Source of the DNA: Syntrophotalea acetylenivorans
Lineage (GTDB): Bacteria > Desulfobacterota > Desulfuromonadia > Desulfuromonadales > Syntrophotaleaceae
Assembly: GCF_001887775.1 (NCBI RefSeq)
Contig: NZ_CP015519.1
Location: forward strand, 1,612,001 to 1,676,000
Length of the DNA stretch: 64,000 nt
Direction of reading: 5' to 3'
In this document: one piece after another, positions 1 through 64,000 of the stretch
How the letters are laid out: each line of letters opens with the position of its first letter
Position numbering within the stretch: the first letter of the stretch is position 1
Made by a program: the position numbers and the translations under genes
Notes under the pieces: generated by a model
Seen by the model: the letters and a program-made list of their open reading frames with translations, nothing else
What the model was told of the DNA's origin: nothing
Database searches by the model: none

Positions 1-53
1 AAAGGTATCAATCCGGTCGATTATTTTTGAGCAAGTCTGCAGCAGGAAGGTTT

Positions 54-653
54 TCAGCGGGAAAGGGCGGGATCATCTGTTTCATCGAGAGGTAGTACAC
101 CCAGGGCTTCAGCAGCAAGGGCTCGCAGGACAGGACGCGGATCATTAAGCAGAACCAGCAGGTCGGTCTCTGCGGCCGGGTCGGCGATGGCGGCGAGGGA
201 CCGCACGGCACTTTTGACCAATTCCTCATCCGACCCTTGCAAAAGAGCTGTTAAAAAGGGAGTAAGACGCCGGTCGGAAAAGTTGCCAAGAGCTTCGGCT
301 GCATGAACCCTAACCGCCGGATCGGGATCTTTAAGGTGCCGTACCATGTACTTAAGTACTTTAACATTCTTTTTTTTGCCCAAAACCTGAAGTGCGGCAC
401 CACGAACATCCGCCTCTTTGGCATTAAGAGCGGCAACCAGCGGAGAAAAAGCCTTGGAGCTGGCTACCTTCTCCAAAGCATAAATTGCTCGGATCTGCTG
501 CTCGCGACTGCCGGCTTTCAGTATCTTGGCAATAGCACCCAGGCCTTGCATGGATTCAAGCTTTTCCAGTGCCGCTGCGGCAGCTTCACGCACATCACTT
601 TCCGTATCGCTCAATGCTGCAACCAGAGCTTCTTTTCTTTTTTTCAGCATCAT
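54..653 (-). CDS. HEAT-repeat protein
   Basis: A 199-residue, almost wholly helical protein made of about six HEAT/PBS-lyase-like repeats. Each unit has the pattern D-x-x-x-x-V-R-x-x-A-A-x-A-L, for example around residues 18-33, 83-92, 109-124 and 171-187. There is no signal peptide, membrane segment or catalytic motif, so a protein-binding scaffold or regulator is the likely role; the partner is unknown. ATG-ATG at 653-648 offers two adjacent starts and no strong ribosome site is visible. It is transcribed divergently from nfnA, and its upstream region is a 10-bp tandem repeat (680-729). Bases 1-53 downstream hold no gene I can support. Confidence 0.8.
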   Translation of the reverse strand: MMLKKRKEALVAALSDTESDVREAAAAALEKLESMQGLGAIAKILKAGSREQQIRAIYALEKVASSKAFSPLVAALNAKEADVRGAALQVLGKKKNVKVLKYMVRHLKDPDPAVRVHAAEALGNFSDRRLTPFLTALLQGSDEELVKSAVRSLAAIADPAAETDLLVLLNDPRPVLRALAAEALGVLPLDETDDPALSR

Positions 654-679
654 CCACCCATAACAAATAAGCGATCACC

Positions 680-729
680 AAACGCATATAAACGCATATA
701 AACGCATATAAACGCATATAAACGCATAC
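680..729. repeat. 10-bp tandem repeat, five units
   Basis: Four exact copies of AACGCATATA followed by a partial fifth (AACGCATACT). The array starts 27 bp upstream of the HEAT-gene start codon. The period matches one helical turn. On the minus strand each unit offers a TATATG that resembles a -10 element. Confidence 0.9.
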
Positions 730-808
730 TAACAGAAAGCAAAAAACGGTGCAACGGCTTTACATTCCGCGCCTATTGTGCCCTCTCAACTGCGGAACCA
801 CGCAAGAC

Positions 809-837
809 TTGAATCCGTTGGTAGTTCCTGCTATTAT
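809..837 (+). promoter_or_regulatory. Candidate sigma-70 promoter for nfnAB
   Basis: TTGAAT (809-814) and TATTAT (832-837) are separated by exactly 17 bp. Transcription would start near 844, placing the second tandem repeat (858-897) in the 5' untranslated region. The rest of 654-956 holds the two repeat arrays and no gene. Confidence 0.55.
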
Positions 838-857
838 GGTTCGCTGAGCCCTTCAAA

Positions 858-897
858 ATGTGGTGCAATGTGGCCTAATGTGGTGCAGTGTGGTGCA
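858..897. repeat. Second 10-bp tandem repeat, four units
   Basis: Four contiguous 10-bp units: ATGTGGTGCA, ATGTGGCCTA, ATGTGGTGCA and GTGTGGTGCA. It is unrelated in sequence to the array at 680-729 but has the same period. It lies between the candidate promoter and the nfnA start. A GTG in the last unit opens an artificial N-terminal extension of nfnA. Confidence 0.85.
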
Positions 898-956
898 GCA
901 TTTTATGCTGGCCGGCAATAATGGGTTCAGATCCTGATGATACTGGGAGTGTTTAC

Positions 957-1814
957 ATGTTCGAAGTTCTGCAAAACGATACGCTGGCACCGAACGTTCA
1001 CCGACTGGTGATTCGTGCACCGCGTATTGCCAAAGCTCGTAAATCCGGGCAATTTGTTATTATTCATCCGGAAAAGGGTGGTGAACGGATTCCGCTGACC
1101 ATTGCCGATGCTGATCCGCAAGCCGGCACGATTACTCTGTTTGTCCAGGCAGTTGGCCCCTCGACCTTGAAGATCGTCGGCACACCTGTTGGCGACAGTT
1201 TGCAGGACATCGCCGGGCCACTGGGAAAAGAGACCGAAATCGAAAGATGGGGTAAAGTGGCCTGTGTCGGCGGCGGTGTCGGCACGGCGGTCCTCTACCC
1301 TCTGGCCAAAGCCCTCGCTGATGCCGGCAACGAAGTGACCACCATCATCGGCGGTCGGGCCAAACCGTTTATTATCTTGGCCGATGCACTTGCCGAATTT
1401 TCCCGCGAAGTACTGATTACCACCGAAGACGGCAGCCTCGGGAAGCAGGGGTTTGTGACCAATGCCCTGCAAGAACTCATTGATGACCCCGAGCTCTGTC
1501 CTCAGGCTATTTTTGCCGTGGGCCCGGTTCCAATGATGAGGGCGGTATGTGAATTGACCCGTCCCTACGGCATCAAAACCATCGTTAGTCTCAACCCGAT
1601 CATGATCGACGGCACCGGCATGTGCGGCGGTTGCCGGGTCAAGATTGACAATGAGACCAAATTCGCCTGTGTCGACGGTCCCGAATTCGACGGACACCAG
1701 GTTGATTTTGCACTGCTTATGGACCGTTTGACCATGTACCGGGAGCAGGAAGCCAAATTAGTCGGTGAACTGCCACCGGAACTTCAGAAAAAAATCATCA
1801 AGGTAAAGAAATAG
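957..1814 (+). CDS. nfnA: Ferredoxin-NADP+ reductase subunit alpha (NfnA/SudB type)
   Basis: A 285-residue flavoprotein of the PyrK/DHOD electron-transfer family: N-terminal FAD-binding barrel (about 1-95), NAD(P)-binding domain from the glycine-rich VACVGGGVGTA near residue 101, and a C-terminal Fe-S motif with C223, C226 and C238 (D-G-T-G-M-C-G-G-C ... F-A-C-V-D-G-P-E-F). NfnA proteins bind a [2Fe-2S] cluster there. With NfnB it forms an enzyme coupling NADH, NADPH and ferredoxin by flavin-based bifurcation; the same pair is also known as sulfide dehydrogenase SudBA. ATG 957 is chosen because family homology begins there and a GGGAG precedes it. The longer frame from GTG 888 begins inside the tandem repeat. 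Confidence 0.9.
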   Translation: MFEVLQNDTLAPNVHRLVIRAPRIAKARKSGQFVIIHPEKGGERIPLTIADADPQAGTITLFVQAVGPSTLKIVGTPVGDSLQDIAGPLGKETEIERWGKVACVGGGVGTAVLYPLAKALADAGNEVTTIIGGRAKPFIILADALAEFSREVLITTEDGSLGKQGFVTNALQELIDDPELCPQAIFAVGPVPMMRAVCELTRPYGIKTIVSLNPIMIDGTGMCGGCRVKIDNETKFACVDGPEFDGHQVDFALLMDRLTMYREQEAKLVGELPPELQKKIIKVKK

Positions 1815-1821
1815 CTTTCCG

Positions 1822-3234
1822 ATGAAAAAAAATCTAAGTCATAAAGAGATCATGGCCATCAAGCGGGTTAAAATGCCCGAGCAAGATGCGCAGGACCGCA
1901 GCCGCAACTTCAAAGAAGTTAACCTGGGTCTGAACAAGGAACAGGCGATCCGCGAAGCGCAACGCTGTCTTCAGTGCAAAAGTCAACCCTGCGTTGACGG
2001 TTGCCCGGTACGCGTGCGTATTCCGGAATTTATCGAGGCTGTAGCCGAGGGCGATTTACCCGAAGCGGCGCGGATTCTGTTAGCCGACAATACCTTGCCT
2101 GCAGTTTGTGGTCGTGTCTGTCCCCAGGAAGACCAGTGTGAAGTCCTCTGCGTGCGCGGTGCTAAAAGCGGGCCGGTAGCCATCGGCTATCTTGAGAGAT
2201 TTGTCGCCGACTGGGCCATGGAACATCCCGAGGAACTGACTGGTGGAAAGCCCCCCCAGCCGAGCGGAAAAAGCGTTGCGGTGGTCGGCTCCGGTCCCGC
2301 CGGTCTGACCATGGCCGGCGAACTCGCAGGCATGGGCCATAGCGTTACCATCTTTGAAGCGCTGCACGACACTGGTGGCGTACTACGCTACGGCATCCCC
2401 GAATTCCGCCTGCCGAAACGAATCGTTGACCTCGAAGTAACTCGCCTGCAGAACTTGGGCGTGAGCATTGAATGCAACGTCATCGTCGGCAAGACCGTTA
2501 CTCTGGAGGAACTGAGCGAAGAGTTCGATGCGGTCTTTATCGGCAACGGGGCTGGTCTGCCGGTAATGCTGGACCTGGATGGAGAAAACCTCAAGGGGGT
2601 CTATTCGGCCAACGAATATCTGACCCGCGTCAACCTGATGGGAGCCTGGCGCAACGACGTCCCCACGCCAATCATTCATGGCCGCCAGGTCGCGGTTATC
2701 GGTGGCGGCAACACCGCCATGGATGCCGTACGTACCGCCCGCCGTCTCGGTGCCGAGCGTGCCATCATTCTCTACCGCCGCAGCGAAGCGGAAATGCCGG
2801 CCCGCATCGAGGAGATTAAACACGCCAAGGAAGAAGGCATTGAATTCATTTTGCTTGCCGCTCCTTTGGAAATCCTTGGTGATGAGCAGGGTTGGGTGAC
2901 CGGCCTGCGTTGCCAAAAGATGGAACTAGGCGAACCCGATGCCTCCGGCCGGCGACGCCCTGTACCCATTCCAGGAACGACCTTTGAGCTTGAGGTCGAT
3001 GTTGTGGTCAACGCCATCGGTACCCGTGCCAACCCTCTGCTGACCGCCACGGCACCGAACCTGAAATTGTCCCCCAAGGGCAATATTGAAACGGATAATA
3101 CCGGGGCGACCAATTTGCCCGGAGTTTTTGCCGGCGGCGATATCGTTCGTGGCGGCGCTACGGTTATCCTGGCCATGGGCGACGGGAAAAATGCTGCTGC
3201 CGCTATCGATGCCTATCTTAAAAAAAACGACTGA
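1822..3234 (+). CDS. nfnB: NADPH-binding subunit beta of NfnAB (GltA/SudA type)
   Basis: About 470 residues, homologous to the glutamate synthase small subunit. The N-terminal Fe-S domain contains C-L-Q-C-x4-C-x3-C-P and a later C-G-R-V-C-P...C...C series, the ligands of two [4Fe-4S] clusters. An FAD-binding GSGPAGL motif lies near residue 156 and an NADPH-binding VIGGGNTAMDA near 291. The gene follows nfnA by 7 bp, so the two are co-transcribed; no glutamate synthase large subunit is adjacent, which favours NfnB over GltD. ATG 1852 (M-A-I-K-R-V-K-M-P-E-Q-D) is an alternative start matching typical family N-termini and preceded by AAAGAG. Confidence 0.9.
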   Translation: MKKNLSHKEIMAIKRVKMPEQDAQDRSRNFKEVNLGLNKEQAIREAQRCLQCKSQPCVDGCPVRVRIPEFIEAVAEGDLPEAARILLADNTLPAVCGRVCPQEDQCEVLCVRGAKSGPVAIGYLERFVADWAMEHPEELTGGKPPQPSGKSVAVVGSGPAGLTMAGELAGMGHSVTIFEALHDTGGVLRYGIPEFRLPKRIVDLEVTRLQNLGVSIECNVIVGKTVTLEELSEEFDAVFIGNGAGLPVMLDLDGENLKGVYSANEYLTRVNLMGAWRNDVPTPIIHGRQVAVIGGGNTAMDAVRTARRLGAERAIILYRRSEAEMPARIEEIKHAKEEGIEFILLAAPLEILGDEQGWVTGLRCQKMELGEPDASGRRRPVPIPGTTFELEVDVVVNAIGTRANPLLTATAPNLKLSPKGNIETDNTGATNLPGVFAGGDIVRGGATVILAMGDGKNAAAAIDAYLKKND

Positions 3235-3258
3235 TACCCGTCTTGACTGTTATACCAG

Positions 3259-3293
3259 CAGCCCACACGATGATCGTGTGGGCTGTTTTTGTT
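3259..3293 (+). terminator. Rho-independent terminator after nfnB
   Basis: A perfect 12-bp stem, CAGCCCACACGA / TCGTGTGGGCTG, with a 3-base loop, followed by TTTTTGTTT. Confidence 0.92.
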
Positions 3294-3341
3294 TGAGCCT
3301 GGCATCTGGACCGTTCGGTTAAAAAAGAGTATGCTGAGTCC

Positions 3342-4664
3342 ATGAACAGCACTCCCCATCAAACCCTGGAACATTTAACCACCATTCTCGACAGTGTTGC
3401 TGACGGTGTTTTTACCGTCGACAGTTCGATGCACATCACCTGGTTTAACCGGTCGGCAGAGCAAATCACCGGCTTTACCCAACAGGAAGCCCTGGGCCGG
3501 CCCTGCTGTGAAATTTTTCGAAGCAGCATCTGTTTCTCCGCCTGCCCGGTTCGCGAAGCTATGGCCAGCGGCCACAGTGTGGAAAATCGCGAAATTGACA
3601 TTCTCAATCGGGATAACCGGGAAATCCCCATCTCCGTCAGTGCCTCGGTCCTGCTGGATGCCGATGGCCAGCCAACCGGAGGCGTGGAAACCTTTCGCGA
3701 CCTGTCCCGACTACGCGCCCTGCAACAAGAAGTCAGCGACAAGTATACCTTTCACGACCTGGTCAGCCGTAATCCAGCCATGCGTAAACTCTTCGACATT
3801 CTGCCCGACGTGGCCGCCAGCGATGTCACCACCCTGCTACAAGGGGATAGCGGTACAGGCAAAGAGCTCTTTGCCCGCGCCTTGCACGATCTCAGCCCCC
3901 GAGGGAACAAGCCCTTGATTACCGTCAACTGCGGAGCCCTGCCGGAACAGCTACTCGAAGCGGAAATTTTTGGTGCCCGTAAAGGAGCTTATACCGGCTC
4001 GGTTGAGGACCGCCCCGGCCGTCTTGCCCAAGCCGAAGGCGGCACTTTGTTTCTCGATGAAATCGGCGACCTTCCCTTATCGCTGCAAGTGAAGTTGTTG
4101 CGTGTTTTGGAGAATCGTGAATATCAGCCTCTGGGGGCCAAAGGGGCACGGCGAGCCGATGTACGGTTTATCGCTGCAACCCATCGCCACCTGGACAAAA
4201 TGGTTACAGCCGGAACCTTTCGCCAGGACCTGTTCTTCCGCCTCAACGTTGTGCAACTAACCATTCCAGCCCTGAGAGACCGGCCCGAAGATATCCCCTT
4301 GCTCCTGGACATGGCTCTTGACCGTTTTAATATGCAGTACGGAAAAAATATTCGCGGATTTGAGCCGGAAGTTCTTAACTTGCTCCTTGATCATCCTTAT
4401 CCAGGGAATGTAAGAGAATTATTGAATATCATTGAAAGAGCTGCCATTCTCTGTCGTTCCGAGCAGATTACCTTGGACCTGCTCCCCACCAGCCTGACCC
4501 TTCATTCGACAGTCAATCATCGACCGACCAACAACCGCCCCGATAGCGATCAATTAAAGGGGATGCTGGCTCGACATGCCGGCAACCGCACGGCCCTGGC
4601 CAGGGAACTGGGTATTAATCGAACCACGCTCTGGCGTTGGCTAAAGGACTGCGATTTTCATTGA
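3342..4664 (+). CDS. Sigma-54-dependent activator with cysteine-bearing PAS domain (OrpR-like)
   Basis: 440 residues. A PAS domain (about 10-120) carries C55, C56, C64 and C68. A central AAA+ domain has Walker A GDSGTGKE (168-175), a variant sigma-54 contact loop GAYTGS (215-220; usual GAFTGA) and Walker B FLDEIGD around 237-243. A Fis-type helix-turn-helix ends the protein (about 415-437). It should recognise enhancer sites and drive sigma-54 RNA polymerase. The cysteines fit a redox- or Fe-S-sensing PAS as reported for OrpR of Desulfovibrio; that role is inferred here. Three inverted repeats and a -24/-12 promoter lie directly downstream, before an Orp-like operon, so the cognate targets are probably those sites. 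Confidence 0.88.
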   Translation: MNSTPHQTLEHLTTILDSVADGVFTVDSSMHITWFNRSAEQITGFTQQEALGRPCCEIFRSSICFSACPVREAMASGHSVENREIDILNRDNREIPISVSASVLLDADGQPTGGVETFRDLSRLRALQQEVSDKYTFHDLVSRNPAMRKLFDILPDVAASDVTTLLQGDSGTGKELFARALHDLSPRGNKPLITVNCGALPEQLLEAEIFGARKGAYTGSVEDRPGRLAQAEGGTLFLDEIGDLPLSLQVKLLRVLENREYQPLGAKGARRADVRFIAATHRHLDKMVTAGTFRQDLFFRLNVVQLTIPALRDRPEDIPLLLDMALDRFNMQYGKNIRGFEPEVLNLLLDHPYPGNVRELLNIIERAAILCRSEQITLDLLPTSLTLHSTVNHRPTNNRPDSDQLKGMLARHAGNRTALARELGINRTTLWRWLKDCDFH

Positions 4665-4674
4665 CCCGCACCCC

Positions 4675-4689
4675 GTTGCACCGAGCAAC
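4675..4689. promoter_or_regulatory. Inverted repeat, putative enhancer site 1
   Basis: GTTGC and GCAAC arms separated by 5 bp. It is the first of three sites sharing these half-sites upstream of the sigma-54 promoter. Confidence 0.5.
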
Positions 4690-4692
4690 ACC

Positions 4693-4711
4693 GTTGCATA
4701 ATTAATGCAAC
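4693..4711. promoter_or_regulatory. Inverted repeat, putative enhancer site 2
   Basis: GTTGCATAATTAATGCAAC: 6-bp arms GTTGCA/TGCAAC with a 7-bp AT-rich centre. It is about 160 bp upstream of the -24 element, a usual enhancer distance for this activator class. Confidence 0.65.
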
Positions 4712-4763
4712 ACACCCCGTCCAGCCTTTCCCTCCTATTCGTCCACTCTTCCTTAGCCAAAGC

Positions 4764-4777
4764 GTTGCAGATGCAAC
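4764..4777. promoter_or_regulatory. Inverted repeat, putative enhancer site 3
   Basis: GTTGCAGATGCAAC: the same GTTGCA/TGCAAC arms with a 2-bp spacer. It lies about 95 bp upstream of the -24 element. The AT-rich stretch between about 4828 and 4868 separates it from the promoter and could bend. Confidence 0.6.
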
Positions 4778-4872
4778 AGCCCCCCACTTCCCGCTAAAAT
4801 TCACAATCCATAGAAACCATCCCAACCTACTGTTTTTAATATCTTTTTAAAGCCCTCTAAAAACAGCCAACC

Positions 4873-4888
4873 TGGCACAACTCTTGGA
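4873..4888 (+). promoter_or_regulatory. Sigma-54 (-24/-12) promoter
   Basis: TGGCAC, five bases, then TTGGA, against the consensus TGGCAC-N5-TTGCW. The GG-to-G(C) spacing is canonical and only the -12 C is replaced by G. It lies downstream of the gene for a sigma-54 activator and three inverted repeats. The predicted transcription start is about 4898-4900, nearly on the ATG at 4901. Confidence 0.75.
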
Positions 4889-4900
4889 ATACAAGAGATC

Positions 4901-5347
4901 ATGTCAACAGACTCCAACCATACGTTACGGCGAATCGCCATTCCCCACTATGGTCAGCGGATCATGCCCCGTTTTGGTTTAGCACGGCAATTTTACCTGC
5001 TGACTGTCGATCACCACAAGGCCCCGATCGGACCTCCTGTTAACACCCGGTGGGACCCTCGCCAGGAACCTTCAGTAGCCCGTTGGCTTAAACAGATGAA
5101 CGCGTCCGGTGTAATCTGCGACGGTATACATCCACGTTTTCAAACAGCCCTCAAAGCAGAAGGGTTGTGGGTGCTGAGCGGTGTCTGGGGAGAGATCAGC
5201 GATGTGATTGAGTGCTGGATCAAGGGTCAGTTAACAGCAGAAAACAATTCGGACAGCTTGAATTTGGCGACTTGTTGTCGCCCAAACCGCAACTACTGCC
5301 ATGACCGCAATTGCACTAAAACCTCAACAAGGAGAAACCCAACATGA
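4901..5347 (+). CDS. NifX/NafY-like (Fe-Mo cofactor family) protein with cysteine-rich tail
   Basis: 148 residues. Residues 10-113 resemble the dinitrogenase iron-molybdenum cofactor-binding fold (R-I-A-I-P...P-R-F-G...F; central G-V-I-C-D-G; D-V-I-E-C-W-I-K-G-Q-L), the family of NifX, NafY and the orange protein ORP. The tail adds C125, C126, C133 and C138, which could bind metal. First gene of the operon after the sigma-54 promoter; its stop overlaps the next start (ATGA, 5344-5347), indicating translational coupling. No other start precedes the conserved R-R-I-A-I-P, although the predicted transcript begins only 1-3 bases before this ATG. Cofactor identity is unknown. Confidence 0.78.
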   Translation: MSTDSNHTLRRIAIPHYGQRIMPRFGLARQFYLLTVDHHKAPIGPPVNTRWDPRQEPSVARWLKQMNASGVICDGIHPRFQTALKAEGLWVLSGVWGEISDVIECWIKGQLTAENNSDSLNLATCCRPNRNYCHDRNCTKTSTRRNPT

Positions 5348-5703
5348 AAATTGCCATTACCGCTCAGGAACCGTCCTTGGACAGCCTCATCGATCCCCGC
5401 TTTGGTCGCGCTCCCTGGCTGATGATTTACGATCCGACCGATAATAGCTGGCATTCCATCGACAATAGCAAAGGTCTCAATGCGGCCCATGGTGCCGGAA
5501 TTCAAGCCGCGCAAAAGGTTGTCGACCAACAGGTAACAGCCATCATCACCGGCGCTATTGGACCTAAAGCTTATCGCTCCCTTAAAGCTGCCAACGTGCA
5601 AATCTTCCATGGTGCCAAAGGCTCCGTTGCTCAAGCTCTGGAGGCCTACCAAACCGGAGACCTAGCCGAAGCTGACGAGGACGATGCCACCGGCGGTATT
5701 TAA
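5344..5703 (+). CDS. NifX/NafY-like dinitrogenase Fe-Mo cofactor family protein
   Basis: 119 residues. M-K-I-A-I-T opens a single-domain NifX-type fold with the family pattern ...P-R-F-G-R-A-P...; G-A-G-I-Q-A-A; A-I-I-T-G-A-I-G-P-K-A; and a C-terminal segment A-L-E-A-Y-Q-T-G-D-L. Such proteins hold or carry Fe-S/Mo-type clusters; no cysteine ligands are visible here. An acidic tail (E-A-D-E-D-D) ends it. A GGAG lies upstream of the start inside the preceding gene, and the ATGA overlap couples the two. Confidence 0.85.
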   Translation: MKIAITAQEPSLDSLIDPRFGRAPWLMIYDPTDNSWHSIDNSKGLNAAHGAGIQAAQKVVDQQVTAIITGAIGPKAYRSLKAANVQIFHGAKGSVAQALEAYQTGDLAEADEDDATGGI

Positions 5704-5724
5704 TTCCTTTTCGGCCTTACACCC

Positions 5725-5743
5725 GCCCGGTAATCGTCCGGGC
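5725..5743 (+). other. Hairpin inside the operon
   Basis: GCCCGG-TAATCGT-CCGGGC in the 68-bp gap before the first ATPase gene. No T-run follows, so mRNA processing or stability is likelier than termination. Confidence 0.45.
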
Positions 5744-5771
5744 TCGAATAAATACTAACTAGGATCGGATA

Positions 5772-6659
5772 ATGAACCAACATGTTGCCATCGCTAGCGG
5801 CAAAGGAGGTACCGGCAAGACCACCATCGCCGCCAACCTCGCTTTTCTTTGGGCCCGCCTGGGCCGTCAGGTCCTGTACGTCGATTGCGATGTTGAGGCT
5901 CCCAACGGTCATATTTTCCTACATCCGAAAATAGAGCAACGTCTACCGGCAACCACAACGGTGCCACAAATCGCCAAAGATCTCTGCGGTCTCTGTGGCC
6001 GTTGCGGATCTTTTTGCCATTACAATGCCCTGCTCTGTTTGCCCGATCAGGTACTTACCTTTCCCGAGTTATGCCACGGCTGCGGCGGCTGTATCCGGCT
6101 CTGTCCCCACCAGGCCATCAGCGAAGTTCCCCGCGAAATAGGCCGTATTGAAATGGGTACCGCAGGGTCTGTCAATTTTGCCAGCGGCCTGCTTAACATC
6201 GGTGAGGCCATGAGTCCGCCGTTGATTCGATCCTTGAAAAATTCCCTGATTGAATCGGACCTGACAATTATTGATGCACCACCAGGCACCTCCTGTCCCG
6301 TTATCGAGAGTATTCGGCACTGCGACTATACCTTGCTGGTAACGGAACCGACTCCCTTTGGACTCAACGATCTGCAACTGGCCGTGGAGATGTTGCGGGC
6401 ACTGGACCAACCCTTTGGCGTCGTCATTAACCGCGCCGGACTTGATGACCGGCCGCTGCTCGATTACTGCCTGAAGGAGCAACTACCCATCCTGGCGCAA
6501 CTGCCGGACGATCGCCGCGTAGCCGAGGCCTATTCCCGGGGGGAACTCGTCTGTTCAGTGTTGACTGATTTCCAACAGCTTTTCGCGGCGCTTCTAGCTG
6601 CGGTAGACATGGTATTGCAACAGAAAAAGGCCAACCTAACGACGGGGAGGGCATCATGA
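5772..6659 (+). CDS. MinD/Mrp-type ATPase with inserted 2x[4Fe-4S] ferredoxin domain (first copy)
   Basis: 295 residues. A deviant Walker A GKGGTGKTT (about 10-18) and a D-C-D-V-E-A-P-N segment place it in the SIMIBI MinD/Mrp class. A ferredoxin-like insertion carries two motifs, C72-x2-C75-x2-C78-x3-C82 and C101-x2-C104-x2-C107-x3-C111. The switch region I-D-A-P-P-G-T-S-C-P-V follows near residue 175. These ATPases occur with NifX-like proteins in the orange-protein complexes of anaerobes; a metal-cluster loading or transfer role is inferred. The next ATPase gene overlaps it by 4 bp (ATGA). Confidence 0.88.
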   Translation: MNQHVAIASGKGGTGKTTIAANLAFLWARLGRQVLYVDCDVEAPNGHIFLHPKIEQRLPATTTVPQIAKDLCGLCGRCGSFCHYNALLCLPDQVLTFPELCHGCGGCIRLCPHQAISEVPREIGRIEMGTAGSVNFASGLLNIGEAMSPPLIRSLKNSLIESDLTIIDAPPGTSCPVIESIRHCDYTLLVTEPTPFGLNDLQLAVEMLRALDQPFGVVINRAGLDDRPLLDYCLKEQLPILAQLPDDRRVAEAYSRGELVCSVLTDFQQLFAALLAAVDMVLQQKKANLTTGRAS

Positions 6660-7552
6660 AAGAGCTGGTAATCATCAGCGGGAAAGGCGGGACAGGAAAG
6701 ACCTCCGTTGCCGCCTCCTTTGCAGCTCTGGCCGAAAATGCGGTGGTGGCCGATTGTGATGTGGACGCAGCCGACCTGCACTTGGTACTGGAACCGCAAG
6801 TTCTTGACCGCCATGATTTTTCCGGTGGATTCAACGCCACGGTGCGCACTGTCCAATGCAGCGGTTGCGGTACCTGCTTGCAGCTTTGCCGGTTTGGCGC
6901 TGTGAACCTGGATCGGGGCCGTGCTCAGATAGACCCCATCGCCTGCGAAGGCTGCGGAGTATGCAGCCATTTTTGCCCGGAAGAGGCCATCGATTTCTCC
7001 CCCTCCATTAACGGCCAGTGGTTTCTGTCCACGACTTGCCACGGCCCCATGGTCCATGCCCGACTCGGAATCGCTCAGGAAAACTCCGGCAAGCTGGTCT
7101 CTTTGATTCGAAAACAGGCAAAACAAATCGCCGCTAACGAAGACCGCAACCTGATCATTATCGACGGCTCTCCCGGTATCGGTTGCCCCGTCATCGCCTC
7201 CTTGACCGGCGCCGACCAGTTACTGGCGGTAACCGAACCGACCATGAGCGGCCGCCACGACCTGAAACGGGTAGCGGATCTCGCAGCGCACTTTGGCTCT
7301 CCCCTGGCGGTATGCATCAATAAATGGGATCTTAACCCGGACCTGACCCGGTTAATCGAAGACGACGCCCGGCAACGCAAACTGCCGGTGGTTGGTCGGA
7401 TCCGTTATGACCGCGCAGTCACCGATGCCCAGATCCACCGTCGAACGGTAGTTGAACATACCCCAAGCGGAGCCGCCACAGATATTAAGAAGCTATGGCA
7501 GGCAATTTCGACCCTGCTGTCAGCACCGCAAACACCAAAGAACCACCCATAG
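6656..7552 (+). CDS. MinD/Mrp-type ATPase with inserted 2x[4Fe-4S] ferredoxin domain (second copy)
   Basis: 298 residues, same architecture as the preceding gene: Walker A GKGGTGKTS (about 9-17), D-C-D-V-D-A-A-D, cysteine motifs C68/C71/C74/C78 and C97/C100/C103/C107, then I-I-D-G-S-P-G-I-G-C-P-V. The two sequences are clearly diverged, so this is an old paralogue pair; MinD-class ATPases dimerise, and a heterodimer is plausible. The start overlaps the previous stop as ATGA. A C-x2-C-x2-C-x3-C arrangement in both copies predicts eight ligands each. Confidence 0.88.
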   Translation: MKELVIISGKGGTGKTSVAASFAALAENAVVADCDVDAADLHLVLEPQVLDRHDFSGGFNATVRTVQCSGCGTCLQLCRFGAVNLDRGRAQIDPIACEGCGVCSHFCPEEAIDFSPSINGQWFLSTTCHGPMVHARLGIAQENSGKLVSLIRKQAKQIAANEDRNLIIIDGSPGIGCPVIASLTGADQLLAVTEPTMSGRHDLKRVADLAAHFGSPLAVCINKWDLNPDLTRLIEDDARQRKLPVVGRIRYDRAVTDAQIHRRTVVEHTPSGAATDIKKLWQAISTLLSAPQTPKNHP

Positions 7553-7604
7553 TCCGCCCTTTAGTGTCGTTCGGGCCAACAAATCTCTTACACAGGAGCA
7601 CCAA

Positions 7605-7943
7605 ATGAAAATCGCCATTCCTCTTCATCAAGGATCGTTGAGCATGCATTTCGGCCATTGTGAGCATTTCGCTCTGATTGAAATTGATGAGCAGAAAAAA
7701 GCTGTTCTCGGCGAGAGCCTTCACGAACCGCCCCCCCATGAACCAGGCCTGCTGCCCCGCTGGCTTGGTGAATTAGGTGCCGACATGGTCATTGCCGGCG
7801 GCATGGGCCGCCGGGCACAGGAACTGTTCGCCAACAACAATATCGCCGTGCTGGTTGGAGCCCAAGGGATTTCCCCTCAGCAATTGGTATCAGACTATCT
7901 GACCGGCAACCTGCAAACCGGTGAAAACTGCTGTGACCATTAG
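7605..7943 (+). CDS. NifX/NafY-like protein with C-terminal CCDH
   Basis: 112 residues: M-K-I-A-I-P-L...M-H-F-G-H-C-E-H-F, then D-M-V-I-A-G-G-M-G-R-R-A-Q-E-L-F and a C-terminal L-T-G-N-L-x5-N-C-C-D-H, typical of small dinitrogenase-cofactor-family proteins near Fe-S MinD ATPases. H-C-E-H near the N terminus and C-C-D-H at the end could bind a metal. ATG 7605 is preceded by AGGAG at good distance; the longer frame from 7452 overlaps the upstream gene and lacks homology. Last gene of the operon, followed by a strong hairpin. Confidence 0.85.
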   Translation: MKIAIPLHQGSLSMHFGHCEHFALIEIDEQKKAVLGESLHEPPPHEPGLLPRWLGELGADMVIAGGMGRRAQELFANNNIAVLVGAQGISPQQLVSDYLTGNLQTGENCCDH

Positions 7944-7972
7944 ACAAGGCCAGAAAAAATTTCACTGTACAA

Positions 7973-8010
7973 AAACAGCCGCCCTGCCGGAACTGGCAGG
8001 GCGGCTGTTT
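7973..8010. terminator. Bidirectional terminator
   Basis: A near-perfect stem, AAACAGCCGCCCTGCC / GGCAGGGCGGCTGTTT, with a 6-base loop. A-run on one side and T-run on the other, between the plus-strand operon and the convergent gene at 8068-8340. Confidence 0.9.
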
Positions 8011-8067
8011 AACTGGGGGGTTGCGACACCATCTCTTGCCTATAGGAAGAGTCAAGCCGGCAACTGT

Positions 8068-8340
8068 TCAGGCGGCCTTTTCCCGACTGACCAATTCATT
8101 GCCGAAACGTTGTACCTCCTCGAGGAGATGCCGGGAAAGATGTCGATCATCTCCAGGACGAACCAGAAGAATGCTCTCGGCGTCACCGGTAAAAACATTC
8201 TCTCCAAAAAAGGAGAAGAACAACACCTTATAACCCGACCGGTACAGTGTATCGACCTTATGCCTGTCCATAAAACGATAGCACTGCACACCGCGGCTTT
8301 TTAGGTAAAGTTCCAATCGTCTGAATTCGCTGTCTTCCAT
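8068..8340 (-). CDS. Small conserved-looking protein of unknown function
   Basis: 90 residues, not recognised. It has a charged, amphipathic start (M-E-D-S-E-F-R-R-L-E-L-Y-L-K-S-R-G-V), a central aromatic stretch (Y-K-V-L-F-F-S-F-F-G-E-N) and a charged C terminus with R-H-L-L-E-E-V. No signal peptide or cysteine pair. Composition and codon use look coding, and it shares the bidirectional terminator with the Orp-like operon. It may be a small regulatory or adaptor protein; no function is claimed. Confidence 0.6.
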   Translation of the reverse strand: MEDSEFRRLELYLKSRGVQCYRFMDRHKVDTLYRSGYKVLFFSFFGENVFTGDAESILLVRPGDDRHLSRHLLEEVQRFGNELVSREKAA

Positions 8341-8505
8341 ATCTGGACTCGCTTTCTATGCAAGCTAGATATTTTTTTACGGTTACGCTTATACTTATAT
8401 CGCAACTTTAATGGTGGGCAAGCTCACCCCCTATTGGCTTTAGTCCACCTGACAATTAACTATTCGAAACAATTAGCAAAACAGAAATACGGGCAGGAGG
8501 TAAAA

Positions 8506-9342
8506 ATGTTGCTTTCTCGTTCGCTCCTCACCTCTCTCAGTTTCTTCACAATTTTCGCTTGTTGGTCGCCCAACCTTTCGGCCGCCCCTCGCGCTGAGCT
8601 GTGGAGCTACTGGCAAAACCACAATGCCACCAGCGGCCGCCGCATCGACCACACACGCTGGGGCCTCTTTTTAGGCCGCTACCTGGACACCATGCATCCC
8701 AGTGGTATTTATCGGCTGAAATATGCTGCAGTAACAGAACAGGACAAGGCTTTGCTTGGAGAGTACCTGACGGATCTTGCCACGGTGCAAGTTTCCCAAC
8801 TCAATCGCCCCGAGCAACTCGCTTTTTGGGTCAATCTCTATAATGCCCTTACAGTGCAGGTGGTCCTTGATCATTTCCCCGTTTCCAGCATTCGTGCCAT
8901 CGACATCTCTCCGGGGCTATTTCGGCGGGGTCCCTGGGACGCAAAGCTCATGCGAGTCGAAGGCCGGCATCTAAGCCTCAACGATATCGAGCATCGAATT
9001 CTGCGTCCGGTCTGGCAGGACTCCCGCCTTCATTATGTGCTCAATTGCGCCAGCCTTGGCTGCCCCAACTTGCCGCCACTACCTGTCAGTGCCAGCAACA
9101 GCGAACAACTTCTGGAGCAAAGCGCCCGACACTTTATCAATCATGCCCGAGGAGTAAGCTTTACTGCCGGTGGCTTAACCTTGTCCTCTATTTATGACTG
9201 GTATGAAGAAGATTTCGGAAATTCACGAGCAGACCTCATGAAACACCTCCAGAGCTATGCTCGTCCGAAACTTGCCAATAAGCTAAAAAATTATCGCGGG
9301 GGAATCGCTTACCGCTATGACTGGCAACTCAATGCACCCTAA
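8506..9342 (+). CDS. Exported DUF547 protein
   Basis: 278 residues. N-terminal signal peptide (L-L-S-R-S-L-L-T-S-L-S-F-F-T-I-F..., cut probably after S-A-A near residue 26). The body matches DUF547: L-A-F-W-V-N-L-Y-N-A-L-T-V, L-S-L-N-D-I-E-H-R-I-L-R, and L-N-C-A-S-L-G-C-P-N-L-P, whose cysteines and histidine suggest a papain-like fold; activity is unproven for the family. ATG 8506 is chosen because GGAGG precedes it; the frame extends upstream to 8434 without a ribosome site. Neighbours give no functional link. Confidence 0.85.
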   Translation: MLLSRSLLTSLSFFTIFACWSPNLSAAPRAELWSYWQNHNATSGRRIDHTRWGLFLGRYLDTMHPSGIYRLKYAAVTEQDKALLGEYLTDLATVQVSQLNRPEQLAFWVNLYNALTVQVVLDHFPVSSIRAIDISPGLFRRGPWDAKLMRVEGRHLSLNDIEHRILRPVWQDSRLHYVLNCASLGCPNLPPLPVSASNSEQLLEQSARHFINHARGVSFTAGGLTLSSIYDWYEEDFGNSRADLMKHLQSYARPKLANKLKNYRGGIAYRYDWQLNAP

Positions 9343-9489
9343 AAAGCCCCTCTCAAGATCTTTTAGGCTTAGTGCTCTTTATGATACCCTGTTGGCCGTT
9401 GATTCACTTGCCTCCAAAAACCTGCCTTCCCCATTCCATAGGGATTGAGGCGGGGTGAGGCATATCATCAGATCCGTACTGGAGCGGCC

Positions 9490-10320
9490 ATGAGAATCCG
9501 TCTTGCCCTGCAACAGCGATTTACCCAACTAGGCTTGCTCGCCTTAGGAATATTCTTGTTCGCAGGATGTAGCCACACTCCTGCAATCAGGCCTGCCCCA
9601 GTGGGCGATCCAATCGGCCAACTGCTTGAAAATCGACAACCTGAGTTTTCCCCCACCCAGGCACCGTCTTCCCTCAGCCGAATGGGTTATTCGGTCCAGG
9701 TCGGAGCCTTTGCCAACCTGGATAACGCCGTACGTTTTGAGCGGTTGCTTGACCAGCGGGGAATCGACGCCTTTTACTTTCGACATCAGTCGGGTCTATT
9801 CAAGGTCCGCTTTGGTAACCACGCCGACTATAAAAGCGCCCGAGGGCAGGCAGAGCAACTCTCCTCCCAAGGACTAATAGACAACTTTTTCATTGTCATC
9901 CCTGAGAGTTACAGCGTTTCCCGGACCCCCAAAAACAATCAGGACAAACTAAGGGATGAACTGGTCAAGACCGCACGGCGCTTCATCGGCATTCCCTACC
10001 GTTGGGGCGGGACCGACCAGGCCAAAGGTTTCGATTGCAGCGGTTTGACCATGGTCTGCTATCGCCTAAACGGCCTGAACCTGCCACGGGTATCCCGCAG
10101 CCAGTTCAAGGCCGGTCGATGGGTGGCCAAAAACAAGCTGGTCAGGGGCGACCTGGTTTTCTTTGCCACCAACGGCGGCAATCGCGTTTCTCATGTCGGC
10201 ATGTATATCGGCAACGGTCGCTTCATCCATGCGCCACGCACGGGCAAAAAGGTTCGCATTGAAAAGCTCTCCAACCCCTTCTTCACCAAAACCTACATGG
10301 GAGGACGCTGTTATCTATGA
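9490..10320 (+). CDS. Lipoprotein with SPOR and NlpC/P60 domains (peptidoglycan hydrolase)
   Basis: 276 residues. A lipobox L-F-A-G-C puts the lipidated cysteine at about residue 27. A SPOR domain (about 70-140; Y-S-V-Q-V-G-A-F-A-N) would bind denuded septal glycan. The C-terminal NlpC/P60 domain has the catalytic cysteine in F-D-C-S-G-L, the histidine in S-H-V-G-M-Y-I-G and a third polar position in F-I-H-A-P, so it should cleave peptide stems of peptidoglycan. ATG 9490 gives the lipoprotein signal; the longer frame from 9445 does not improve it. Bases 10321-10530 downstream hold no gene. Confidence 0.88.
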   Translation: MRIRLALQQRFTQLGLLALGIFLFAGCSHTPAIRPAPVGDPIGQLLENRQPEFSPTQAPSSLSRMGYSVQVGAFANLDNAVRFERLLDQRGIDAFYFRHQSGLFKVRFGNHADYKSARGQAEQLSSQGLIDNFFIVIPESYSVSRTPKNNQDKLRDELVKTARRFIGIPYRWGGTDQAKGFDCSGLTMVCYRLNGLNLPRVSRSQFKAGRWVAKNKLVRGDLVFFATNGGNRVSHVGMYIGNGRFIHAPRTGKKVRIEKLSNPFFTKTYMGGRCYL

Positions 10321-10561
10321 AAACGCCGAAATTTCGCAATAGGGGCCTTTCATATGAAACAGTTTCAATCACTGCCAGGCATTTAGAGCGCATCTCCCTC
10401 TAGCACCTGGTGGAAATATGGGGCAAAGCAGGATTTACACACCGATGTGCCTTAAGCAATCCGAAATAAAAATGGGCGGAGGTATATGAGGCATGCCACG
10501 AAACGGTTGGAGAGAACGAACGAAACCATATGTCACGTCCTAAAATAGATTGACGGTTTTT

Positions 10562-11308
10562 TCAAGCCACCTCCCTTGCGGAGGTGGCTTTCTTATGTAC
10601 TTCTTCTGGTGTTTTCATGTCTAAGCTGAGGTGTGGCCTCAGACGATTGTAGGTATCGACGGATTCCCGCACCAAACCCTTCAACTCACTCAAAGTCCGG
10701 CACTTGGTGATCAGAAACTCCTGCTTCAAAATACCATTTACCCTCTCGGCCAAAGCGTTCTGATAACAATCATAGCCATCTGTCATTGACGGCGTCATAC
10801 CATGACGCTTTAGCTCTTGCTGGTAGATCGCTGAACAATATTGTAGACCTCGGTCTGAATGGTGTATTAACGCTCGGCTTGTCTGTCGTTGCTTAGCTGC
10901 CCGACGTAAAGCTTTTACGACCCTGTCAGCACGCATATTGTCACTGACTTCATAACCCATGATTTTGCGACTATAGGCATCTGTGACCAATGATAGATAG
11001 TGAACACCTTCATCCGTTTCAACGTAGGTAATATCGCTCACAAAGGCTTGTTCGGCACAACTGATCTCTTGACTGCCTAAACGATTCGGGTATTTCTTCA
11101 TCCAATGTTTGCTGTGCGTCGTTTTTGTGTAGCGCTTGATCGGTGTCACCAGCAGTTGATGCGCTCTCAAATAGTCAAAAAAAGCGTCACGCCCCAACTT
11201 TATTCCCTGCTCAACAAACATGGGTTTCAACAAAAAATACAGTTTGCGAGTACCAAGCCGCGGCATAAACCGTCTGACCTCCATCACCATTGACTTGACG
11301 GGGGCCAA
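10562..11308 (-). CDS. IS3-family transposase OrfB (DDE integrase)
   Basis: 248 residues from TTG 11308. An rve integrase core with catalytic D92 (S-D-I-T-Y), D152 (H-S-D-R-G) and E188 (A-L-A-E-R-V-N), a DD(35)E spacing, preceded by an HTH_21-type region (T-R-K-L-Y-F-L-L). The frame stays open past 11308 to beyond the orfA stop and encodes G-L-S-L-S-R-A-C-K-L-L-G-I-T-R upstream, so OrfB is most likely made as an OrfAB fusion by -1 frameshifting near 11395-11405. Confidence 0.92.
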   Translation of the reverse strand: MAPVKSMVMEVRRFMPRLGTRKLYFLLKPMFVEQGIKLGRDAFFDYLRAHQLLVTPIKRYTKTTHSKHWMKKYPNRLGSQEISCAEQAFVSDITYVETDEGVHYLSLVTDAYSRKIMGYEVSDNMRADRVVKALRRAAKQRQTSRALIHHSDRGLQYCSAIYQQELKRHGMTPSMTDGYDCYQNALAERVNGILKQEFLITKCRTLSELKGLVRESVDTYNRLRPHLSLDMKTPEEVHKKATSAREVA

Positions 11309-11394
11309 CTCTATGCTGCGCTGCTCACTGCGTTTTTCTCTTTGATAAACGGCTTGCCGGGTGATGCCAAGGAGCTTACAAGCGCGGCTTAGAC

Positions 11395-11796
11395 TCAGCC
11401 CTTTTTGTTTTTGAAGGCGTCTCGCTCCTTGGCAATATACTTTTTTCGCAGTCCCGTTCCGTGCTCTGCATCCAGGATATCCACCACTTCATTCAACAAC
11501 AGATTGCGAAGACGTTCATCCTCAAGTTCGCGCTCGAGTCGCTTGATTTTCTGTACGGGAGTTTCTTTCGCTTTGGGAGATTTGGGCATGGTCATCCTCA
11601 CAGGTTGGGTCCAATCCAGCCTTCCGTGTTTTCGCAACCATTTTAACACTGTCGAGCGGCCCTGGATGCCATAAATCTTCTGAGCCTGCTTGTAGGTCAT
11701 GTCGCCTTTTTCTACGGCAGCAACCACCTGCAATTTAAAGCCCATGGTGTAATCACGTTGAGTACGTCTCTTCCGCTTACTTTCTGCTGTGTCCAT
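11395..11796 (-). CDS. IS3-family OrfA (DNA-binding)
   Basis: 133 residues from ATG 11796, preceded by AGGAGG. An HTH_Tnp_1-type domain (M-G-F-K-L-Q-V-V-A-A-V-E-K-G-D-M-T-Y-K-Q-A-Q-K-I-Y-G-I) lies at about 18-55, then a leucine-rich coiled coil (K-I-K-R-L-E-R-E-L-E-D-E-R-L-R-N-L-L-L-N) for multimerisation. It ends K-N-K-K-G-stop. The codons AAC-AAA-AAG-GGC just before the stop form an A-rich slip region allowing -1 shift into orfB. Confidence 0.9.
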   Translation of the reverse strand: MDTAESKRKRRTQRDYTMGFKLQVVAAVEKGDMTYKQAQKIYGIQGRSTVLKWLRKHGRLDWTQPVRMTMPKSPKAKETPVQKIKRLERELEDERLRNLLLNEVVDILDAEHGTGLRKKYIAKERDAFKNKKG

Positions 11797-11837
11797 AAAT
11801 AAGCCTCCTAGCTGTAAACTTATTTCAGGACGGGACA

Positions 11838-11876
11838 ATAAAAATAAAAAGGGACCTGCCTAAAGGCAAGTCCCTT
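11838..11876 (-). terminator. Terminator of the tRNA-fMet transcript
   Basis: A 12-bp stem (11849-11860 with 11865-11876), loop of 4, with a G.U pair only on the minus-strand RNA, followed by TTTTTATTTTTAT. The IS element begins exactly where this T-run ends. Confidence 0.88.
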
Positions 11877-11885
11877 GATGTTTTT

Positions 11886-11962
<77 letters not shown>

Positions 11963-11978
11963 TCATTGGAAGAGGGGA

Positions 11979-12007
11979 ATAATACCCTCTGCCGCACCGG
12001 TTGTCAA
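11979..12007 (-). promoter_or_regulatory. Promoter of tRNA-fMet
   Basis: TTGACA (12002-12007) and TATTAT (11979-11984) with a 17-bp spacer, just downstream of the SPOR gene stop. Confidence 0.8.
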
Positions 12008-12020
12008 CACTAAATACTGC

Positions 12021-12761
12021 TCAGCGCCGTTTTACTAATGGTGCGGATGCAATGCGATCGGCCTTGAGTGAACGAACGGCCTGGTCGGCATCCGACTTGT
12101 TGCCAAAAGGACCGGCATATACCCGGTACCAAGTTCCTTTAGCACCGAGATCCGCGGCCTCGACAAAAGCGGCATACCCCTTCTTTTTCATGCGGTCACG
12201 CAACCCTTCGGCACCTTGACGCTGCTTAACCGCAGCAACTTGGACAAGATAACTGCCACTGGCAACAGCCGCGGGCTTACTGACCACCGGCTTCGGAGCA
12301 ACGGGGGCTACAGGAGCCTCTACTGGTTTAGGTTCGGGCTTTGGCGTCGCAACGGGCCTGACGCGTTCAACTGTTTCAACCGGCGGCTGACTGATCGAGT
12401 CCGGTGCAGGTTCAGTACTGGCGGGCTCTGGCGGAAAATTGATTCCGCTGCCGAGGCCGTTTTGCTTACCTTCTGCAAGCGTATCATGATAGGTCAGCGG
12501 TGGGCTTTGTAGCTCGTCTGATGTCTCCGGTGCAACAAGAGCTTCCTCCAACTTGGGCCCTGCAGCCTCATCGGGTATGGCGGCCAACGGTTTTTGCATC
12601 GGTAGATGTTCTTCGGCTACCACGCTCTGCTCACCGCTCTTCCCCACCATTACGCCAAGAAAAAAACAAATCAGACCGACAACTAACAGCGTGGACACCA
12701 TGAAGAGTGTCTGCTTTTTCTCCATTCGCCGCTGTGAGCGGGACACTACCTGTTGAGCCAT
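12021..12761 (-). CDS. Inner-membrane SPOR-domain protein
   Basis: 246 residues. A short basic cytoplasmic start, one membrane segment (about 19-41: L-F-M-V-S-T-L-L-V-V-G-L-I-C-F-F-L-G-V), a Pro/Ala/Glu-rich linker (about 95-165) and a C-terminal SPOR domain (about 168-243; G-S-Y-L-V-Q-V-A-A-V...W-Y-R-V-Y-A-G-P-F-G-N). Topology is that of DedD/FtsN-like cell-division proteins binding septal peptidoglycan. It starts 15 bp after argS with a GGAGG, so it is co-transcribed with argS. Not enough to call it FtsN. Confidence 0.85.
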   Translation of the reverse strand: MAQQVVSRSQRRMEKKQTLFMVSTLLVVGLICFFLGVMVGKSGEQSVVAEEHLPMQKPLAAIPDEAAGPKLEEALVAPETSDELQSPPLTYHDTLAEGKQNGLGSGINFPPEPASTEPAPDSISQPPVETVERVRPVATPKPEPKPVEAPVAPVAPKPVVSKPAAVASGSYLVQVAAVKQRQGAEGLRDRMKKKGYAAFVEAADLGAKGTWYRVYAGPFGNKSDADQAVRSLKADRIASAPLVKRR

Positions 12762-12776
12762 TCCAGAACCTCCTGT

Positions 12777-14441
12777 CTACATTCTTTCCGGTGCAGAAAC
12801 CCCAAGGAGCAAGAGGGCGTTTTCGAGAACGATCCGTACCCCGTTGATGAGGTAAAGCCGGGCGCGGCTGGTTTCAATATCGTCAATAAGAACCCGCCCT
12901 TTGTTGTAATAAGAATGGAAGCGGGCCGCCAGGTCCTGCAGATAAAAAACCACACGGTGTGGCTCGAAGTGTTGTGCGGCAGCTTCAACAACCTCCCCAT
13001 AACGGGAAAGCTGCTTGACCAGGGCAAGCTCATCTTCAAGGGTCAGCTTGCTGAAGTCAACCTCGCCAACAGCGGGCAAGGCTATCCCGGCATCACTGGC
13101 ATTACGATTGATACTACAGACTCGCGCATGGGCATACTGGACATAGTATACCGGATTTTCGTTACTTTGTTTCTTGGCCAGTTCAAGATCAAAGTCGAGC
13201 TTGCTGTCGGAACGGCGGGACAAAAAGAAAAACCGGCAAGCATCCCTGCCAACTTCGTCAATTACCTCGCGTAGAGTGACAAATTTTCCGGCCCGGGTAC
13301 TCATCGCCACCTGTTCGCCATCCCGCAAAAGGTTTACCAGTTGAACCAGAATACACTGCAGATCGTCGGTATTCCTTCCCAGGCCAGCCAGAACCGCCTT
13401 CATGCGCGGTATATAGCCGTGATGATCGGCACCCCAGACATCGATCACCAGATCGAAGCCACGCTCATACTTCTCCTTATGATAGGCAACATCTGAGGCA
13501 AAGTAAGTGGTCACACCATTGGAACGAATCAGGACACGGTCCTTATCATCGCCAAAATCGGTGGTTTTAAACCAGGTCGCGCCGTCTAATTCATAGGTCA
13601 ATCCTCGCTCTTTGAGCAAGGCGATACCCTTCTCGACCTCACCCCGGTCATAAAGGCTTTGCTCGCTGTACCAGTTATCGAAGCGAACGCCAAAATCTTC
13701 CAGATCCGCGTCGATACCGTCACGAATTCTTCCACCGCCATAAGAACCAATCTGTTCTACGGCCTCTTCATCGGAGAGTTCCAGCAAAGCACGGCCCTTG
13801 CTCTCCAAGAATTCATTGGCGAGGTCACGGATGTAATCGCCCTGATAGCAATCATCCGGAAAATCGACAGTTTCGCCGAGCAGTTCCCGGTAACGCAACA
13901 AAAGGGAGCGCCCGAGGGTCTGCATCTGGTTGCCGGCATCGTTGAGATAATATTCACGTTGCACCTGATAGCCGGCCGCGGAAAGAACTGCTGCCACGGC
14001 GTCGCCCGTAGCGGCTCCCCGGCCATGACCGATATGCAGAGGGCCCGTAGGATTGGCACTGACAAATTCGACTTGAACCTTTTTCCCCTTGCCGAAATTG
14101 CTGCGCCCATACTCAGAACCACGACGAAACACTTCATCGAGGATACCAAACCAGTAACCGGGAGTGAGATGGAAGTTGATGAATCCGGGACCGGCAATTT
14201 CTACCCGCCCCCACTCCGCTGCGCTTTCTTCCAAAACGGCAACGAGTGCTTCGGCTACTTTGCGCGGGGCCATTTTTTCCGCTCGGGCCAAAACCATCGC
14301 AAGATTGGTGGAAAAATCTCCATGTTCGGCACGCGCCGGCACCTCTAGCGCAATCTCAGGAACATGGGAAGATTTAAGCGTGCCTCGCTCATAACAAATC
14401 TGTAGAGCGTTACATATATGTTGTTTCAAACGTTGATTCAT
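12777..14441 (-). CDS. argS: Arginyl-tRNA synthetase
   Basis: 554 residues, usual length for class Ia ArgRS. N-terminal Add-1 domain, HIGH signature in P-L-H-I-G-H-G-R-G-A (about 119-128), and A-M-S-T-R-A-G-K in place of a canonical KMSKS, as is common in ArgRS. The C-terminal DALR anticodon domain ends A-L-L-L-L-G-V-S-A-P-E-R-M. Charges tRNA-Arg in the cytoplasm. It has its own promoter upstream and runs into the SPOR gene. Confidence 0.97.
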   Translation of the reverse strand: MNQRLKQHICNALQICYERGTLKSSHVPEIALEVPARAEHGDFSTNLAMVLARAEKMAPRKVAEALVAVLEESAAEWGRVEIAGPGFINFHLTPGYWFGILDEVFRRGSEYGRSNFGKGKKVQVEFVSANPTGPLHIGHGRGAATGDAVAAVLSAAGYQVQREYYLNDAGNQMQTLGRSLLLRYRELLGETVDFPDDCYQGDYIRDLANEFLESKGRALLELSDEEAVEQIGSYGGGRIRDGIDADLEDFGVRFDNWYSEQSLYDRGEVEKGIALLKERGLTYELDGATWFKTTDFGDDKDRVLIRSNGVTTYFASDVAYHKEKYERGFDLVIDVWGADHHGYIPRMKAVLAGLGRNTDDLQCILVQLVNLLRDGEQVAMSTRAGKFVTLREVIDEVGRDACRFFFLSRRSDSKLDFDLELAKKQSNENPVYYVQYAHARVCSINRNASDAGIALPAVGEVDFSKLTLEDELALVKQLSRYGEVVEAAAQHFEPHRVVFYLQDLAARFHSYYNKGRVLIDDIETSRARLYLINGVRIVLENALLLLGVSAPERM

Positions 14442-14534
14442 GAAAACTTCTTTCTGTGCTCACAATATGTTTCTGAAGATACCCTTTGCCGGGTCGGCGA
14501 TGGAGGCCAGAGCCTCAGGAAGATTAAGCAGTGT

Positions 14535-14564
14535 ATGTTATCCTCAGGGTATTGCACCTGTCAA
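14535..14564 (-). promoter_or_regulatory. Promoter of argS
   Basis: TTGACA (14559-14564), 18-bp spacer, TAACAT (14535-14540). It lies just after the terminator of the upstream gene and about 94 bp before the argS start. Confidence 0.75.
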
Positions 14565-14582
14565 GAACCGCCGCAGAAAGAA

Positions 14583-14611
14583 ACAAAAAAGCCCCGGCAT
14601 TTACCGGGGCT
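14583..14611 (-). terminator. Terminator after the ftsB-like gene
   Basis: AGCCCCGG / CCGGGGCT stem with a short loop, followed on the minus strand by TTTTTTG. Confidence 0.9.
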
Positions 14612-14634
14612 AAGTGCTCTTTGATAAAAGAATT

Positions 14635-14985
14635 TTATTGGGGAACCGGCGATTCCGTATCGGCGCTCGCCTTATCGCTACCTTGAGCAAACTGGTAAAC
14701 CAGCTCGTCCTCTTTAACCATGCCTAATTCTCGACGGGCAATGTCCTCAATATATTGCCGGTCCGATCGCAACGATTGAATTTCTTCCTTCAGTTGCCGA
14801 ATAACCGCTTCCTGTTGTTGGACTTCTGCTTCCAGAGCCGCATGATGGCGGCTGGCCTGCAGGGTCCGCAAAATCCCTTTTTTGCCAAACAGGGCAAAAC
14901 CAAGAATGATCAGAATCAGCACAATGGGTATCAGAGGCAACCGCCCCCCTGATTCTGTTTGCACATTTGTTTTCTCATCGGCCAT
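14635..14985 (-). CDS. Septum formation initiator family protein (FtsB/DivIC-like)
   Basis: 116 residues: one membrane segment (about 16-35, L-P-L-I-P-I-V-L-I-L-I-I-L-G-F-A-L-F-G) followed by a coiled coil (E-A-E-V-Q-Q-Q-E-A-V-I-R-Q-L-K-E-E-I) and the family end D-I-A-R-R-E-L-G-M-V-K-E-D-E-L-V-Y. Bitopic FtsB-type proteins join FtsL and FtsQ at the divisome. ATG 14985 has GAGAG upstream; TTG 14991 is less likely. Followed by a strong terminator. Confidence 0.85.
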   Translation of the reverse strand: MADEKTNVQTESGGRLPLIPIVLILIILGFALFGKKGILRTLQASRHHAALEAEVQQQEAVIRQLKEEIQSLRSDRQYIEDIARRELGMVKEDELVYQFAQGSDKASADTESPVPQ

Positions 14986-15065
14986 CTGCAAAGCTCTCTA
15001 TAAACCGCAACTCCAATCTGCGGGCATGGTAGCATCGCAAGACGGTAGCAGAAAAGCATAAACTG

Positions 15066-15374
15066 TTATTGCAGAACGATTCGATCACCGATTTTCTGCA
15101 ACGTACTTTGACCAATGCCTTTAACCTTTAGCAAATCTTCCAAAGTGGCAAAAGGACCTTTGGCCGTGCGATAGTCAATAATCCGTTGGGCGGTAACCCG
15201 GCCGATACCAGGCAGAGTCTGCAGCTCTGTGACCGAAGCCGCATTAACATTAACCATAGCTGTAACCGACTGAACGGTTGTATCTTTTGCCGGGGCAGCA
15301 TTCGCTTCTGGCATTGAGGAATTAACCAACAACAGACTAAGCAAGATCAGCAGACAACTGGACAACTTTTTCAT
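15066..15374 (-). CDS. Exported ComEA-like helix-hairpin-helix protein
   Basis: 102 residues. A signal peptide (M-K-K-L-S-S-C-L-L-I-L-L-S-L-L-L-V) precedes a ComEA-type HhH pair: V-N-A-A-S-V-T-E-L-Q-T-L-P-G-I-G-R-V-T-A-Q-R-I-I-D-Y-R, then L-E-D-L-L-K-V-K-G-I-G. Such domains bind double-stranded DNA without sequence preference; in competent bacteria ComEA takes up DNA, but many exported HhH proteins have unknown roles. ATG 15374 has GGAGG just upstream; the in-frame ATG 15392 is less likely. Confidence 0.85.
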   Translation of the reverse strand: MKKLSSCLLILLSLLLVNSSMPEANAAPAKDTTVQSVTAMVNVNAASVTELQTLPGIGRVTAQRIIDYRTAKGPFATLEDLLKVKGIGQSTLQKIGDRIVLQ

Positions 15375-15470
15375 GTGACCTCCGATGTTCATAAGTCAAA
15401 GGTTGACAGACACGCTAACCCGCAAGGAACAACCCTTCCAGCGTTAGCCGATTCAAACATTTGCCAAACC

Positions 15471-15499
15471 TAATTAACATGAAGGCCAATCAAGGTCAA
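15471..15499 (-). promoter_or_regulatory. Candidate promoter of the comEA-like gene
   Basis: TTGACC (15494-15499), 17-bp spacer, TAATTA (15471-15476). A CGCTAAC/GTTAGCG inverted repeat lies in the leader at about 15413-15447. Confidence 0.5.
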
Positions 15500-15611
15500 T
15501 ATTTTTTTGAACCCTCTAATAATGTCCTAGCTTTTCATCTTTAGAAAGTTTCCGATTTCCAGCATAGCAAAAACAGCTCCTGCTTTCGGCCGACAAACCA
15601 CTGAGGGGAGA

Positions 15612-17687
15612 TCATAGAGGTTTACGGCGACTGCCGGGATGAGAGGTGAAATCAAGACCAGCCAAAGCGAAATTAATCGTCACTTCCTGGTCACCGTCAC
15701 GATCTCGACAGGTCAGGTAGAGACTCCAACATTGAGCCCGGTACTCGAGATTGAGTACATTTTCAAGATTAGCCCCACCCTGTAATTCGCGACGATTTTC
15801 GAAGCTTAGATAGATCGGTTTGAGGAGGCTCAACTCCAGCTTGGTGGCAAGATATTCTTGGACGTCCCTGTTGTAACGGTAACGCAGTGAAAGGGCGTTG
15901 CCCTTTTGGTCTACAAGGCCGGTCTCAGCATGAAAAGTCAGAAAATTATCCGGGCCGCTGATATCGTAGCGCGTATCGATATCGAAATAATTCCAACGAG
16001 TCGGTCGCAGAATAAACTCAGCCCGCAGATCGGAGAAAGGACGCCCCTGCCCCTGGGGGGCCAGCGGATGCCGCATAGACTCCTCGACATCAAATTCCTG
16101 CGCCAAACGAAAATAGAGAAATTCGCGATAGTCAACCTCACCGGACGCCGCTTCACTACGGGCTATCAAACGGTTAATCAGTCCATAACTGATGGTGTTT
16201 CGTCCGTAAAGATAATCCTCGGCCTCAAATTGGGGCAGATCAGACTGATCCTGAAAAGGTCGGTACTGGTAAAGGACTTCAGGCTGCATGACATGCTGAA
16301 TTTTATCCACTGACTTAACGTCGACAGCATAGGCTCGCGCCAGGCGGGAACTGAGCCGGGTTGAAAAATCGAACAGTCCGTGGCGTTCCTCGCCCTGAGT
16401 ACTGGTGTAGAGCCGCTCACGATAACCGAGCTCGGAAGTCACATCGACAACCCCACCAAGGCGAAAAACACCGGTCAGGGCCGGACGCATGCTCAAGCGA
16501 GCCCCCTTGAGACCTTCCTCGCGCCACAGATGAACGGCACTCGTATCAAGATCGAAATAGAATGGGCTTCCCCAGAGGCGACGTTTAAGCAGTGCGAACT
16601 GGAGTTCCGGAAGGCGCTGCAGGGTTTCATCGTTACTCTGTTCAAGGTCTTTGGTGTACTTTACCTGACCGGTGAGGTTATTCTTACCCCAATGACGATT
16701 AGCGGCGACAACCGTTTCGACCTTGTCCTTGTTATACTCTTCTGCCGCCTCGCCAAAATCTGAAAAGAATTCACGATTGTCAACATATTCAACGTCGGCG
16801 GTCAACCGGACCCTGCCCGGCAGGGTGCCTCGATGAAGCCAATCAAAAGCAAAACTATCGTCGTGGCCGCTGAACCCGTTAACATGATAGCCCTTCAACG
16901 CCCCCCTGTTGTCATGACCGAAGATATAGCGGTACTCCAGACCCTTTCCCAAACCAAGGCGAGAGAGGTAATCGAGATAAAAGGTAGCATCCTGATTGCG
17001 GTCAATCACCTGATAATAGCTCATAAAGAGCTGCGAGCCACGTGAGTCGGAGTAACCAACGCTTGGAATCAACAGACCCGATTCCCGCTCTGTTTTGACC
17101 GGATAACCGATAATCGGCAAGTACAAAACAGGCACATCATAAATGTGAAATTTAACATTTTTGGCCCAGGCATAGCCTCCCATCGTAACATCCAGGTCAC
17201 TGGCCGTGAATTTCCAGGAGGGAACCGGCCCATCACAACTGGTAAAGGTACCCTCTTCCACCCGGTAGCTGCGTTCACCTGTTTTGGCAATGGTAGTGCC
17301 GGAAATGTGAAATTTAGGGTCGTGAACCAGGATTCGCCCATTGGCGACCTGCCCCTGACCGCTGGCGAGATTAAGAAACATTTCGTCGCCGAACAATTCA
17401 CCATCGGGACCGCTGAAATGGACATCGCCAAAAGCTTCGGCCTCGCTGGTCTCGTCCTTCCACCGCACCCGGTCGGCCTTTAACTCCTGTCCCCCCTGCC
17501 GGAGTACAACTTCGCGTTCCGCCAGATAGGTACCGGAAGCCTGATCAAAAACCAGTTCCTCCGCTTCAAGCTGCACCGGTTCCTGAGAACTATTCTTCTC
17601 GGGTTCGGCTCCGAAAGCCAATGGAACCGAACAGACCAGCATACAGACTGCAAGCGAAAGATACCGGAACATCTTAATTCGCATCAC
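15612..17687 (-). CDS. lptD: LPS-assembly outer-membrane protein LptD
   Basis: 691 residues. Signal peptide (Y-L-S-L-A-V-C-M-L-V-C-S-V-P-L-A-F-G-A), an OstA/LptA-like beta-jellyroll (about 40-150; L-E-A-E-E-L-V-F-D-Q-A-S-G-T-Y) and a long C-terminal beta-barrel rich in alternating aromatic strands. With LptE it inserts lipopolysaccharide into the outer leaflet. It is shorter than the E. coli protein, in line with delta-proteobacterial forms. Begins 2 bp after folC, so translation is probably coupled. Confidence 0.92.
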   Translation of the reverse strand: MMRIKMFRYLSLAVCMLVCSVPLAFGAEPEKNSSQEPVQLEAEELVFDQASGTYLAEREVVLRQGGQELKADRVRWKDETSEAEAFGDVHFSGPDGELFGDEMFLNLASGQGQVANGRILVHDPKFHISGTTIAKTGERSYRVEEGTFTSCDGPVPSWKFTASDLDVTMGGYAWAKNVKFHIYDVPVLYLPIIGYPVKTERESGLLIPSVGYSDSRGSQLFMSYYQVIDRNQDATFYLDYLSRLGLGKGLEYRYIFGHDNRGALKGYHVNGFSGHDDSFAFDWLHRGTLPGRVRLTADVEYVDNREFFSDFGEAAEEYNKDKVETVVAANRHWGKNNLTGQVKYTKDLEQSNDETLQRLPELQFALLKRRLWGSPFYFDLDTSAVHLWREEGLKGARLSMRPALTGVFRLGGVVDVTSELGYRERLYTSTQGEERHGLFDFSTRLSSRLARAYAVDVKSVDKIQHVMQPEVLYQYRPFQDQSDLPQFEAEDYLYGRNTISYGLINRLIARSEAASGEVDYREFLYFRLAQEFDVEESMRHPLAPQGQGRPFSDLRAEFILRPTRWNYFDIDTRYDISGPDNFLTFHAETGLVDQKGNALSLRYRYNRDVQEYLATKLELSLLKPIYLSFENRRELQGGANLENVLNLEYRAQCWSLYLTCRDRDGDQEVTINFALAGLDFTSHPGSRRKPL

Positions 17688-17689
17688 TT

Positions 17690-18955
17690 TTATGCCCCTT
17701 CCAGAGTCATTAAATACTCACGGGCGGCAGCCACCAGAAACAAGGAGCCTGCCACCATAACAATTTCCCCCTGCTGACGATCGGCAAGGGCCGCAGTCAA
17801 GGCGGACGCCAAATCGCCAAAACAACAAGCCTGCACTCCGGCCTCAACCGCTATCTGAGCTATGCTCTCTGCAGGAATTGCCTCCTCAACGGGAGGCACG
17901 GTGCAGTAAAGGCTATCGACCAATGGGAGCACAGGACTTAAAATATTGGCAATGTCCTTGGTTGCCTTGGCACCCACTACCCAGCGAATTCCAGCGACAG
18001 ACAGGGATTCAAGATAGGCCGCCAATACCTTGGCCCCCCCTTCATTATGGGCGCCGTCGAGAAGTACCGTCCGTTCCTCTTGCCACCATTCGAGACGACC
18101 GGGCCAGCGCGCTGCGGCCACGCCATCCTGCAGGGAGATCGTCGGCAAATCCAATCCCTGGCGTTGCAAGAGTTCAGCCGTCGCCAGGGCCACGCCCAGA
18201 TTATGATGCTGATGAACCCCGTGCAGGCCGCTTTTCAAACCAGTCAAGGAAAGCCCAATTCCCTGGTAATCAAAACCATTATCTACTGTCTTCACCGTAA
18301 AATCTCGGCCGTAACAAACCACCGGAGCTTGTAGTTCCTTAGCCCTTGAATTAATGACCTGTAGAGCGGCGGGTTGCTGCTGGCCGACCACGAGGGGAAT
18401 TTTCGGCTTTATAATACCTGCTTTTTCGGCAGAGATTGACGTCAGGTCGGCACCGAGATGTTCACTGTGGTCCAAACAGATCGGGGTGATGACCGTTACC
18501 GCAGGTTGCACCGCGTTGGTTGCATCGAGTCGGCCGCCCATGCCGACCTCTAGAATTGCCACATCAACTTCTTGGTGCTTAAAGTGTAACAGCGCCATCG
18601 CGGTGGTAAATTCAAAAAAGGTAACCGGAATGCCATCGCAGACAGCCCGAACCGATTCGATCAAGGCGACCGCCTCTGTTTCGCTGATCGCCTGCCCGTC
18701 GATTCGAATACGCTCGGTGAAGGAATGTAGATGGGGGGAACTGTACAGACCGGTTCGTCGGCCGGCCTGAATCAGAATGGAAGAGAGCCCGGCGCAAACC
18801 GAACCTTTACCGTTGCTACCCGCTACATGGACGATAGGGTAAGCCCGGTCGGGATGATGCAACCGGCCCAGAATATGGAGAATATTATCCAGGCCTAGCT
18901 TGATACCAAACTTCTGGAGGCCGTAGAGATAGTCGAGGCTCTCCCGGTAGTCCAT
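17690..18955 (-). CDS. folC: Folylpolyglutamate/dihydrofolate synthase
   Basis: 421 residues of the Mur-ligase family. The ATP-binding loop H-V-A-G-S-N-G-K-G-S-V (about 47-57) is diagnostic, followed by S-P-H-L-H-S-F-T-E-R-I-R-I and D-G-A-H-N-E-G-G-A. Adds glutamate to dihydropteroate or folates in the cytoplasm. ATG 18955 lies 4 bp after the accD stop; the longer frame from 18994 overlaps accD and lacks homology. The trpA-accD-folC order is common in proteobacteria. Confidence 0.93.
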   Translation of the reverse strand: MDYRESLDYLYGLQKFGIKLGLDNILHILGRLHHPDRAYPIVHVAGSNGKGSVCAGLSSILIQAGRRTGLYSSPHLHSFTERIRIDGQAISETEAVALIESVRAVCDGIPVTFFEFTTAMALLHFKHQEVDVAILEVGMGGRLDATNAVQPAVTVITPICLDHSEHLGADLTSISAEKAGIIKPKIPLVVGQQQPAALQVINSRAKELQAPVVCYGRDFTVKTVDNGFDYQGIGLSLTGLKSGLHGVHQHHNLGVALATAELLQRQGLDLPTISLQDGVAAARWPGRLEWWQEERTVLLDGAHNEGGAKVLAAYLESLSVAGIRWVVGAKATKDIANILSPVLPLVDSLYCTVPPVEEAIPAESIAQIAVEAGVQACCFGDLASALTAALADRQQGEIVMVAGSLFLVAAAREYLMTLEGA

Positions 18956-18959
18956 AACT

Positions 18960-19808
18960 TTAGTTCTTGGTGAAGATGCGCAGAATTTGGGCAAGGCGCT
19001 GCTTCATCTCCGGTCGGCGTACGATCATGTCGACCATGCCGTGCTCAAGCAGATATTCGGAACGCTGGAAGCCGTCCGGCAGCTTCTGGCGAATCGTCTG
19101 TTCAATAACCCGTGGACCGGCAAAGCCGATTAAAGCCCTAGGTTCGGCCATGTTGATATCGCCAAGCATGGCAAAACTGGCCGTAACCCCGCCGGTAGTC
19201 GGATCGGTCAATACCGAAACAAAGGGTAAGCCCGCCTCTTTAAGCCGGGAAAGAGCGGCACTGGTCTTAGCCATCTGCATCAGAGACAGGATACTCTCTT
19301 GCATGCGGGCACCACCGGAAGAGGAAAAAATGATACAGGGGCAACGCTCTGCCAAAGCCTTCTCAATAGCCCGGGTGATCTTTTCTCCTACCACCGACCC
19401 CATGCTGCCGCCCAGAAAGGCAAAGTCAAAGACCGCCACCACCACGGGCAACTCCTCAATAGTACCGGTTCCGGAGACCAATGCCGAAGAGCTGCCACAT
19501 TTTTTGGTTGAGGCCTTAAGACGATCCTTATAGCGTTTACTGTCCTTAAACTCGAGAAAGTCAACGGATTTCATCCCCGTATCCATCTCAGAAAAGGAAC
19601 CTTCATCGAGAATCAGGGCAATACGTTCACGAGCCGAAATACGAAAATGATAATCGCATTTGGGACAGACATTGAGGTTGCGCTCAATTTCTTTGGCGTA
19701 GATGATTTCCTGACAATTAGGGCATTTTTTCCATACCCCTTCAGGCATTGTGCGTTTTTTGGTTTCAATCGGCACTATCGGTGCCTTGGATTTTCTAAAC
19801 CAAGCCAT
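18960..19808 (-). CDS. accD: Acetyl-CoA carboxylase carboxyltransferase subunit beta
   Basis: 282 residues. The N-terminal zinc finger C-P-N-C...C-P-K-C (about 28-50) and the carboxyltransferase core with [11 protein letters not shown] and S-S-G-G-A-R-M-Q-E identify AccD. With AccA it transfers carboxyl from biotin to acetyl-CoA, the first step of fatty acid synthesis. Follows trpA in the same transcript. Confidence 0.97.
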
Positions 19809-19843
19809 CTCTTTTCCTTATATAAAGCAGACTTCCAGCAACG

Positions 19844-20638
19844 CTACCGCAAGCCATCTTTCAGCGAGCGAACAAAGGCCCCAACCTTGGCTGGCAATTC
19901 AGGCGATTTACCATAAGCTTCTACCACCTTAACCAGGGCACTGCCAACCACAACTGCATCCGCAAAACGAGCGACCGCCTCAGCATCCGCCGGTGAGGAT
20001 ATGCCAAAACCAACCGCCACGGGCACTGGGCTGATTTGTTGCAAATCGGTGACCTGCTGCTCAATGGCGCTGGCATCGACCTGACTGGCACCGGTTACTC
20101 CAGTCATGGAAACAAAATAGACAAAACCACCGGCCTCGGTCACCAGCCGTTTCATGCGCTGGGGAGGAGTGGTCGGAGCCAGCAACTGAATAAGGCAGAT
20201 GCCGGCCTGCTGAAGATAGCTGCGAATCTCGCCAGTCTCCTCCGCCGGCAAGTCGACCAGCAGCAACCCGTCGACACCCGCCGCCGCCGCATCGGCGGCA
20301 AAGCGTTCGGGGCCATAGCTGAATAGAGGGTTGTAGTAGCCCATCAACACAATCGGAACGTTGGTATGTTCCCTGACCCGCGCCACCATATCAAGAATCT
20401 TGGGCAGCGTCGTTCCACTTTCCAGAGCCCTCTCGGAAGCTGCCTGAATGGTCGGGCCGTCGGCCATGGGATCGGAAAAGGGGAAACCGAGCTCGATCAG
20501 GTCTGCTCCGTTTTCCACCAGGGTATGAATCAACTCTTCGGTGGTAGCAAGATCGGGGTCGCCGGCAGTAATAAATGGAATCAATGCCGTTTCACCGCGC
20601 TGCTTCAGTTGTTCGAAGGTCGCTTGAATGCGTCCCAT
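19844..20638 (-). CDS. trpA: Tryptophan synthase alpha subunit
   Basis: 264 residues, TIM barrel. Catalytic E in L-I-E-L-G-F-P-F-S-D-P-M-A-D-G-P (about 45-62) and D in L-L-V-D-L-P-A-E-E; phosphate loop V-G-F-G-I-S. Splits indole-glycerol phosphate for TrpB. Strong GGAGG before ATG. It is separated from trpB by rhlB, udg and an inverted-repeat-bounded segment, so the alpha and beta genes are not adjacent as usual. Confidence 0.97.
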   Translation of the reverse strand: MGRIQATFEQLKQRGETALIPFITAGDPDLATTEELIHTLVENGADLIELGFPFSDPMADGPTIQAASERALESGTTLPKILDMVARVREHTNVPIVLMGYYNPLFSYGPERFAADAAAAGVDGLLLVDLPAEETGEIRSYLQQAGICLIQLLAPTTPPQRMKRLVTEAGGFVYFVSMTGVTGASQVDASAIEQQVTDLQQISPVPVAVGFGISSPADAEAVARFADAVVVGSALVKVVEAYGKSPELPAKVGAFVRSLKDGLR

Positions 20639-20663
20639 GTTCCTCCTTCAATTGCACAATTCC

Positions 20664-20826
20664 AGGAGCCTGTCGGACTTGACGGGCCAAAACGAAAAGT
20701 AGGCTGTTCGAGGCCAGATTTTCGATAATTTGAGCGCGAATAGCAGGGCTATTTGGCGATAATTGTCGAGAATATGGACCGATCAGGCGATTTTGCAGTC
20801 GGCTCATGGTAAGCCTGACAGTCTCC
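20664..20826. repeat. Inverted-repeat-bounded segment, possible MITE
   Basis: About 163 bp between udg and trpA. The ends AGGAGCCTGTCGGAC and (reverse complement of the other side) AGGAGACTGTCAGGC are imperfect inverted repeats. A 71-codon minus-strand frame crosses it but runs into trpA and matches no family I know. A small non-autonomous element or degenerate dispersed repeat is the best guess. Confidence 0.4.
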
Positions 20827-20856
20827 TTGCAAGTTTATGAAAGCTTGTTGTTCATT

Positions 20857-21537
20857 TCAACCGTTTTCTTGGCTGAGCAACTGCCGCACCACAGACAACA
20901 ACTCGAGAAACATGGTCTTCGTCATGCGCCCGGTCTGTACATTGTAGCGGCTGGTATGGTAGCAGGCAACGATCTGCAAACCGTTGGGCAATCGATGTAC
21001 CGCACCGTGAGCAAAGGGATAATCTTTTAACCGATCAATCTCACCAAGGTCGCGATAGAGACGCAGATAACTATCATAAGCACCACGCCCGAGCAACACC
21101 ACCACCTTGAGCTGAGACAGACGCTGCTGCTCGGCGAGCAGATAAGGCCGACAGTTGGCGAACTCGGCGGCAATCGGTTTATTATCCGGCGGCAAGCATT
21201 TAACCGCATTACTGATATAAAGGTCGTACAACTGCAAACCGTCATCAGCATGACTGGCCTCGGCCTGGCTGGCAAATCCGGCCTGATGCAGTAACGGATA
21301 CATGAAATCGCCAGCACCATCCCCGGTGAAAGGCCGCCCGGTGCGATTGGCACCATGGGCGCCGGGGGCCAAACCAACGAGGAAGACCCGCGCTGCAGGA
21401 TCTCCGAAACCGGCTACCGGCCCGTTCCAATAATCTTTCACGGACAAACCACGACGCGGCTTGACGCTGGCCATATAGTCTACCAGGCGCGAACATTGTC
21501 GACAGGTGCTGAGCTTGTCCAGAGATGCAGTGGGCAT
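20857..21537 (-). CDS. Uracil-DNA glycosylase, family 5-like (UdgB)
   Basis: 226 residues. The motif G-L-A-P-G-A-H-G-A-N-R-T-G-R-P-F-T-G-D (about 50-68) with A-P-G-A rather than the D/E-P-G of family 4 points to family 5; Y-H-T-S-R-Y-N-V-Q-T-G-R-M-T is the second conserved block. Cysteines in S-T-C-R-Q-C plus two later ones would hold the [4Fe-4S] cluster. Removes uracil and other deaminated bases from DNA. ATG 21537 is used because the longer frame (from 21768) overlaps the helicase gene. It sits inside the trp operon. Confidence 0.85.
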   Translation of the reverse strand: MPTASLDKLSTCRQCSRLVDYMASVKPRRGLSVKDYWNGPVAGFGDPAARVFLVGLAPGAHGANRTGRPFTGDGAGDFMYPLLHQAGFASQAEASHADDGLQLYDLYISNAVKCLPPDNKPIAAEFANCRPYLLAEQQRLSQLKVVVLLGRGAYDSYLRLYRDLGEIDRLKDYPFAHGAVHRLPNGLQIVACYHTSRYNVQTGRMTKTMFLELLSVVRQLLSQENG

Positions 21538-21556
21538 AAATTCAACAAGACCCCGG

Positions 21557-22843
21557 TTACTTGGCTGAGGAACCGCCACCGGGCTTCGTCCCTCCCTTGC
21601 TGCGACCAGTTCGCCTACGGGGCGGCTTGCGCCCCTTTTCAGCGGGTCGCCGGCGGTCATCGGCCGGAACCTTTTTGCGGGGCACATAGCGTTTATAGTC
21701 GTGACAGAAGTCCTCATTCTCGGGGAATACCGCGGGAATGCTGAAACCGATATAACCTTCGATATCACTCAGGTAAAAAACCAGGTCTTCGTCGGCAAAA
21801 CTGATAGCCAGGCCGCTGGCTCCGGCCCTGGCGGTACGACCGATACGATGGACGTAATCCTCGGGATCCTGGGGCAAGTCGTAATTAACCACATGCGTCA
21901 CGCCATCGATATGGATTCCACGGGAGGCGACATCGGTACCGACCAGATAGTGCAGACGGTTGGCTTTGAAATCGTCCAGAATCCGCATGCGCTTCTTCTG
22001 CGGGATATCTCCGGAAATAACCTCGGCCTTGTAGCCGTTGACCTTGAGCCGTCCGGTGAGATGCTCGGCCTCCCGCTTGGTATTGACAAACAACAACATG
22101 CGGCAGGGATCTTCCATCTTTTTCATCAAGCCGAGCAGCAGAGCGAATTTCTCCCGCCGACCTACATGATAGAGTACCTGTTCCACCCTTTCGGCGGTCA
22201 CCTGTTCGGGGGCAACGCTGACTTTTTCCGCCAGATCCATAAATTCGTAGGCCAATTCCATGACCCGATGGGAGAGAGTCGCGGAATAGAGCATGGTCTG
22301 GCGTTTTTCAAAGGGCGGCAATTTGCGCATGATATAACGCAGATCTTTAATAAAGCCCATGTCGAACATGCGGTCGGCCTCGTCAATGACCAAGGCTTCG
22401 ATACGGTGAAAGCTGAACACGCCCTGCTTGGCGTAGTCGATCAACCGTCCCGGAGTGGCGATAATCACATCGACCCCATCCTGAAGAGCCTGGCGTTGTT
22501 TCTCGTAGTCGACGCCACCGAAAATAGGCTGCAACTTAAAAGGGCAGAAGGCGCCGAGTCCCTTGGCATCCTCCCAGATCTGCACCACCAACTCGCGGGT
22601 TGGTGCGATAATCAGAGCACGGGGATTGTTGCTGGTCTTGCTCTTGCTCTGCAAAAGGCGCGTAAAGAGCGCGATTAAAAAGGCGGCTGTTTTGCCGGTG
22701 CCCGTCTGGGCTTGGCCGGCAACATCCTTACCCGCCAAAGCCAGCGGGATGGACTCTTCTTGAACCGGGGTCAGATCGGTAAATCCGACCGCCTCGATAC
22801 CCTTGAGCACCGGTTGCGGCAAATCCAGTTCGGTAAATTTCAT
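21557..22843 (-). CDS. DEAD-box RNA helicase (RhlB/RhlE-like)
   Basis: 428 residues. Q motif (F-x-E-L...V-Q-E-E-S-I-P), Walker A AQTGTGKT, P-T-R-E-L, D-E-A-D (V-I-D-E-A-D-R-M-F-D-M-G-F), S-A-T, and H-R-I-G-R-T-A-R-A-G in order, then a basic C-terminal tail (K-P-P-R-R-R-T-G-R-S-K-G). It unwinds RNA during decay or ribosome assembly. RhlB and RhlE cannot be told apart with certainty here. It follows trpB by 12 bp, so it appears to be in the trp transcript. Confidence 0.92.
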   Translation of the reverse strand: MKFTELDLPQPVLKGIEAVGFTDLTPVQEESIPLALAGKDVAGQAQTGTGKTAAFLIALFTRLLQSKSKTSNNPRALIIAPTRELVVQIWEDAKGLGAFCPFKLQPIFGGVDYEKQRQALQDGVDVIIATPGRLIDYAKQGVFSFHRIEALVIDEADRMFDMGFIKDLRYIMRKLPPFEKRQTMLYSATLSHRVMELAYEFMDLAEKVSVAPEQVTAERVEQVLYHVGRREKFALLLGLMKKMEDPCRMLLFVNTKREAEHLTGRLKVNGYKAEVISGDIPQKKRMRILDDFKANRLHYLVGTDVASRGIHIDGVTHVVNYDLPQDPEDYVHRIGRTARAGASGLAISFADEDLVFYLSDIEGYIGFSIPAVFPENEDFCHDYKRYVPRKKVPADDRRRPAEKGRKPPRRRTGRSKGGTKPGGGSSAK

Positions 22844-22855
22844 TATAGGGTCCTG

Positions 22856-24052
22856 TCAGTTAAATTCCACACCCATGGCCTCAGCCACAGTATGAATATC
22901 CTTATCGCCGCGCCCGGACAGGCAGACCACTACCAGTTGGTCCTGGCGCAAGGTCGGAGCCAACTTCATCACCTGGGCTATTGCGTGGGCGCTCTCCAGA
23001 GCAGGGATGATCCCTTCAAGCTTGGTTAGCGTCTGAAAGGCTTCCAAAGCTTCGTCATCGGTCACCGACTGATATTCGGCGCGGCCAATGTCGTGGAGAT
23101 GCGAATGTTCCGGACCGACCCCGGGATAGTCGAGGCCGGCGGAAATAGAGTGAGCATGTTCTATCTGACCCTGCTCGTCCTGCAGCAGATAGGTCTTGTT
23201 GCCGTGCAGAACGCCGACCCGGCCGGCACCGATGCTGGCGGCATGCTTGCCGCTATCGACTCCGAGTCCGGCAGCTTCGACACCGAGCAGTCGGACGCTC
23301 TCATCCCCTATAAACGGGTGAAATAATCCCATGGCATTGGAGCCGCCGCCGATACAAGCCACAGCGTAATCGGGCAGCCGGCCTTCGGCCTGCAGAATTT
23401 GACTGCGGGCTTCTCGGCCGATCACAGACTGAAAGTCCCGAACCATGGCCGGATATGGGTGCGGTCCGGCCACCGTACCGATAACGTAAAAAGTATCCCT
23501 TACCCGGGTCACCCAGTGACGGATAGCCTCGTTCATTGCATCCTTGAGGGTCGCCGTACCGCTGGTCACTCCCGTCACCTTGGCACCAAGCAGTTTCATA
23601 CGAAACACATTGAGGCTCTGGCGACGAATATCCTCTGTGCCCATAAAGACTTCGCATTCCATGCCGAACAAAGCGGCCACGGTAGCTGTTGCCACCCCAT
23701 GTTGACCGGCACCGGTCTCGGCGATCACCCGTTTTTTTCCCATTCGTCGTGCCAGCAAGGCCTGCCCAACGGTATTGTTGACCTTGTGGGCTCCGGTATG
23801 GTTAAGGTCTTCCCGCTTCAGATAGATCCTGGCACCGCCGAGATGATCACTTAATCGTCGCGCATAGTAAAGGGGGCTGGGTCGGCCGACGTATTGGCGA
23901 AGATAATACTCGAACTCCTCCTGAAACGTCGGATCGTTCTGGGCTTCTCGATAGGCCTGGTCGAGCTCTTCGAGGGACGGCATCAAGGTCTCAGCCACAT
24001 AACGACCGCCGAAGGGACCGAAATGCCCGTTCGCATCCGGATATGGGTACAT
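22856..24052 (-). CDS. trpB: Tryptophan synthase beta subunit (TrpB1)
   Basis: 398 residues. PLP lysine in H-T-G-A-H-K-V-N-N (about 83-91) and the phosphate loop G-G-G-S-N-A, with [11 protein letters not shown]. Condenses indole with serine in the TrpAB complex. This is the standard TrpB1; a TrpB2 is encoded two genes upstream. trpF ends 3 bp before its start. Confidence 0.97.
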
Positions 24053-24055
24053 GAA

Positions 24056-24706
24056 CTACTCCGTAAAATGTTTGGCGTTACGAATAAAGGCCGCCACCAG
24101 TTCGGGGTCCTTGCGACCGGGGGCGCTTTCCACGCCGCTCGAGACATCAATGGCATAGGGGCGTACCGTTTTTACCGCCTCAGCCACATTGGCGGGCGTG
24201 AGTCCGCCGGCCAGAATAATCGGCCTTTGCTGCGCCGCCTGTACGGCCAACTGCCAATTGAAACAATGGCCGGTACCCCCGTAGCTATCGGCTTGCCAGG
24301 CGTCGAGTAGCATACCGCTGACTTGGTAAGCTGCAATATCGTCCAAGCTCTGCTGGTCCCGAACGCGCAAGGCCTTGATCACTCGCCAGGGCGGCAACTG
24401 ACATTGTTCCGGTGTTTCGTCACCATGCAACTGCAACACGTCGAGACCACAGAAGCGGGCGATGTCGGTAATTTCCCGAGCCGGGTGATTAACAAACAGG
24501 CCAACAGTAGTCACCAGCGGCGGCAAGGCAGCGACGATTCGGCGAGCCTGTTCAGCAGTGACGCAGCGGGCACTTTCAGGGTAAAAGACCAAACCCAGGG
24601 CATCGGCCCCACAACGGGCGGCATGCAGCCCGTCCTCGACCGAGGTAATGCCGCAGATCTTGACCCGTGGTGTGAGCGCTGGCACCATGCCCTCCGCACC
24701 GACCAT
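24056..24706 (-). CDS. trpF: Phosphoribosylanthranilate isomerase
   Basis: 216 residues, TIM barrel: V-K-I-C-G-I-T (catalytic cysteine), L-G-L-V-F-Y-P-E-S-A-R, L-Q-L-H-G-D-E, L-L-D-A-W (catalytic aspartate) and I-D-V-S-S-G-V-E. Converts PRA to CdRP. ATG 24706 overlaps the trpB2 stop by one base (TGATG), a tight coupling; GTG 24709 is an alternative. Confidence 0.96.
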   Translation of the reverse strand: MVGAEGMVPALTPRVKICGITSVEDGLHAARCGADALGLVFYPESARCVTAEQARRIVAALPPLVTTVGLFVNHPAREITDIARFCGLDVLQLHGDETPEQCQLPPWRVIKALRVRDQQSLDDIAAYQVSGMLLDAWQADSYGGTGHCFNWQLAVQAAQQRPIILAGGLTPANVAEAVKTVRPYAIDVSSGVESAPGRKDPELVAAFIRNAKHFTE

Positions 24707-26058
24707 CACTTCACCTGCGGCAATTTGGCCAGAGAGGCGGCAATGTTTTCTTCCGGATAGGCGTAATCCTCTAACTGCCCACCCAGGTAGGCTTCATAAG
24801 AGGACATGTCGAAATGGCCATGGCCAGAGAGGTTGAATAAAATAGTACGCTGCTGGCCTTCTTCCCGTGCCTTGACCGCTTCGTCGATGGCAGCTCGAAT
24901 AGCGTGGGATGATTCGGGTGCCGGCACGATCCCTTCGGTACGGGCAAACATCACCGCGCCTTCAAAGCAAGCAGTCTGGGGTAGCGCCGCCGCCTCGATA
25001 ATGCCTTCGTGGTGCAACTGACTGACCAGAGCGCTGGCACCATGATAACGCAGTCCTCCGGCATGAATGCCGGGCGGCACAAAGTCGTGGCCCAAGGTAT
25101 ACATTTTGGTGATCGGCGTCAGCTTGGCCGTATCGCCGAAATCAAAGGCATAACTCCCCTTGGTCAGGGTCGGACAGGAGTTCGGCTCGACTGCCAGCAG
25201 ACGAATCTGTTTGCCATTGATTTTGTCCCTCACAAAGGGAAAGGTCAGCCCAGCCAGATTGCTGCCGCCACCGCAGCAACCGATGACCACATCGGGATAG
25301 TCCTCGACCAGCTTCAGCTGTTCGATGGCTTCCAGGCCAATGACCGTCTGATGCAGACAAACGTGATTCAAAACGCTGCCGAGAGCATAGTTGGTATCGC
25401 TGTGGCTGGCGGCATCCTCCACCGCCTCGCTGATGGCCATACCCAACGAGCCGGTGGTATCCGGGGCTTCGGCCAACATGCGCCGGCCGGCCTCGGTACG
25501 ATTGCTCGGCGAAGGGATAACCTCAGCGCCCCACAGTTCCATCAGGTTCTTGCGATAAGGTTTCTGACCGTAACTGACCCGTACCATATAGACCGTCGTT
25601 TCCAGGCCGAAGTATGAATTGGCCAAAGAGAGCGAACAGCCCCACTGACCGGCGCCGGTTTCGGTAGCCAGACGTTTGATCCCCGCCATTTTGTTGTAAT
25701 AAGCCTGGGGAATAGCGCTGTTGGGCTTATGAGAGCCGGCCGGAGATACCCCCTCGTATTTATAATAGATGCGCGCCGGCGTTTTTAAAGCCGCTTCGAG
25801 GCGGTGAGCACGATACAGAGGAGACGGTCGCCAGAGCTGATATATTTTCTGTACTTCTTCGGGGATCTCTATCCAGCGCTCGCGGCTGACTTCCTGTTCG
25901 ATCAACGACATGGGGAAAATGGAGGTCAAGTCTTCCGGGCCGACCGGGGCCAGAGTGCCAGGATGAAGAATCGGCGCCGGAGAACTATCCAAGTCGGCAG
26001 CGACATTGTACCAATGTTTAGGGATCTGGTGGTCTTGCAACAAAATCTTGGTCTGCAT
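24706..26058 (-). CDS. TrpB2-type tryptophan synthase beta-like protein
   Basis: 450 residues. PLP lysine in [20 protein letters not shown] and C-C-G-G-G-S-N. The long N-terminal part (H-W-Y-N-V-A-A-D-L...P-L-Y-R-A-H-R-L-E) and S-H-K-P-N instead of A-H-K-V-N mark TrpB2. TrpB2 proteins can make tryptophan from indole without a tight TrpA complex, so a salvage or alternative partner role is possible. ATG 26058 has AGGAG at good distance. Confidence 0.93.
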
Positions 26059-26117
26059 TCGATTCTCCTGGTGAACGCTAGGCAAAGGTCAGAGAAAAAG
26101 AAAGGGGGAAACCAGAA

Positions 26118-26900
26118 CTAGTCGTGCAACAGCTCCTGCAGCTTTTGCTCGAAATCCGCTTCTCGCATCAGACTTTCTCCGATCAGGAAAGCCCCGGCTC
26201 CGGCCTGCTGCAAACGGCGGATATCAGCCCGGCAGCGCAGGCCACTTTCGGCCACCACCAAACGATCCGCAGGAACCAGCGGCAACAAGCGTTCGGTAAC
26301 CGCCAGGTCGGTATGAAAAGTTTTCAGATTCCGATTGTTCACACCGATCAACTCCACGGGTAGCTGCAAGGCCCTCTCCAGCTCACCCTCATTATGCACT
26401 TCGAGCAAAACATCCAGATCCAGATCCGAAGCCACCGAGACCAGATCGCTCAAAACATCTTGCGCAAGGGCGGCGGCAATCAACAACACCGCATCGGCTC
26501 CGGCTGCGCGAGCTTCATAAACTTGATAGGGATCGATCACAAAGTCTTTACGCAACAGTGGCAGGGAAACAATTTCAGCAATTGCCTCCAGATAGGCCAG
26601 AGATCCCATAAAAAAGCGTTGATCGGTGAGAACGGACAAACAGGTGGCACCACCGGCCTGATAACGCCTTGCAATATCGCACGGATCAAAATCGGCGCGA
26701 ATGATCCCCTTGGAGGGAGATCCCTTTTTAACCTCGGCAATGATCGCCGTACCGACTGTCGACTGCTGCCGTAAGGCAGCTGCAAAACCACGGGGCTTAC
26801 CTTGCTGCGCAATGCGTTCCTGCAACAGGGTCAGTGGCACTGCCTGGCACTGGTCATTTACCTCGCCGCGCTTGTGCTGAAGAATTTCATCGAGTATCAC
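26118..26900 (-). CDS. trpC: Indole-3-glycerol phosphate synthase
   Basis: 260 residues. [12 protein letters not shown] (catalytic lysine, about 55-66), L-R-K-D-F-V-I-D and [12 protein letters not shown]. Closes the indole ring from CdRP. GTG start at 26900 overlaps the trpD stop (GTGA). Confidence 0.96.
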
Positions 26901-27946
26901 TGGTTGGTCATCCTGATAAGATCGTTGAGCTTGGACAGGGCCCGACCGCTGTCGATAGCTTCGGCAGCCCGCTCGATACCGGCCTGGATATCGCTAACCC
27001 GGTCTGCCGCCAAAAGGGCAAAGGCACTGTTCAACAGGACCACATCCCTGCGCGGCCCCTGCTCTCCTTGCAACACCGCCTGAACCAAATCGGCATTGAC
27101 TACCGCGTCGCCACCCTGCAAGTCGGTCAGTTTGCAGCGCGACAGGGTAAAATCCTCCGGCTCAACAGTATACAGGCGTACCGCTTCCCCATTAATTTCG
27201 GCCACGCGGGTCGGCCCGGTCAAGGTCACTTCATCCATGCCGTCGAGCCCGTGTACGACAAAACCCCGTTTACAACCGAGTCGACTTAGAACCTGGGCCA
27301 GCGGTTCAACTAAACCTTCGCGATAGACTCCAAGCACTTGTCGGTCGGCTCCGGCCGGGTTGGTCAGTGGCCCCAAAATATTAAAAATGGTCCGAACACC
27401 AATTTCTCTACGAGGTCCGATGGCATGACGCATGGCCCCGTGCAAGGCCGGTGCAAACAGGAAACCGACTCCAAGGGTATTGACGCAAGATTCAACCTTG
27501 GCAACGGAAATATCGAGTTTGACACCGAGACACTCCAGGACATCGGCACTACCGCAAGCAGATGAGATACTGCGGTTACCGTGTTTCGCTACCTTAACAC
27601 CACAGGCTGCAACCACGAAGGCGACCGTTGTGGAGATATTGAAGCTTTTGGTTCCGCTGCCTCCGGTACCGCAGGTATCGAGAATCGTTTCCCGGTCGGA
27701 ATTGATCTCCTCACGGTCCATATCCAGCACCTTGCCAACCCTTACCGGGGTGGCATGGGCCCGCATAACTCGAGCCGCACCGGTGATTTCCTCGATCGTT
27801 TCACCTTTCATGCGCAGGGCGACGATAAAGGCACCGACCTGGGCCGGAGTCGCTTCCCCACCCATAATCTGTTCCATGACGTCGACCATCATGGATTCGG
27901 CCAGGTCGTGCTGTTCCACCAGCATGGCAATTGCTTGTTTAATCAT
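26897..27946 (-). CDS. trpD: Anthranilate phosphoribosyltransferase
   Basis: 349 residues. D-T-C-G-T-G-G-S-G (PRPP/anthranilate loop, about 89-97), K-H-G-N-R-S-I-S-S and G-P-L-T-N-P-A. Stand-alone TrpD, not fused to TrpG. Transfers phosphoribosyl to anthranilate. trpG ends 40 bp upstream. Confidence 0.97.
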
Positions 27947-27986
27947 GGACGCCTCAACAAAGACAGTACCTGCGCCTGAACAGTGT

Positions 27987-28553
27987 TCAGGTCATTTCTA
28001 GGAAATTATGCAGCAGACGTTTACCTTCAACCGTCAGAATCGACTCGGGATGAAACTGCACTCCCCAAAGAGGCAGGTTTCGGTGACGCATCCCCATGAT
28101 CTCATCGGCCTCGGTCCAGGCGCTGATTTCAAAATCGGCCGGCAACGTAGCCCGTTCAACGATAAGCGAGTGATAACGAGTCGCATCGAAAGGACAGGAC
28201 AACCCTTTAAACAATCCTCGATGGTCATGGTAAACAGGACTGGTCTTGCCATGCATCAGGTTTTTCGCGCGAATCACGCGGCCACCAAAGGCATAGGCCA
28301 TGGATTGATGGCCGAGACAAACCCCCAGGATAGGAAGCTTGCCGGCCAGCTGTTGAATGGCACTTACCGAAATTCCGGCCTCGGCAGGAGAACAGGGGCC
28401 GGGGGAAACCACCAGGCGCCGGGGCTGCAAGGCGGCAATCTCGTCTACCGTAATCTTATCGTTCCGAAAGACTTTTACCTCTTCGCCGAGTTCCTGGAAA
28501 TATTGCACCAGATTGTAGGTAAAGGAGTCGTAGTTATCGAGCATCAGCAGCAT
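27987..28553 (-). CDS. trpG: Anthranilate synthase glutaminase subunit (TrpG/PabA)
   Basis: 188 residues, class I glutamine amidotransferase: oxyanion S-P-G-P-C-S-P, nucleophile C in G-V-C-L-G-H-Q-S (about 77-84) and H/E in V-Q-F-H-P-E-S. Supplies ammonia to TrpE. Starts 1 bp after the trpE stop. In such species the same protein often also serves p-aminobenzoate synthesis. Confidence 0.96.
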
Positions 28554-28554
28554 G

Positions 28555-30036
28555 TCAATCCAGCCCCTTTCGCGCCATATCGATGGCCTTCATCACGCCA
28601 CGAGCCTTGTTCAGAGTTTCTTCATATTCAGAAGCTGGATCCGAGTCGGCTACAATACCGGCTCCGGCCTGTAAGTGAATACGATCATCATGGACAACCA
28701 GAGTGCGGATGGCAATCGCCATATCCATATTGCCGGAAAAAGAGAAATAGCCCACAGCGCCGCCATAGATCTCTCTTCGAGCAGGTTCCAGCTCTTCAAT
28801 AATTTCCATGGCCCGAATCTTCGGTGCACCACTCAGAGTACCTGCGGGAAACGTTGCCCGCAACACATCATAAGCATCACAATCGGAACGCAACAGACCA
28901 TGGACATTGGAGACAATGTGCATGACATGCGAGTAACGCTCAATGACCATCAGCTCGCTAACTTCAACGGAACCGGTACGGCAGACACGGCCAATGTCAT
29001 TGCGACCTAAATCGACTAACATGATATGCTCGGCACATTCCTTGGGATCAGCAAGAAGGTCCTCTTCAAGCTGTAAATCCTCATCAACAGTCCCACCTCT
29101 GGGACGAGTGCCGGCGATGGGACGCACTTCCACTTCCGCTCCGACCTTTCGAACCAGCACTTCCGGAGAGGCACCGATGACCAAGGTTTTCTCAAAACGG
29201 AGAAAAAACATATAGGGAGATGGATTCAGGGTACGCAGAGCCCGATAAACATCGAAGGGAGGCGCGCCTAGGCGACCGGAAAGGCGCTGAGACAGAACTA
29301 CTTGGATTATGTCGCCAGCGCGGACATACTCCTTGCACTGTTCAACAGCGGCCATAAATTCCTCCGCCGTAAAATCGGAGACGAAATCTTCCGCTGGACC
29401 ATAGGCGGGTTCGGCAGAGATGGCGGCCAAAGGACTGCGCAACTTCTCAATAAGCTGATCAATTGCAACCAAGGCCTGACGATAGGCGACCTCCGGATCC
29501 TCATCCTCAGACAATGCAACATTACACACCACCTTGATCGTCTGGGCGACATTATCAAAAATAAGCAGGGTATCAGTCAGCAGAAAGCAGGCATCATAAG
29601 CCCCGATCTGCTGTTTGGAACAAGATGGCAGATCCTCGAAAAAACGGACCATATCGTACCCAAGATAGCCAACCAATCCTCCAAAGAATGGCGGTAAACC
29701 GTCGACCTGAACAGGTCGATAGGCCTCCATAAATTGTTTAATTTCTGCCAGGGGATCGGCGCTGGTACCGCTGTGAACAGAACCGTCTCGGCCAAGAACT
29801 TCAAATTGCTGGCCGCTGCAACGGAAGATCTTGCCAGGATTACTGCCGAGAAAAGAATAACGAGCCCACTTTTCACCGCCAGCGATGCTTTCCAGTAAAA
29901 AAGAATTCTGCCCGTCATCGATTTTTTTAAAGGCGGAAACGGGCGTTTCCATATCGGCCAGGATCTCTCGATAAACCGGGATCAGATTGCCCTGTTTGGC
30001 AAAGAGACGAAATTGCTTTAGAGAAGGAAAATACAT
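28555..30036 (-). CDS. trpE: Anthranilate synthase component I
   Basis: 493 residues of the chorismate-binding family. The N-terminal regulatory part contains L-L-E-S-I-A-G-G-E (tryptophan-binding L-L-E-S), and the core has [27 protein letters not shown] and [10 protein letters not shown]. First gene of the trp operon; its L-L-E-S suggests feedback inhibition. No leader peptide with Trp codons or attenuator is visible in the 139-bp upstream gap. Confidence 0.97.
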
Positions 30037-30063
30037 TATGGGCTCCAGTAACTTAAGTAGGCA

Positions 30064-30093
30064 AAGCTACCATGGACAGCCGCGGTCGGTCAA
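30064..30093 (-). promoter_or_regulatory. Possible trpE promoter
   Basis: TTGACC (30088-30093), 18-bp spacer, TAGCTT (30064-30069). The -10 match is weak; placed by position between the rplQ terminator and trpE. Confidence 0.35.
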
Positions 30094-30118
30094 GATTCAA
30101 GCCATTGGCTACAACAAA

Positions 30119-30155
30119 GAAAAAAGGCAAGGGGAACAACCCCCTTGCCTTTTTT
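30119..30155 (-). terminator. Terminator of the ribosomal protein transcript
   Basis: AAAAAAGGCAAGGGG / CCCCTTGCCTTTTTT stem with a short loop. Follows rplQ and separates it from trpE. Confidence 0.92.
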
Positions 30156-30175
30156 CCTGATATATGAGCAGGTGC

Positions 30176-30664
30176 CTAGTCTTTGTCTTCGGCTTCAGCT
30201 TCTGACTCAGCCACGACTTCCTCGGTAGCAGCCTCAACTACAGGCTCTTCAACAGGAGCAACATCAGCTGCAGCCTCGGCAACTACTTTTTTGGGACGGG
30301 GAGTGAATTCCTCCTCGACCAATTCGATCAGACATACCGGTGCATTGTCGCCCGCACGATTGCCAAGCTTGATAATCCGAGTGTAACCACCGGGACGGTC
30401 TTTGTATCGGGGCGCGACCATTTCAAACAGCTTACCAACAACCTTGCGATCACGAATGACCTGCAGGGCCTGCCGCCGAGCGTGCAAATCTCCACGCTTA
30501 CCGAGGGTGATCATCTTCTCAGCAACTTTCCGCAACTCTTTAGCACGAGTTATGGTCGTGGTGATTTTTTCATGATCGAGAAGCGATGTCACCATGTTGC
30601 GCATCATGGCGGCCCGATGACTCGAATTGCGGCCAAGCCGCCTGCCGGATTTATTGTGACGCAT
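30176..30664 (-). CDS. rplQ: Large-subunit ribosomal protein L17
   Basis: 162 residues. The conserved part ([17 protein letters not shown], through about 120) is followed by an unusually acidic tail of some 40 residues ending [12 protein letters not shown]17 sits near the peptide exit. The last gene of the alpha-operon block, next to rpoA, then a terminator. Confidence 0.97.
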
Positions 30665-30708
30665 TGTTCTACGGTCCTTTCTTCGTTACTTAACGGGATC
30701 GCGGAGGA

Positions 30709-31725
30709 TCAAAGATCCTCACTTCCCTCACGAATCATCTTAAGATATTCAGGGTCGGGAAAACCCTCCAGGGCCATCCCCAGAGACAAGCCCATCTCAG
30801 CCAAGATGTCCTTGATCTCATTCAGTGATTTGCGTCCGAAGTTCTGGGTTTTAAGCATTTCAGCTTCGGACCGCTGCACAAGGTCACCGATCAGGTGAAT
30901 ATTGGCATTTTTGAGGCAGTTGGCGCTACGCACCGAAAGCTCAAGCTCATCCACTGAACGATAGAGGTTTTCGTTAATCTTTCGACTCTCTTCATTCTCG
31001 TCGACGCCGTGCGTTTCAGCTTCTTCATCAAAATTGATGAAAATCTGCAACTGTTCCTTAAGAATCTTAGCCCCGTAGGCAACAGCATCATCAGCACGCA
31101 CGCTGCCATCGGTAAAGACCTCGAGATTCAGCTTATCAAAGTTGGTGATCTGCCCAACACGAGCGTTGGTTACAGTAAAGTTCACCTTCTTGATAGGCGA
31201 GAAGATAGCATCAATCGGAATGGTGCCTACCGGTGCCTTTTCATCACGATTGCGCTCGGCAGGGACATAACCCTTACCCATAGCCACAACCATGTCCATT
31301 TCAACATCCGCTTCTTTGGAGCAGGTCAAAATATGATGATCAGGGTTAAGCACCTCGACATGTGAGTCGGTCACAATGTCACCTGCCGTTATTACCCCGG
31401 CACCCTTTTTGACAATGCGAATGTTTCGTACCTCATTGCCGTGCAACTTAAGCAAAACACCCTTGAGGTTCAAAATAATGTCGGTGACATCCTCGGTAAC
31501 ACCGGGGATTGTCGAGAACTCATGGAGTACGCCTTTAATCCGTACGGACGTAATAGCGGCACCCTGTAAAGACGACAAAAGAACTCGGCGCAGGGCATTA
31601 CCCAAAGTAGTGCCAAATCCACGTTCAAAAGGTTCCGCCTTAAACTTCCCATAAGTATCGGACAGACTGTCCGATTCAATCTGGAGGCGCTTGGGCTTGA
31701 TGAGATCTCTCCAGTTTTTATACAT
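30709..31725 (-). CDS. rpoA: RNA polymerase alpha subunit
   Basis: 338 residues: N-terminal dimerisation domain ([23 protein letters not shown]) and C-terminal DNA/activator-binding domain ([16 protein letters not shown]). Sits between rpsD and rplQ as in most bacteria. Confidence 0.98.
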
Positions 31726-31767
31726 TCGTATCCTCCATAATGAGGTTACAACCGCCTCAGGCCGCGA

Positions 31768-32397
31768 TTACTTCGAGTAGAGCTCGACGATCAACTGCTC
31801 CTGGAACGCAGGAGTCGTCATCTCTTCGCGAACAGGCAGAGTCTTCAAGGTTCCCTTAAAGGCATCCCGCTCCAACTCTACCCAGGAAGGTACGCCACGC
31901 CGCATCACACCGTCGAGAGAATCGTTGACACGCGTGATCTGACGGCTCTTTTCACGCAATTCGACGACGTCGTTGATGCGCATGATAAAAGAGGGAATAT
32001 TTACTTTGCGACCATTGACCAGAAAATGTCCCTGACGGATGAGCAAACGAGCCTCATTGCGGGAACTGGCAAAGCCGAGACGGTAAACAACACTATCGAG
32101 CCGACGCTCAAGCAATACGAGCAGGTTCTCGCCAGTTACGCCCTTTGCACGATCAGCCTTGGCAAAATAAGCGCGGAACTGCTTCTCAAGCAAACCGTAA
32201 GTGCGTTTAACACGTTGCTTTTCACGCAACTGGGTTCCGTATTCAGAGACCTTAACACGACCCTGGCCATGAATGCCCGGGGCATAGTTCCGCCGTTCAA
32301 CAGCACACTTGTCGGTGTAGCACCTGTCCCCTTTCAGGAACAACTTCATATTTTCCCTTCTACACTGACGGCAGACGGGTCCAGTATATCTAGCCAA
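31768..32397 (-). CDS. rpsD: Small-subunit ribosomal protein S4
   Basis: 209 residues with an S4 RNA-binding domain (about 95-155) and a zinc-type N terminus (C-R-Q-C...C-Y-T-D-K-C). Early 16S rRNA binder. The start is TTG at 32397, chosen because GGAGG lies 7 bases upstream and A-R-Y-T-G follows; the nearby ATG is out of frame. Confidence 0.97.
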
Positions 32398-32417
32398 CGT
32401 TCATCCTCCTTGTATGG

Positions 32418-32813
32418 TTAGACTCTTCTGCGCTTCGGCGGCCGACAACCGTTGTGCGGAATGGGGGTCACATCCTTAATCATGCTGATGTTCAGACCAG
32501 CAGCCGAAATGGCTCTCAGGGCTGATTCACGGCCGGAGCCGGGACCTTTAACACGAATTTCAACTGAACGCATGCCATGCTCTTGCGCTTTCTTGGCAGC
32601 TTCTTCAGCAGCAATCTGGGCCGCGAAAGGGGTACTCTTACGGGAACCCTTAAAGCTATTGGCACCACAAGTCGACCAGGAAACCACATTACCGCTGACA
32701 TCAGTAAACGTCACGATAGTATTATTGAAGGTTGCCTGAATGTGCGCAATACCATTAGCAACATTCTTTTTTTCTCTACTCTTTCTTACCGTCTTCTTAC
32801 CAGGCTTAGCCAT
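32418..32813 (-). CDS. rpsK: Small-subunit ribosomal protein S11
   Basis: 131 residues with the family blocks [12 protein letters not shown] and [15 protein letters not shown] at the end. Part of the 30S platform near the mRNA exit. ATG with GGAGGAACC upstream. Confidence 0.97.
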
Positions 32814-32824
32814 GGTTCCTCCGA

Positions 32825-33193
32825 TTATTTCTTCTTACCAGCCACAGTTTTTCTAGGCCCCTTCCGGGTCCGTGCGTTGGTTTTGGTTTTCTGTCCGCGC
32901 ACCGGCAGACCGCGGCGGTGACGCAGGCCGCGATAGCAGCCTAAATCCATAAGGCGCTTGATATTGGTCGAAACAACCCGGCGCAAATCGCCCTCAACCT
33001 CATATCCGCCGTCAATAACCTCTCTGATCTTAGCAACTTCAGCGTCGGTCAGATCGTCAGTGCGGGTATTGGGATCCACTCCGGCTTTCTGCAAAATATT
33101 TTGGGACAAAGACCGGCCTACACCGTAGATGTAGGTGAGGGCAATCTCAATCCGTTTATTTCTTGGTAAGTCGTTACCAGCAATACGTGCCAA
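32825..33193 (-). CDS. rpsM: Small-subunit ribosomal protein S13
   Basis: 122 residues: [25 protein letters not shown] and a basic tail [15 protein letters not shown]. 30S head, contacts L5/L1 bridges. Starts with TTG 33193, placed by AGGAGG and conserved N terminus. Confidence 0.97.
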
Positions 33194-33214
33194 TGTATTT
33201 TCCTCCTGATCCGG

Positions 33215-33328
33215 TTATCCCTGCTTCTGCTTGTGCTTGGGATTTTCGCAGATGACCCTAAGAATTCCCTTGCGCTTAATTACTTTGCACTTAACGCAAA
33301 TCGGTTTGACCGAAGCTCGCACTTTCAT
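33215..33328 (-). CDS. rpmJ: Large-subunit ribosomal protein L36
   Basis: 37 residues, short enough to be missed by length filters: [16 protein letters not shown], then [11 protein letters not shown]. The C-x2-C...C...H set is the zinc-binding form. Start ATG 33328 follows AAAGGAAC. The 79 bp between map and rpmJ hold no infA. Confidence 0.95.
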
Positions 33329-33407
33329 TGATTGTTCCTTTGTCCTATTAAGAAGTCGGCTAAACGAAGCTGCTTAAAAACGGCGCTCTTCCTTAACCGG
33401 GTGCCTA

Positions 33408-34157
33408 TCAGATCTGAGTTAAAATCTGGGGTCCGTTCTCGGTAACAGCCACAGTGTGTTCAAAATGAGCCGATGGTCGGCCATCAACTGTAACCGCTGT
33501 CCAGCCATCACGCAAAATCTTTACCCCCGGAGAACCGGCATTAACCATTGGCTCGATCGCCAAGGTCATGCCAGAACGAAGTTGCTCACCACGCCCGGCA
33601 CCGGGAACAAAATTGGGGATCTGAGGTTCTTCGTGCAGACCTTTGCCTATTCCATGCCCTACAAATTCTCTCACCACGCTGAATCCTTCCGCCTCAACGC
33701 AAGTCTGCACGGCTCGAGCAACATCATAGAGAAAACCTTGACACTGAACCTGTTCAATCGCCAGCGAAAGAGATTTTTCAGTGACCTCTATTAAATGTTG
33801 TTTTTCCTTGTTAATTTTACCAACGGGCACGGTGAAAGCGGAATCACCATAAAATCCGCGATAGATCACCCCGAAGTCAATACTCAGAATGGTCCCTTCA
33901 GAAAGCGGCCGATCATTTGGAAATCCATGGACAACCTGCTCATCTGGTGACGAACAAATACTGTATGGAAACCCGCCATAGCCCTTGAAGGCCGGCTTGG
34001 CCTGCCGCTTGCGGCATTCTTTTTCAGCTAAGCGATCCAACTCACCCGTAGTTACGCCTGGTTTGATCCGCTCTTTTAGCAGCGCGAGTATTTCCGCAAC
34101 CACTCTCCCAGCGTCCCTCATCTTTCCGAGTTCAGCCTGAGATTTTAAAATTATCAT
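33408..34157 (-). CDS. map: Methionine aminopeptidase, type I
   Basis: 249 residues. Metal ligands appear in order: S-I-D-F-G and Y-G-D-S-A-F (two aspartates), G-H-G-I-G (histidine), A-I-E-P-M and H-F-E-H-T-V (glutamates). Removes N-terminal methionine. Its ATG overlaps the adk stop by one base (TAATG). Confidence 0.97.
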   Translation of the reverse strand: MIILKSQAELGKMRDAGRVVAEILALLKERIKPGVTTGELDRLAEKECRKRQAKPAFKGYGGFPYSICSSPDEQVVHGFPNDRPLSEGTILSIDFGVIYRGFYGDSAFTVPVGKINKEKQHLIEVTEKSLSLAIEQVQCQGFLYDVARAVQTCVEAEGFSVVREFVGHGIGKGLHEEPQIPNFVPGAGRGEQLRSGMTLAIEPMVNAGSPGVKILRDGWTAVTVDGRPSAHFEHTVAVTENGPQILTQI

Positions 34158-34804
34158 TACTTGGAGCCCACAGCCACCAGGATCTGATCCTGCACCTTAG
34201 AGATTTCCTGCATGCCATCAACCGTCCGAACAAGGTCGGCTTGCTGATAGTAATCGATCAGAGGTGCCGTCTGTTCAGCATAAACCTCTAAACGTTTACG
34301 GATGGTCATCTCCTGGTCATCATCGCGGAGGTAAAGTTCACCGCCGCAGCTATCGCAGATGCCTTCCTGCGATGGCGGATCGAAACGTACGTGAAACATT
34401 TTACCGCAGTCACGACATGTTCGACGACCAGTGATACGCTCTACAACCGCGTCACTATCGACCTCAAGAGAAATCACTGCGTCAAGATCTTTACCAAGAT
34501 TCTGCAAGCAGGTCTGAAGGGCATCGGCCTGAGGCACTGTACGGGGAAAACCATCTAAGATGAACCCAGGATTACAATCGGCCATCGCCAACCGTTCCTG
34601 AACGATTCCAACGACGACTTCATCAGCCACCAAAGCCCCTGCGTCCATCATGGCTTTAGCCTTGCGCCCCATCGGGGTTCCTTCTCGAACGGCAGAGCGA
34701 AGCATATCCCCAGTTGAAATCTGGGGTATTCCGAGCTTTTCAGAAATCATTTTTGCCTGGGTCCCCTTGCCCGAACCGGGCGGACCCAAAAAGATCATCT
34801 TCAC
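34157..34804 (-). CDS. adk: Adenylate kinase
   Basis: 215 residues. P-loop G-P-P-G-S-G-K-G-T (about 7-15), D-G-F-P-R-T near 84-89, and a LID with a zinc set (C-R-D-C...C-D-S-C). Interconverts ATP, AMP and ADP. Lies between secY and map as in many bacteria. Confidence 0.98.
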   Translation of the reverse strand: MKMIFLGPPGSGKGTQAKMISEKLGIPQISTGDMLRSAVREGTPMGRKAKAMMDAGALVADEVVVGIVQERLAMADCNPGFILDGFPRTVPQADALQTCLQNLGKDLDAVISLEVDSDAVVERITGRRTCRDCGKMFHVRFDPPSQEGICDSCGGELYLRDDDQEMTIRKRLEVYAEQTAPLIDYYQQADLVRTVDGMQEISKVQDQILVAVGSK

Positions 34805-34819
34805 AGGATCTCCTCCATA

Positions 34820-36130
34820 CTAACCCTGCCGCCCCTTGAGGGTGACCCCCTTCATAAAGCCCTCATAGGACCGAGAGATCAAATGCGCTTCAATCTGCGC
34901 GGCAGTATCAAGACCAACCCCGACTACAATGAGTAGCGAGGTGCCGCCAAAAAAGAACTGGACATTAAACGAACTGATCAAAATTGTCGGCAACACGCAT
35001 ACCGCTGCGATGTAGATAGCACCAGCAAAAGTCAGTCGGTTTAATACATCATTAATATAGTCAGAGGTAGCCTTACCAGGCCTGATACCAGGAATATAGC
35101 CGCCCTGTTTTTTTACATTTTCCGCCACATCCAACGGGTTGAAAGTAACAGCCGTGTAGAAGTAACAGAAGAAGATGATAAATGCAACAAAAATGACATT
35201 ATAAAGGATATGGGTCGGTGTCATCATGGCTGCAAATGCCTGCACCCACTCAATCTCAACCAGATTAGCGATTGTCGCAGGGAACATGATAATAGAGCTG
35301 GCGAAAATGGGTGGAATTACACCACTCATATTGACCTTGAGAGGCAAATGGCTTTTTTGTCCACCGTAGTTACGCATGCCCACGACGCGTTTGGCATAGT
35401 GAATGGGCAGCCTTCGCTGACCACGTTCCATAAACACAATCGCGCCGATAACAGCCACCATAACTGCAAGGATAACAATCATGACGAACAAGCTGATGGC
35501 GCCTGTATTCATAAGCCGAAGCGTATTGACAACCGCAGCCGGCATATTAGCCACAATACCTGCGAAAATGATCAGCGAAATACCGTTTCCGATCCCCCGC
35601 TCGGTAATCTGCTCGCCGAGCCACATGATAAAGGCAGTGCCGGCGGTGAGGGTCAAGACAGTCAACAGAATAAAACCAAGACCTGGTCCGGGAACTACTG
35701 GCTCACCGGCAGGACCGCTCATCTGCTGTAATCCAACCGCAATACCGGCACCCTGAACAATGGACAATACAATAGTACCGTAGCGAGTCCACTTGGTGAT
35801 GGTTTTGCGGCCTTGTTCACCCTCTTTAGCCAGGCGTTCAACAGGTTCGAACACCACTCCCAACAGCTGCATAATAATCGATGCACTGATATACGGCATA
35901 ATGCCCAGCGCAAAAACTGTCATGCGCTGCAAAGCACCACCGGTGAAGGCACTGACCATGCCTAGCAAAGTGCCCTGGCTTCCCTCAAAAAACTTTGCGA
36001 GAACCTGGGCATCAATGCCGGGGGTTGGGATATGGCAGCCAACACGATAAACGGCGAGCATCCCTAGCGTAAACAGGATGCGTCGCCGCAGCTCCGGTAT
36101 ACTGAAAATATTCTGGATGCTCTTTATCAC
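34820..36130 (-). CDS. secY: Preprotein translocase subunit SecY
   Basis: 436 residues with ten membrane segments; I-P-T-P-G-I-D near the first periplasmic loop and a conserved M-R-N-Y-G-G-Q cytoplasmic loop. Channel of the Sec translocon, partner of SecE encoded at 60931. GTG 36130 is chosen one base after the rplO stop with GAGGT upstream; the longer frame to 36166 overlaps rplO. Confidence 0.96.
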   Translation of the reverse strand: MIKSIQNIFSIPELRRRILFTLGMLAVYRVGCHIPTPGIDAQVLAKFFEGSQGTLLGMVSAFTGGALQRMTVFALGIMPYISASIIMQLLGVVFEPVERLAKEGEQGRKTITKWTRYGTIVLSIVQGAGIAVGLQQMSGPAGEPVVPGPGLGFILLTVLTLTAGTAFIMWLGEQITERGIGNGISLIIFAGIVANMPAAVVNTLRLMNTGAISLFVMIVILAVMVAVIGAIVFMERGQRRLPIHYAKRVVGMRNYGGQKSHLPLKVNMSGVIPPIFASSIIMFPATIANLVEIEWVQAFAAMMTPTHILYNVIFVAFIIFFCYFYTAVTFNPLDVAENVKKQGGYIPGIRPGKATSDYINDVLNRLTFAGAIYIAAVCVLPTILISSFNVQFFFGGTSLLIVVGVGLDTAAQIEAHLISRSYEGFMKGVTLKGRQG

Positions 36131-36131
36131 G

Positions 36132-36575
36132 TTAGATAACCTCGACTTTGCCGCCGGCAGCTTCAATCTTCTGCTGGGCAGCCTTGCTGAACTTGTGAGC
36201 CTTAACAGTCAGCGCCTTGTCGAGATCGCCATCGGCAAGAATCTTGATGCCATCTTGAATTTTCTTTACAAGGCCGGCCTTACCAAGCGCTTCCATATCC
36301 ACTACGGTACCTGCCTCAAAAAGATTTTGAAGGTCGCGCAAATTTACCAAGGCATAGACCTTTTTATCCAAAGGAGTAAAGCCACGCTTAGGAAGACGGC
36401 GCTGTAAGGGCATCTGGCCCCCTTCGAAGCCAGGCTTGGCACCACCACCACTGCGAGCATTCTGTCCCTTATGGCCTTTACCGGAAGTCTTACCGGTACC
36501 GGAACCCGCTCCACGGCCGATGCGTTTTCTATTTTTTGTTGAGCCGATTGCCGGCCTCAGATTACTCAGATCCAT
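36132..36575 (-). CDS. rplO: Large-subunit ribosomal protein L15
   Basis: 147 residues: [12 protein letters not shown], a Gly/Arg-rich basic stretch ([21 protein letters not shown]) and a globular C terminus. Late assembly protein of the 50S. Its end carries the secY ribosome site. Confidence 0.97.
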
Positions 36576-36598
36576 AACAGCACTTCCCCTGGATTGAA

Positions 36599-36778
36599 TC
36601 AGTTCTCAACCACAACCATGTGAGAAACCTTGTTGATCATACCCCGAATTTCCGGCGTATCAGGCAACTCTACGGTCTTGTGCAACTTGGAAAGTTGCAA
36701 TCCTTTGAGAACTTTTGTGAAATATTTATTGCGGCCAATACCGCTCTTGATCAACGTGACCTTAATCTGTTCGGCCAT
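36599..36778 (-). CDS. rpmD: Large-subunit ribosomal protein L30
   Basis: 59 residues: [19 protein letters not shown]-type helix and [19 protein letters not shown] 36778 follows GGAGATG. Conserved slot between rpsE and rplO confirms it. Confidence 0.95.
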
Positions 36779-36802
36779 AAATCATCTCCTTTTCAGCGGT
36801 GC

Positions 36803-37294
36803 CTAGTCTTCGGCGCCAAGCCCACGGCGAGCCATAATTTCCTCGGCACTACGCAGTCGAGACAATGCGTCAACCGTAGCTCGAACAACATTATGAGGGT
36901 TGTTGGAACCAAGGCACTTGGACAGGATATCGCCCACTCCGGCAGCTTCAAGCACCGCGCGGACTGCACCGCCGGCAATTACGCCGGTACCGGGCGAAGC
37001 CGGCTTGAGCAGGACCTTACCAGCACCAAACTTGCCGATAATATCGAAGGGAATGGTCCGGTCTGCCAATGGTACCGTGATCAGGCTCTTTTTCGCCTGT
37101 TCAACGCCCTTTCGGATAGCTTCGGGAACCTCTTTGGCCTTGCCATGCCCAAAGCCGACACGACCTTTACCATCACCAACAACAACCAGAGCTGAAAAGC
37201 TGAAGCGGCGTCCACCCTTAACGACCTTTGCGCAGCGATTGATATGTACCACGCGGTCAGTTAATTCCATTTCGTTGGGATCATTGCGAAGCAA
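36803..37294 (-). CDS. rpsE: Small-subunit ribosomal protein S5
   Basis: 163 residues: [30 protein letters not shown] and a ring of conserved glycines. Decoding accuracy protein. TTG 37294 with GGAGG seven bases upstream fits; ATG 37270 is possible but lacks a ribosome site. Confidence 0.96.
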
Positions 37295-37309
37295 AGAAAT
37301 CCTCCTTAC

Positions 37310-37678
37310 CTAAAAAGACAGACCGGCTTCCCTGGCCGCATCGGCCAGGCCCTTGATACGGCCGTGATAAAGGAAACCGTTACGGTCAAAAACCACTTCT
37401 TTAATATCTTTAGCGAGGGCCTTTTTGGCGACAGCAGTGCCGACAGCCTTGGCCGCGTCAATATTGCCGGTTCCCTTCAGATCCTCAACAACCTCTTTAC
37501 AAAGAGTCGATGCAGCAACCAAAGTGGTGCCAGTAGTATCCTCTATAATCTGGGCGTAAATATGTTTGGCACTGCGGAAGATACAGAGACGGGGTCTTGC
37601 GCTGGTACCACATACCTTGCGGCGCACCCGTGCCTGCCTCTTTAACCTTGCCTGACGCCTTTTAGTCGCGACGTTCAC
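37310..37678 (-). CDS. rplR: Large-subunit ribosomal protein L18
   Basis: 122 residues with a basic N terminus ([15 protein letters not shown]) and [24 protein letters not shown] at the end. Binds 5S rRNA with L5. Starts with GTG 37678. Confidence 0.97.
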
Positions 37679-37704
37679 TGTCTGTCTCCTTGACCTTAAG
37701 TCAG

Positions 37705-38244
37705 TTATTTTTTGCCAGCTTTGCCAGCCTTACGGATGATTCGTTCATCGGCATATTTGATACCCTTGCCCTTGTAAGGCTCAGGCGGCCGGAAAGAACG
37801 AATCTTGGCTGCTGTAGCACCAACGAGTTCTTTGTCGATACCACGTACGATAATCTTGGTCTGCTTTTCGACCTCGGCACTGATTCCTTTGGGCAACGGA
37901 TATTCGATGCCGTGAGAGAAACCGAGAGCCAGATTAAGAGTTGACCCTTTGAGATCAGCACGATAGCCAACGCCGTTGATTTCAAGGATTTTTTCAAACC
38001 CTTTAGTTACGCCATCAACCATGTTAGCCAGCAATGAACGCATCAGACCCTGATAGGCACGGGCCCCCTTGCTTTCATCTGCACTCTGAACGAGCACCTG
38101 ATCGGCCTCGACAGAAATCCCGACACCGGCCACAATCGACCGCTTAAGTTCACCCTTAGGGCCCTTGATGGTCAGTTCATCATCTTTCAAAGAAATCTGA
38201 ACGCCACTCGGTATAGCTACGGGTTTTTTCCCTATTCTTGACAT
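37705..38244 (-). CDS. rplF: Large-subunit ribosomal protein L6
   Basis: 179 residues: [12 protein letters not shown], two L6 repeats, and the C-terminal signature [16 protein letters not shown]. Near the factor-binding site of the 50S. Confidence 0.98.
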
Positions 38245-38270
38245 TTTCTGGGCTCCTTAGCCGTATCTAC

Positions 38271-38669
38271 TTACCAGATGGCGCAGAGAATCTCACCGCC
38301 CACCTGGGCCTCCCGAGCAGCCACATCGTGCATCACCCCCCTAGAGGTAGAAATGATGGCAGCGCCCAGGCCATTTTTAATCACCGGAATCTCGTCCTTG
38401 CCGACATATACTCGTCGGCCAGGGGTGGAAACCCGCTTAATTTCATGAATTACGTGCTTATCTTCGCCGTCGAATTTTAAATAGATCCGCAATACGCCTT
38501 GCTTGTCATCCGCTGCGGTCTTGAAATTCTTAATATAGCCAAGATCCTTGAGCACCGTCGCCACAGCTACTTTGAGCTTGGATGACGGGATGTCGCACTT
38601 CGAGTGCTTTGCGAGACCCGCGTTGCGAATCCGGGTCAGCATATCCGCGATAGGATCGGTCATTGCCAT
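38271..38669 (-). CDS. rpsH: Small-subunit ribosomal protein S8
   Basis: 132 residues: [13 protein letters not shown] and the C-terminal [20 protein letters not shown]. Binds central-domain 16S rRNA; in E. coli S8 represses the spc operon. ATG 38669 has AGGAG upstream. Confidence 0.98.
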
Positions 38670-38691
38670 GGATGCAACTCCTTCGTTCTGT

Positions 38692-38877
38692 TTACCAGCT
38701 TGACTTAATCACGCCGGGGAGCTTGCCCTCCAACGCGAGCTTACGCAGGCATATACGACACATGTCGAATTTCCGGTAATAGGCCCTAGGACGGCCACAC
38801 AGGGGACAGCGGTTATAAGCCCTCACCCCAAACTTCTTAGGCCGCGTCGCCTTGATCTTCATCGATTTTTTAGCCAC
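38692..38877 (-). CDS. rpsN: Small-subunit ribosomal protein S14, zinc-binding type
   Basis: 61 residues, the short type with [20 protein letters not shown]: a complete four-cysteine zinc site. 30S head protein. No long, zinc-free S14 is seen in the window. Confidence 0.97.
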
Positions 38878-38889
38878 TGTTATCCTCCG

Positions 38890-39450
38890 CTAGCCTTCGG
38901 TACCGCTGCTCTTTTTACGAAAAGGCATGCCGATCGCGGTCAACAACGCCCGGCCCTCCTCATCGTTGCGAGCCGTGGTCACAATGGTCACATTGAGCCC
39001 CTTAACCTTATCCACCTGCTCCAGGTCGATCTCGGGGAAAATGAGTTGCTCACGTACACCAAGGGTGTAATTGCCCCGCCCGTCAAAACCTTTGGGCGAA
39101 ATCCCCTTGAAATCACGGACTCGCGGCAATGCCACATTAATCAGTCGATCAAGGAACTCGTACGCTCGATCACGCCGCAAAGTCACCATACAACCGATGG
39201 GCATACCCTCACGTAACTTGAACTGAGCAATAGAACGCTTAGCCTTAGTGACAACCGCTTTCTGTCCGGTAATCTTTTCCAGTTCCTGGACCGCTGACTC
39301 AAGAATTTTAATATTCTGAATCGCTTCGCCCAGACCCATATTAACGATCACCTTCTCAACGCGTGGCACTTCCATCACGTTCTTGAGCTGAAGATCCTGG
39401 GCAAGCTTCGGAGCAAGTTCGGCTCGATAAGCTTCTTTCAGTCTGGCCAT
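38890..39450 (-). CDS. rplE: Large-subunit ribosomal protein L5
   Basis: 186 residues: [32 protein letters not shown] and F-P-E-I-D. Links 5S rRNA and contacts P-site tRNA. Ends K-K-S-S-G-T-E-G, a small extension. Confidence 0.98.
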
Positions 39451-39462
39451 GAAAATCCTCCG

Positions 39463-39792
39463 TTACTTATCCACTATCTCGTTGCACTTCTTGCAGAAGC
39501 GGACCTTGCTACCGTCCTCAAGGATGCGTTTTCCAGTACGGGCCGGCTTGTTGCAGGCATTGCACAACAACAACACGTTAGACCCGCTCAGGGGCGCTTC
39601 CTTTTCGACAATGCCGCCTTCGGTATTGAGGCGATTAGGCCGAGTATGGCGCTTAATCATATTGATACCCTCAATCACCACCTTACCGGAGTCGGAAAAG
39701 ACGCGAACGACTTTACCGCTCTTGCCCTTCTCTTTGCCGGCTATCACCATCACCATGTCGTCTTTTTTGACATGTAGTTTACTTGCTGCCAT
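39463..39792 (-). CDS. rplX: Large-subunit ribosomal protein L24
   Basis: 109 residues with a KOW motif (K-D-D-M-V-M-V-I-A-G-K-E-K-G-K-S-G) and a bacterial C-terminal part with C-N-A-C...C-K-K-C, a possible extra zinc knuckle. Assembly initiator of the 50S. Confidence 0.97.
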   Translation of the reverse strand: MAASKLHVKKDDMVMVIAGKEKGKSGKVVRVFSDSGKVVIEGINMIKRHTRPNRLNTEGGIVEKEAPLSGSNVLLLCNACNKPARTGKRILEDGSKVRFCKKCNEIVDK

Positions 39793-39816
39793 CGTATCAA
39801 TCTCCCCGTCTCAACA

Positions 39817-40185
39817 TTAAAGTACTTCGGGCGCCAACGACACAATTTTCATGAACCGCTTGGCCCGTAACTCACGAGCGACAGGACCGAAAATTCGCGT
39901 GCCTACCGGTTCCCCGGCCGGGTTGACGACGACCGCAGAGTTCTTATCAAATCTAATGGCCGATCCGTCCGGACGAGGAGTTTCCTTGGCGGTGCGGACG
40001 ATGACCGCACGGATCACATCCCCTTTTTTAACCTTGGAATTCGGGAGCGCCTCTTTGACGGAGCAGATGATGATGTCGCCGATACCGGCATATTTCCGCT
40101 TAGAACCACCCAACACCTTGATGGTGCAAAGCTTACGAGCGCCGGAGTTATCCGCCACATCGAGCATCGTCTGCATCTGAATCAT
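39817..40185 (-). CDS. rplN: Large-subunit ribosomal protein L14
   Basis: 122 residues: [27 protein letters not shown] and [13 protein letters not shown]. Subunit-bridge protein. Confidence 0.98.
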
Positions 40186-40197
40186 GACTTGTATCTC

Positions 40198-40464
40198 CTA
40201 GACAATTACGTTCTTTTCAAGAATTTCGCGGACTCTCCACCGCTTGTCGCGAGACAACGGTCTGGTCTCCACGATGGTTACCTTGTCACCAATGCCACAT
40301 TCGTTATTTTCATCATGGGCTTTATAGGTAACCCGCCGCTTAATGTACTTCTTATAGGTTGGGTGCTTTACCAGTTTTTCGACTTTAACCACGACGGTCT
40401 TATCCATCTTGTCGCTGGTAACCACCCCAGTACGGGTTTTTTGATTGCCGCGTTCACTATTCAT
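40198..40464 (-). CDS. rpsQ: Small-subunit ribosomal protein S17
   Basis: 88 residues: [16 protein letters not shown] and [18 protein letters not shown]-fold 16S rRNA binder. Confidence 0.97.
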
Positions 40465-40486
40465 TTGAGATCCTCCCCAGTCCTTC

Positions 40487-40675
40487 CTAGCTTCGTTTTT
40501 CCCGTAAAATGGTCATGACCCGGGCAATATCCTTGCGGGTCTGGGGAAGCCGGGCACTATTCTCAAGCTGACCGGTAGCAAGTTGGAATTTGAGATTAAA
40601 CAGTTCCTGATTCAATTCCTGAGACTTACTTTCCAATTCCTCGACACTGAGGTCTCTAAGCTCGTTACCCTTCAT
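40487..40675 (-). CDS. rpmC: Large-subunit ribosomal protein L29
   Basis: 62 residues: [28 protein letters not shown]. Near the exit tunnel. Its start lies inside the end of rplP (11-bp overlap). Confidence 0.96.
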
Positions 40676-41090
40676 GAGCTATTTCCTCCCTCATCACAAT
40701 CTTGGTCTTCATCGGCAGCTTATATGCCGCCAACCGCAGCGCTTCCGTTGCAACTTCTTTATCTACACCCTGCATCTCGTAGAGCACCATGCCGGGCTTG
40801 ATAACTGCAACCCAACTTTCCGGAGAACCCTTACCTTTACCCATGCGGGTTTCGGCAGGCTTACTGGTCAGAGGCTTGTCGGGAAAGATGCGAATCCATA
40901 TCTTACCACCACGTTTTACGTGACGGGTCATGGCACGACGTGCTGCTTCGATCTGTCGCGAGGACAGCCAACCGCACTCCACAGCCTTAAGGCCGTAATC
41001 ACCGAAGGTAAGTTCAGTCCCTCGGCTGGCAGTCCCGGTCATGCGACCAGTAAACTGCTTTCTATGTTTTACCTTCTTGGGCATTAACAT
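40665..41090 (-). CDS. rplP: Large-subunit ribosomal protein L16
   Basis: 141 residues: [22 protein letters not shown] and [10 protein letters not shown]. Organises the A-site and tRNA elbow. ATG 41090 preferred over 41084 for its GGAG spacing. Confidence 0.98.
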
Positions 41091-41105
41091 GGCAAAATAC
41101 TCCTA

Positions 41106-41750
41106 TCAAATCGCTTTTTGGTCCTGCGAAAGCACTTCGCCCTTGAAGATAAGAACCTTAACGCCGATGATGCCGTAGGTCGTCTTCGCTTCGGCGAATC
41201 CGTAGTCGATATCGGCCCGCAGAGTATGGAGCGGAACGCGCCCTTCACGGTACCACTCGGTACGGCTCATCTCGGCGCCGCCAAGGCGGCCGGCACAGGT
41301 AATCTTGATACCCTGTGCACCGAATTTGAGAGCCATACTAACACTCTTCTTCATGGCGCGACGGAATGCGACGCGGCGCTCAAGCTGGAGAGCAACGTTT
41401 TCAGCAACCAGCTGTGCGTCCACCTCGGGCTTACGCACTTCCTGGATGTTTATGAAAACTTCCTTGTCAGTGAGTTTGGCCAGTTCCTTTTTGAGGACTT
41501 CGACCTCAGCACCCTTTTTGCCAATGATAATACCGGGGCGAGCCGCAAAAATATTAATCTTAACCTTGCTTGCCGCACGCTCCAGGTCGATCTTGGCGAT
41601 CCCGGCGTGGTAAAGACGCTTCTTCAGATAGTCACGCAGCTTGATATCTTCGTGCAGAAGCTTACTATAATCGCCTTCGGCATACCAGCGCGCGGCCCAG
41701 GTCTTTACAACCCCTAACCGAAATCCTATTGGATGAACTTTCTGGCCCAA
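41106..41750 (-). CDS. rpsC: Small-subunit ribosomal protein S3
   Basis: 214 residues: [14 protein letters not shown] domain with I-I-I-G-K-K-G, and [19 protein letters not shown]. mRNA entry helicase element. TTG 41750 is the only start fitting the conserved N terminus; AGGAGGT lies 6-7 bases upstream, and a nearby ATG is out of frame. Confidence 0.97.
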
Positions 41751-41770
41751 ACCATCACCTCCTCAAAAGT

Positions 41771-42103
41771 CTATTTCTCGTCCAGCACAACAGTAATGTG
41801 ACTGGTCGGCTTACGAATTTTGGTAGCACGCCCTTGGGCGCGCGGCATGAAGCGTTTGAGGACCGGACCCTGATCGACAAAGATAGTCTTTACCATCAGG
41901 CGGTCGACATCCGCTACTCCTTTTTGCTCGGCATTTGCTACAGCCGAGCTCACCACAGAAGCAACGATATCAGCCGCTTTCTGGGGGGAAAACTTAAGTA
42001 TATTCAGGGCTTCCTGAACACCCTTCCCACGAACCATATCGACAACAAGCCGGGTTTTCTGCGGCGAAAGGCGAGCATATTTTAGCTTGGCTCTGGCTTC
42101 CAT
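41771..42103 (-). CDS. rplV: Large-subunit ribosomal protein L22
   Basis: 110 residues: A-R-A-K-L-K-Y-A-R-L-S-P-Q-K-T-R and the extended loop ending R-A-Q-G-R-A-T-K-I-R-K-P-T-S-H-I. Lines the exit tunnel; macrolide resistance can map to this loop. Confidence 0.97.
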   Translation of the reverse strand: MEARAKLKYARLSPQKTRLVVDMVRGKGVQEALNILKFSPQKAADIVASVVSSAVANAEQKGVADVDRLMVKTIFVDQGPVLKRFMPRAQGRATKIRKPTSHITVVLDEK

Positions 42104-42138
42104 GAATCAAACTCCTCTTTCAAAATCTCTTCCGAGAT

Positions 42139-42408
42139 TTAGCGTTTTTTATCCGAGCCGTGCCCATAATAAGTCCGGGTCGGAGCAAACTCACCAAGCT
42201 TGTGGCCTACCATGTTTTCAGTCACAAAAACAGGAATGAACTTTTTGCCGTTGTGCACAGCAAAGGTATAACCCACAAATTCGGGAATAATCGTCGAACG
42301 CCGCGACCAGGTTTTGATTACCTTCCGTGACCCGCCGGCATCTTCCAAATCAATCTTGCGCAGCAGGCTTTCCTGTACGTACGGCCCTTTTTTTATCGAT
42401 CTAGCCAC
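42139..42408 (-). CDS. rpsS: Small-subunit ribosomal protein S19
   Basis: 89 residues: [21 protein letters not shown] and H-N-G-K-K-F-I-P-V. 30S head. GTG start at 42408. Confidence 0.97.
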
Positions 42409-42437
42409 TATCGTCTCCTATCAAATGGAACTGCAGG

Positions 42438-43259
42438 CTATTTTCTGCGACGGACAATAAAACGGTCAGTCCGCTTATTAACCCTGGTTTTATAGCCCTT
42501 GGTCGGCACACCCCAAGGTGTAACAGGGTGACGACCGCCGGAACTCTTACCTTCACCACCGCCGTGCGGATGGTCTACCGGGTTCATGGCAACACCGCGA
42601 GTCTGCGGACGCTTACCAAGCCAGCGGTTACGGCCGGCCTTGCCAATCTTGACATTTTCATGTTGAACGTTGCCAACCTGGCCTATGGTGGCTCGGCAGT
42701 CCTGCAATACCAAACGCACTTCCCCGGAAGGTAAACGCAACTGCGCGTAACGACCTTCCTTGGCAGCGATCATGGCGTAGGCGCCGGCACTACGGGCTAA
42801 TTGGCCACCCTTACCAATCCGCAACTCGATATTATGTACCCAGGTACCGAGAGGGATTGAGCGGATAGTCATGGAGTTGCCCGGCTTGATGTCAGCTTGC
42901 TCGCTGGCAATAACCGTATCCCCAACATTAATCCCTACCGGAGCGAGGATATAACGCTTTTCACCATCGGCATAATTAAGCAGGGCAATCCGCGCCGACC
43001 GATTAGGGTCGTATTCAACCGAAACGACCTTGGCCGGAATTTCAGCTTTATCCCGCTTGAAATCGATGATCCTGTATTTACGCTTATGGCCACCACCGGT
43101 ATGGCGCTTGGTGATACGACCAAGATTGTTGCGCCCACCACTCTTTTTCAGGGGTGCCAGCAAAGACTTTTCCGGCTTCCCGGCAGTAACTTCCCCAAAA
43201 TCGGCCGAGGTCATGTGACGACGACCTGGCGAGGTAGGTTTGTACTTTTTAATCGCCAT
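42438..43259 (-). CDS. rplB: Large-subunit ribosomal protein L2
   Basis: 273 residues: [19 protein letters not shown] and the peptidyl-transferase-linked [13 protein letters not shown] with its conserved histidine. Confidence 0.98.
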
Positions 43260-43292
43260 TATCCTAACTCCGTATTGCTGAATTGAACCCTA

Positions 43293-43580
43293 TCAAACAC
43301 CAAACAAATCGAGTTTGCTGCCCTCGGCCAAAGTCACGTAAGCTTTTTTCCAATTGGAACGCTTACCGAATTTGCGGCCAACCCGCTTGATCTTACCAGC
43401 CACCAAAACCGTGTTGACCCGCGCTACCTTGACTTCGAAGGCTTTTTCAATCGCCTGCTTAATCTCAATTTTGTTAGCGCTAGGCAGAACTTCAAAAGCA
43501 ACAACCTGGGCCCCTTCGGAAGCCTGATAGACCTTTTCGGTGACCAGGGGTTTCTTAACTATCTGATGCAAAGGTTTCAT
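43293..43580 (-). CDS. rplW: Large-subunit ribosomal protein L23
   Basis: 95 residues: I-V-K-K-P-L-V-T-E-K, K-I-E-I-K-Q-A-I-E-K-A-F and G-R-K-F-G-K-R-S-N-W-K-K-A-Y-V-T-L. Docking site for trigger factor and SRP at the tunnel exit. Start and rplD stop share one base. Confidence 0.97.
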   Translation of the reverse strand: MKPLHQIVKKPLVTEKVYQASEGAQVVAFEVLPSANKIEIKQAIEKAFEVKVARVNTVLVAGKIKRVGRKFGKRSNWKKAYVTLAEGSKLDLFGV

Positions 43581-44200
43581 TATGCTAACGCTCCTTCAAG
43601 CTGAGCCACTGCGCCTTCAGTGAGGACCAGGTTCTTGTGGTTCATCACATCGTAAACATTGACCCCGTCCGCCTTGAGCACTTTGACATGGGGGACGTTG
43701 CGGGCAGAAAGCTCTACATTGGGGTTTTCGCCATCAAGAACAATCAAAACGTTCTCCAGCTCAAAGCGCTTGAGCACCTCGACAAAACCTTTGGTACCAA
43801 TACTTTCAAGATCAAAACGATCGAGAACAGCGATCTTTTCTTCTTTATATCGTGCAGAAAGAGCACAGCGCAGAGCAGCTTTTTTAACCTTGCGATTCAA
43901 CTTAAAGCTGTAATCGCGAGGCTGAGGACCAAAGGCCGCGCCGCCGCCTACAAAGTGAGGAGCTCGGTTAGTACCCTGACGGGCATTGCCGGTTCCTTTC
44001 TGACGATAAAGTTTTTTACCGCCACCGGCTACCGCGCTGCGGTTTTTGGTACAAGCATTTCCGCCGCGTCTGGCCGCCAATTGGTAGCGCACCATATCGT
44101 GAATCAGGTATCCTTTAACATCGGCATTAAATACCGCGTCCTCAAGCTCACGCTCGGACACCTTTTTATTATCTATGTCGTAAACAGCAATCTTCGCCAT
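43580..44200 (-). CDS. rplD: Large-subunit ribosomal protein L4
   Basis: 206 residues: [34 protein letters not shown]. Tunnel constriction protein; in E. coli L4 represses the S10 operon. Confidence 0.97.
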
Positions 44201-44234
44201 GGTCTATCTCCAAATCGTCTTTGACGTGTGCGAT

Positions 44235-44858
44235 TCAGCCTTTGCTGATAATCACCAATCCATTTTTCGGACCCGGCACCGCACCCTTGACCAGCACCAG
44301 ATTCATCTCAGGCCGCATCTCTACTACCTGCAGACCTTGAGTGGTAACGCGCTCGTTACCCATTTGGCCGGCCATTTTTTTACCCTTAAAAACCTTTGAC
44401 GGCCAAGCGCTACAGCCGATCGCACCAGGACCACGATGAAACTTAGAACCGTGGCTTGCACGACCACCGGCAAAATTCCAGCGCTTCATAACACCCTGAA
44501 AGCCCTTACCCTTGCTGGTTCCGGTGACATCAATCACATCTCCTGCCGAAAGCACGGCGTCGCAAGAGATTTGATCGCCGACATTATAGCTATCGACATC
44601 ATCCGTACGAACCTCGCGCACATAAGCAAAAGCGCCCTTACCGGCCTTTTTGAAATGGCCCATCTCAGGCTTGCTGGTGCGATGAGTTTTCTTTTCGCCG
44701 AAGCCGAGCTGAAGGGCATTATAGCCGTCCGTCTCTACGCTTTTTTTCTGCAGCACGACACAGGGACCGGTCTCAACAACCGTAACCGGAATGCACTTGC
44801 CGTCTGCCGCGAAGACCTGGGTCATGCCCAGCTTCTTACCCAAGATACCCTTCATCAT
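44235..44858 (-). CDS. rplC: Large-subunit ribosomal protein L3
   Basis: 207 residues: [15 protein letters not shown], then [20 protein letters not shown]. Early 50S assembly. Two adjacent ATGs at 44858 and 44855 are possible starts. Confidence 0.97.
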
Positions 44859-44887
44859 TGCACGTACCCTTAATATCCAAGTGTTGA

Positions 44888-45196
44888 TTAAAGCTTGATT
44901 TCCACATCGACGCCAGCGGACAAATCCAGCTTCATCAGAGCGTCAACCGTTTGTTGGGTGGGCTCGACAATATCCAGCAGGCGCTTATGGGTGCGCATCT
45001 CAAATTGCTCACGACTCTTTTTATCGACGTGAGGTCCGCGCAGAACGCAATACTTATTGATAACCGTAGGCAGCGGAATAGGTCCAGCTACCCGAGCACC
45101 GGTGCGTTTGGCAGTATCTACGATCTCGTTAACGGAGAGATCAAGCAGCTTATGATCGTAAGCCTTCAAACGAATTCTTATCTTCTGGCTTTGCAT
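44888..45196 (-). CDS. rpsJ: Small-subunit ribosomal protein S10
   Basis: 102 residues: [21 protein letters not shown] and [13 protein letters not shown]. Also NusE in antitermination. Starts 14 bp after the tuf stop, so the str and S10 blocks run together. Confidence 0.98.
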
Positions 45197-45210
45197 GGTC
45201 GTTTCCTCTA

Positions 45211-46410
45211 TTACTCGATAATCTCGCTGACGACGCCGGCACCAACAGTGCGGCCCCCTTCGCGAATCGCGAAGCGCAGCTCTTTGTCCATGGCGATGGG
45301 CGTAATCAGATTGACGGTCATCGCCGCATTGTCGCCAGGCATGACCATTTCAGTGCCTTCGCCAAGCTCGACGATACCGGTCACGTCCGTGGTACGGAAG
45401 TAGAACTGAGGACGGTAGCCATTGAAGAACGGCGTATGACGGCCGCCTTCTTCCTTGGTCAGGATATAGGCTTCGGCCTTGAACTTGGTGTGAGGGGTGA
45501 TGCTGCCGGGCTTGGCCAGTACCTGGCCGCGCTCGATATCCTCACGTTTAACGCCGCGAAGCAGGATGCCGACATTATCGCCAGCCTGGCCCTGATCGAG
45601 CAGCTTGCGGAACATCTCAACACCGGTAACGACGGTCTTGGTGGTATCTTTGATACCGACGATCTCGATCTCTTCCTGAACTTTGACAATACCGCGCTCT
45701 ACACGACCGGTGGCGACAGTACCGCGACCGGAGATGGAGAAGACGTCCTCGACAGGCATCAGAAAGGGCAGATCAATGGCACGAGCCGGCTCGGGGATGT
45801 AGCTGTCAACAGCGTCCATCAGTTCGAGAACGGGCTTGCAGGCCGCACAGTCAGCGGCGCCGCAACCGCACTCCAGCGCCTGCAGGGCGCTGCCGGGGAT
45901 GATCGGCAGATCGTCGCCGGGGAAGTCGTAAGCGGACAGCAGTTCGCGAACTTCCAGCTCGACCAGTTCCATCAGCTCTTCGTCGTCGACCATGTCGGCC
46001 TTATTGAGGAAGACAACCATGGCAGGTACGCCAACCTGACGGGCGAGCAGGATGTGCTCGCGGGTCTGAGGCATGGGACCGTCAGCAGCGGAGACAACCA
46101 GAATGGCGCCGTCCATCTGCGCCGCACCGGTAATCATGTTTTTGACGTAGTCGGCGTGGCCGGGGCAGTCAACGTGAGCGTAGTGACGGTTTGCAGTCTC
46201 ATATTCGACGTGGGCAGTGGCGATGGTAATACCGCGCTCACGCTCTTCAGGAGCGTTGTCGATCTGATCAAAAGCCTTGAACTCGGCTCCGCCGCCAGCG
46301 GCCATAACCTTGGTGATGGCTGCAGTCAGAGTGGTCTTACCGTGGTCGACGTGACCGATGGTCCCAATATTGACATGGGGTTTTGTTCTTTCAAATTTTT
46401 CTTTTGACAT
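45211..46410 (-). CDS. tuf: Elongation factor Tu, copy in the str operon
   Basis: 399 residues. G1 G-H-V-D-H-G-K-T (19-26), G3 D-C-P-G-H, G4 N-K-A-D. Delivers aminoacyl-tRNA. Between S-A-L-Q-A-L-E and E-L-M-D-A-V-D, where E. coli has a short acidic stretch without cysteine, it carries C181, C183, C188 and C191 (C-x-C-x4-C-x2-C). The second tuf copy (61481-62680) keeps all four cysteines though five residues around them differ. Downstream of fusA by 21 bp. Confidence 0.98.
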
Positions 46411-46431
46411 GATACACCCTCCTGAAAGGCG

Positions 46432-48510
46432 TTACCCTTGGACCTTAGCAATAATTTCCTCACCGATCGCCTTTGGCACCTGAGCATAGTGATCAAAAAC
46501 CATAGAGTAGGTGGCGCGACCCTGAGTGGCACTACGCAGGTCGGTAGCATAACCGAACATGCTCGACAGCGGCACATCGGCATTAATGACCTGAGCCCCA
46601 CCGCGAGCCTCCATACCGCTTACCTTGCCGCGGCGACTACTGAGGTCACCCATGACGTCGCCCATATACTCTTCGGGAACCACAACCTCTACAGCCATGA
46701 CCGGTTCGAGTAATACAGGAGCGGCCTTGCGAGCACCTTCTTTAAAGCCCATTGAGCCGGCTATCTTAAAAGCCATCTCCGAGGAGTCGACATCATGATA
46801 GGAGCCGTCGTAGCAGGTAACCTTAACATCCTCGATAGGGAACCCGGCCAGAACACCGCCCAAAGCGGCCTCTTCAGCACCCTGACCAACAGCAGGTATG
46901 TATTCCTTGGGAATAACCCCGCCCTTGATCGCATCGACAAATTCAAAGCCGACGCCAGCCTCCTGAGGCTCAATACGCAACCAGCAATCACCATACTGAC
47001 CACGACCACCGGACTGACGTACGAACTTACCCTGCACCTCCACAGCCTTGGTAATCGTCTCACGGTAGGCAACCTGGGGTGCGCCGATATTAGCCTCGAC
47101 TTTGAACTCGCGCTTCATCCGATCGATGATAACTTCGAGATGCAGCTCGCCCATACCGGAAAGGATAGTCTGACCAGTCTCTTCGTCAGTCCGTACCCGC
47201 AGAGTGGGATCTTCCTGAACCAACTTGGCAATCGCGGTACCCATCTTGTCCTGGTCGCCCTTTGTCTTGGGCTCGACAGCAATATGAATAACCGGTTCGG
47301 GGAACTCCATCGACTCCAGCAATACCTGCTTTTTAGGGTCACACAGAGTATCACCGGTGGTAGCGTACTTAAGACCAACCGCCGCCGCGATGTCACCGGC
47401 CACGACTTCCTTGATCTCTTCGCGCTTATTGGAGTGCATCTGCAGGATGCGACCAAAACGCTCTTTTTTGCTCTTGCCGACATTGAACACGTGAGAGCCG
47501 GACTCAAGCACACCGGAGTAAACCCGGAAAAAGGTCAGCTGACCAACAAAGGGGTCGGTCATAACCTTGAAGGCCAAGGCAGCAAAAGGCGCATCATCTT
47601 CAGCCGCGCAGGTCAGCTCTTCCTGAGTGTCGGGATCGGTACCCTTAATGGCAGGAACATCCAGAGGCGACGGCATATAGTCGACCACAGCGTCGAGCAG
47701 ATTCTGTACGCCCTTGTTCTTAAAGGCAGACCCGCACAATACCGGATTGATCTGAATATCGATGGTCGCACGCCGGATACCCTGCTTGAGCTCATCAATC
47801 GACAGCTCTTCGCCACCGATGTATTTCTCCATCAGGGCCTCGTCGTGAGAACAAACCTCTTCGATCATGGCTTCGCGAGCAGCCTCGGCCTCCTCAACCA
47901 TGTCGGCAGGAATGTCGATAATCTCATAATCGGCACCCAGGGACTCGTCGTCCCAGACAATGCCCTTCATCTGCAACAGATCGACAACACCGGCAAAATC
48001 CTCTTCGGCGCCGATAGGCAATTGCAGCGGCACAGGATTGGCGCCAAGACGGTCGCGCATCATCTCTACACCGTGCATGAAGTCGGCACCGAGACGGTCC
48101 ATCTTATTAACGAAGGCAATCCGCGGCACCTTGTACTTGTCAGCTTGACGCCAAACAGTTTCAGACTGCGGCTCAACACCGCCAACGGAACAGAATACCG
48201 CAACAGCACCATCAAGCACCCGCAGAGAACGCTCAACCTCGACCGTAAAGTCAACGTGACCCGGGGTATCAATTATATTGACCCGGTGATCACGCCAGAA
48301 ACAAGTGGTAGCCGCAGAGGTAATAGTAATGCCCCGCTCCTGCTCCTGCTCCATCCAGTCCATCGTTGCGGCACCATCGTGCACCTCACCGATCTTGTGT
48401 GAAACACCGGTGTAGTACAGAATCCGCTCAGTAGTGGTGGTCTTACCAGCATCAATATGAGCCATAATGCCGATATTACGATATTTATTTAATGCAACTT
48501 GGCGTGCCAC
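46432..48510 (-). CDS. fusA: Elongation factor G
   Basis: 692 residues: [22 protein letters not shown], and C-terminal domains IV/V ([12 protein letters not shown]). Drives translocation and, with RRF, recycling. GTG start at 48510. Confidence 0.98.
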
Positions 48511-48549
48511 AGTAATATATCCTCAACAACCAAATAAAGGTTAAATCTA

Positions 48550-49020
48550 CTACCAGCGATAATGAGCAAAGGCCTTGTTCGCCTCAGCCATGCGATGGGT
48601 ATCTTCCTTCTTCTTTACCGAAGTACCGCGATTGGCTGCAGCATCAAGCAGCTCTCCAGCCAGACGCTCACCCATGGTTTTTTCGCCACGCTTACGAGCA
48701 AATCCGATAATCCAGCGAATCGCCAACGCATTACGCCGCTCGCTACGAACTTCCACTGGAACCTGATAGGTCGAACCGCCAACGCGCCGGGACTTGACCT
48801 CAAGCATGGGACGAACGTTTTCCATCGCCTTCTTGAACACGTCCAAAGGCTCTTCACTGGAACGTTCAGCCACCAAACCAAAGGCACCATATACAATCGC
48901 TTCCGCCGTGCTTTTCTTGCCGTCCAACATGATGGCGTTAACAAACTTGGCAAGCAAACGATCACCAAACTTCGGATCAGGCAGAATAACGCGCTTTGCG
49001 ACTTCTCTTCTTCTCGGCAT
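48550..49020 (-). CDS. rpsG: Small-subunit ribosomal protein S7
   Basis: 156 residues: [19 protein letters not shown] and [12 protein letters not shown]. Assembly initiator of the 30S head; in E. coli represses the str operon. Confidence 0.98.
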
Positions 49021-49041
49021 AACTTCCCCTCAGCCTTCTGA

Positions 49042-49413
49042 TTATTTGGGCCGCTTGGCCCCATACTTGGAGCGACCCTGCTTGCGGTCTTTCACCCCGG
49101 CCAAATCGAGCGTACCACGCACGATATGATAGCGCACACCCGGAAGGTCCTTTACTCGTCCGCCGCGAATCAACACCACAGAGTGCTCCTGCAGGTTGTG
49201 GCCAACACCAGGGATATAGGAGGTAACCACAAATCCGTTAGTAAGGCGCACACGAGCGACCTTCCGCAAAGCCGAGTTCGGCTTTTTTGGGGTCGTAGTA
49301 TAAACGCGGGTACAGACTCCACGCTTTTGAGGACTACACTTGAGCGCCGGCGCGGTCGATTTTTTCTCTTTTCTCTCGCGGCCCTTGCGGATCAACTGAT
49401 TAATAGTCGGCAT
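49042..49413 (-). CDS. rpsL: Small-subunit ribosomal protein S12
   Basis: 123 residues: [27 protein letters not shown] and [10 protein letters not shown]. Decoding-centre protein; the T-P-K-K-P-N-S lysine is the wild-type streptomycin-sensitive residue. First gene after the promoter at 49486-49514. Confidence 0.98.
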
Positions 49414-49485
49414 TAAACTAACTCCCGTATATTCTCACACTTATTGTTAATTGTTTTCCACCTTTCAGTAGGGGAAAACCCGCTG

Positions 49486-49514
49486 ACAATATCAATCTGA
49501 CCCTGCCTTGTCAA
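49486..49514 (-). promoter_or_regulatory. Promoter of the str operon
   Basis: TTGACA (49509-49514), 17-bp spacer, TATTGT (49486-49491), in the 148-bp gap between rpoC and rpsL. A CCCTGCC/GGCAGGG inverted repeat (49501-49507 with 49530-49536) spans the -35 region. Confidence 0.75.
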
Positions 49515-49561
49515 GCGATTTTTAAGAACGGCAGGGCTTTTTTTATTTGCGGCCAGCAGAC

Positions 49562-52500
49562 CTACTTTTCTGCCTCTTCTGTGTTGCCGCCGGCATCCTC
49601 TACTTGTCCCTCCAAACCCTCTTCTTCTTCAACCAGTGGCGGCTCAAGAATTTCTTCAGGTTCCTCGATAGCCAACTTGGCGCTGCGGTATTTGGAGATG
49701 CCGGTACCGGCCGGAATCAATCGGCCCATGATGACATTCTCTTTGAGGCCCCGCAGATAATCGACCTTGCCTTCGATAGCGGCCTGGGTCAGAACCTTGG
49801 TGGTCTCCTGGAAAGAAGCGGCAGAGATGAAAGACTCAGTGGACAAAGAGGCCTTGGTGATCCCTAGCATGAGAGGCTCACCAACGGCAGGAGTGCCACC
49901 TTCTGCCAAGACCCGCTGGTTCTCCTGTTCGAACTCCCACCGCTCTACCGAATCGTCCAGCAGGAATCGCGTATCGCCCAGTTCTTTGATGCGTACGCGA
50001 CGCAGCATCTGGCGAACGATAACTTCGATGTGCTTATCGTTGATTTTTACCCCTTGCAGTCGATAGACTTCCTGAACCTCGTCTACCAAGTACTTGGCCA
50101 ACTGCTTTTCGCCGAGCACCCGCAAAATATCATGGGGATTGCTGGAGCCATCCATGAGGGCTTCGCCAGCCTTGACATGATCCCCCTCGTGAACACTGAT
50201 GTGCTTCCCTTTGGGGATCAGGTACTCCTTGGACTCGCCGACTTCCGGAGTCACCAGCACCTTGCGCTTGCCCTTGGAGTCCTTACCGAAAGAAACCACG
50301 CCGTCGATTTCGCTGATGACGGCAAATTCCTTGGGTTTGCGAGCCTCAAAGAGCTCGGCAACACGGGGCAAACCGCCGGTGATATCCTTGGTCTTGGTGG
50401 TCTCTCGCGGAATTTTCGCCAGGATCGCACCACCACTGACCATATCGTCCTCAATAGCCACGATATTGGCGCCGACCGGCAGCATATAGCGGGCTGGCTG
50501 GCCATTAGGCAACTTAAGGGTCTTGCCTTCCTCGTCCTTAAGGGTAATACGAGGACGTTTGTCGGCTCCCTTAGATTCGATAATAACCTTGCGCGACAGG
50601 CCGGTAACCTCATCGACCTGTTCCTCCATGGTGACCCCTTCGACAACATCACCAAAGCGGATCCGTCCGGGAACCTCCGTCAGGATCGGCATGGTGTAGG
50701 GGTCCCACTCGGCCAGCAGATCGCCGGTTTTAACCGCCCCCTCCGGCGCAATGCGAAGCCGTGCACCATAGACGACACCGTAACGCTCCCGCTCTCGGCC
50801 AGTCTCGTCAACCACGGCAATTTCACCGTTGCGGTTCATAACCACGTGGAAGCCGTCGCTATCCACAACCGAATTGACATCGATATACTTGAGCGTCCCG
50901 TCAAAACGGGACTCCAGGGAGGTCTGCTCGGCGCGACGGGAAGCGGTACCACCAATGTGGAAGGTCCGCATGGTCAACTGAGTACCAGGCTCACCGATGG
51001 ACTGAGCAGCAATGACACCCACCGCCTCGCCCAGGTTAACCAAATGACCACGGGCCAGATCCCGCCCATAGCAGGTGGCGCAAATGCCCCGCCGACTCTG
51101 GCAGGTAAGTACCGAGCGAATTTTAAGCTTCTCGATACCGGCGTTTTCGATCTTGTTAACAAGAGCCTCGTCGAGCTCCTGATTGTACTCAACCAGCACT
51201 TCGTCGGTAACCGGATCGAGAACATCTTCCAGGGAAGTACGACCGAGAATCCGGTCTCCCAAGGGTTCGATGACTTCTCCCCCTTCAGTCAGGGATGAAA
51301 CCTGGATCCCGTCGAGGGTGCCGCAGTCTTGTTCCGTGATAATAGCGTCCTGAGCAACATCGACCAAACGACGGGTCAGATAACCGGAGTTCGCGGTCTT
51401 AAGTGCGGTGTCAGCCAGACCCTTACGGGCACCGTGAGTAGAGATAAAGTACTGCAGAACCGTCAGACCCTCACGGAAGTTCGCCGTAATCGGCGTTTCA
51501 ATAATCTCACCGGACGGTTTGGCCATCAACCCACGCATACCGGCCAGCTGCCGAATCTGCTGGGCACTACCACGAGCACCGGAATCGGCCATCATATGGA
51601 TGGAGTTGAAAGACGGCGTCTTGATCTTTTTACCATCAGGACCAGCCACCTCATCGACAGAGAGGTTTTCGAGCATGGTCTGAGCAATATCCTCAGTACA
51701 CTTGGCCCAGATATCGATGACCTTGTTGTAACGTTCGCCGTCGGTAATCAAACCTTCGGTGTATTGCTGCTGAATTTCGGTGACCTCTTCCACGGCCTCG
51801 CCCATGAAGGCGTCCTTGGCTTCGGGAATCACCATGTCATCGAGGCAGATGGAAATGCCGGCGATAGTCGAGTAACGATAGCCGGTTTCCTTAAGACGGT
51901 CAGCCAAAAGGACCGTTTCCTTGTTGCCGGCCAGGCGGAAACAAACATCGATCAGGTTGGCTACCTGCTTCTTGGCCATTACCTGGTTGATCTGGTCGAA
52001 GGGGATGACCTCAGGAACCACATCGCGCAGCAGTACACGGCCGGTGGTGGTTTCGATCAACTCAACCGGCGCATCGGCTACCGGCCTCATGCGCACCTTG
52101 ATCTTGGCCTGCAAATCAAGCTCACCGGCATCATAAGCCATACGTACTTCGTCTCGAGAGGCGAAGATTTTGTCCGTACCCGTAACAAATGTCCGCTCCC
52201 GGGTCATATAGTAGAGCCCGAGAATCATATCCTGAGAAGGGACAATAATCGGCTTACCGTTGGCAGGCGACAAGATGTTGTTGGTGGACATCATCAACAC
52301 CCGGGTCTCGATCTGGCTCTCTATAGAAAGAGGCAGATGAACCGCCATCTGGTCACCGTCAAAGTCGGCGTTGAAAGCGGTACAGACCAGCGGATGGAGC
52401 TGAATGGCCTTACCCTCGATCAGTACTGGTTCAAAGGCCTGAATACCGAGGCGGTGCAAGGTCGGAGCACGGTTAAGCATGACCGGGTGCTCGCGAATGA

Positions 52501-53743
52501 CCTCTTCAAGGACGTCCCACACCTCGGCCTTCTCTTTTTCCACCATCTTTTTGGCGCTCTTGATGGTGGTGCAGTACCCTTTTTCCTCAAGCTTGTTGTA
52601 GATAAAAGGCTTGAACAGCTCCAGGGCCATCTTTTTCGGCAGTCCGCACTGATGCAATTTCAGTTCGGGACCGACAACGATAACCGAACGGCCGGAGTAA
52701 TCGACACGCTTACCGAGCAGATTCTGCCGGAAACGACCGCCCTTGCCCTTGAGCATATCGGACAGGGATTTCAAAGGCCGTTTGTTGGGGCCGGTGATGG
52801 CCCGGCCGCGCCGCCCGTTATCGAACAGTGCGTCAACAGCCTCCTGCAACATACGTTTTTCGTTGCGAATAATAACTTCGGGAGCACGAAGCTCCATGAG
52901 GCGCTTCAGACGGTTGTTACGATTAATCACTCGACGATAAAGATCGTTGAGATCCGAAGTAGCAAACCGACCGCCGTCCAGAGGAACCAGCGGCCGCAAT
53001 TCAGGCGGCAGAACCGGCAGAGTTTCCAGGATCATCCACTCCGGACGATTACCGCTATTTTTGAAGGCCTCGACGACCTTGAGACGCTTGGCAATCTTCT
53101 TGCGCTTTGCCTCGCTGGCAGCTTCTTTCATTTCCAGGCGCAGACTGGAAGACAACTCGTCGAGTTCAATTTCGGTCAAGAATTGACGAATGGCCTCGGC
53201 GCCCATGTCAGCCACGAACTGACCGGCATACTCGTCCATGGTCTCGCGGTACTTGTCCTCGGTCAGCAACTGACCGACAGTCAAGGGAGTGTCACCCGCG
53301 TCAAGCACCACATACGCTTCGAAATAAAGGATCCGCTCAAGTTCCTTGAGAGTCATGTCCAGCAGCGTCGCGATACGCGACGGCAAAGACTTGAGGAACC
53401 AGATGTGTGCGACGGGGCAGGCCAGGTCGATGTGACCGAGGCGCTCCCGACGCACCTTGCTGGGTATAACTTCAACACCGCACTTTTCGCAGACAATACC
53501 GCGATGTTTCATGCGTTTGTACTTGCCGCAATTACATTCGTAGTCCTTGGTCGGACCGAATATCTTGGCGCAGAACAGGCCTTCACGCTCAGGCTTGAAA
53601 GTCCGGTAGTTAATAGTTTCCGGCTTTTTTACTTCACCGAAAGAACGCTCCCGAATCTTTTCGGGAGAAACCAAAGACAACCGAATAGCATTAAAGCTGA
53701 GAGGATCTTTCGGCCGTTCGAAAAGGCTGAATATATCTTCCAA
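49562..53743 (-). CDS. rpoC: RNA polymerase beta-prime subunit
   Basis: 1393 residues. N-terminal zinc ribbon C-N-C-G-K-Y-K-R...C-E-K-C, catalytic N-A-D-F-D-G-D, bridge-helix and trigger-loop regions, and a second zinc site (C...C-x6-C-x2-C in S-R-R-G-I-C-A-T-C). Acidic C terminus. Starts with TTG 53743, placed by AGGAGGGTGAG upstream and the conserved E-D-I-F-S-L-F. Lies 31 bp after rpoB. Confidence 0.98.
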
Positions 53744-53774
53744 AACTCACCCTCCTTGTAGGATGACGCTGGGT

Positions 53775-56700
53775 TTATTCTTGTTCTTCAAGCAGGTCGA
53801 CGTCGAGGCAAAGGGACTGAAGTTCCTTGACCAGAACGTTGAACGACTCAGGCAATCCTGCTTCAAGGGTATGCTTACCCTTGACGATGGCCTCGTACAT
53901 GCGGGTCCGGCCGGCGACGTCATCAGACTTGACGGTCAGGAACTCCTGCAGCGCATGAGCGGCCCCATAGGCTTCCATGGCCCAGACTTCCATCTCGCCA
54001 AGGCGCTGGCCACCAAACTGGGCCTTACCACCGAGAGGCTGCTGAGTTACCAGGCTATAAGGACCGATGCTACGAGCATGGATCTTATCATCAACCAGAT
54101 GGTGCAGCTTGAGCATGTACATGATGCCGACGGTGACCTTCTCTTTAAAAGCCTCGCCGGTCTTGCCGTCATACAAGGTCATCTGTCCTGAGTCGGAGAA
54201 ACCGGAGCGAATCATTTCCTGCTTCATCTGCTCTTCTGTGACCCCCTCAAAAACAGGGGACGCCATGGGCACACCCTGAGAGAGACGTTGGGCAAGCAGC
54301 CGGATTTCGTCATCATCGAGCCCTTGCAAGAAGCTGGTGACATTTTCGTCGTTGTACACCTCTTCTATCTTCTTACGCAGCGCTTCGGGACCAAATTGCT
54401 GATCAATCTGAGCCTGAATCTGGACACCTAAACCTCTGGCCGCCAGACCGAGATGGGTCTCGAGGATCTGTCCGACATTCATACGGGATGGTACACCGAG
54501 GGGGTTAAGAACGATCTCGACCGGTGTCCCGTCTTCCATATAAGGCATATCCTCTTCCGGCAGAATCCGGGACAGGACACCCTTGTTACCATGTCGGCCG
54601 GCCATCTTATCGCCGACGGACAATTTGCGCTTGATGGCGATATAAACCTTGACCATCTTGATCACACCGGGCGGCAGATCGTCCCCCCGCTTGATCTTTT
54701 CGATCTTATTGGAGAAGACCCCTTTGATCAGATCTTCGCGCTCAGCAAGACGGGCAAAGATATCGGCCACCCGGGATTCGACCTCGGGCTCATCAAGCAA
54801 CGAGATATCGCTCCAGCGGGACAACGGGATCTTATCCAGGGCCACGGCTGCGATTTCGCCCCCCTGCTCCAACAACACCTCACCGGCAGGGTCGCTTACC
54901 GCAACCGCCGCTTTGCGCCCAATGAGAAGGTCTCGCACCTTGCTTTTGGCCGAATCGCGAATGATGCGAATTTCATCGTTCTGGTCCTTAAGCAGCTTAT
55001 CAATTTCACTTTTTTCGATAAGCTCGGTACGACTGTCCTTGTCCGACCCCTTACGGGAAAAGACTCGAGCACCAATAACCACACCTTCGGTACCGGGCGG
55101 CAAGCGCAGAGAAGTATCCCGCACATCACCGGCCTTTTCACCAAAGATAGCCCGCAGCAGTTTTTCTTCCGGTGAAAGCTGTGTCTCACCCTTGGGGGTA
55201 ATCTTACCCACCAGAATGTCACCCGGCTTGACCTCGGCGCCGATACGAACGATACCGCTTTCGTCAAGGTCCTTTAGAGCGTCCTCGCCGAGATTGGGAA
55301 TATCGTTGGTAATCTCTTCCTTGCCGAGCTTGGTATCCCGCGCAACACACTCCAACTCTTCAATATGAATGGAGGTATAGCGATCTTCCTTGACCATTTT
55401 TTCGGAGATAAGGATGGAATCCTCGAAGTTATAGCCGCCCCAAGGCATAAATGCGACCAACACATTCTGTCCCAGAGCCAGTTCCCCCCACTGAGTGGAA
55501 GGACCGTCAGCTATAATATCCCCGGCCTTAACCCGATCCCCCTGACGGATAATCGGTTTTTGGTTAAGACAAGTATTCTGGTTGGAGCGGGAGAACTTGG
55601 TCAGAGTATAAATATCTACCCCGGTCCCGGTTTCATCAACTTCGCCTTCGTCGATTTTCACCACGATGCGGGCAGCATCAACACTTTCGACCACACCAGC
55701 ATGGCGTGCCACGACGGCGGCCCCGGAATCATGGGCGACGATACGCTCCATTCCGGTACCGACCAGCGGCGAATCGGCTCGCAGCAAAGGCACGGCCTGA
55801 CGCTGCATGTTGGAACCCATCAGAGCACGGTTAGCATCATCGTTCTCCAAAAAGGGAATCAACGCTGCCGCTACGGATACCAGCTGCTTGGGAGACACAT
55901 CCATCAAGCTGATATCATCCCGCGACATAAGCATGAACTCGCCGCTCTTGCGAGCATTGATCAGCTCATTGACCAGGCGCCCGTTTTCATCGAGAGTCGC
56001 ATTGGCCTGCGCGATGGCGTGGCCTTCTTCTTCAAGAGCCGAGAAATAACGGATATCCTTGCTGGCAACCCCGCCTTCAACAAGGCGATAAGGGGTCTCG
56101 ACAAAACCATGTTCATTGATACGGGCATAGGTCGACAAGGATGCAATCAGTCCGATATTCGGTCCTTCAGGAGTTTCGATAGGACACACACGCCCGTAAT
56201 GGGTCGGATGAACGTCTCGAACTTCGAAACCGGCACGTTCGCGAGTCAAACCACCAGGTCCCAGAGCGGACAAGCGCCGCTTGTGGGTAATTTCAGAAAG
56301 CGGATTGGTCTGATCCATGAACTGGGAAAGCTGTGAAGAGCCGAAGAATTCCTTGACCACAGCAGAAACCGGTTTGGAATTGATCAGGTCATGGGGCATA
56401 AGGCTGTCGATTTCCTGCAGACTCATACGCTCCTTGATCGCCCGCTCCATGCGCACCAGACCGACACGATACTGGTTTTCCAGCAGTTCGCCTACGGCGC
56501 GCACACGGCGATTACCGAGGTGATCGATGTCGTCGATGGTGCCCTTGCCGTTACGCAAATCGATGAGATAACGCACTACTTCAAGAATGTCATCCTTGGT
56601 CAGAGTAGTGTGTTCGGGGTCAACATCGAGACCAAGCTTATAATTAAGCTTGATGCGCCCAACGGCAGACAGGTCATATCGCTCCGGAATGAAAAACAGT

Positions 56701-57881
56701 CCCTCAAAAAGAGCCGTGGCACTCTTGATGGTCGGAGGATCACCAGGACGCAGGCGCCGATAAATCTCGATACGAGCGTCATCAGCAGTGGCGACCTTGT
56801 CAATCAGCAGCGTTTCGCGCAGATAAGGCCCAACAAAAATGTTGTCGATGTACAATACGTTAAATTCGGTGATACCGCGGCTACGCAGTTCAGCCAATTT
56901 TTCAACGCTGATTTCTTCGTTACACTCAACAAGAATTTCACCGGTAGCGGTGTCGACAATATCCACCGAAGAAATCTTGCCGGCGACCTCTTCCTCGAGA
57001 ACCGGTATCAGCTCAACATTGTGTTCGGCAAGCTTGCGAATGGCTGCCTTGGTGAACTTTCGATTGGCCTTGACCAGGACATCGCCATTTTCGGCAACAA
57101 TATCGCTACTGGCGCGCTGGCCGGCAAGCAAGTCGAGGTTGACGCGTTTTTGATAACCATCCTCAGCAAAGACAATAGTCTCAACGTCGTAAAAATAGTT
57201 AAGCAGCTCCTCAGCGGTATAATCAAGGGCTTTGAGAAGCACCGTAGCAGGCAATTTGCGCCGCCGGTCGATACGCACGTAAAGAAAATCTTTGTGATCA
57301 AAATCGAAATCGAGCCACGATCCCCGATAAGGGATGACACGAGCGTTGTACAGTATTTTACCGCTCGAATGGGTCTTGCCTTTATCGTGATCGAAAAAGA
57401 CCCCGGGAGAACGATGAAGCTGGCTGACAATTACCCGCTCAGTACCATTAATAATAAAGGTACCGTTCGAGGTCATCAGCGGAATCTCACCGAAGTAAAC
57501 CTCCTGCTCTTTGATATCGCGAATCGACTGAACACCCGATTCCTTATCGGTGTCCCAGGAAACAAGGCGCACCTTGACCTTAACCGGAGCGGCAAAGGTC
57601 ATTCCCCGTTGATGGCACTCATCCACATCATATTTGGGAGTGCCCAGAGAATAAGAAACATATTCAAGCGAACAGGTTTCGCTAAAATCCCGAATAGGGA
57701 AAACCGACTGAAAAACGGCCTCCAAACCGATATTTTGTCTTGCAGAAGGAGGGATATCCGCTTGCAGGAAACGCTTATAAGAATTCTTCTGAATATCGAT
57801 CAGATTAGGGATATCAATAATTCGCTTAATTTCAGCGAAGTGTTTCCTTAGAAGCTGGTTATTCGCGATCGAATAAGCCAT
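53775..57881 (-). CDS. rpoB: RNA polymerase beta subunit
   Basis: 1368 residues. Rifampicin-pocket region [30 protein letters not shown] split across the usual cluster, then [18 protein letters not shown] 57881 has AAGGAG six bases upstream; the longer frame to 57926 lacks homology. Confidence 0.98.
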
Positions 57882-57919
57882 GGTTACTCCTTTAGCTGAG
57901 GAAGCTAACGAATGCAGAA

Positions 57920-57950
57920 TAGCCAAGGCCGCACAAGGCGACCTTGGCTA
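57920..57950 (-). other. Hairpin between rplL and rpoB
   Basis: TAGCCAAGG / CCTTGGCTA stem with a 13-base loop. The following sequence lacks a T-run, so a partial attenuator or RNase processing site, as in E. coli rplL-rpoB, is likelier than full termination. Confidence 0.55.
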
Positions 57951-57973
57951 AGGGCAATACTATTAAACAGTTA

Positions 57974-58354
57974 CTACTTGAGCTCAACAGAAGCGCCGGC
58001 TTCCTCAAGCTGCTTCTTGAGTTCTTCGGCTTCGGCCTTAGGCAGAGCTTCTTTAACGGTCTGGGGGCAACCGTCAACCAGTTCTTTGGCTTCTTTGAGG
58101 CCAAGACCGGTAGCGGCGCGGACAGCCTTGATGACGTTGATTTTCTTGTCCCCTTGGGCGGTCAAAACGACGTCGAACTCGTCTTTTTCTTCTACAGCGG
58201 GACCAGCACCAGCAGCGGGACCAGCAGCAACAGCTACAGGGGCAGCGGCGGAAACGCCGAACTTGTCTTCCAGTTCTTTAACCAGTTCTGCGAGATCCAG
58301 AACGCTCATGTTTTCGATAAATTCAATAACTTGCTCTTTAGTGACATCAGCCAT
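57974..58354 (-). CDS. rplL: Large-subunit ribosomal protein L7/L12
   Basis: 126 residues: N-terminal dimerisation helix ([17 protein letters not shown]), Ala/Gly/Pro hinge and C-terminal domain [20 protein letters not shown]. Stalk protein recruiting GTPases. Good GGAGG upstream. Confidence 0.98.
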
Positions 58355-58432
58355 GATGTATATCCTCCTTACGGTGCCGCGAGCGGCAACAATGGTAAGT
58401 ATGTAGTTTTAAAACTCAATGAAAGGCTGCCC

Positions 58433-58951
58433 TTAAGCGGCCTTTTGCTCTTGAATTGCTGCAAGAACCTGTACCAGCGAACGGGGTACGGCTGCGAGCA
58501 CACCAACGAAATTGGTGGCCGGGGCATTGATGGAACCGAGCATCTTGCCAAGCAATACTTCGCGGCTGGGCAGGTTAGCCAGAGCCTTGATATCTTCGAC
58601 CGACAGGGGCTTACCGTCCATGACGCCGCCCTTGAGCTCGAAGAACTTGCTGTCTTTCGCCAGATCAGCGAGAACCTTGGCCGGCGCTGCGACATCGTCG
58701 CTGGCGAATGCTACTGCCGTCGGACCCTGCAGATGGGACTCCAAGCATTCGGCGGCAGTACCCTTCGCGGCAATCCGCAACAGGGTGTTCTTTGCCACAC
58801 GGTAATCAACGCCGACTTGGCGTAATTCACCGCGAAGCTTGTTAACCGCCTCCACGTCCATCCCGCGATAGTCCGCGAGGAAGGTCGCCTTAGACGAGTT
58901 AAGCAGCTCCGACAGCTCAGAAACCACGTTTCCTTTGGATTCTTTATTCAC
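58433..58951 (-). CDS. rplJ: Large-subunit ribosomal protein L10
   Basis: 172 residues: A-T-F-L-A-D-Y-R-G-M, V-A-K-N-T-L-L-R-I-A and a C-terminal helix for L12 dimers. Base of the stalk. GTG 58951 with AGGAG upstream. Preceded by a 234-bp leader. Confidence 0.97.
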   Translation of the reverse strand: MNKESKGNVVSELSELLNSSKATFLADYRGMDVEAVNKLRGELRQVGVDYRVAKNTLLRIAAKGTAAECLESHLQGPTAVAFASDDVAAPAKVLADLAKDSKFFELKGGVMDGKPLSVEDIKALANLPSREVLLGKMLGSINAPATNFVGVLAAVPRSLVQVLAAIQEQKAA

Positions 58952-59185
58952 TGTCTCTCCTCCTTTCTTTAGAGTTACGAAGCCTGTCGGCTTCGGCTGC
59001 TAGTCAAAGCTTGATAAGGAAGAGCCGGACCACACGGTCCTTTCATCCTAAAGCCTCGGCAGGCGGGATTCCCCTTTAAGCATCATGTGACGCACCGGCT
59101 GTCTTTGACCAGGAAAACTGTCAGGCACAACAGGCCGGCCATCATCAAAGACGAGGCCGGCCTTGCCATCCTGTACGAATATATC
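58952..59185 (-). promoter_or_regulatory. rplJ leader, candidate L10 autoregulatory region
   Basis: 234 bp between rplA and rplJ without a gene. It holds a GGACC/GGTCC hairpin (about 59029-59042) and a 9-bp AGGCCGGCC/GGCCGGCCT hairpin (59132-59162) without a T-run. In many bacteria an L10-(L12)4 complex binds the leader here and represses rplJL translation; identity is inferred from position. Confidence 0.5.
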
Positions 59186-59887
59186 TTATTTAATCAGAGC
59201 CTGCAGAGCGGGAGCGTCGATATTGATTCCAGGCCCCATAGTGCTCGAAACAGTTACTTTTTTCAGGTAAGTACCTTTGGCGGAAGAGGGCTTGGCCTTG
59301 ACCAGCGCATCCATCAGGGCGACAAGATTTTCCTGCAATTTATCCGCTTCAAAGGAAACCTTGCCAAGAGGAGCCTGCACAATGCCAGCCTTCTCTACAC
59401 GATAGGACACCTTACCGGACTTGGCTTCTTCTACCGCTTTACCGACTTCGAAAGTAACGGTTCCCACCTTCGGGTTAGGCATCAGGCTACGAGGCCCGAG
59501 CAAACGACCGATCTTACCAACTACGCCCATCATGTCAGGGGTAGCAATGGCCGTATCAAAGTCGAACCAACCACCCTGAATTTTTTCGACCAAATCGTCA
59601 CCGCCGACGTAATCGGCACCAGCTTCTTTGGCTTCGAGAGCTTTTTCGCCTTTGGCAAAAACCAAAACGCGAACCGTTTTACCTAGACCATTCGGCAGTA
59701 CAACCGCACCACGAACCATCTGATCGGCCTTACGCGGGTCAACGCCCAAGCGCACGGCAATCTCTACGGTTTCGTCAAACTTAGCGTAAGCAGCATCTTT
59801 GACCAGCGCCAGCGCCTCTTCAACAGGATAGTTGCGGCTCCGGTCAACCTTGGCCTTGGCTTCTTTTTGAAACTTTCCTATAGACAT
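59186..59887 (-). CDS. rplA: Large-subunit ribosomal protein L1
   Basis: 233 residues: [27 protein letters not shown] and [18 protein letters not shown]1 stalk; in E. coli represses rplKA. Confidence 0.98.
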
Positions 59888-59913
59888 TTGCGTACTCCAG
59901 ATTTTGCCAGGGA

Positions 59914-60336
59914 TTAGATGACTTCCAGGCCCATGCTGCGGGCGGTTCCCTCAATGGTCCGCATAGCTGCATCGATGTCGAAGGCATTAAGATCGGGCAT
60001 TTTTATCTCAGCAATCTCGCGCACCTGATCTTTGGTCACCTTGCCAACTTTGTCCTTATTAGGGACGCCGGAACCCTTTTCCAGCTTGGCGGCCTTAAGC
60101 AGCAGCACAGCAGCAGGCGGGGTCTTGGTGATAAACGAAAAGGACCGATCAGCAAAGACCGTGATGACAACCGGAATGATCATCCCGTCCTGGCTCTGGG
60201 TCTTAGCGTTGAACGCCTTACAGAATTCCATGATATTGACCCCGTGCTGACCGAGCGCGGGACCAACCGGAGGCGAGGGATTCGCTTTGCCGGCAGGAAT
60301 CTGAAGCTTTATCATTCCTATTATCTTCTTGGCCAT
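59914..60336 (-). CDS. rplK: Large-subunit ribosomal protein L11
   Basis: 140 residues: [24 protein letters not shown] and C-terminal rRNA-binding domain ([10 protein letters not shown]). Needed for RelA-type stringent signalling. Confidence 0.98.
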
Positions 60337-60372
60337 GAATTACTCCTTAACTTTATGACTTGCAGAACCAGC

Positions 60373-60906
60373 TTAACTGGTCTTTTCTACCTGAATAAAT
60401 TCGAGTTCGACAGGGGTAACCCGACCAAAAATGCTGACCATAACCTTCAGCTTGGCCTTGTCAGGCTTAACATCTTCAACGACCCCGGTGAAATTCAGGA
60501 ACGGACCATCAACAACCCGGACAGTCTCTCCGACCTCAAAAGCCACCTTCGGCTTGGGCCGTTCAACGTCCTCTTCCATGCGGGCGGTAATCTTGGCCAC
60601 ATCCTCATCCGGAATAGTAGCTGGCACAGTGCCGCCGCCGACAAAACCGGTAACCTTGGGCGTATCTTTCACAACATGCCAGGTTTCGTCGTTCAACTCC
60701 ATCTGCACCAGAATATAACCGGGAAAGAATTTCCGCGTCGAAGTTTTACGTTCGCCCTTCTTCAGTTCAACAACCGTCTCGGAGGGAATCAGCACTTCAC
60801 CGAAATATTCTTCGACATTCAGCGAGCGGATGCGCTCTTCCAAGGACAGCTTGACCTTGTTTTCGTAACCCGAATAGGTATGTACGCCATACCACTTCAT
60901 TGTCAT
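60373..60906 (-). CDS. nusG: Transcription termination/antitermination factor NusG
   Basis: 177 residues: [18 protein letters not shown] domain with F-P-G-Y-I-L-V-Q-M, and C-terminal KOW ([19 protein letters not shown]). ATG 60906 or, less likely, 60900. Confidence 0.97.
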
Positions 60907-60930
60907 AACAACTCTTCTTTGGTGGCAGGC

Positions 60931-61113
60931 TTAAAGCACAGCCCGAATGGAAGTTGACAAAGCCGTGTCGACAACCCAGAGAAAAACGGCCGAGACAAGC
61001 ACGAGCACAATAACTGCCAGAGTGGAGGCATAAGTGTCTCTCTGTGAAGGCCAGGTGACTTTACTCAACTCACTCTTTGCAGAAGCAAGAAATTCACTGA
61101 CTTTATCAAACAC
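60931..61113 (-). CDS. secE: Preprotein translocase subunit SecE
   Basis: 60 residues from GTG 61113 (GGGAGC upstream): F-L-A-S-A-K-S-E-L-S-K-V-T-W-P-S and a single membrane helix (L-A-V-I-V-L-V-L-V-S-A-V-F-L-W-V). Single-TM SecE, unlike the three-TM E. coli form. The frame extends to 61140 without support. Confidence 0.93.
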   Translation of the reverse strand: MFDKVSEFLASAKSELSKVTWPSQRDTYASTLAVIVLVLVSAVFLWVVDTALSTSIRAVL

Positions 61114-61148
61114 CCGAAGCTCCCATAACAAATGCCGCACTGTGAAAA

Positions 61149-61225
61149 TGGCAGGCCAGGAGGGACTCGAACCCCCAACACCCGGTTTTGGAGACCGGTG
61201 CTCTAGCCATTAGAGCTACTGGCCT
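61149..61225 (-). tRNA. tRNA-Trp (CCA)
   Basis: 77 nt including encoded CCA. Acceptor AGGCCAG/CTGGCCT, anticodon loop CTCCAAA, T-loop TTCGAGT. Lies between rpmG and secE, a common place. Confidence 0.96.
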
Positions 61226-61275
61226 GCATACAAAAAGCCGCACAAACCTGCGGCCCTGTCCTTACCCTTCGGAAA

Positions 61276-61425
61276 CTATTTTGTCTCGCGATGAGCCGTG
61301 TGCTTTTGACAGAAGCGGCAGTACTTTTTAAACTCAAGCCGTTCCGGCTTGGTTTTTTTGTTTTTGGTGGTCGTATAGTTACGACGCTTGCAGTCGGTGC
61401 AAGCGAGGGTGACAATATCCCGCAT
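61276..61425 (-). CDS. rpmG: Large-subunit ribosomal protein L33
   Basis: 49 residues from ATG 61425: [23 protein letters not shown] and Y-C-R-F-C-Q-K-H-T. Both C-x2-C pairs are present, the zinc form. The frame upstream of this ATG has no homology. Confidence 0.96.
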
Positions 61426-61480
61426 AGCTAAACCCTTTGGCGGCTCCGTTGAAACCAACGGAGCCGCCTGCAGTTATAAA

Positions 61481-62680
61481 TTACTCGATAATTTCGCTAA
61501 CAACACCAGCGCCAACGGTACGTCCGCCTTCGCGAATCGCGAAGCGCAGCTCTTTGTCCATGGCGATGGGCGTGATCAGATTAACGGTCATCGCCGCATT
61601 GTCGCCAGGCATTACCATTTCAGTGCCTTCGCCAAGCTCGACGATACCGGTCACGTCCGTGGTACGGAAGTAGAACTGAGGACGGTAGCCATTGAAGAAC
61701 GGCGTATGACGGCCGCCTTCTTCCTTGGTCAGGATATAGGCTTCGGCCTTGAACTTGGTGTGAGGGGTGATGCTGCCGGGCTTGGCCAGTACCTGGCCGC
61801 GCTCGATATCCTCACGCTTAACGCCGCGAAGCAGGATGCCGACGTTATCGCCAGCCTGGCCCTGATCGAGCAGCTTGCGGAACATCTCAACACCGGTAAC
61901 GACGGTCTTGGTGGTATCTTTGATACCGACGATCTCGATCTCTTCCTGAACCTTGACAATACCGCGCTCTACACGACCGGTGGCGACAGTACCGCGACCG
62001 GAGATGGAGAAGACGTCCTCGACAGGCATCAGGAAGGGCAGGTCAATGGCACGAGCCGGCTCGGGGATGTAGCTGTCAACAGCTTCCATCAGCTCGAAAA
62101 CAGGCTTGCAGGCCGCACAGGCAGCATCGCCGCAACCGCACTCCAGCGCCTGCAGGGCGCTGCCGGGGATGATCGGCAGATCGTCGCCGGGGAAGTCGTA
62201 AGCGGACAGCAGTTCGCGAACTTCCAGCTCGACCAGTTCCATCAGCTCTTCGTCGTCGACCATGTCGGCCTTATTGAGGAAGACAACCATGGCAGGTACG
62301 CCAACCTGACGGGCGAGCAGGATGTGCTCACGGGTCTGAGGCATGGGACCGTCAGCAGCGGAGACAACCAGAATGGCGCCGTCCATCTGCGCCGCACCGG
62401 TAATCATGTTTTTGACGTAGTCGGCGTGGCCGGGGCAGTCAACGTGAGCGTAGTGACGGTTTGCAGTCTCATATTCGACGTGGGCAGTGGCGATGGTAAT
62501 ACCGCGCTCACGCTCTTCAGGAGCGTTGTCGATCTGATCAAAAGCCTTGAACTCGGCTCCGCCGCCAGCGGCCATAACCTTGGTGATGGCTGCAGTCAGA
62601 GTGGTCTTACCGTGGTCGACGTGACCGATGGTCCCAATATTGACATGGGGTTTTGTTCTTTCAAATTTTTCTTTTGACAT
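61481..62680 (-). CDS. tuf: Elongation factor Tu, copy in the tRNA-tufB cluster
   Basis: 399 residues from ATG 62680 (GGGAGG upstream). Near-identical to the copy at 45211-46410; visible protein differences are confined to residues about 185-200 (G-D-A-A-C...V-F-E-L-M-E-A-V versus G-A-A-D-C...V-L-E-L-M-D-A-V). The cysteines C181, C183, C188 and C191 are kept. The last ~65 coding bases differ at many silent sites. Preceded by four tRNA genes, the classic thrU-tyrU-glyT-thrT-tufB order. Confidence 0.98.
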
Positions 62681-62802
62681 TGCGTCAACCTCCCTTGTTT
62701 TTTTATCTTTTTGTCGTGACTTAGGTGGGGCCGCCAGAGCACTGACCGGGGCCGATAAAATTTGCTCCAAAGCAAAATACCCAGCGACGAAACATCAACA
62801 AA

Positions 62803-62878
<76 letters not shown>

Positions 62879-62921
62879 CTATTCGTGATTACGCCTACTG
62901 GAGTCGCTGCTTTTTCTAAAA

Positions 62922-62998
62922 TGGAGCGGGAAACGGGACTCGAACCCGCGACCCTCAGCTTGGAAGGCTGACGCTCTAGCCAACTGAGCTATTCCCGC
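62922..62998 (-). tRNA. tRNA-Gly (TCC)
   Basis: 77 nt with CCA. Acceptor GCGGGAA/TTCCCGC, anticodon loop CTTCCAA. Confidence 0.96.
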
Positions 62999-63120
62999 CC
63001 GAGAAAACGACAACCAACCTTTGGTGAAGCATTTTGGACTCGGCGACAGCACTGCTTCCAGTACTAACGGCATCAGCCTCCTGGGATACAGCCACCGGCA
63101 CTTTGCCCGGCAAGATTATT

Positions 63121-63205
63121 TGGTGGAGGGGGGAGGATTCGAACCTCCGAAGTCTACGACGTCAGATTTACAGTCTGATCCCTTTGGCCACTCGGGAACC
63201 CCTCC
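63121..63205 (-). tRNA. tRNA-Tyr (GTA)
   Basis: 85 nt with CCA and a long variable arm, as bacterial tRNA-Tyr has. Anticodon loop CTGTAAA in CAGA/TCTG stem. Confidence 0.96.
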
Positions 63206-63258
63206 AAAAGAAATTTCTTTGCTATTCAGTTTTATGCGCCGTCCGATGCGCAGCCTAC

Positions 63259-63334
63259 TGGAGCTGGCGACAGGAATTGAACCCGCAACCTGCTGATTAC
63301 AAGTCAGCTGCTCTACCAATTGAGCTACGCCAGC
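63259..63334 (-). tRNA. tRNA-Thr (TGT)
   Basis: 76 nt with CCA. Acceptor GCTGGCG/CGCCAGC, anticodon loop CTTGTAA. First gene of the tRNA-tuf transcript. Confidence 0.96.
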
Positions 63335-63423
63335 ACAGAACACAGACAGACTTTATACACGCTAAGCGATATCTTTGCAAGGAGCATTTTCAGAAAAATG
63401 CCGCATGCCGAACAACGGCGTTG

Positions 63424-63453
63424 TGTATATTATATTTTCGCGCCCCCTGTCAA
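63424..63453 (-). promoter_or_regulatory. Promoter of the tRNA-tuf-rpmG-secE cluster
   Basis: TTGACA (63448-63453), 18-bp spacer, TATACA (63424-63429), followed downstream by the first tRNA at 63334. The GC-rich start of the spacer then an AT-rich run are typical of strong stable-RNA promoters. Confidence 0.7.
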
Positions 63454-63487
63454 GCACATTCAATGTTTTTTTCCTGGACCGGCCAAT

Positions 63488-64000
63488 TTAATTATCGGAT
63501 GAGGGCAGACGTCTCTGGCGGCCGGCCTCAAAAAGGGCTACGGATGTCGCTACCGACGCGTTGAGAGACGATACCTTCCCACGGAGAGGGATCGCCAGCA
63601 ACAAGTCGCAGTGAGACCGGGTATTAGGGCGCAAGCCTGTCCCTTCGCTACCGACCACAAGGGCCAGGTCACCGCACAAATCGGTATCGTAGAGAGGGCT
63701 GGCCCCTTCTTCCCCAGCCAGCCCATAGACCCAAACACCCTCCTTGCGCAAGGCATCGAGAGTGCGGGCCAGATTGGTGACCTGACATAAGGGCACATGC
63801 TCCAGGGCACCGGCGGAAACCTTATCCACTACTCCGGTAACGGGACAGGCGCGGTCCTTGGTCACTATTACCCCATGACATCCTGCCCCGTCGGCACTGC
63901 GTAAGATCGCACCCAGGTTATGGGGGTCGGTAATACCGTCCAAAACCAGGAAAAAGGCCGGCGCTTCGGAAACCCGCCAGCGCTGCAGAAGCTCCTCAAG
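63488..64000 (-). CDS. rlmB: RlmB/TrmH-type 2'-O-methyltransferase, 5' end beyond the window
   Basis: 170 residues of the C-terminal SPOUT domain are visible; the frame is open to the window edge, so the N-terminal part lies outside. Motifs: L-D-G-I-T-D-P-H-N-L-G-A-I-L-R-S-A (motif 1), V-V-G-S-E-G-T-G-L-R (motif 2) and I-P-L-R-G-K-V-S-S-L-N-A-S-V-A (motif 3), with the knot that binds SAM. 23S rRNA Gm2251 methylation (RlmB) is likeliest; TrmH is not excluded. Upstream of the tRNA-tuf promoter. Confidence 0.88.
   Translation of the reverse strand, partial: LEELLQRWRVSEAPAFFLVLDGITDPHNLGAILRSADGAGCHGVIVTKDRACPVTGVVDKVSAGALEHVPLCQVTNLARTLDALRKEGVWVYGLAGEEGASPLYDTDLCGDLALVVGSEGTGLRPNTRSHCDLLLAIPLRGKVSSLNASVATSVALFEAGRQRRLPSSDN

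Follow-up and report, generated by a model that had tools for sequence, protein, structure and literature searches.

The closest described counterpart of the locus considered here is the orp system of Desulfovibrio vulgaris with its sigma54 activator DVU2106, which we take to be OrpR, a regulator for which an Fe-S signal has reportedly been found. The D. vulgaris orp genes form two divergent operons, and IHF sites have been proven there. DVU2106 of D. vulgaris Hildenborough recognises palindromes located upstream of the orp promoters, which are of sigma54 type (PMC3897727), and the gene list of the orp cluster (PMC6345978) resembles the operon described below. In sigma54 enhancers more generally, activator sites lie about 100-150 bp upstream of the -24/-12 promoter (PMC7057263), as they do here. 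We analysed a 64,000-nucleotide stretch of the Syntrophotalea acetylenivorans genome (hereafter the window), together with homologous loci from other genomes, and compare it with these systems. The type of switch is known from Desulfovibrio, and the layout and promoter found here differ from it in consistent ways.

The activator and its operon

The activator gene (3342..4664, + strand) encodes a protein with the architecture of a single-component sigma54 activator, that is, a PAS sensor domain, an AAA+ domain, and a Fis-type HTH domain (Pfam families PAS, Sigma54_activat, and HTH_8). Three cysteines of the PAS domain, Cys55, Cys64, and Cys68 (residues 55-68, window 3504-3545), are invariant in 83/83 aligned homologs, which suggests a candidate Fe-S or redox input site. 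Residues 215-220 (codons 3984-4001, + strand) form a GAYTGS loop, where most activators have GAFTGA and DVU2106 of D. vulgaris has GAFTDA (PMC4641369). The genome has 18 strong activator loci (four weak matches left out), no other of which has tyrosine in the loop, and a single rpoN was found.

Downstream, the activator gene adjoins a set of orp-type genes on the same strand, which encode three small NifX/ORP-type proteins and two MinD-like ATPases. The first operon gene (4901..5347) is of NifX/ORP type (PF02579, Pfam), followed by an ORP-type gene (5344..5703, PF02579) whose product matches the solved orange protein 2wfb (E 2.7e-20), two genes for MinD-like ATPases with a 4Fe-4S motif (5772..6659) or 4Fe-4S motifs (6656..7552; both by Pfam), and a further ORP-type gene (7602..7943) matching the C-terminal (ORP) part of the MrpORP model (E 2.3e-36); the last scores below the whole-protein cut-off of that model because it is a single-domain protein. 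Both here and in D. vulgaris, a PAS-type sigma54 activator gene lies beside ORP, MinD-like Fe-S ATPase, and NifX-type genes (PMC6345978), and palindromes precede a sigma54 promoter, the D. vulgaris sites being compared by their description (PMC3897727). However, the genes at 3342-7943 form one co-directional run instead of two divergent operons, so that the locus is a variant of the D. vulgaris arrangement and not the same one.

Half-sites and enhancer layout

The gap between the end of the activator ORF (4664) and the start of the next ORF (4901) measures 236 bp. An earlier note on this DNA had described three GTTGC/GCAAC inverted repeats directly after the activator gene, and all three are present: GTTGCACCGAGCAAC at 4675-4689, GTTGCATAATTAATGCAAC at 4693-4711, and GTTGCAGATGCAAC at 4764-4777, with half-sites 95-198 bp upstream of the promoter sequence TGGCAC-N5-TTGGA. 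The spacers quoted for them mix two arm lengths, as 5 bp presupposes 5-bp arms, whereas 7 and 2 bp presuppose 6-bp arms. The intergenic region 4665-4900 holds six half-sites against a shuffle mean of 0.66 and three dyads against 0.003 (neither count was reached in any of 5000 shuffles), and the window contains five GTTGC-N2-10-GCAAC matches versus 0.76 expected (0/100 shuffles reach 5).

Across the 3.2-Mb genome, the strict motif GTTGCA-N0-8-TGCAAC occurs at four places, two of them in the 4675-4777 region, against one for the reversed control. The remaining two (L001 and L004) fall inside open reading frames, and no further targets of the activator were found in the genome by this motif. The loose motif GTTGC-N2-10-GCAAC occurs at 67 places (38 for the reversed control) and is thus common as single matches, so that the information is carried by the cluster and the hexamer arms; among the loose-motif matches listed, no other two lie within 1 kb of each other. 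Frequent occurrence without sigma54 promoters, which the earlier note had named as counting against its reading, is therefore seen for the loose motif only.

Homologs were gathered from overlapping samples of 146, 198, 277, and 395 genomes (class and phylum level) plus named contigs. From 140 non-redundant homologs, three without a readable GAFTGA-type motif and 46 not beside orp-type genes were dropped, leaving 91; a further four without a promoter at the score used, and four with a weak promoter and fewer than two half-sites, were then set aside. The resulting 83 loci were split by loop motif into a GAY set of 39 (window included) and a GAF set of 44. In each of the two HTH-defined clades (46 and 57 loci), no 6-mer 3' of the activator gene is more over-represented than GTTGCA/TGCAAC, and the 300 bp before the promoter contain 265 half-sites versus 37.8 expected in the GAY clade (39 loci) and 80 versus 13.1 in the GAF clade (44 loci). 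Homologs beside orp-type genes have a median of 4 half-sites per 400 bp, with four or more in 48/91, versus a median of 1, with four or more in 3/41, for homologs located elsewhere. The motif thus follows the activator-operon pair and is mostly absent away from orp-type genes, in line with the earlier proposal that the sites serve the adjacent sigma54 activator as its enhancer. Not every member uses the GTTGC/GCAAC half-site, since 15/91 orp-adjacent homologs have none or one per 400 bp.

Several individual loci deserve mention. Just 3' of the activator homolog at L009, L010, and L065, GTCGC/GCGAC dyads replace GTTGC/GCAAC with the N4 spacer kept, and some GAF-clade loci carry GTCGCA dyads instead. 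Downstream of the activator homolog at L119, six half-sites and a TTGG promoter precede a gene not recognised as orp-type, where another gene may have co-opted the enhancer-promoter module. At L008 (6323-6778; protein same as L014), from a close relative whose activator is 89% identical, nothing scores as a promoter at the threshold applied, leaving TGGTAC-N5-TTCGA, and the operon's first gene appears truncated; this is possibly a decaying locus.

Within the gap, the element nearest to the promoter is the dyad GTTGCA-N2-TGCAAC at 4764..4777. An N2 dyad occupies the equivalent position, -80 to -122 from the -24 T, in 29/39 GAY loci and in 19/24 genus-level groups (L006 merged into the genus of the window), and this position holds 29 of the 32 N2 dyads of the clade. 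The other ten GAY loci have N1 (three), N3 (three), N4 (one), N14 (one), or no dyad (two) there; the spacing of the proximal dyad is strongly preferred, though not absolute. In the GAF clade, the pattern used for GAY gives 11 N4 dyads spread over five genera but no N2 dyad, and relaxed half-sites give nine N4 and one N2. The dyad spacer therefore goes with the activator clade and its HTH, in which residue 433 is Trp in 39/39 GAY-clade activators and Lys in 40/44 GAF-clade activators.

Farther from the promoter lies a distal array (4675..4711) of four half-sites, at 4675-4680 (right), 4684-4689 (left, a 5-bp match), 4693-4698 (right), and 4706-4711 (left). Arrays of three or more half-sites within 42 bp occur in 22 genus or record groups, L006 being counted here as its own group. 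The commonest step between neighbouring half-sites is 9 bp (20/72 steps), and the ten steps of 2 bp arise where GTTGCAAC makes half-sites overlap. The array ends are convergent, with the first half-site pointing right and the last left, in 18/22 groups (binomial p 3.6e-8, on the assumption of independent groups and random orientation). The inner half-sites vary, from right-left-right-left in the window to right-left-left-left (L075) and right-right-right-left (L117, L121). On this comparison, the first two "palindromes" of the window are best read as one array of four half-sites, which would explain the apparent variability in spacing.

The earlier note had instead viewed the repeats as three independent palindromic dimer sites read by a flexible activator dimer, with half-sites mattering more than dimer phase. 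Three dyads do exist in the genome of the window, and N1 to N8 dyads are all found upstream of GAY-clade promoters; nevertheless, the N2 preference at the proximal position and the often non-palindromic distal element of relatives make a flexible dimer improbable. The claim of variable spacing finds little support at the proximal dyad, and most of the variation lies in the distal array, where half-sites may indeed outweigh dyads. Still less probable is binding by another regulator, for instance a nucleoid protein or one repressing the activator gene: it draws on the fact that binding by the adjacent activator is a prediction, but it accords poorly with a half-site that two diverged clades share, that in both lies between a gene of this activator family and a sigma54 promoter, that is mostly absent where the homolog is not beside an orp-type gene, and whose dyad spacer tracks the activator clade. 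RNA hairpins, acting as a terminator or attenuator, would suit inverted repeats directly 3' of a stop codon but can practically be dismissed, as 4600-4960 contains no terminator-like site and the distal half-sites of several relatives are direct repeats unable to form a hairpin. The recurrent GTTGCA/TGCAAC words most likely serve as conserved binding sites for the neighbouring activator of a small iron-sulfur protein operon.

An A/T-rich stretch between the dyad and the promoter (4830..4852, + strand; identified by eye, with similar stretches in many relatives) might conceivably be a bend or IHF region. IHF may help here as it does in D. vulgaris; the one match to the IHF consensus between enhancer and promoter has a mismatch (4823-4835), and such matches are near chance level in the window (98 versus 74.4).

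The promoter and the activator loop

The sigma54 promoter TGGCACAACTCTTGGA (4873..4888, + strand; TGGCAC-N5-TTGGA) agrees with the consensus TGGCAC-N5-TTGC in its -24 element and spacing, but has TTGG instead of TTGC at -12, so that it could be weak or misassigned. The same departure recurs in relatives, where the promoter caller left the -12 base unscored. A full TTGC is found at -12 in 0/39 GAY promoters versus 25/44 GAF promoters, and the C is kept in 4/39 versus 40/44, four GAF promoters lacking it. The GAY promoters comprise 21 TTGG, 10 TTGT, and eight others, the -12 elements at Tyr-activator promoters being TTGG, TTGT, TTGA, GTGA, GTGG, GTGC, and ATGC, and all ten GAYTGS promoters of the main set have TTGG. 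Ten genomes contain both types: in eight, the GAY promoter lacks the C while the GAF promoter has it, and in the remaining two (G027 and G047) both promoters have it, the GAY promoter being GTGC.

These patterns raise the possibility that the activator loop and the -12 element changed together, Tyr activators and TTGC-avoiding promoters forming a private pairing under one shared sigma54. The idea is plausible in that, in structures, the GAFTGA loop occupies the groove immediately downstream of -12 (PMC9770992), and that Tyr stands in for the GAFTGA Phe in a few activators (PMC7057263). Two GAFTGA proteins (L125 and L185), placed inside the GAY clade or at its base, have TTGC promoters, but also a different first gene. 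Against a strong claim, a survey whose scope leaves out -12 elements reports that GAYTGA variants can activate sigma54 promoters (PMC6615313). The Fisher p of 1.6e-14 for the loop/-12 association ignores relatedness; the tree has F and Y changing twice, with a single independent pair among the supported branches, and on it the association is without significance. With only one or two evolutionary changes behind it, the association is weakened. Near other GAFTGA proteins of the genome, promoter-like sites have TTGC at L190, L192, and L206, whereas TTGT at L203 and TTGG at a second L206 site speak against a simple loop/-12 rule; 13/18 activator loci of the genome have no high-scoring promoter-like site. 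We regard the pairing as a tentative idea, and a rather doubtful one. A literature search, to which 2011 work on the D. vulgaris sites and 2009 work on the GAFTGA phenylalanine were out of reach, gave in the entries listed and consulted no statement of loop/-12 covariation or of this half-site array.

We also considered a general TTGG promoter class in this genome, but signal and chance were not separated in the counts of TGGCAY-N5-TTGG (18 versus 9 in the control) and of the TTGC form (24 versus 11).

By the usual 12-base rule, the predicted sigma54 start lies at about 4899, 2 bases before the ATG (window 4887-4901). An in-frame start codon falls within -3..+8 of the predicted start in 32/38 usable GAY loci and 8/25 GAF loci. 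This spacing implies either leaderless mRNA or transcripts that start elsewhere. Leaderless mRNA is not claimed, because many loci have, by eye, a purine-rich tract before the ATG that resembles a ribosome site and would then be untranscribed.

A proposed mechanism and its meaning

Taken as a whole, the region is very probably an enhancer-promoter module of the orp-type operon, driven by the predicted binding of the adjacent OrpR/DVU2106-like sigma54 activator. The sites, promoter, gene neighbourhood, conservation, and layout are observed; from them we infer the binding, stoichiometry, looping, and signal, as well as any functional link between Tyr loop and TTGG, as follows. A dimer of the Fis-type domain of the activator would bind the proximal GTTGCA-N2-TGCAAC dyad, while further subunits would fill the distal array of about four half-sites, whose outer pair is convergent. 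Occupancy of dyad and array could seed the AAA+ hexamer, which would loop to the sigma54 polymerase at 4873-4888 and open it through the Tyr-containing GAYTGS loop at the non-standard TTGG -12 element, with an Fe-S or redox input possibly entering via the PAS cysteines.

The enhancer appears to be real and conserved, and although its kind is known, its layout is distinct: unlike D. vulgaris orp, the locus combines a TTGG -12 element with an N2 dyad and a half-site array. Compared with general sigma54 enhancers such as NtrC and NifA sites, the half-site, N2 spacer, and distal array are, to our knowledge, particular to the GAY clade. What had been a list of palindromes thereby becomes a defined layout for the enhancer of an anaerobe Fe-S operon, made up of an N2 dyad and a half-site array, and the GTCGC/GCGAC variant could serve to map HTH specificity. 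If the loop/-12 pairing is true, the loop would read the -12 fork in evolution and not only in laboratory mutants. Genomes with both activator types, in which one promoter has C at -12 and the other G, T, or A, offer natural matched pairs for testing GAFTGA-loop sensing of the -12 fork.
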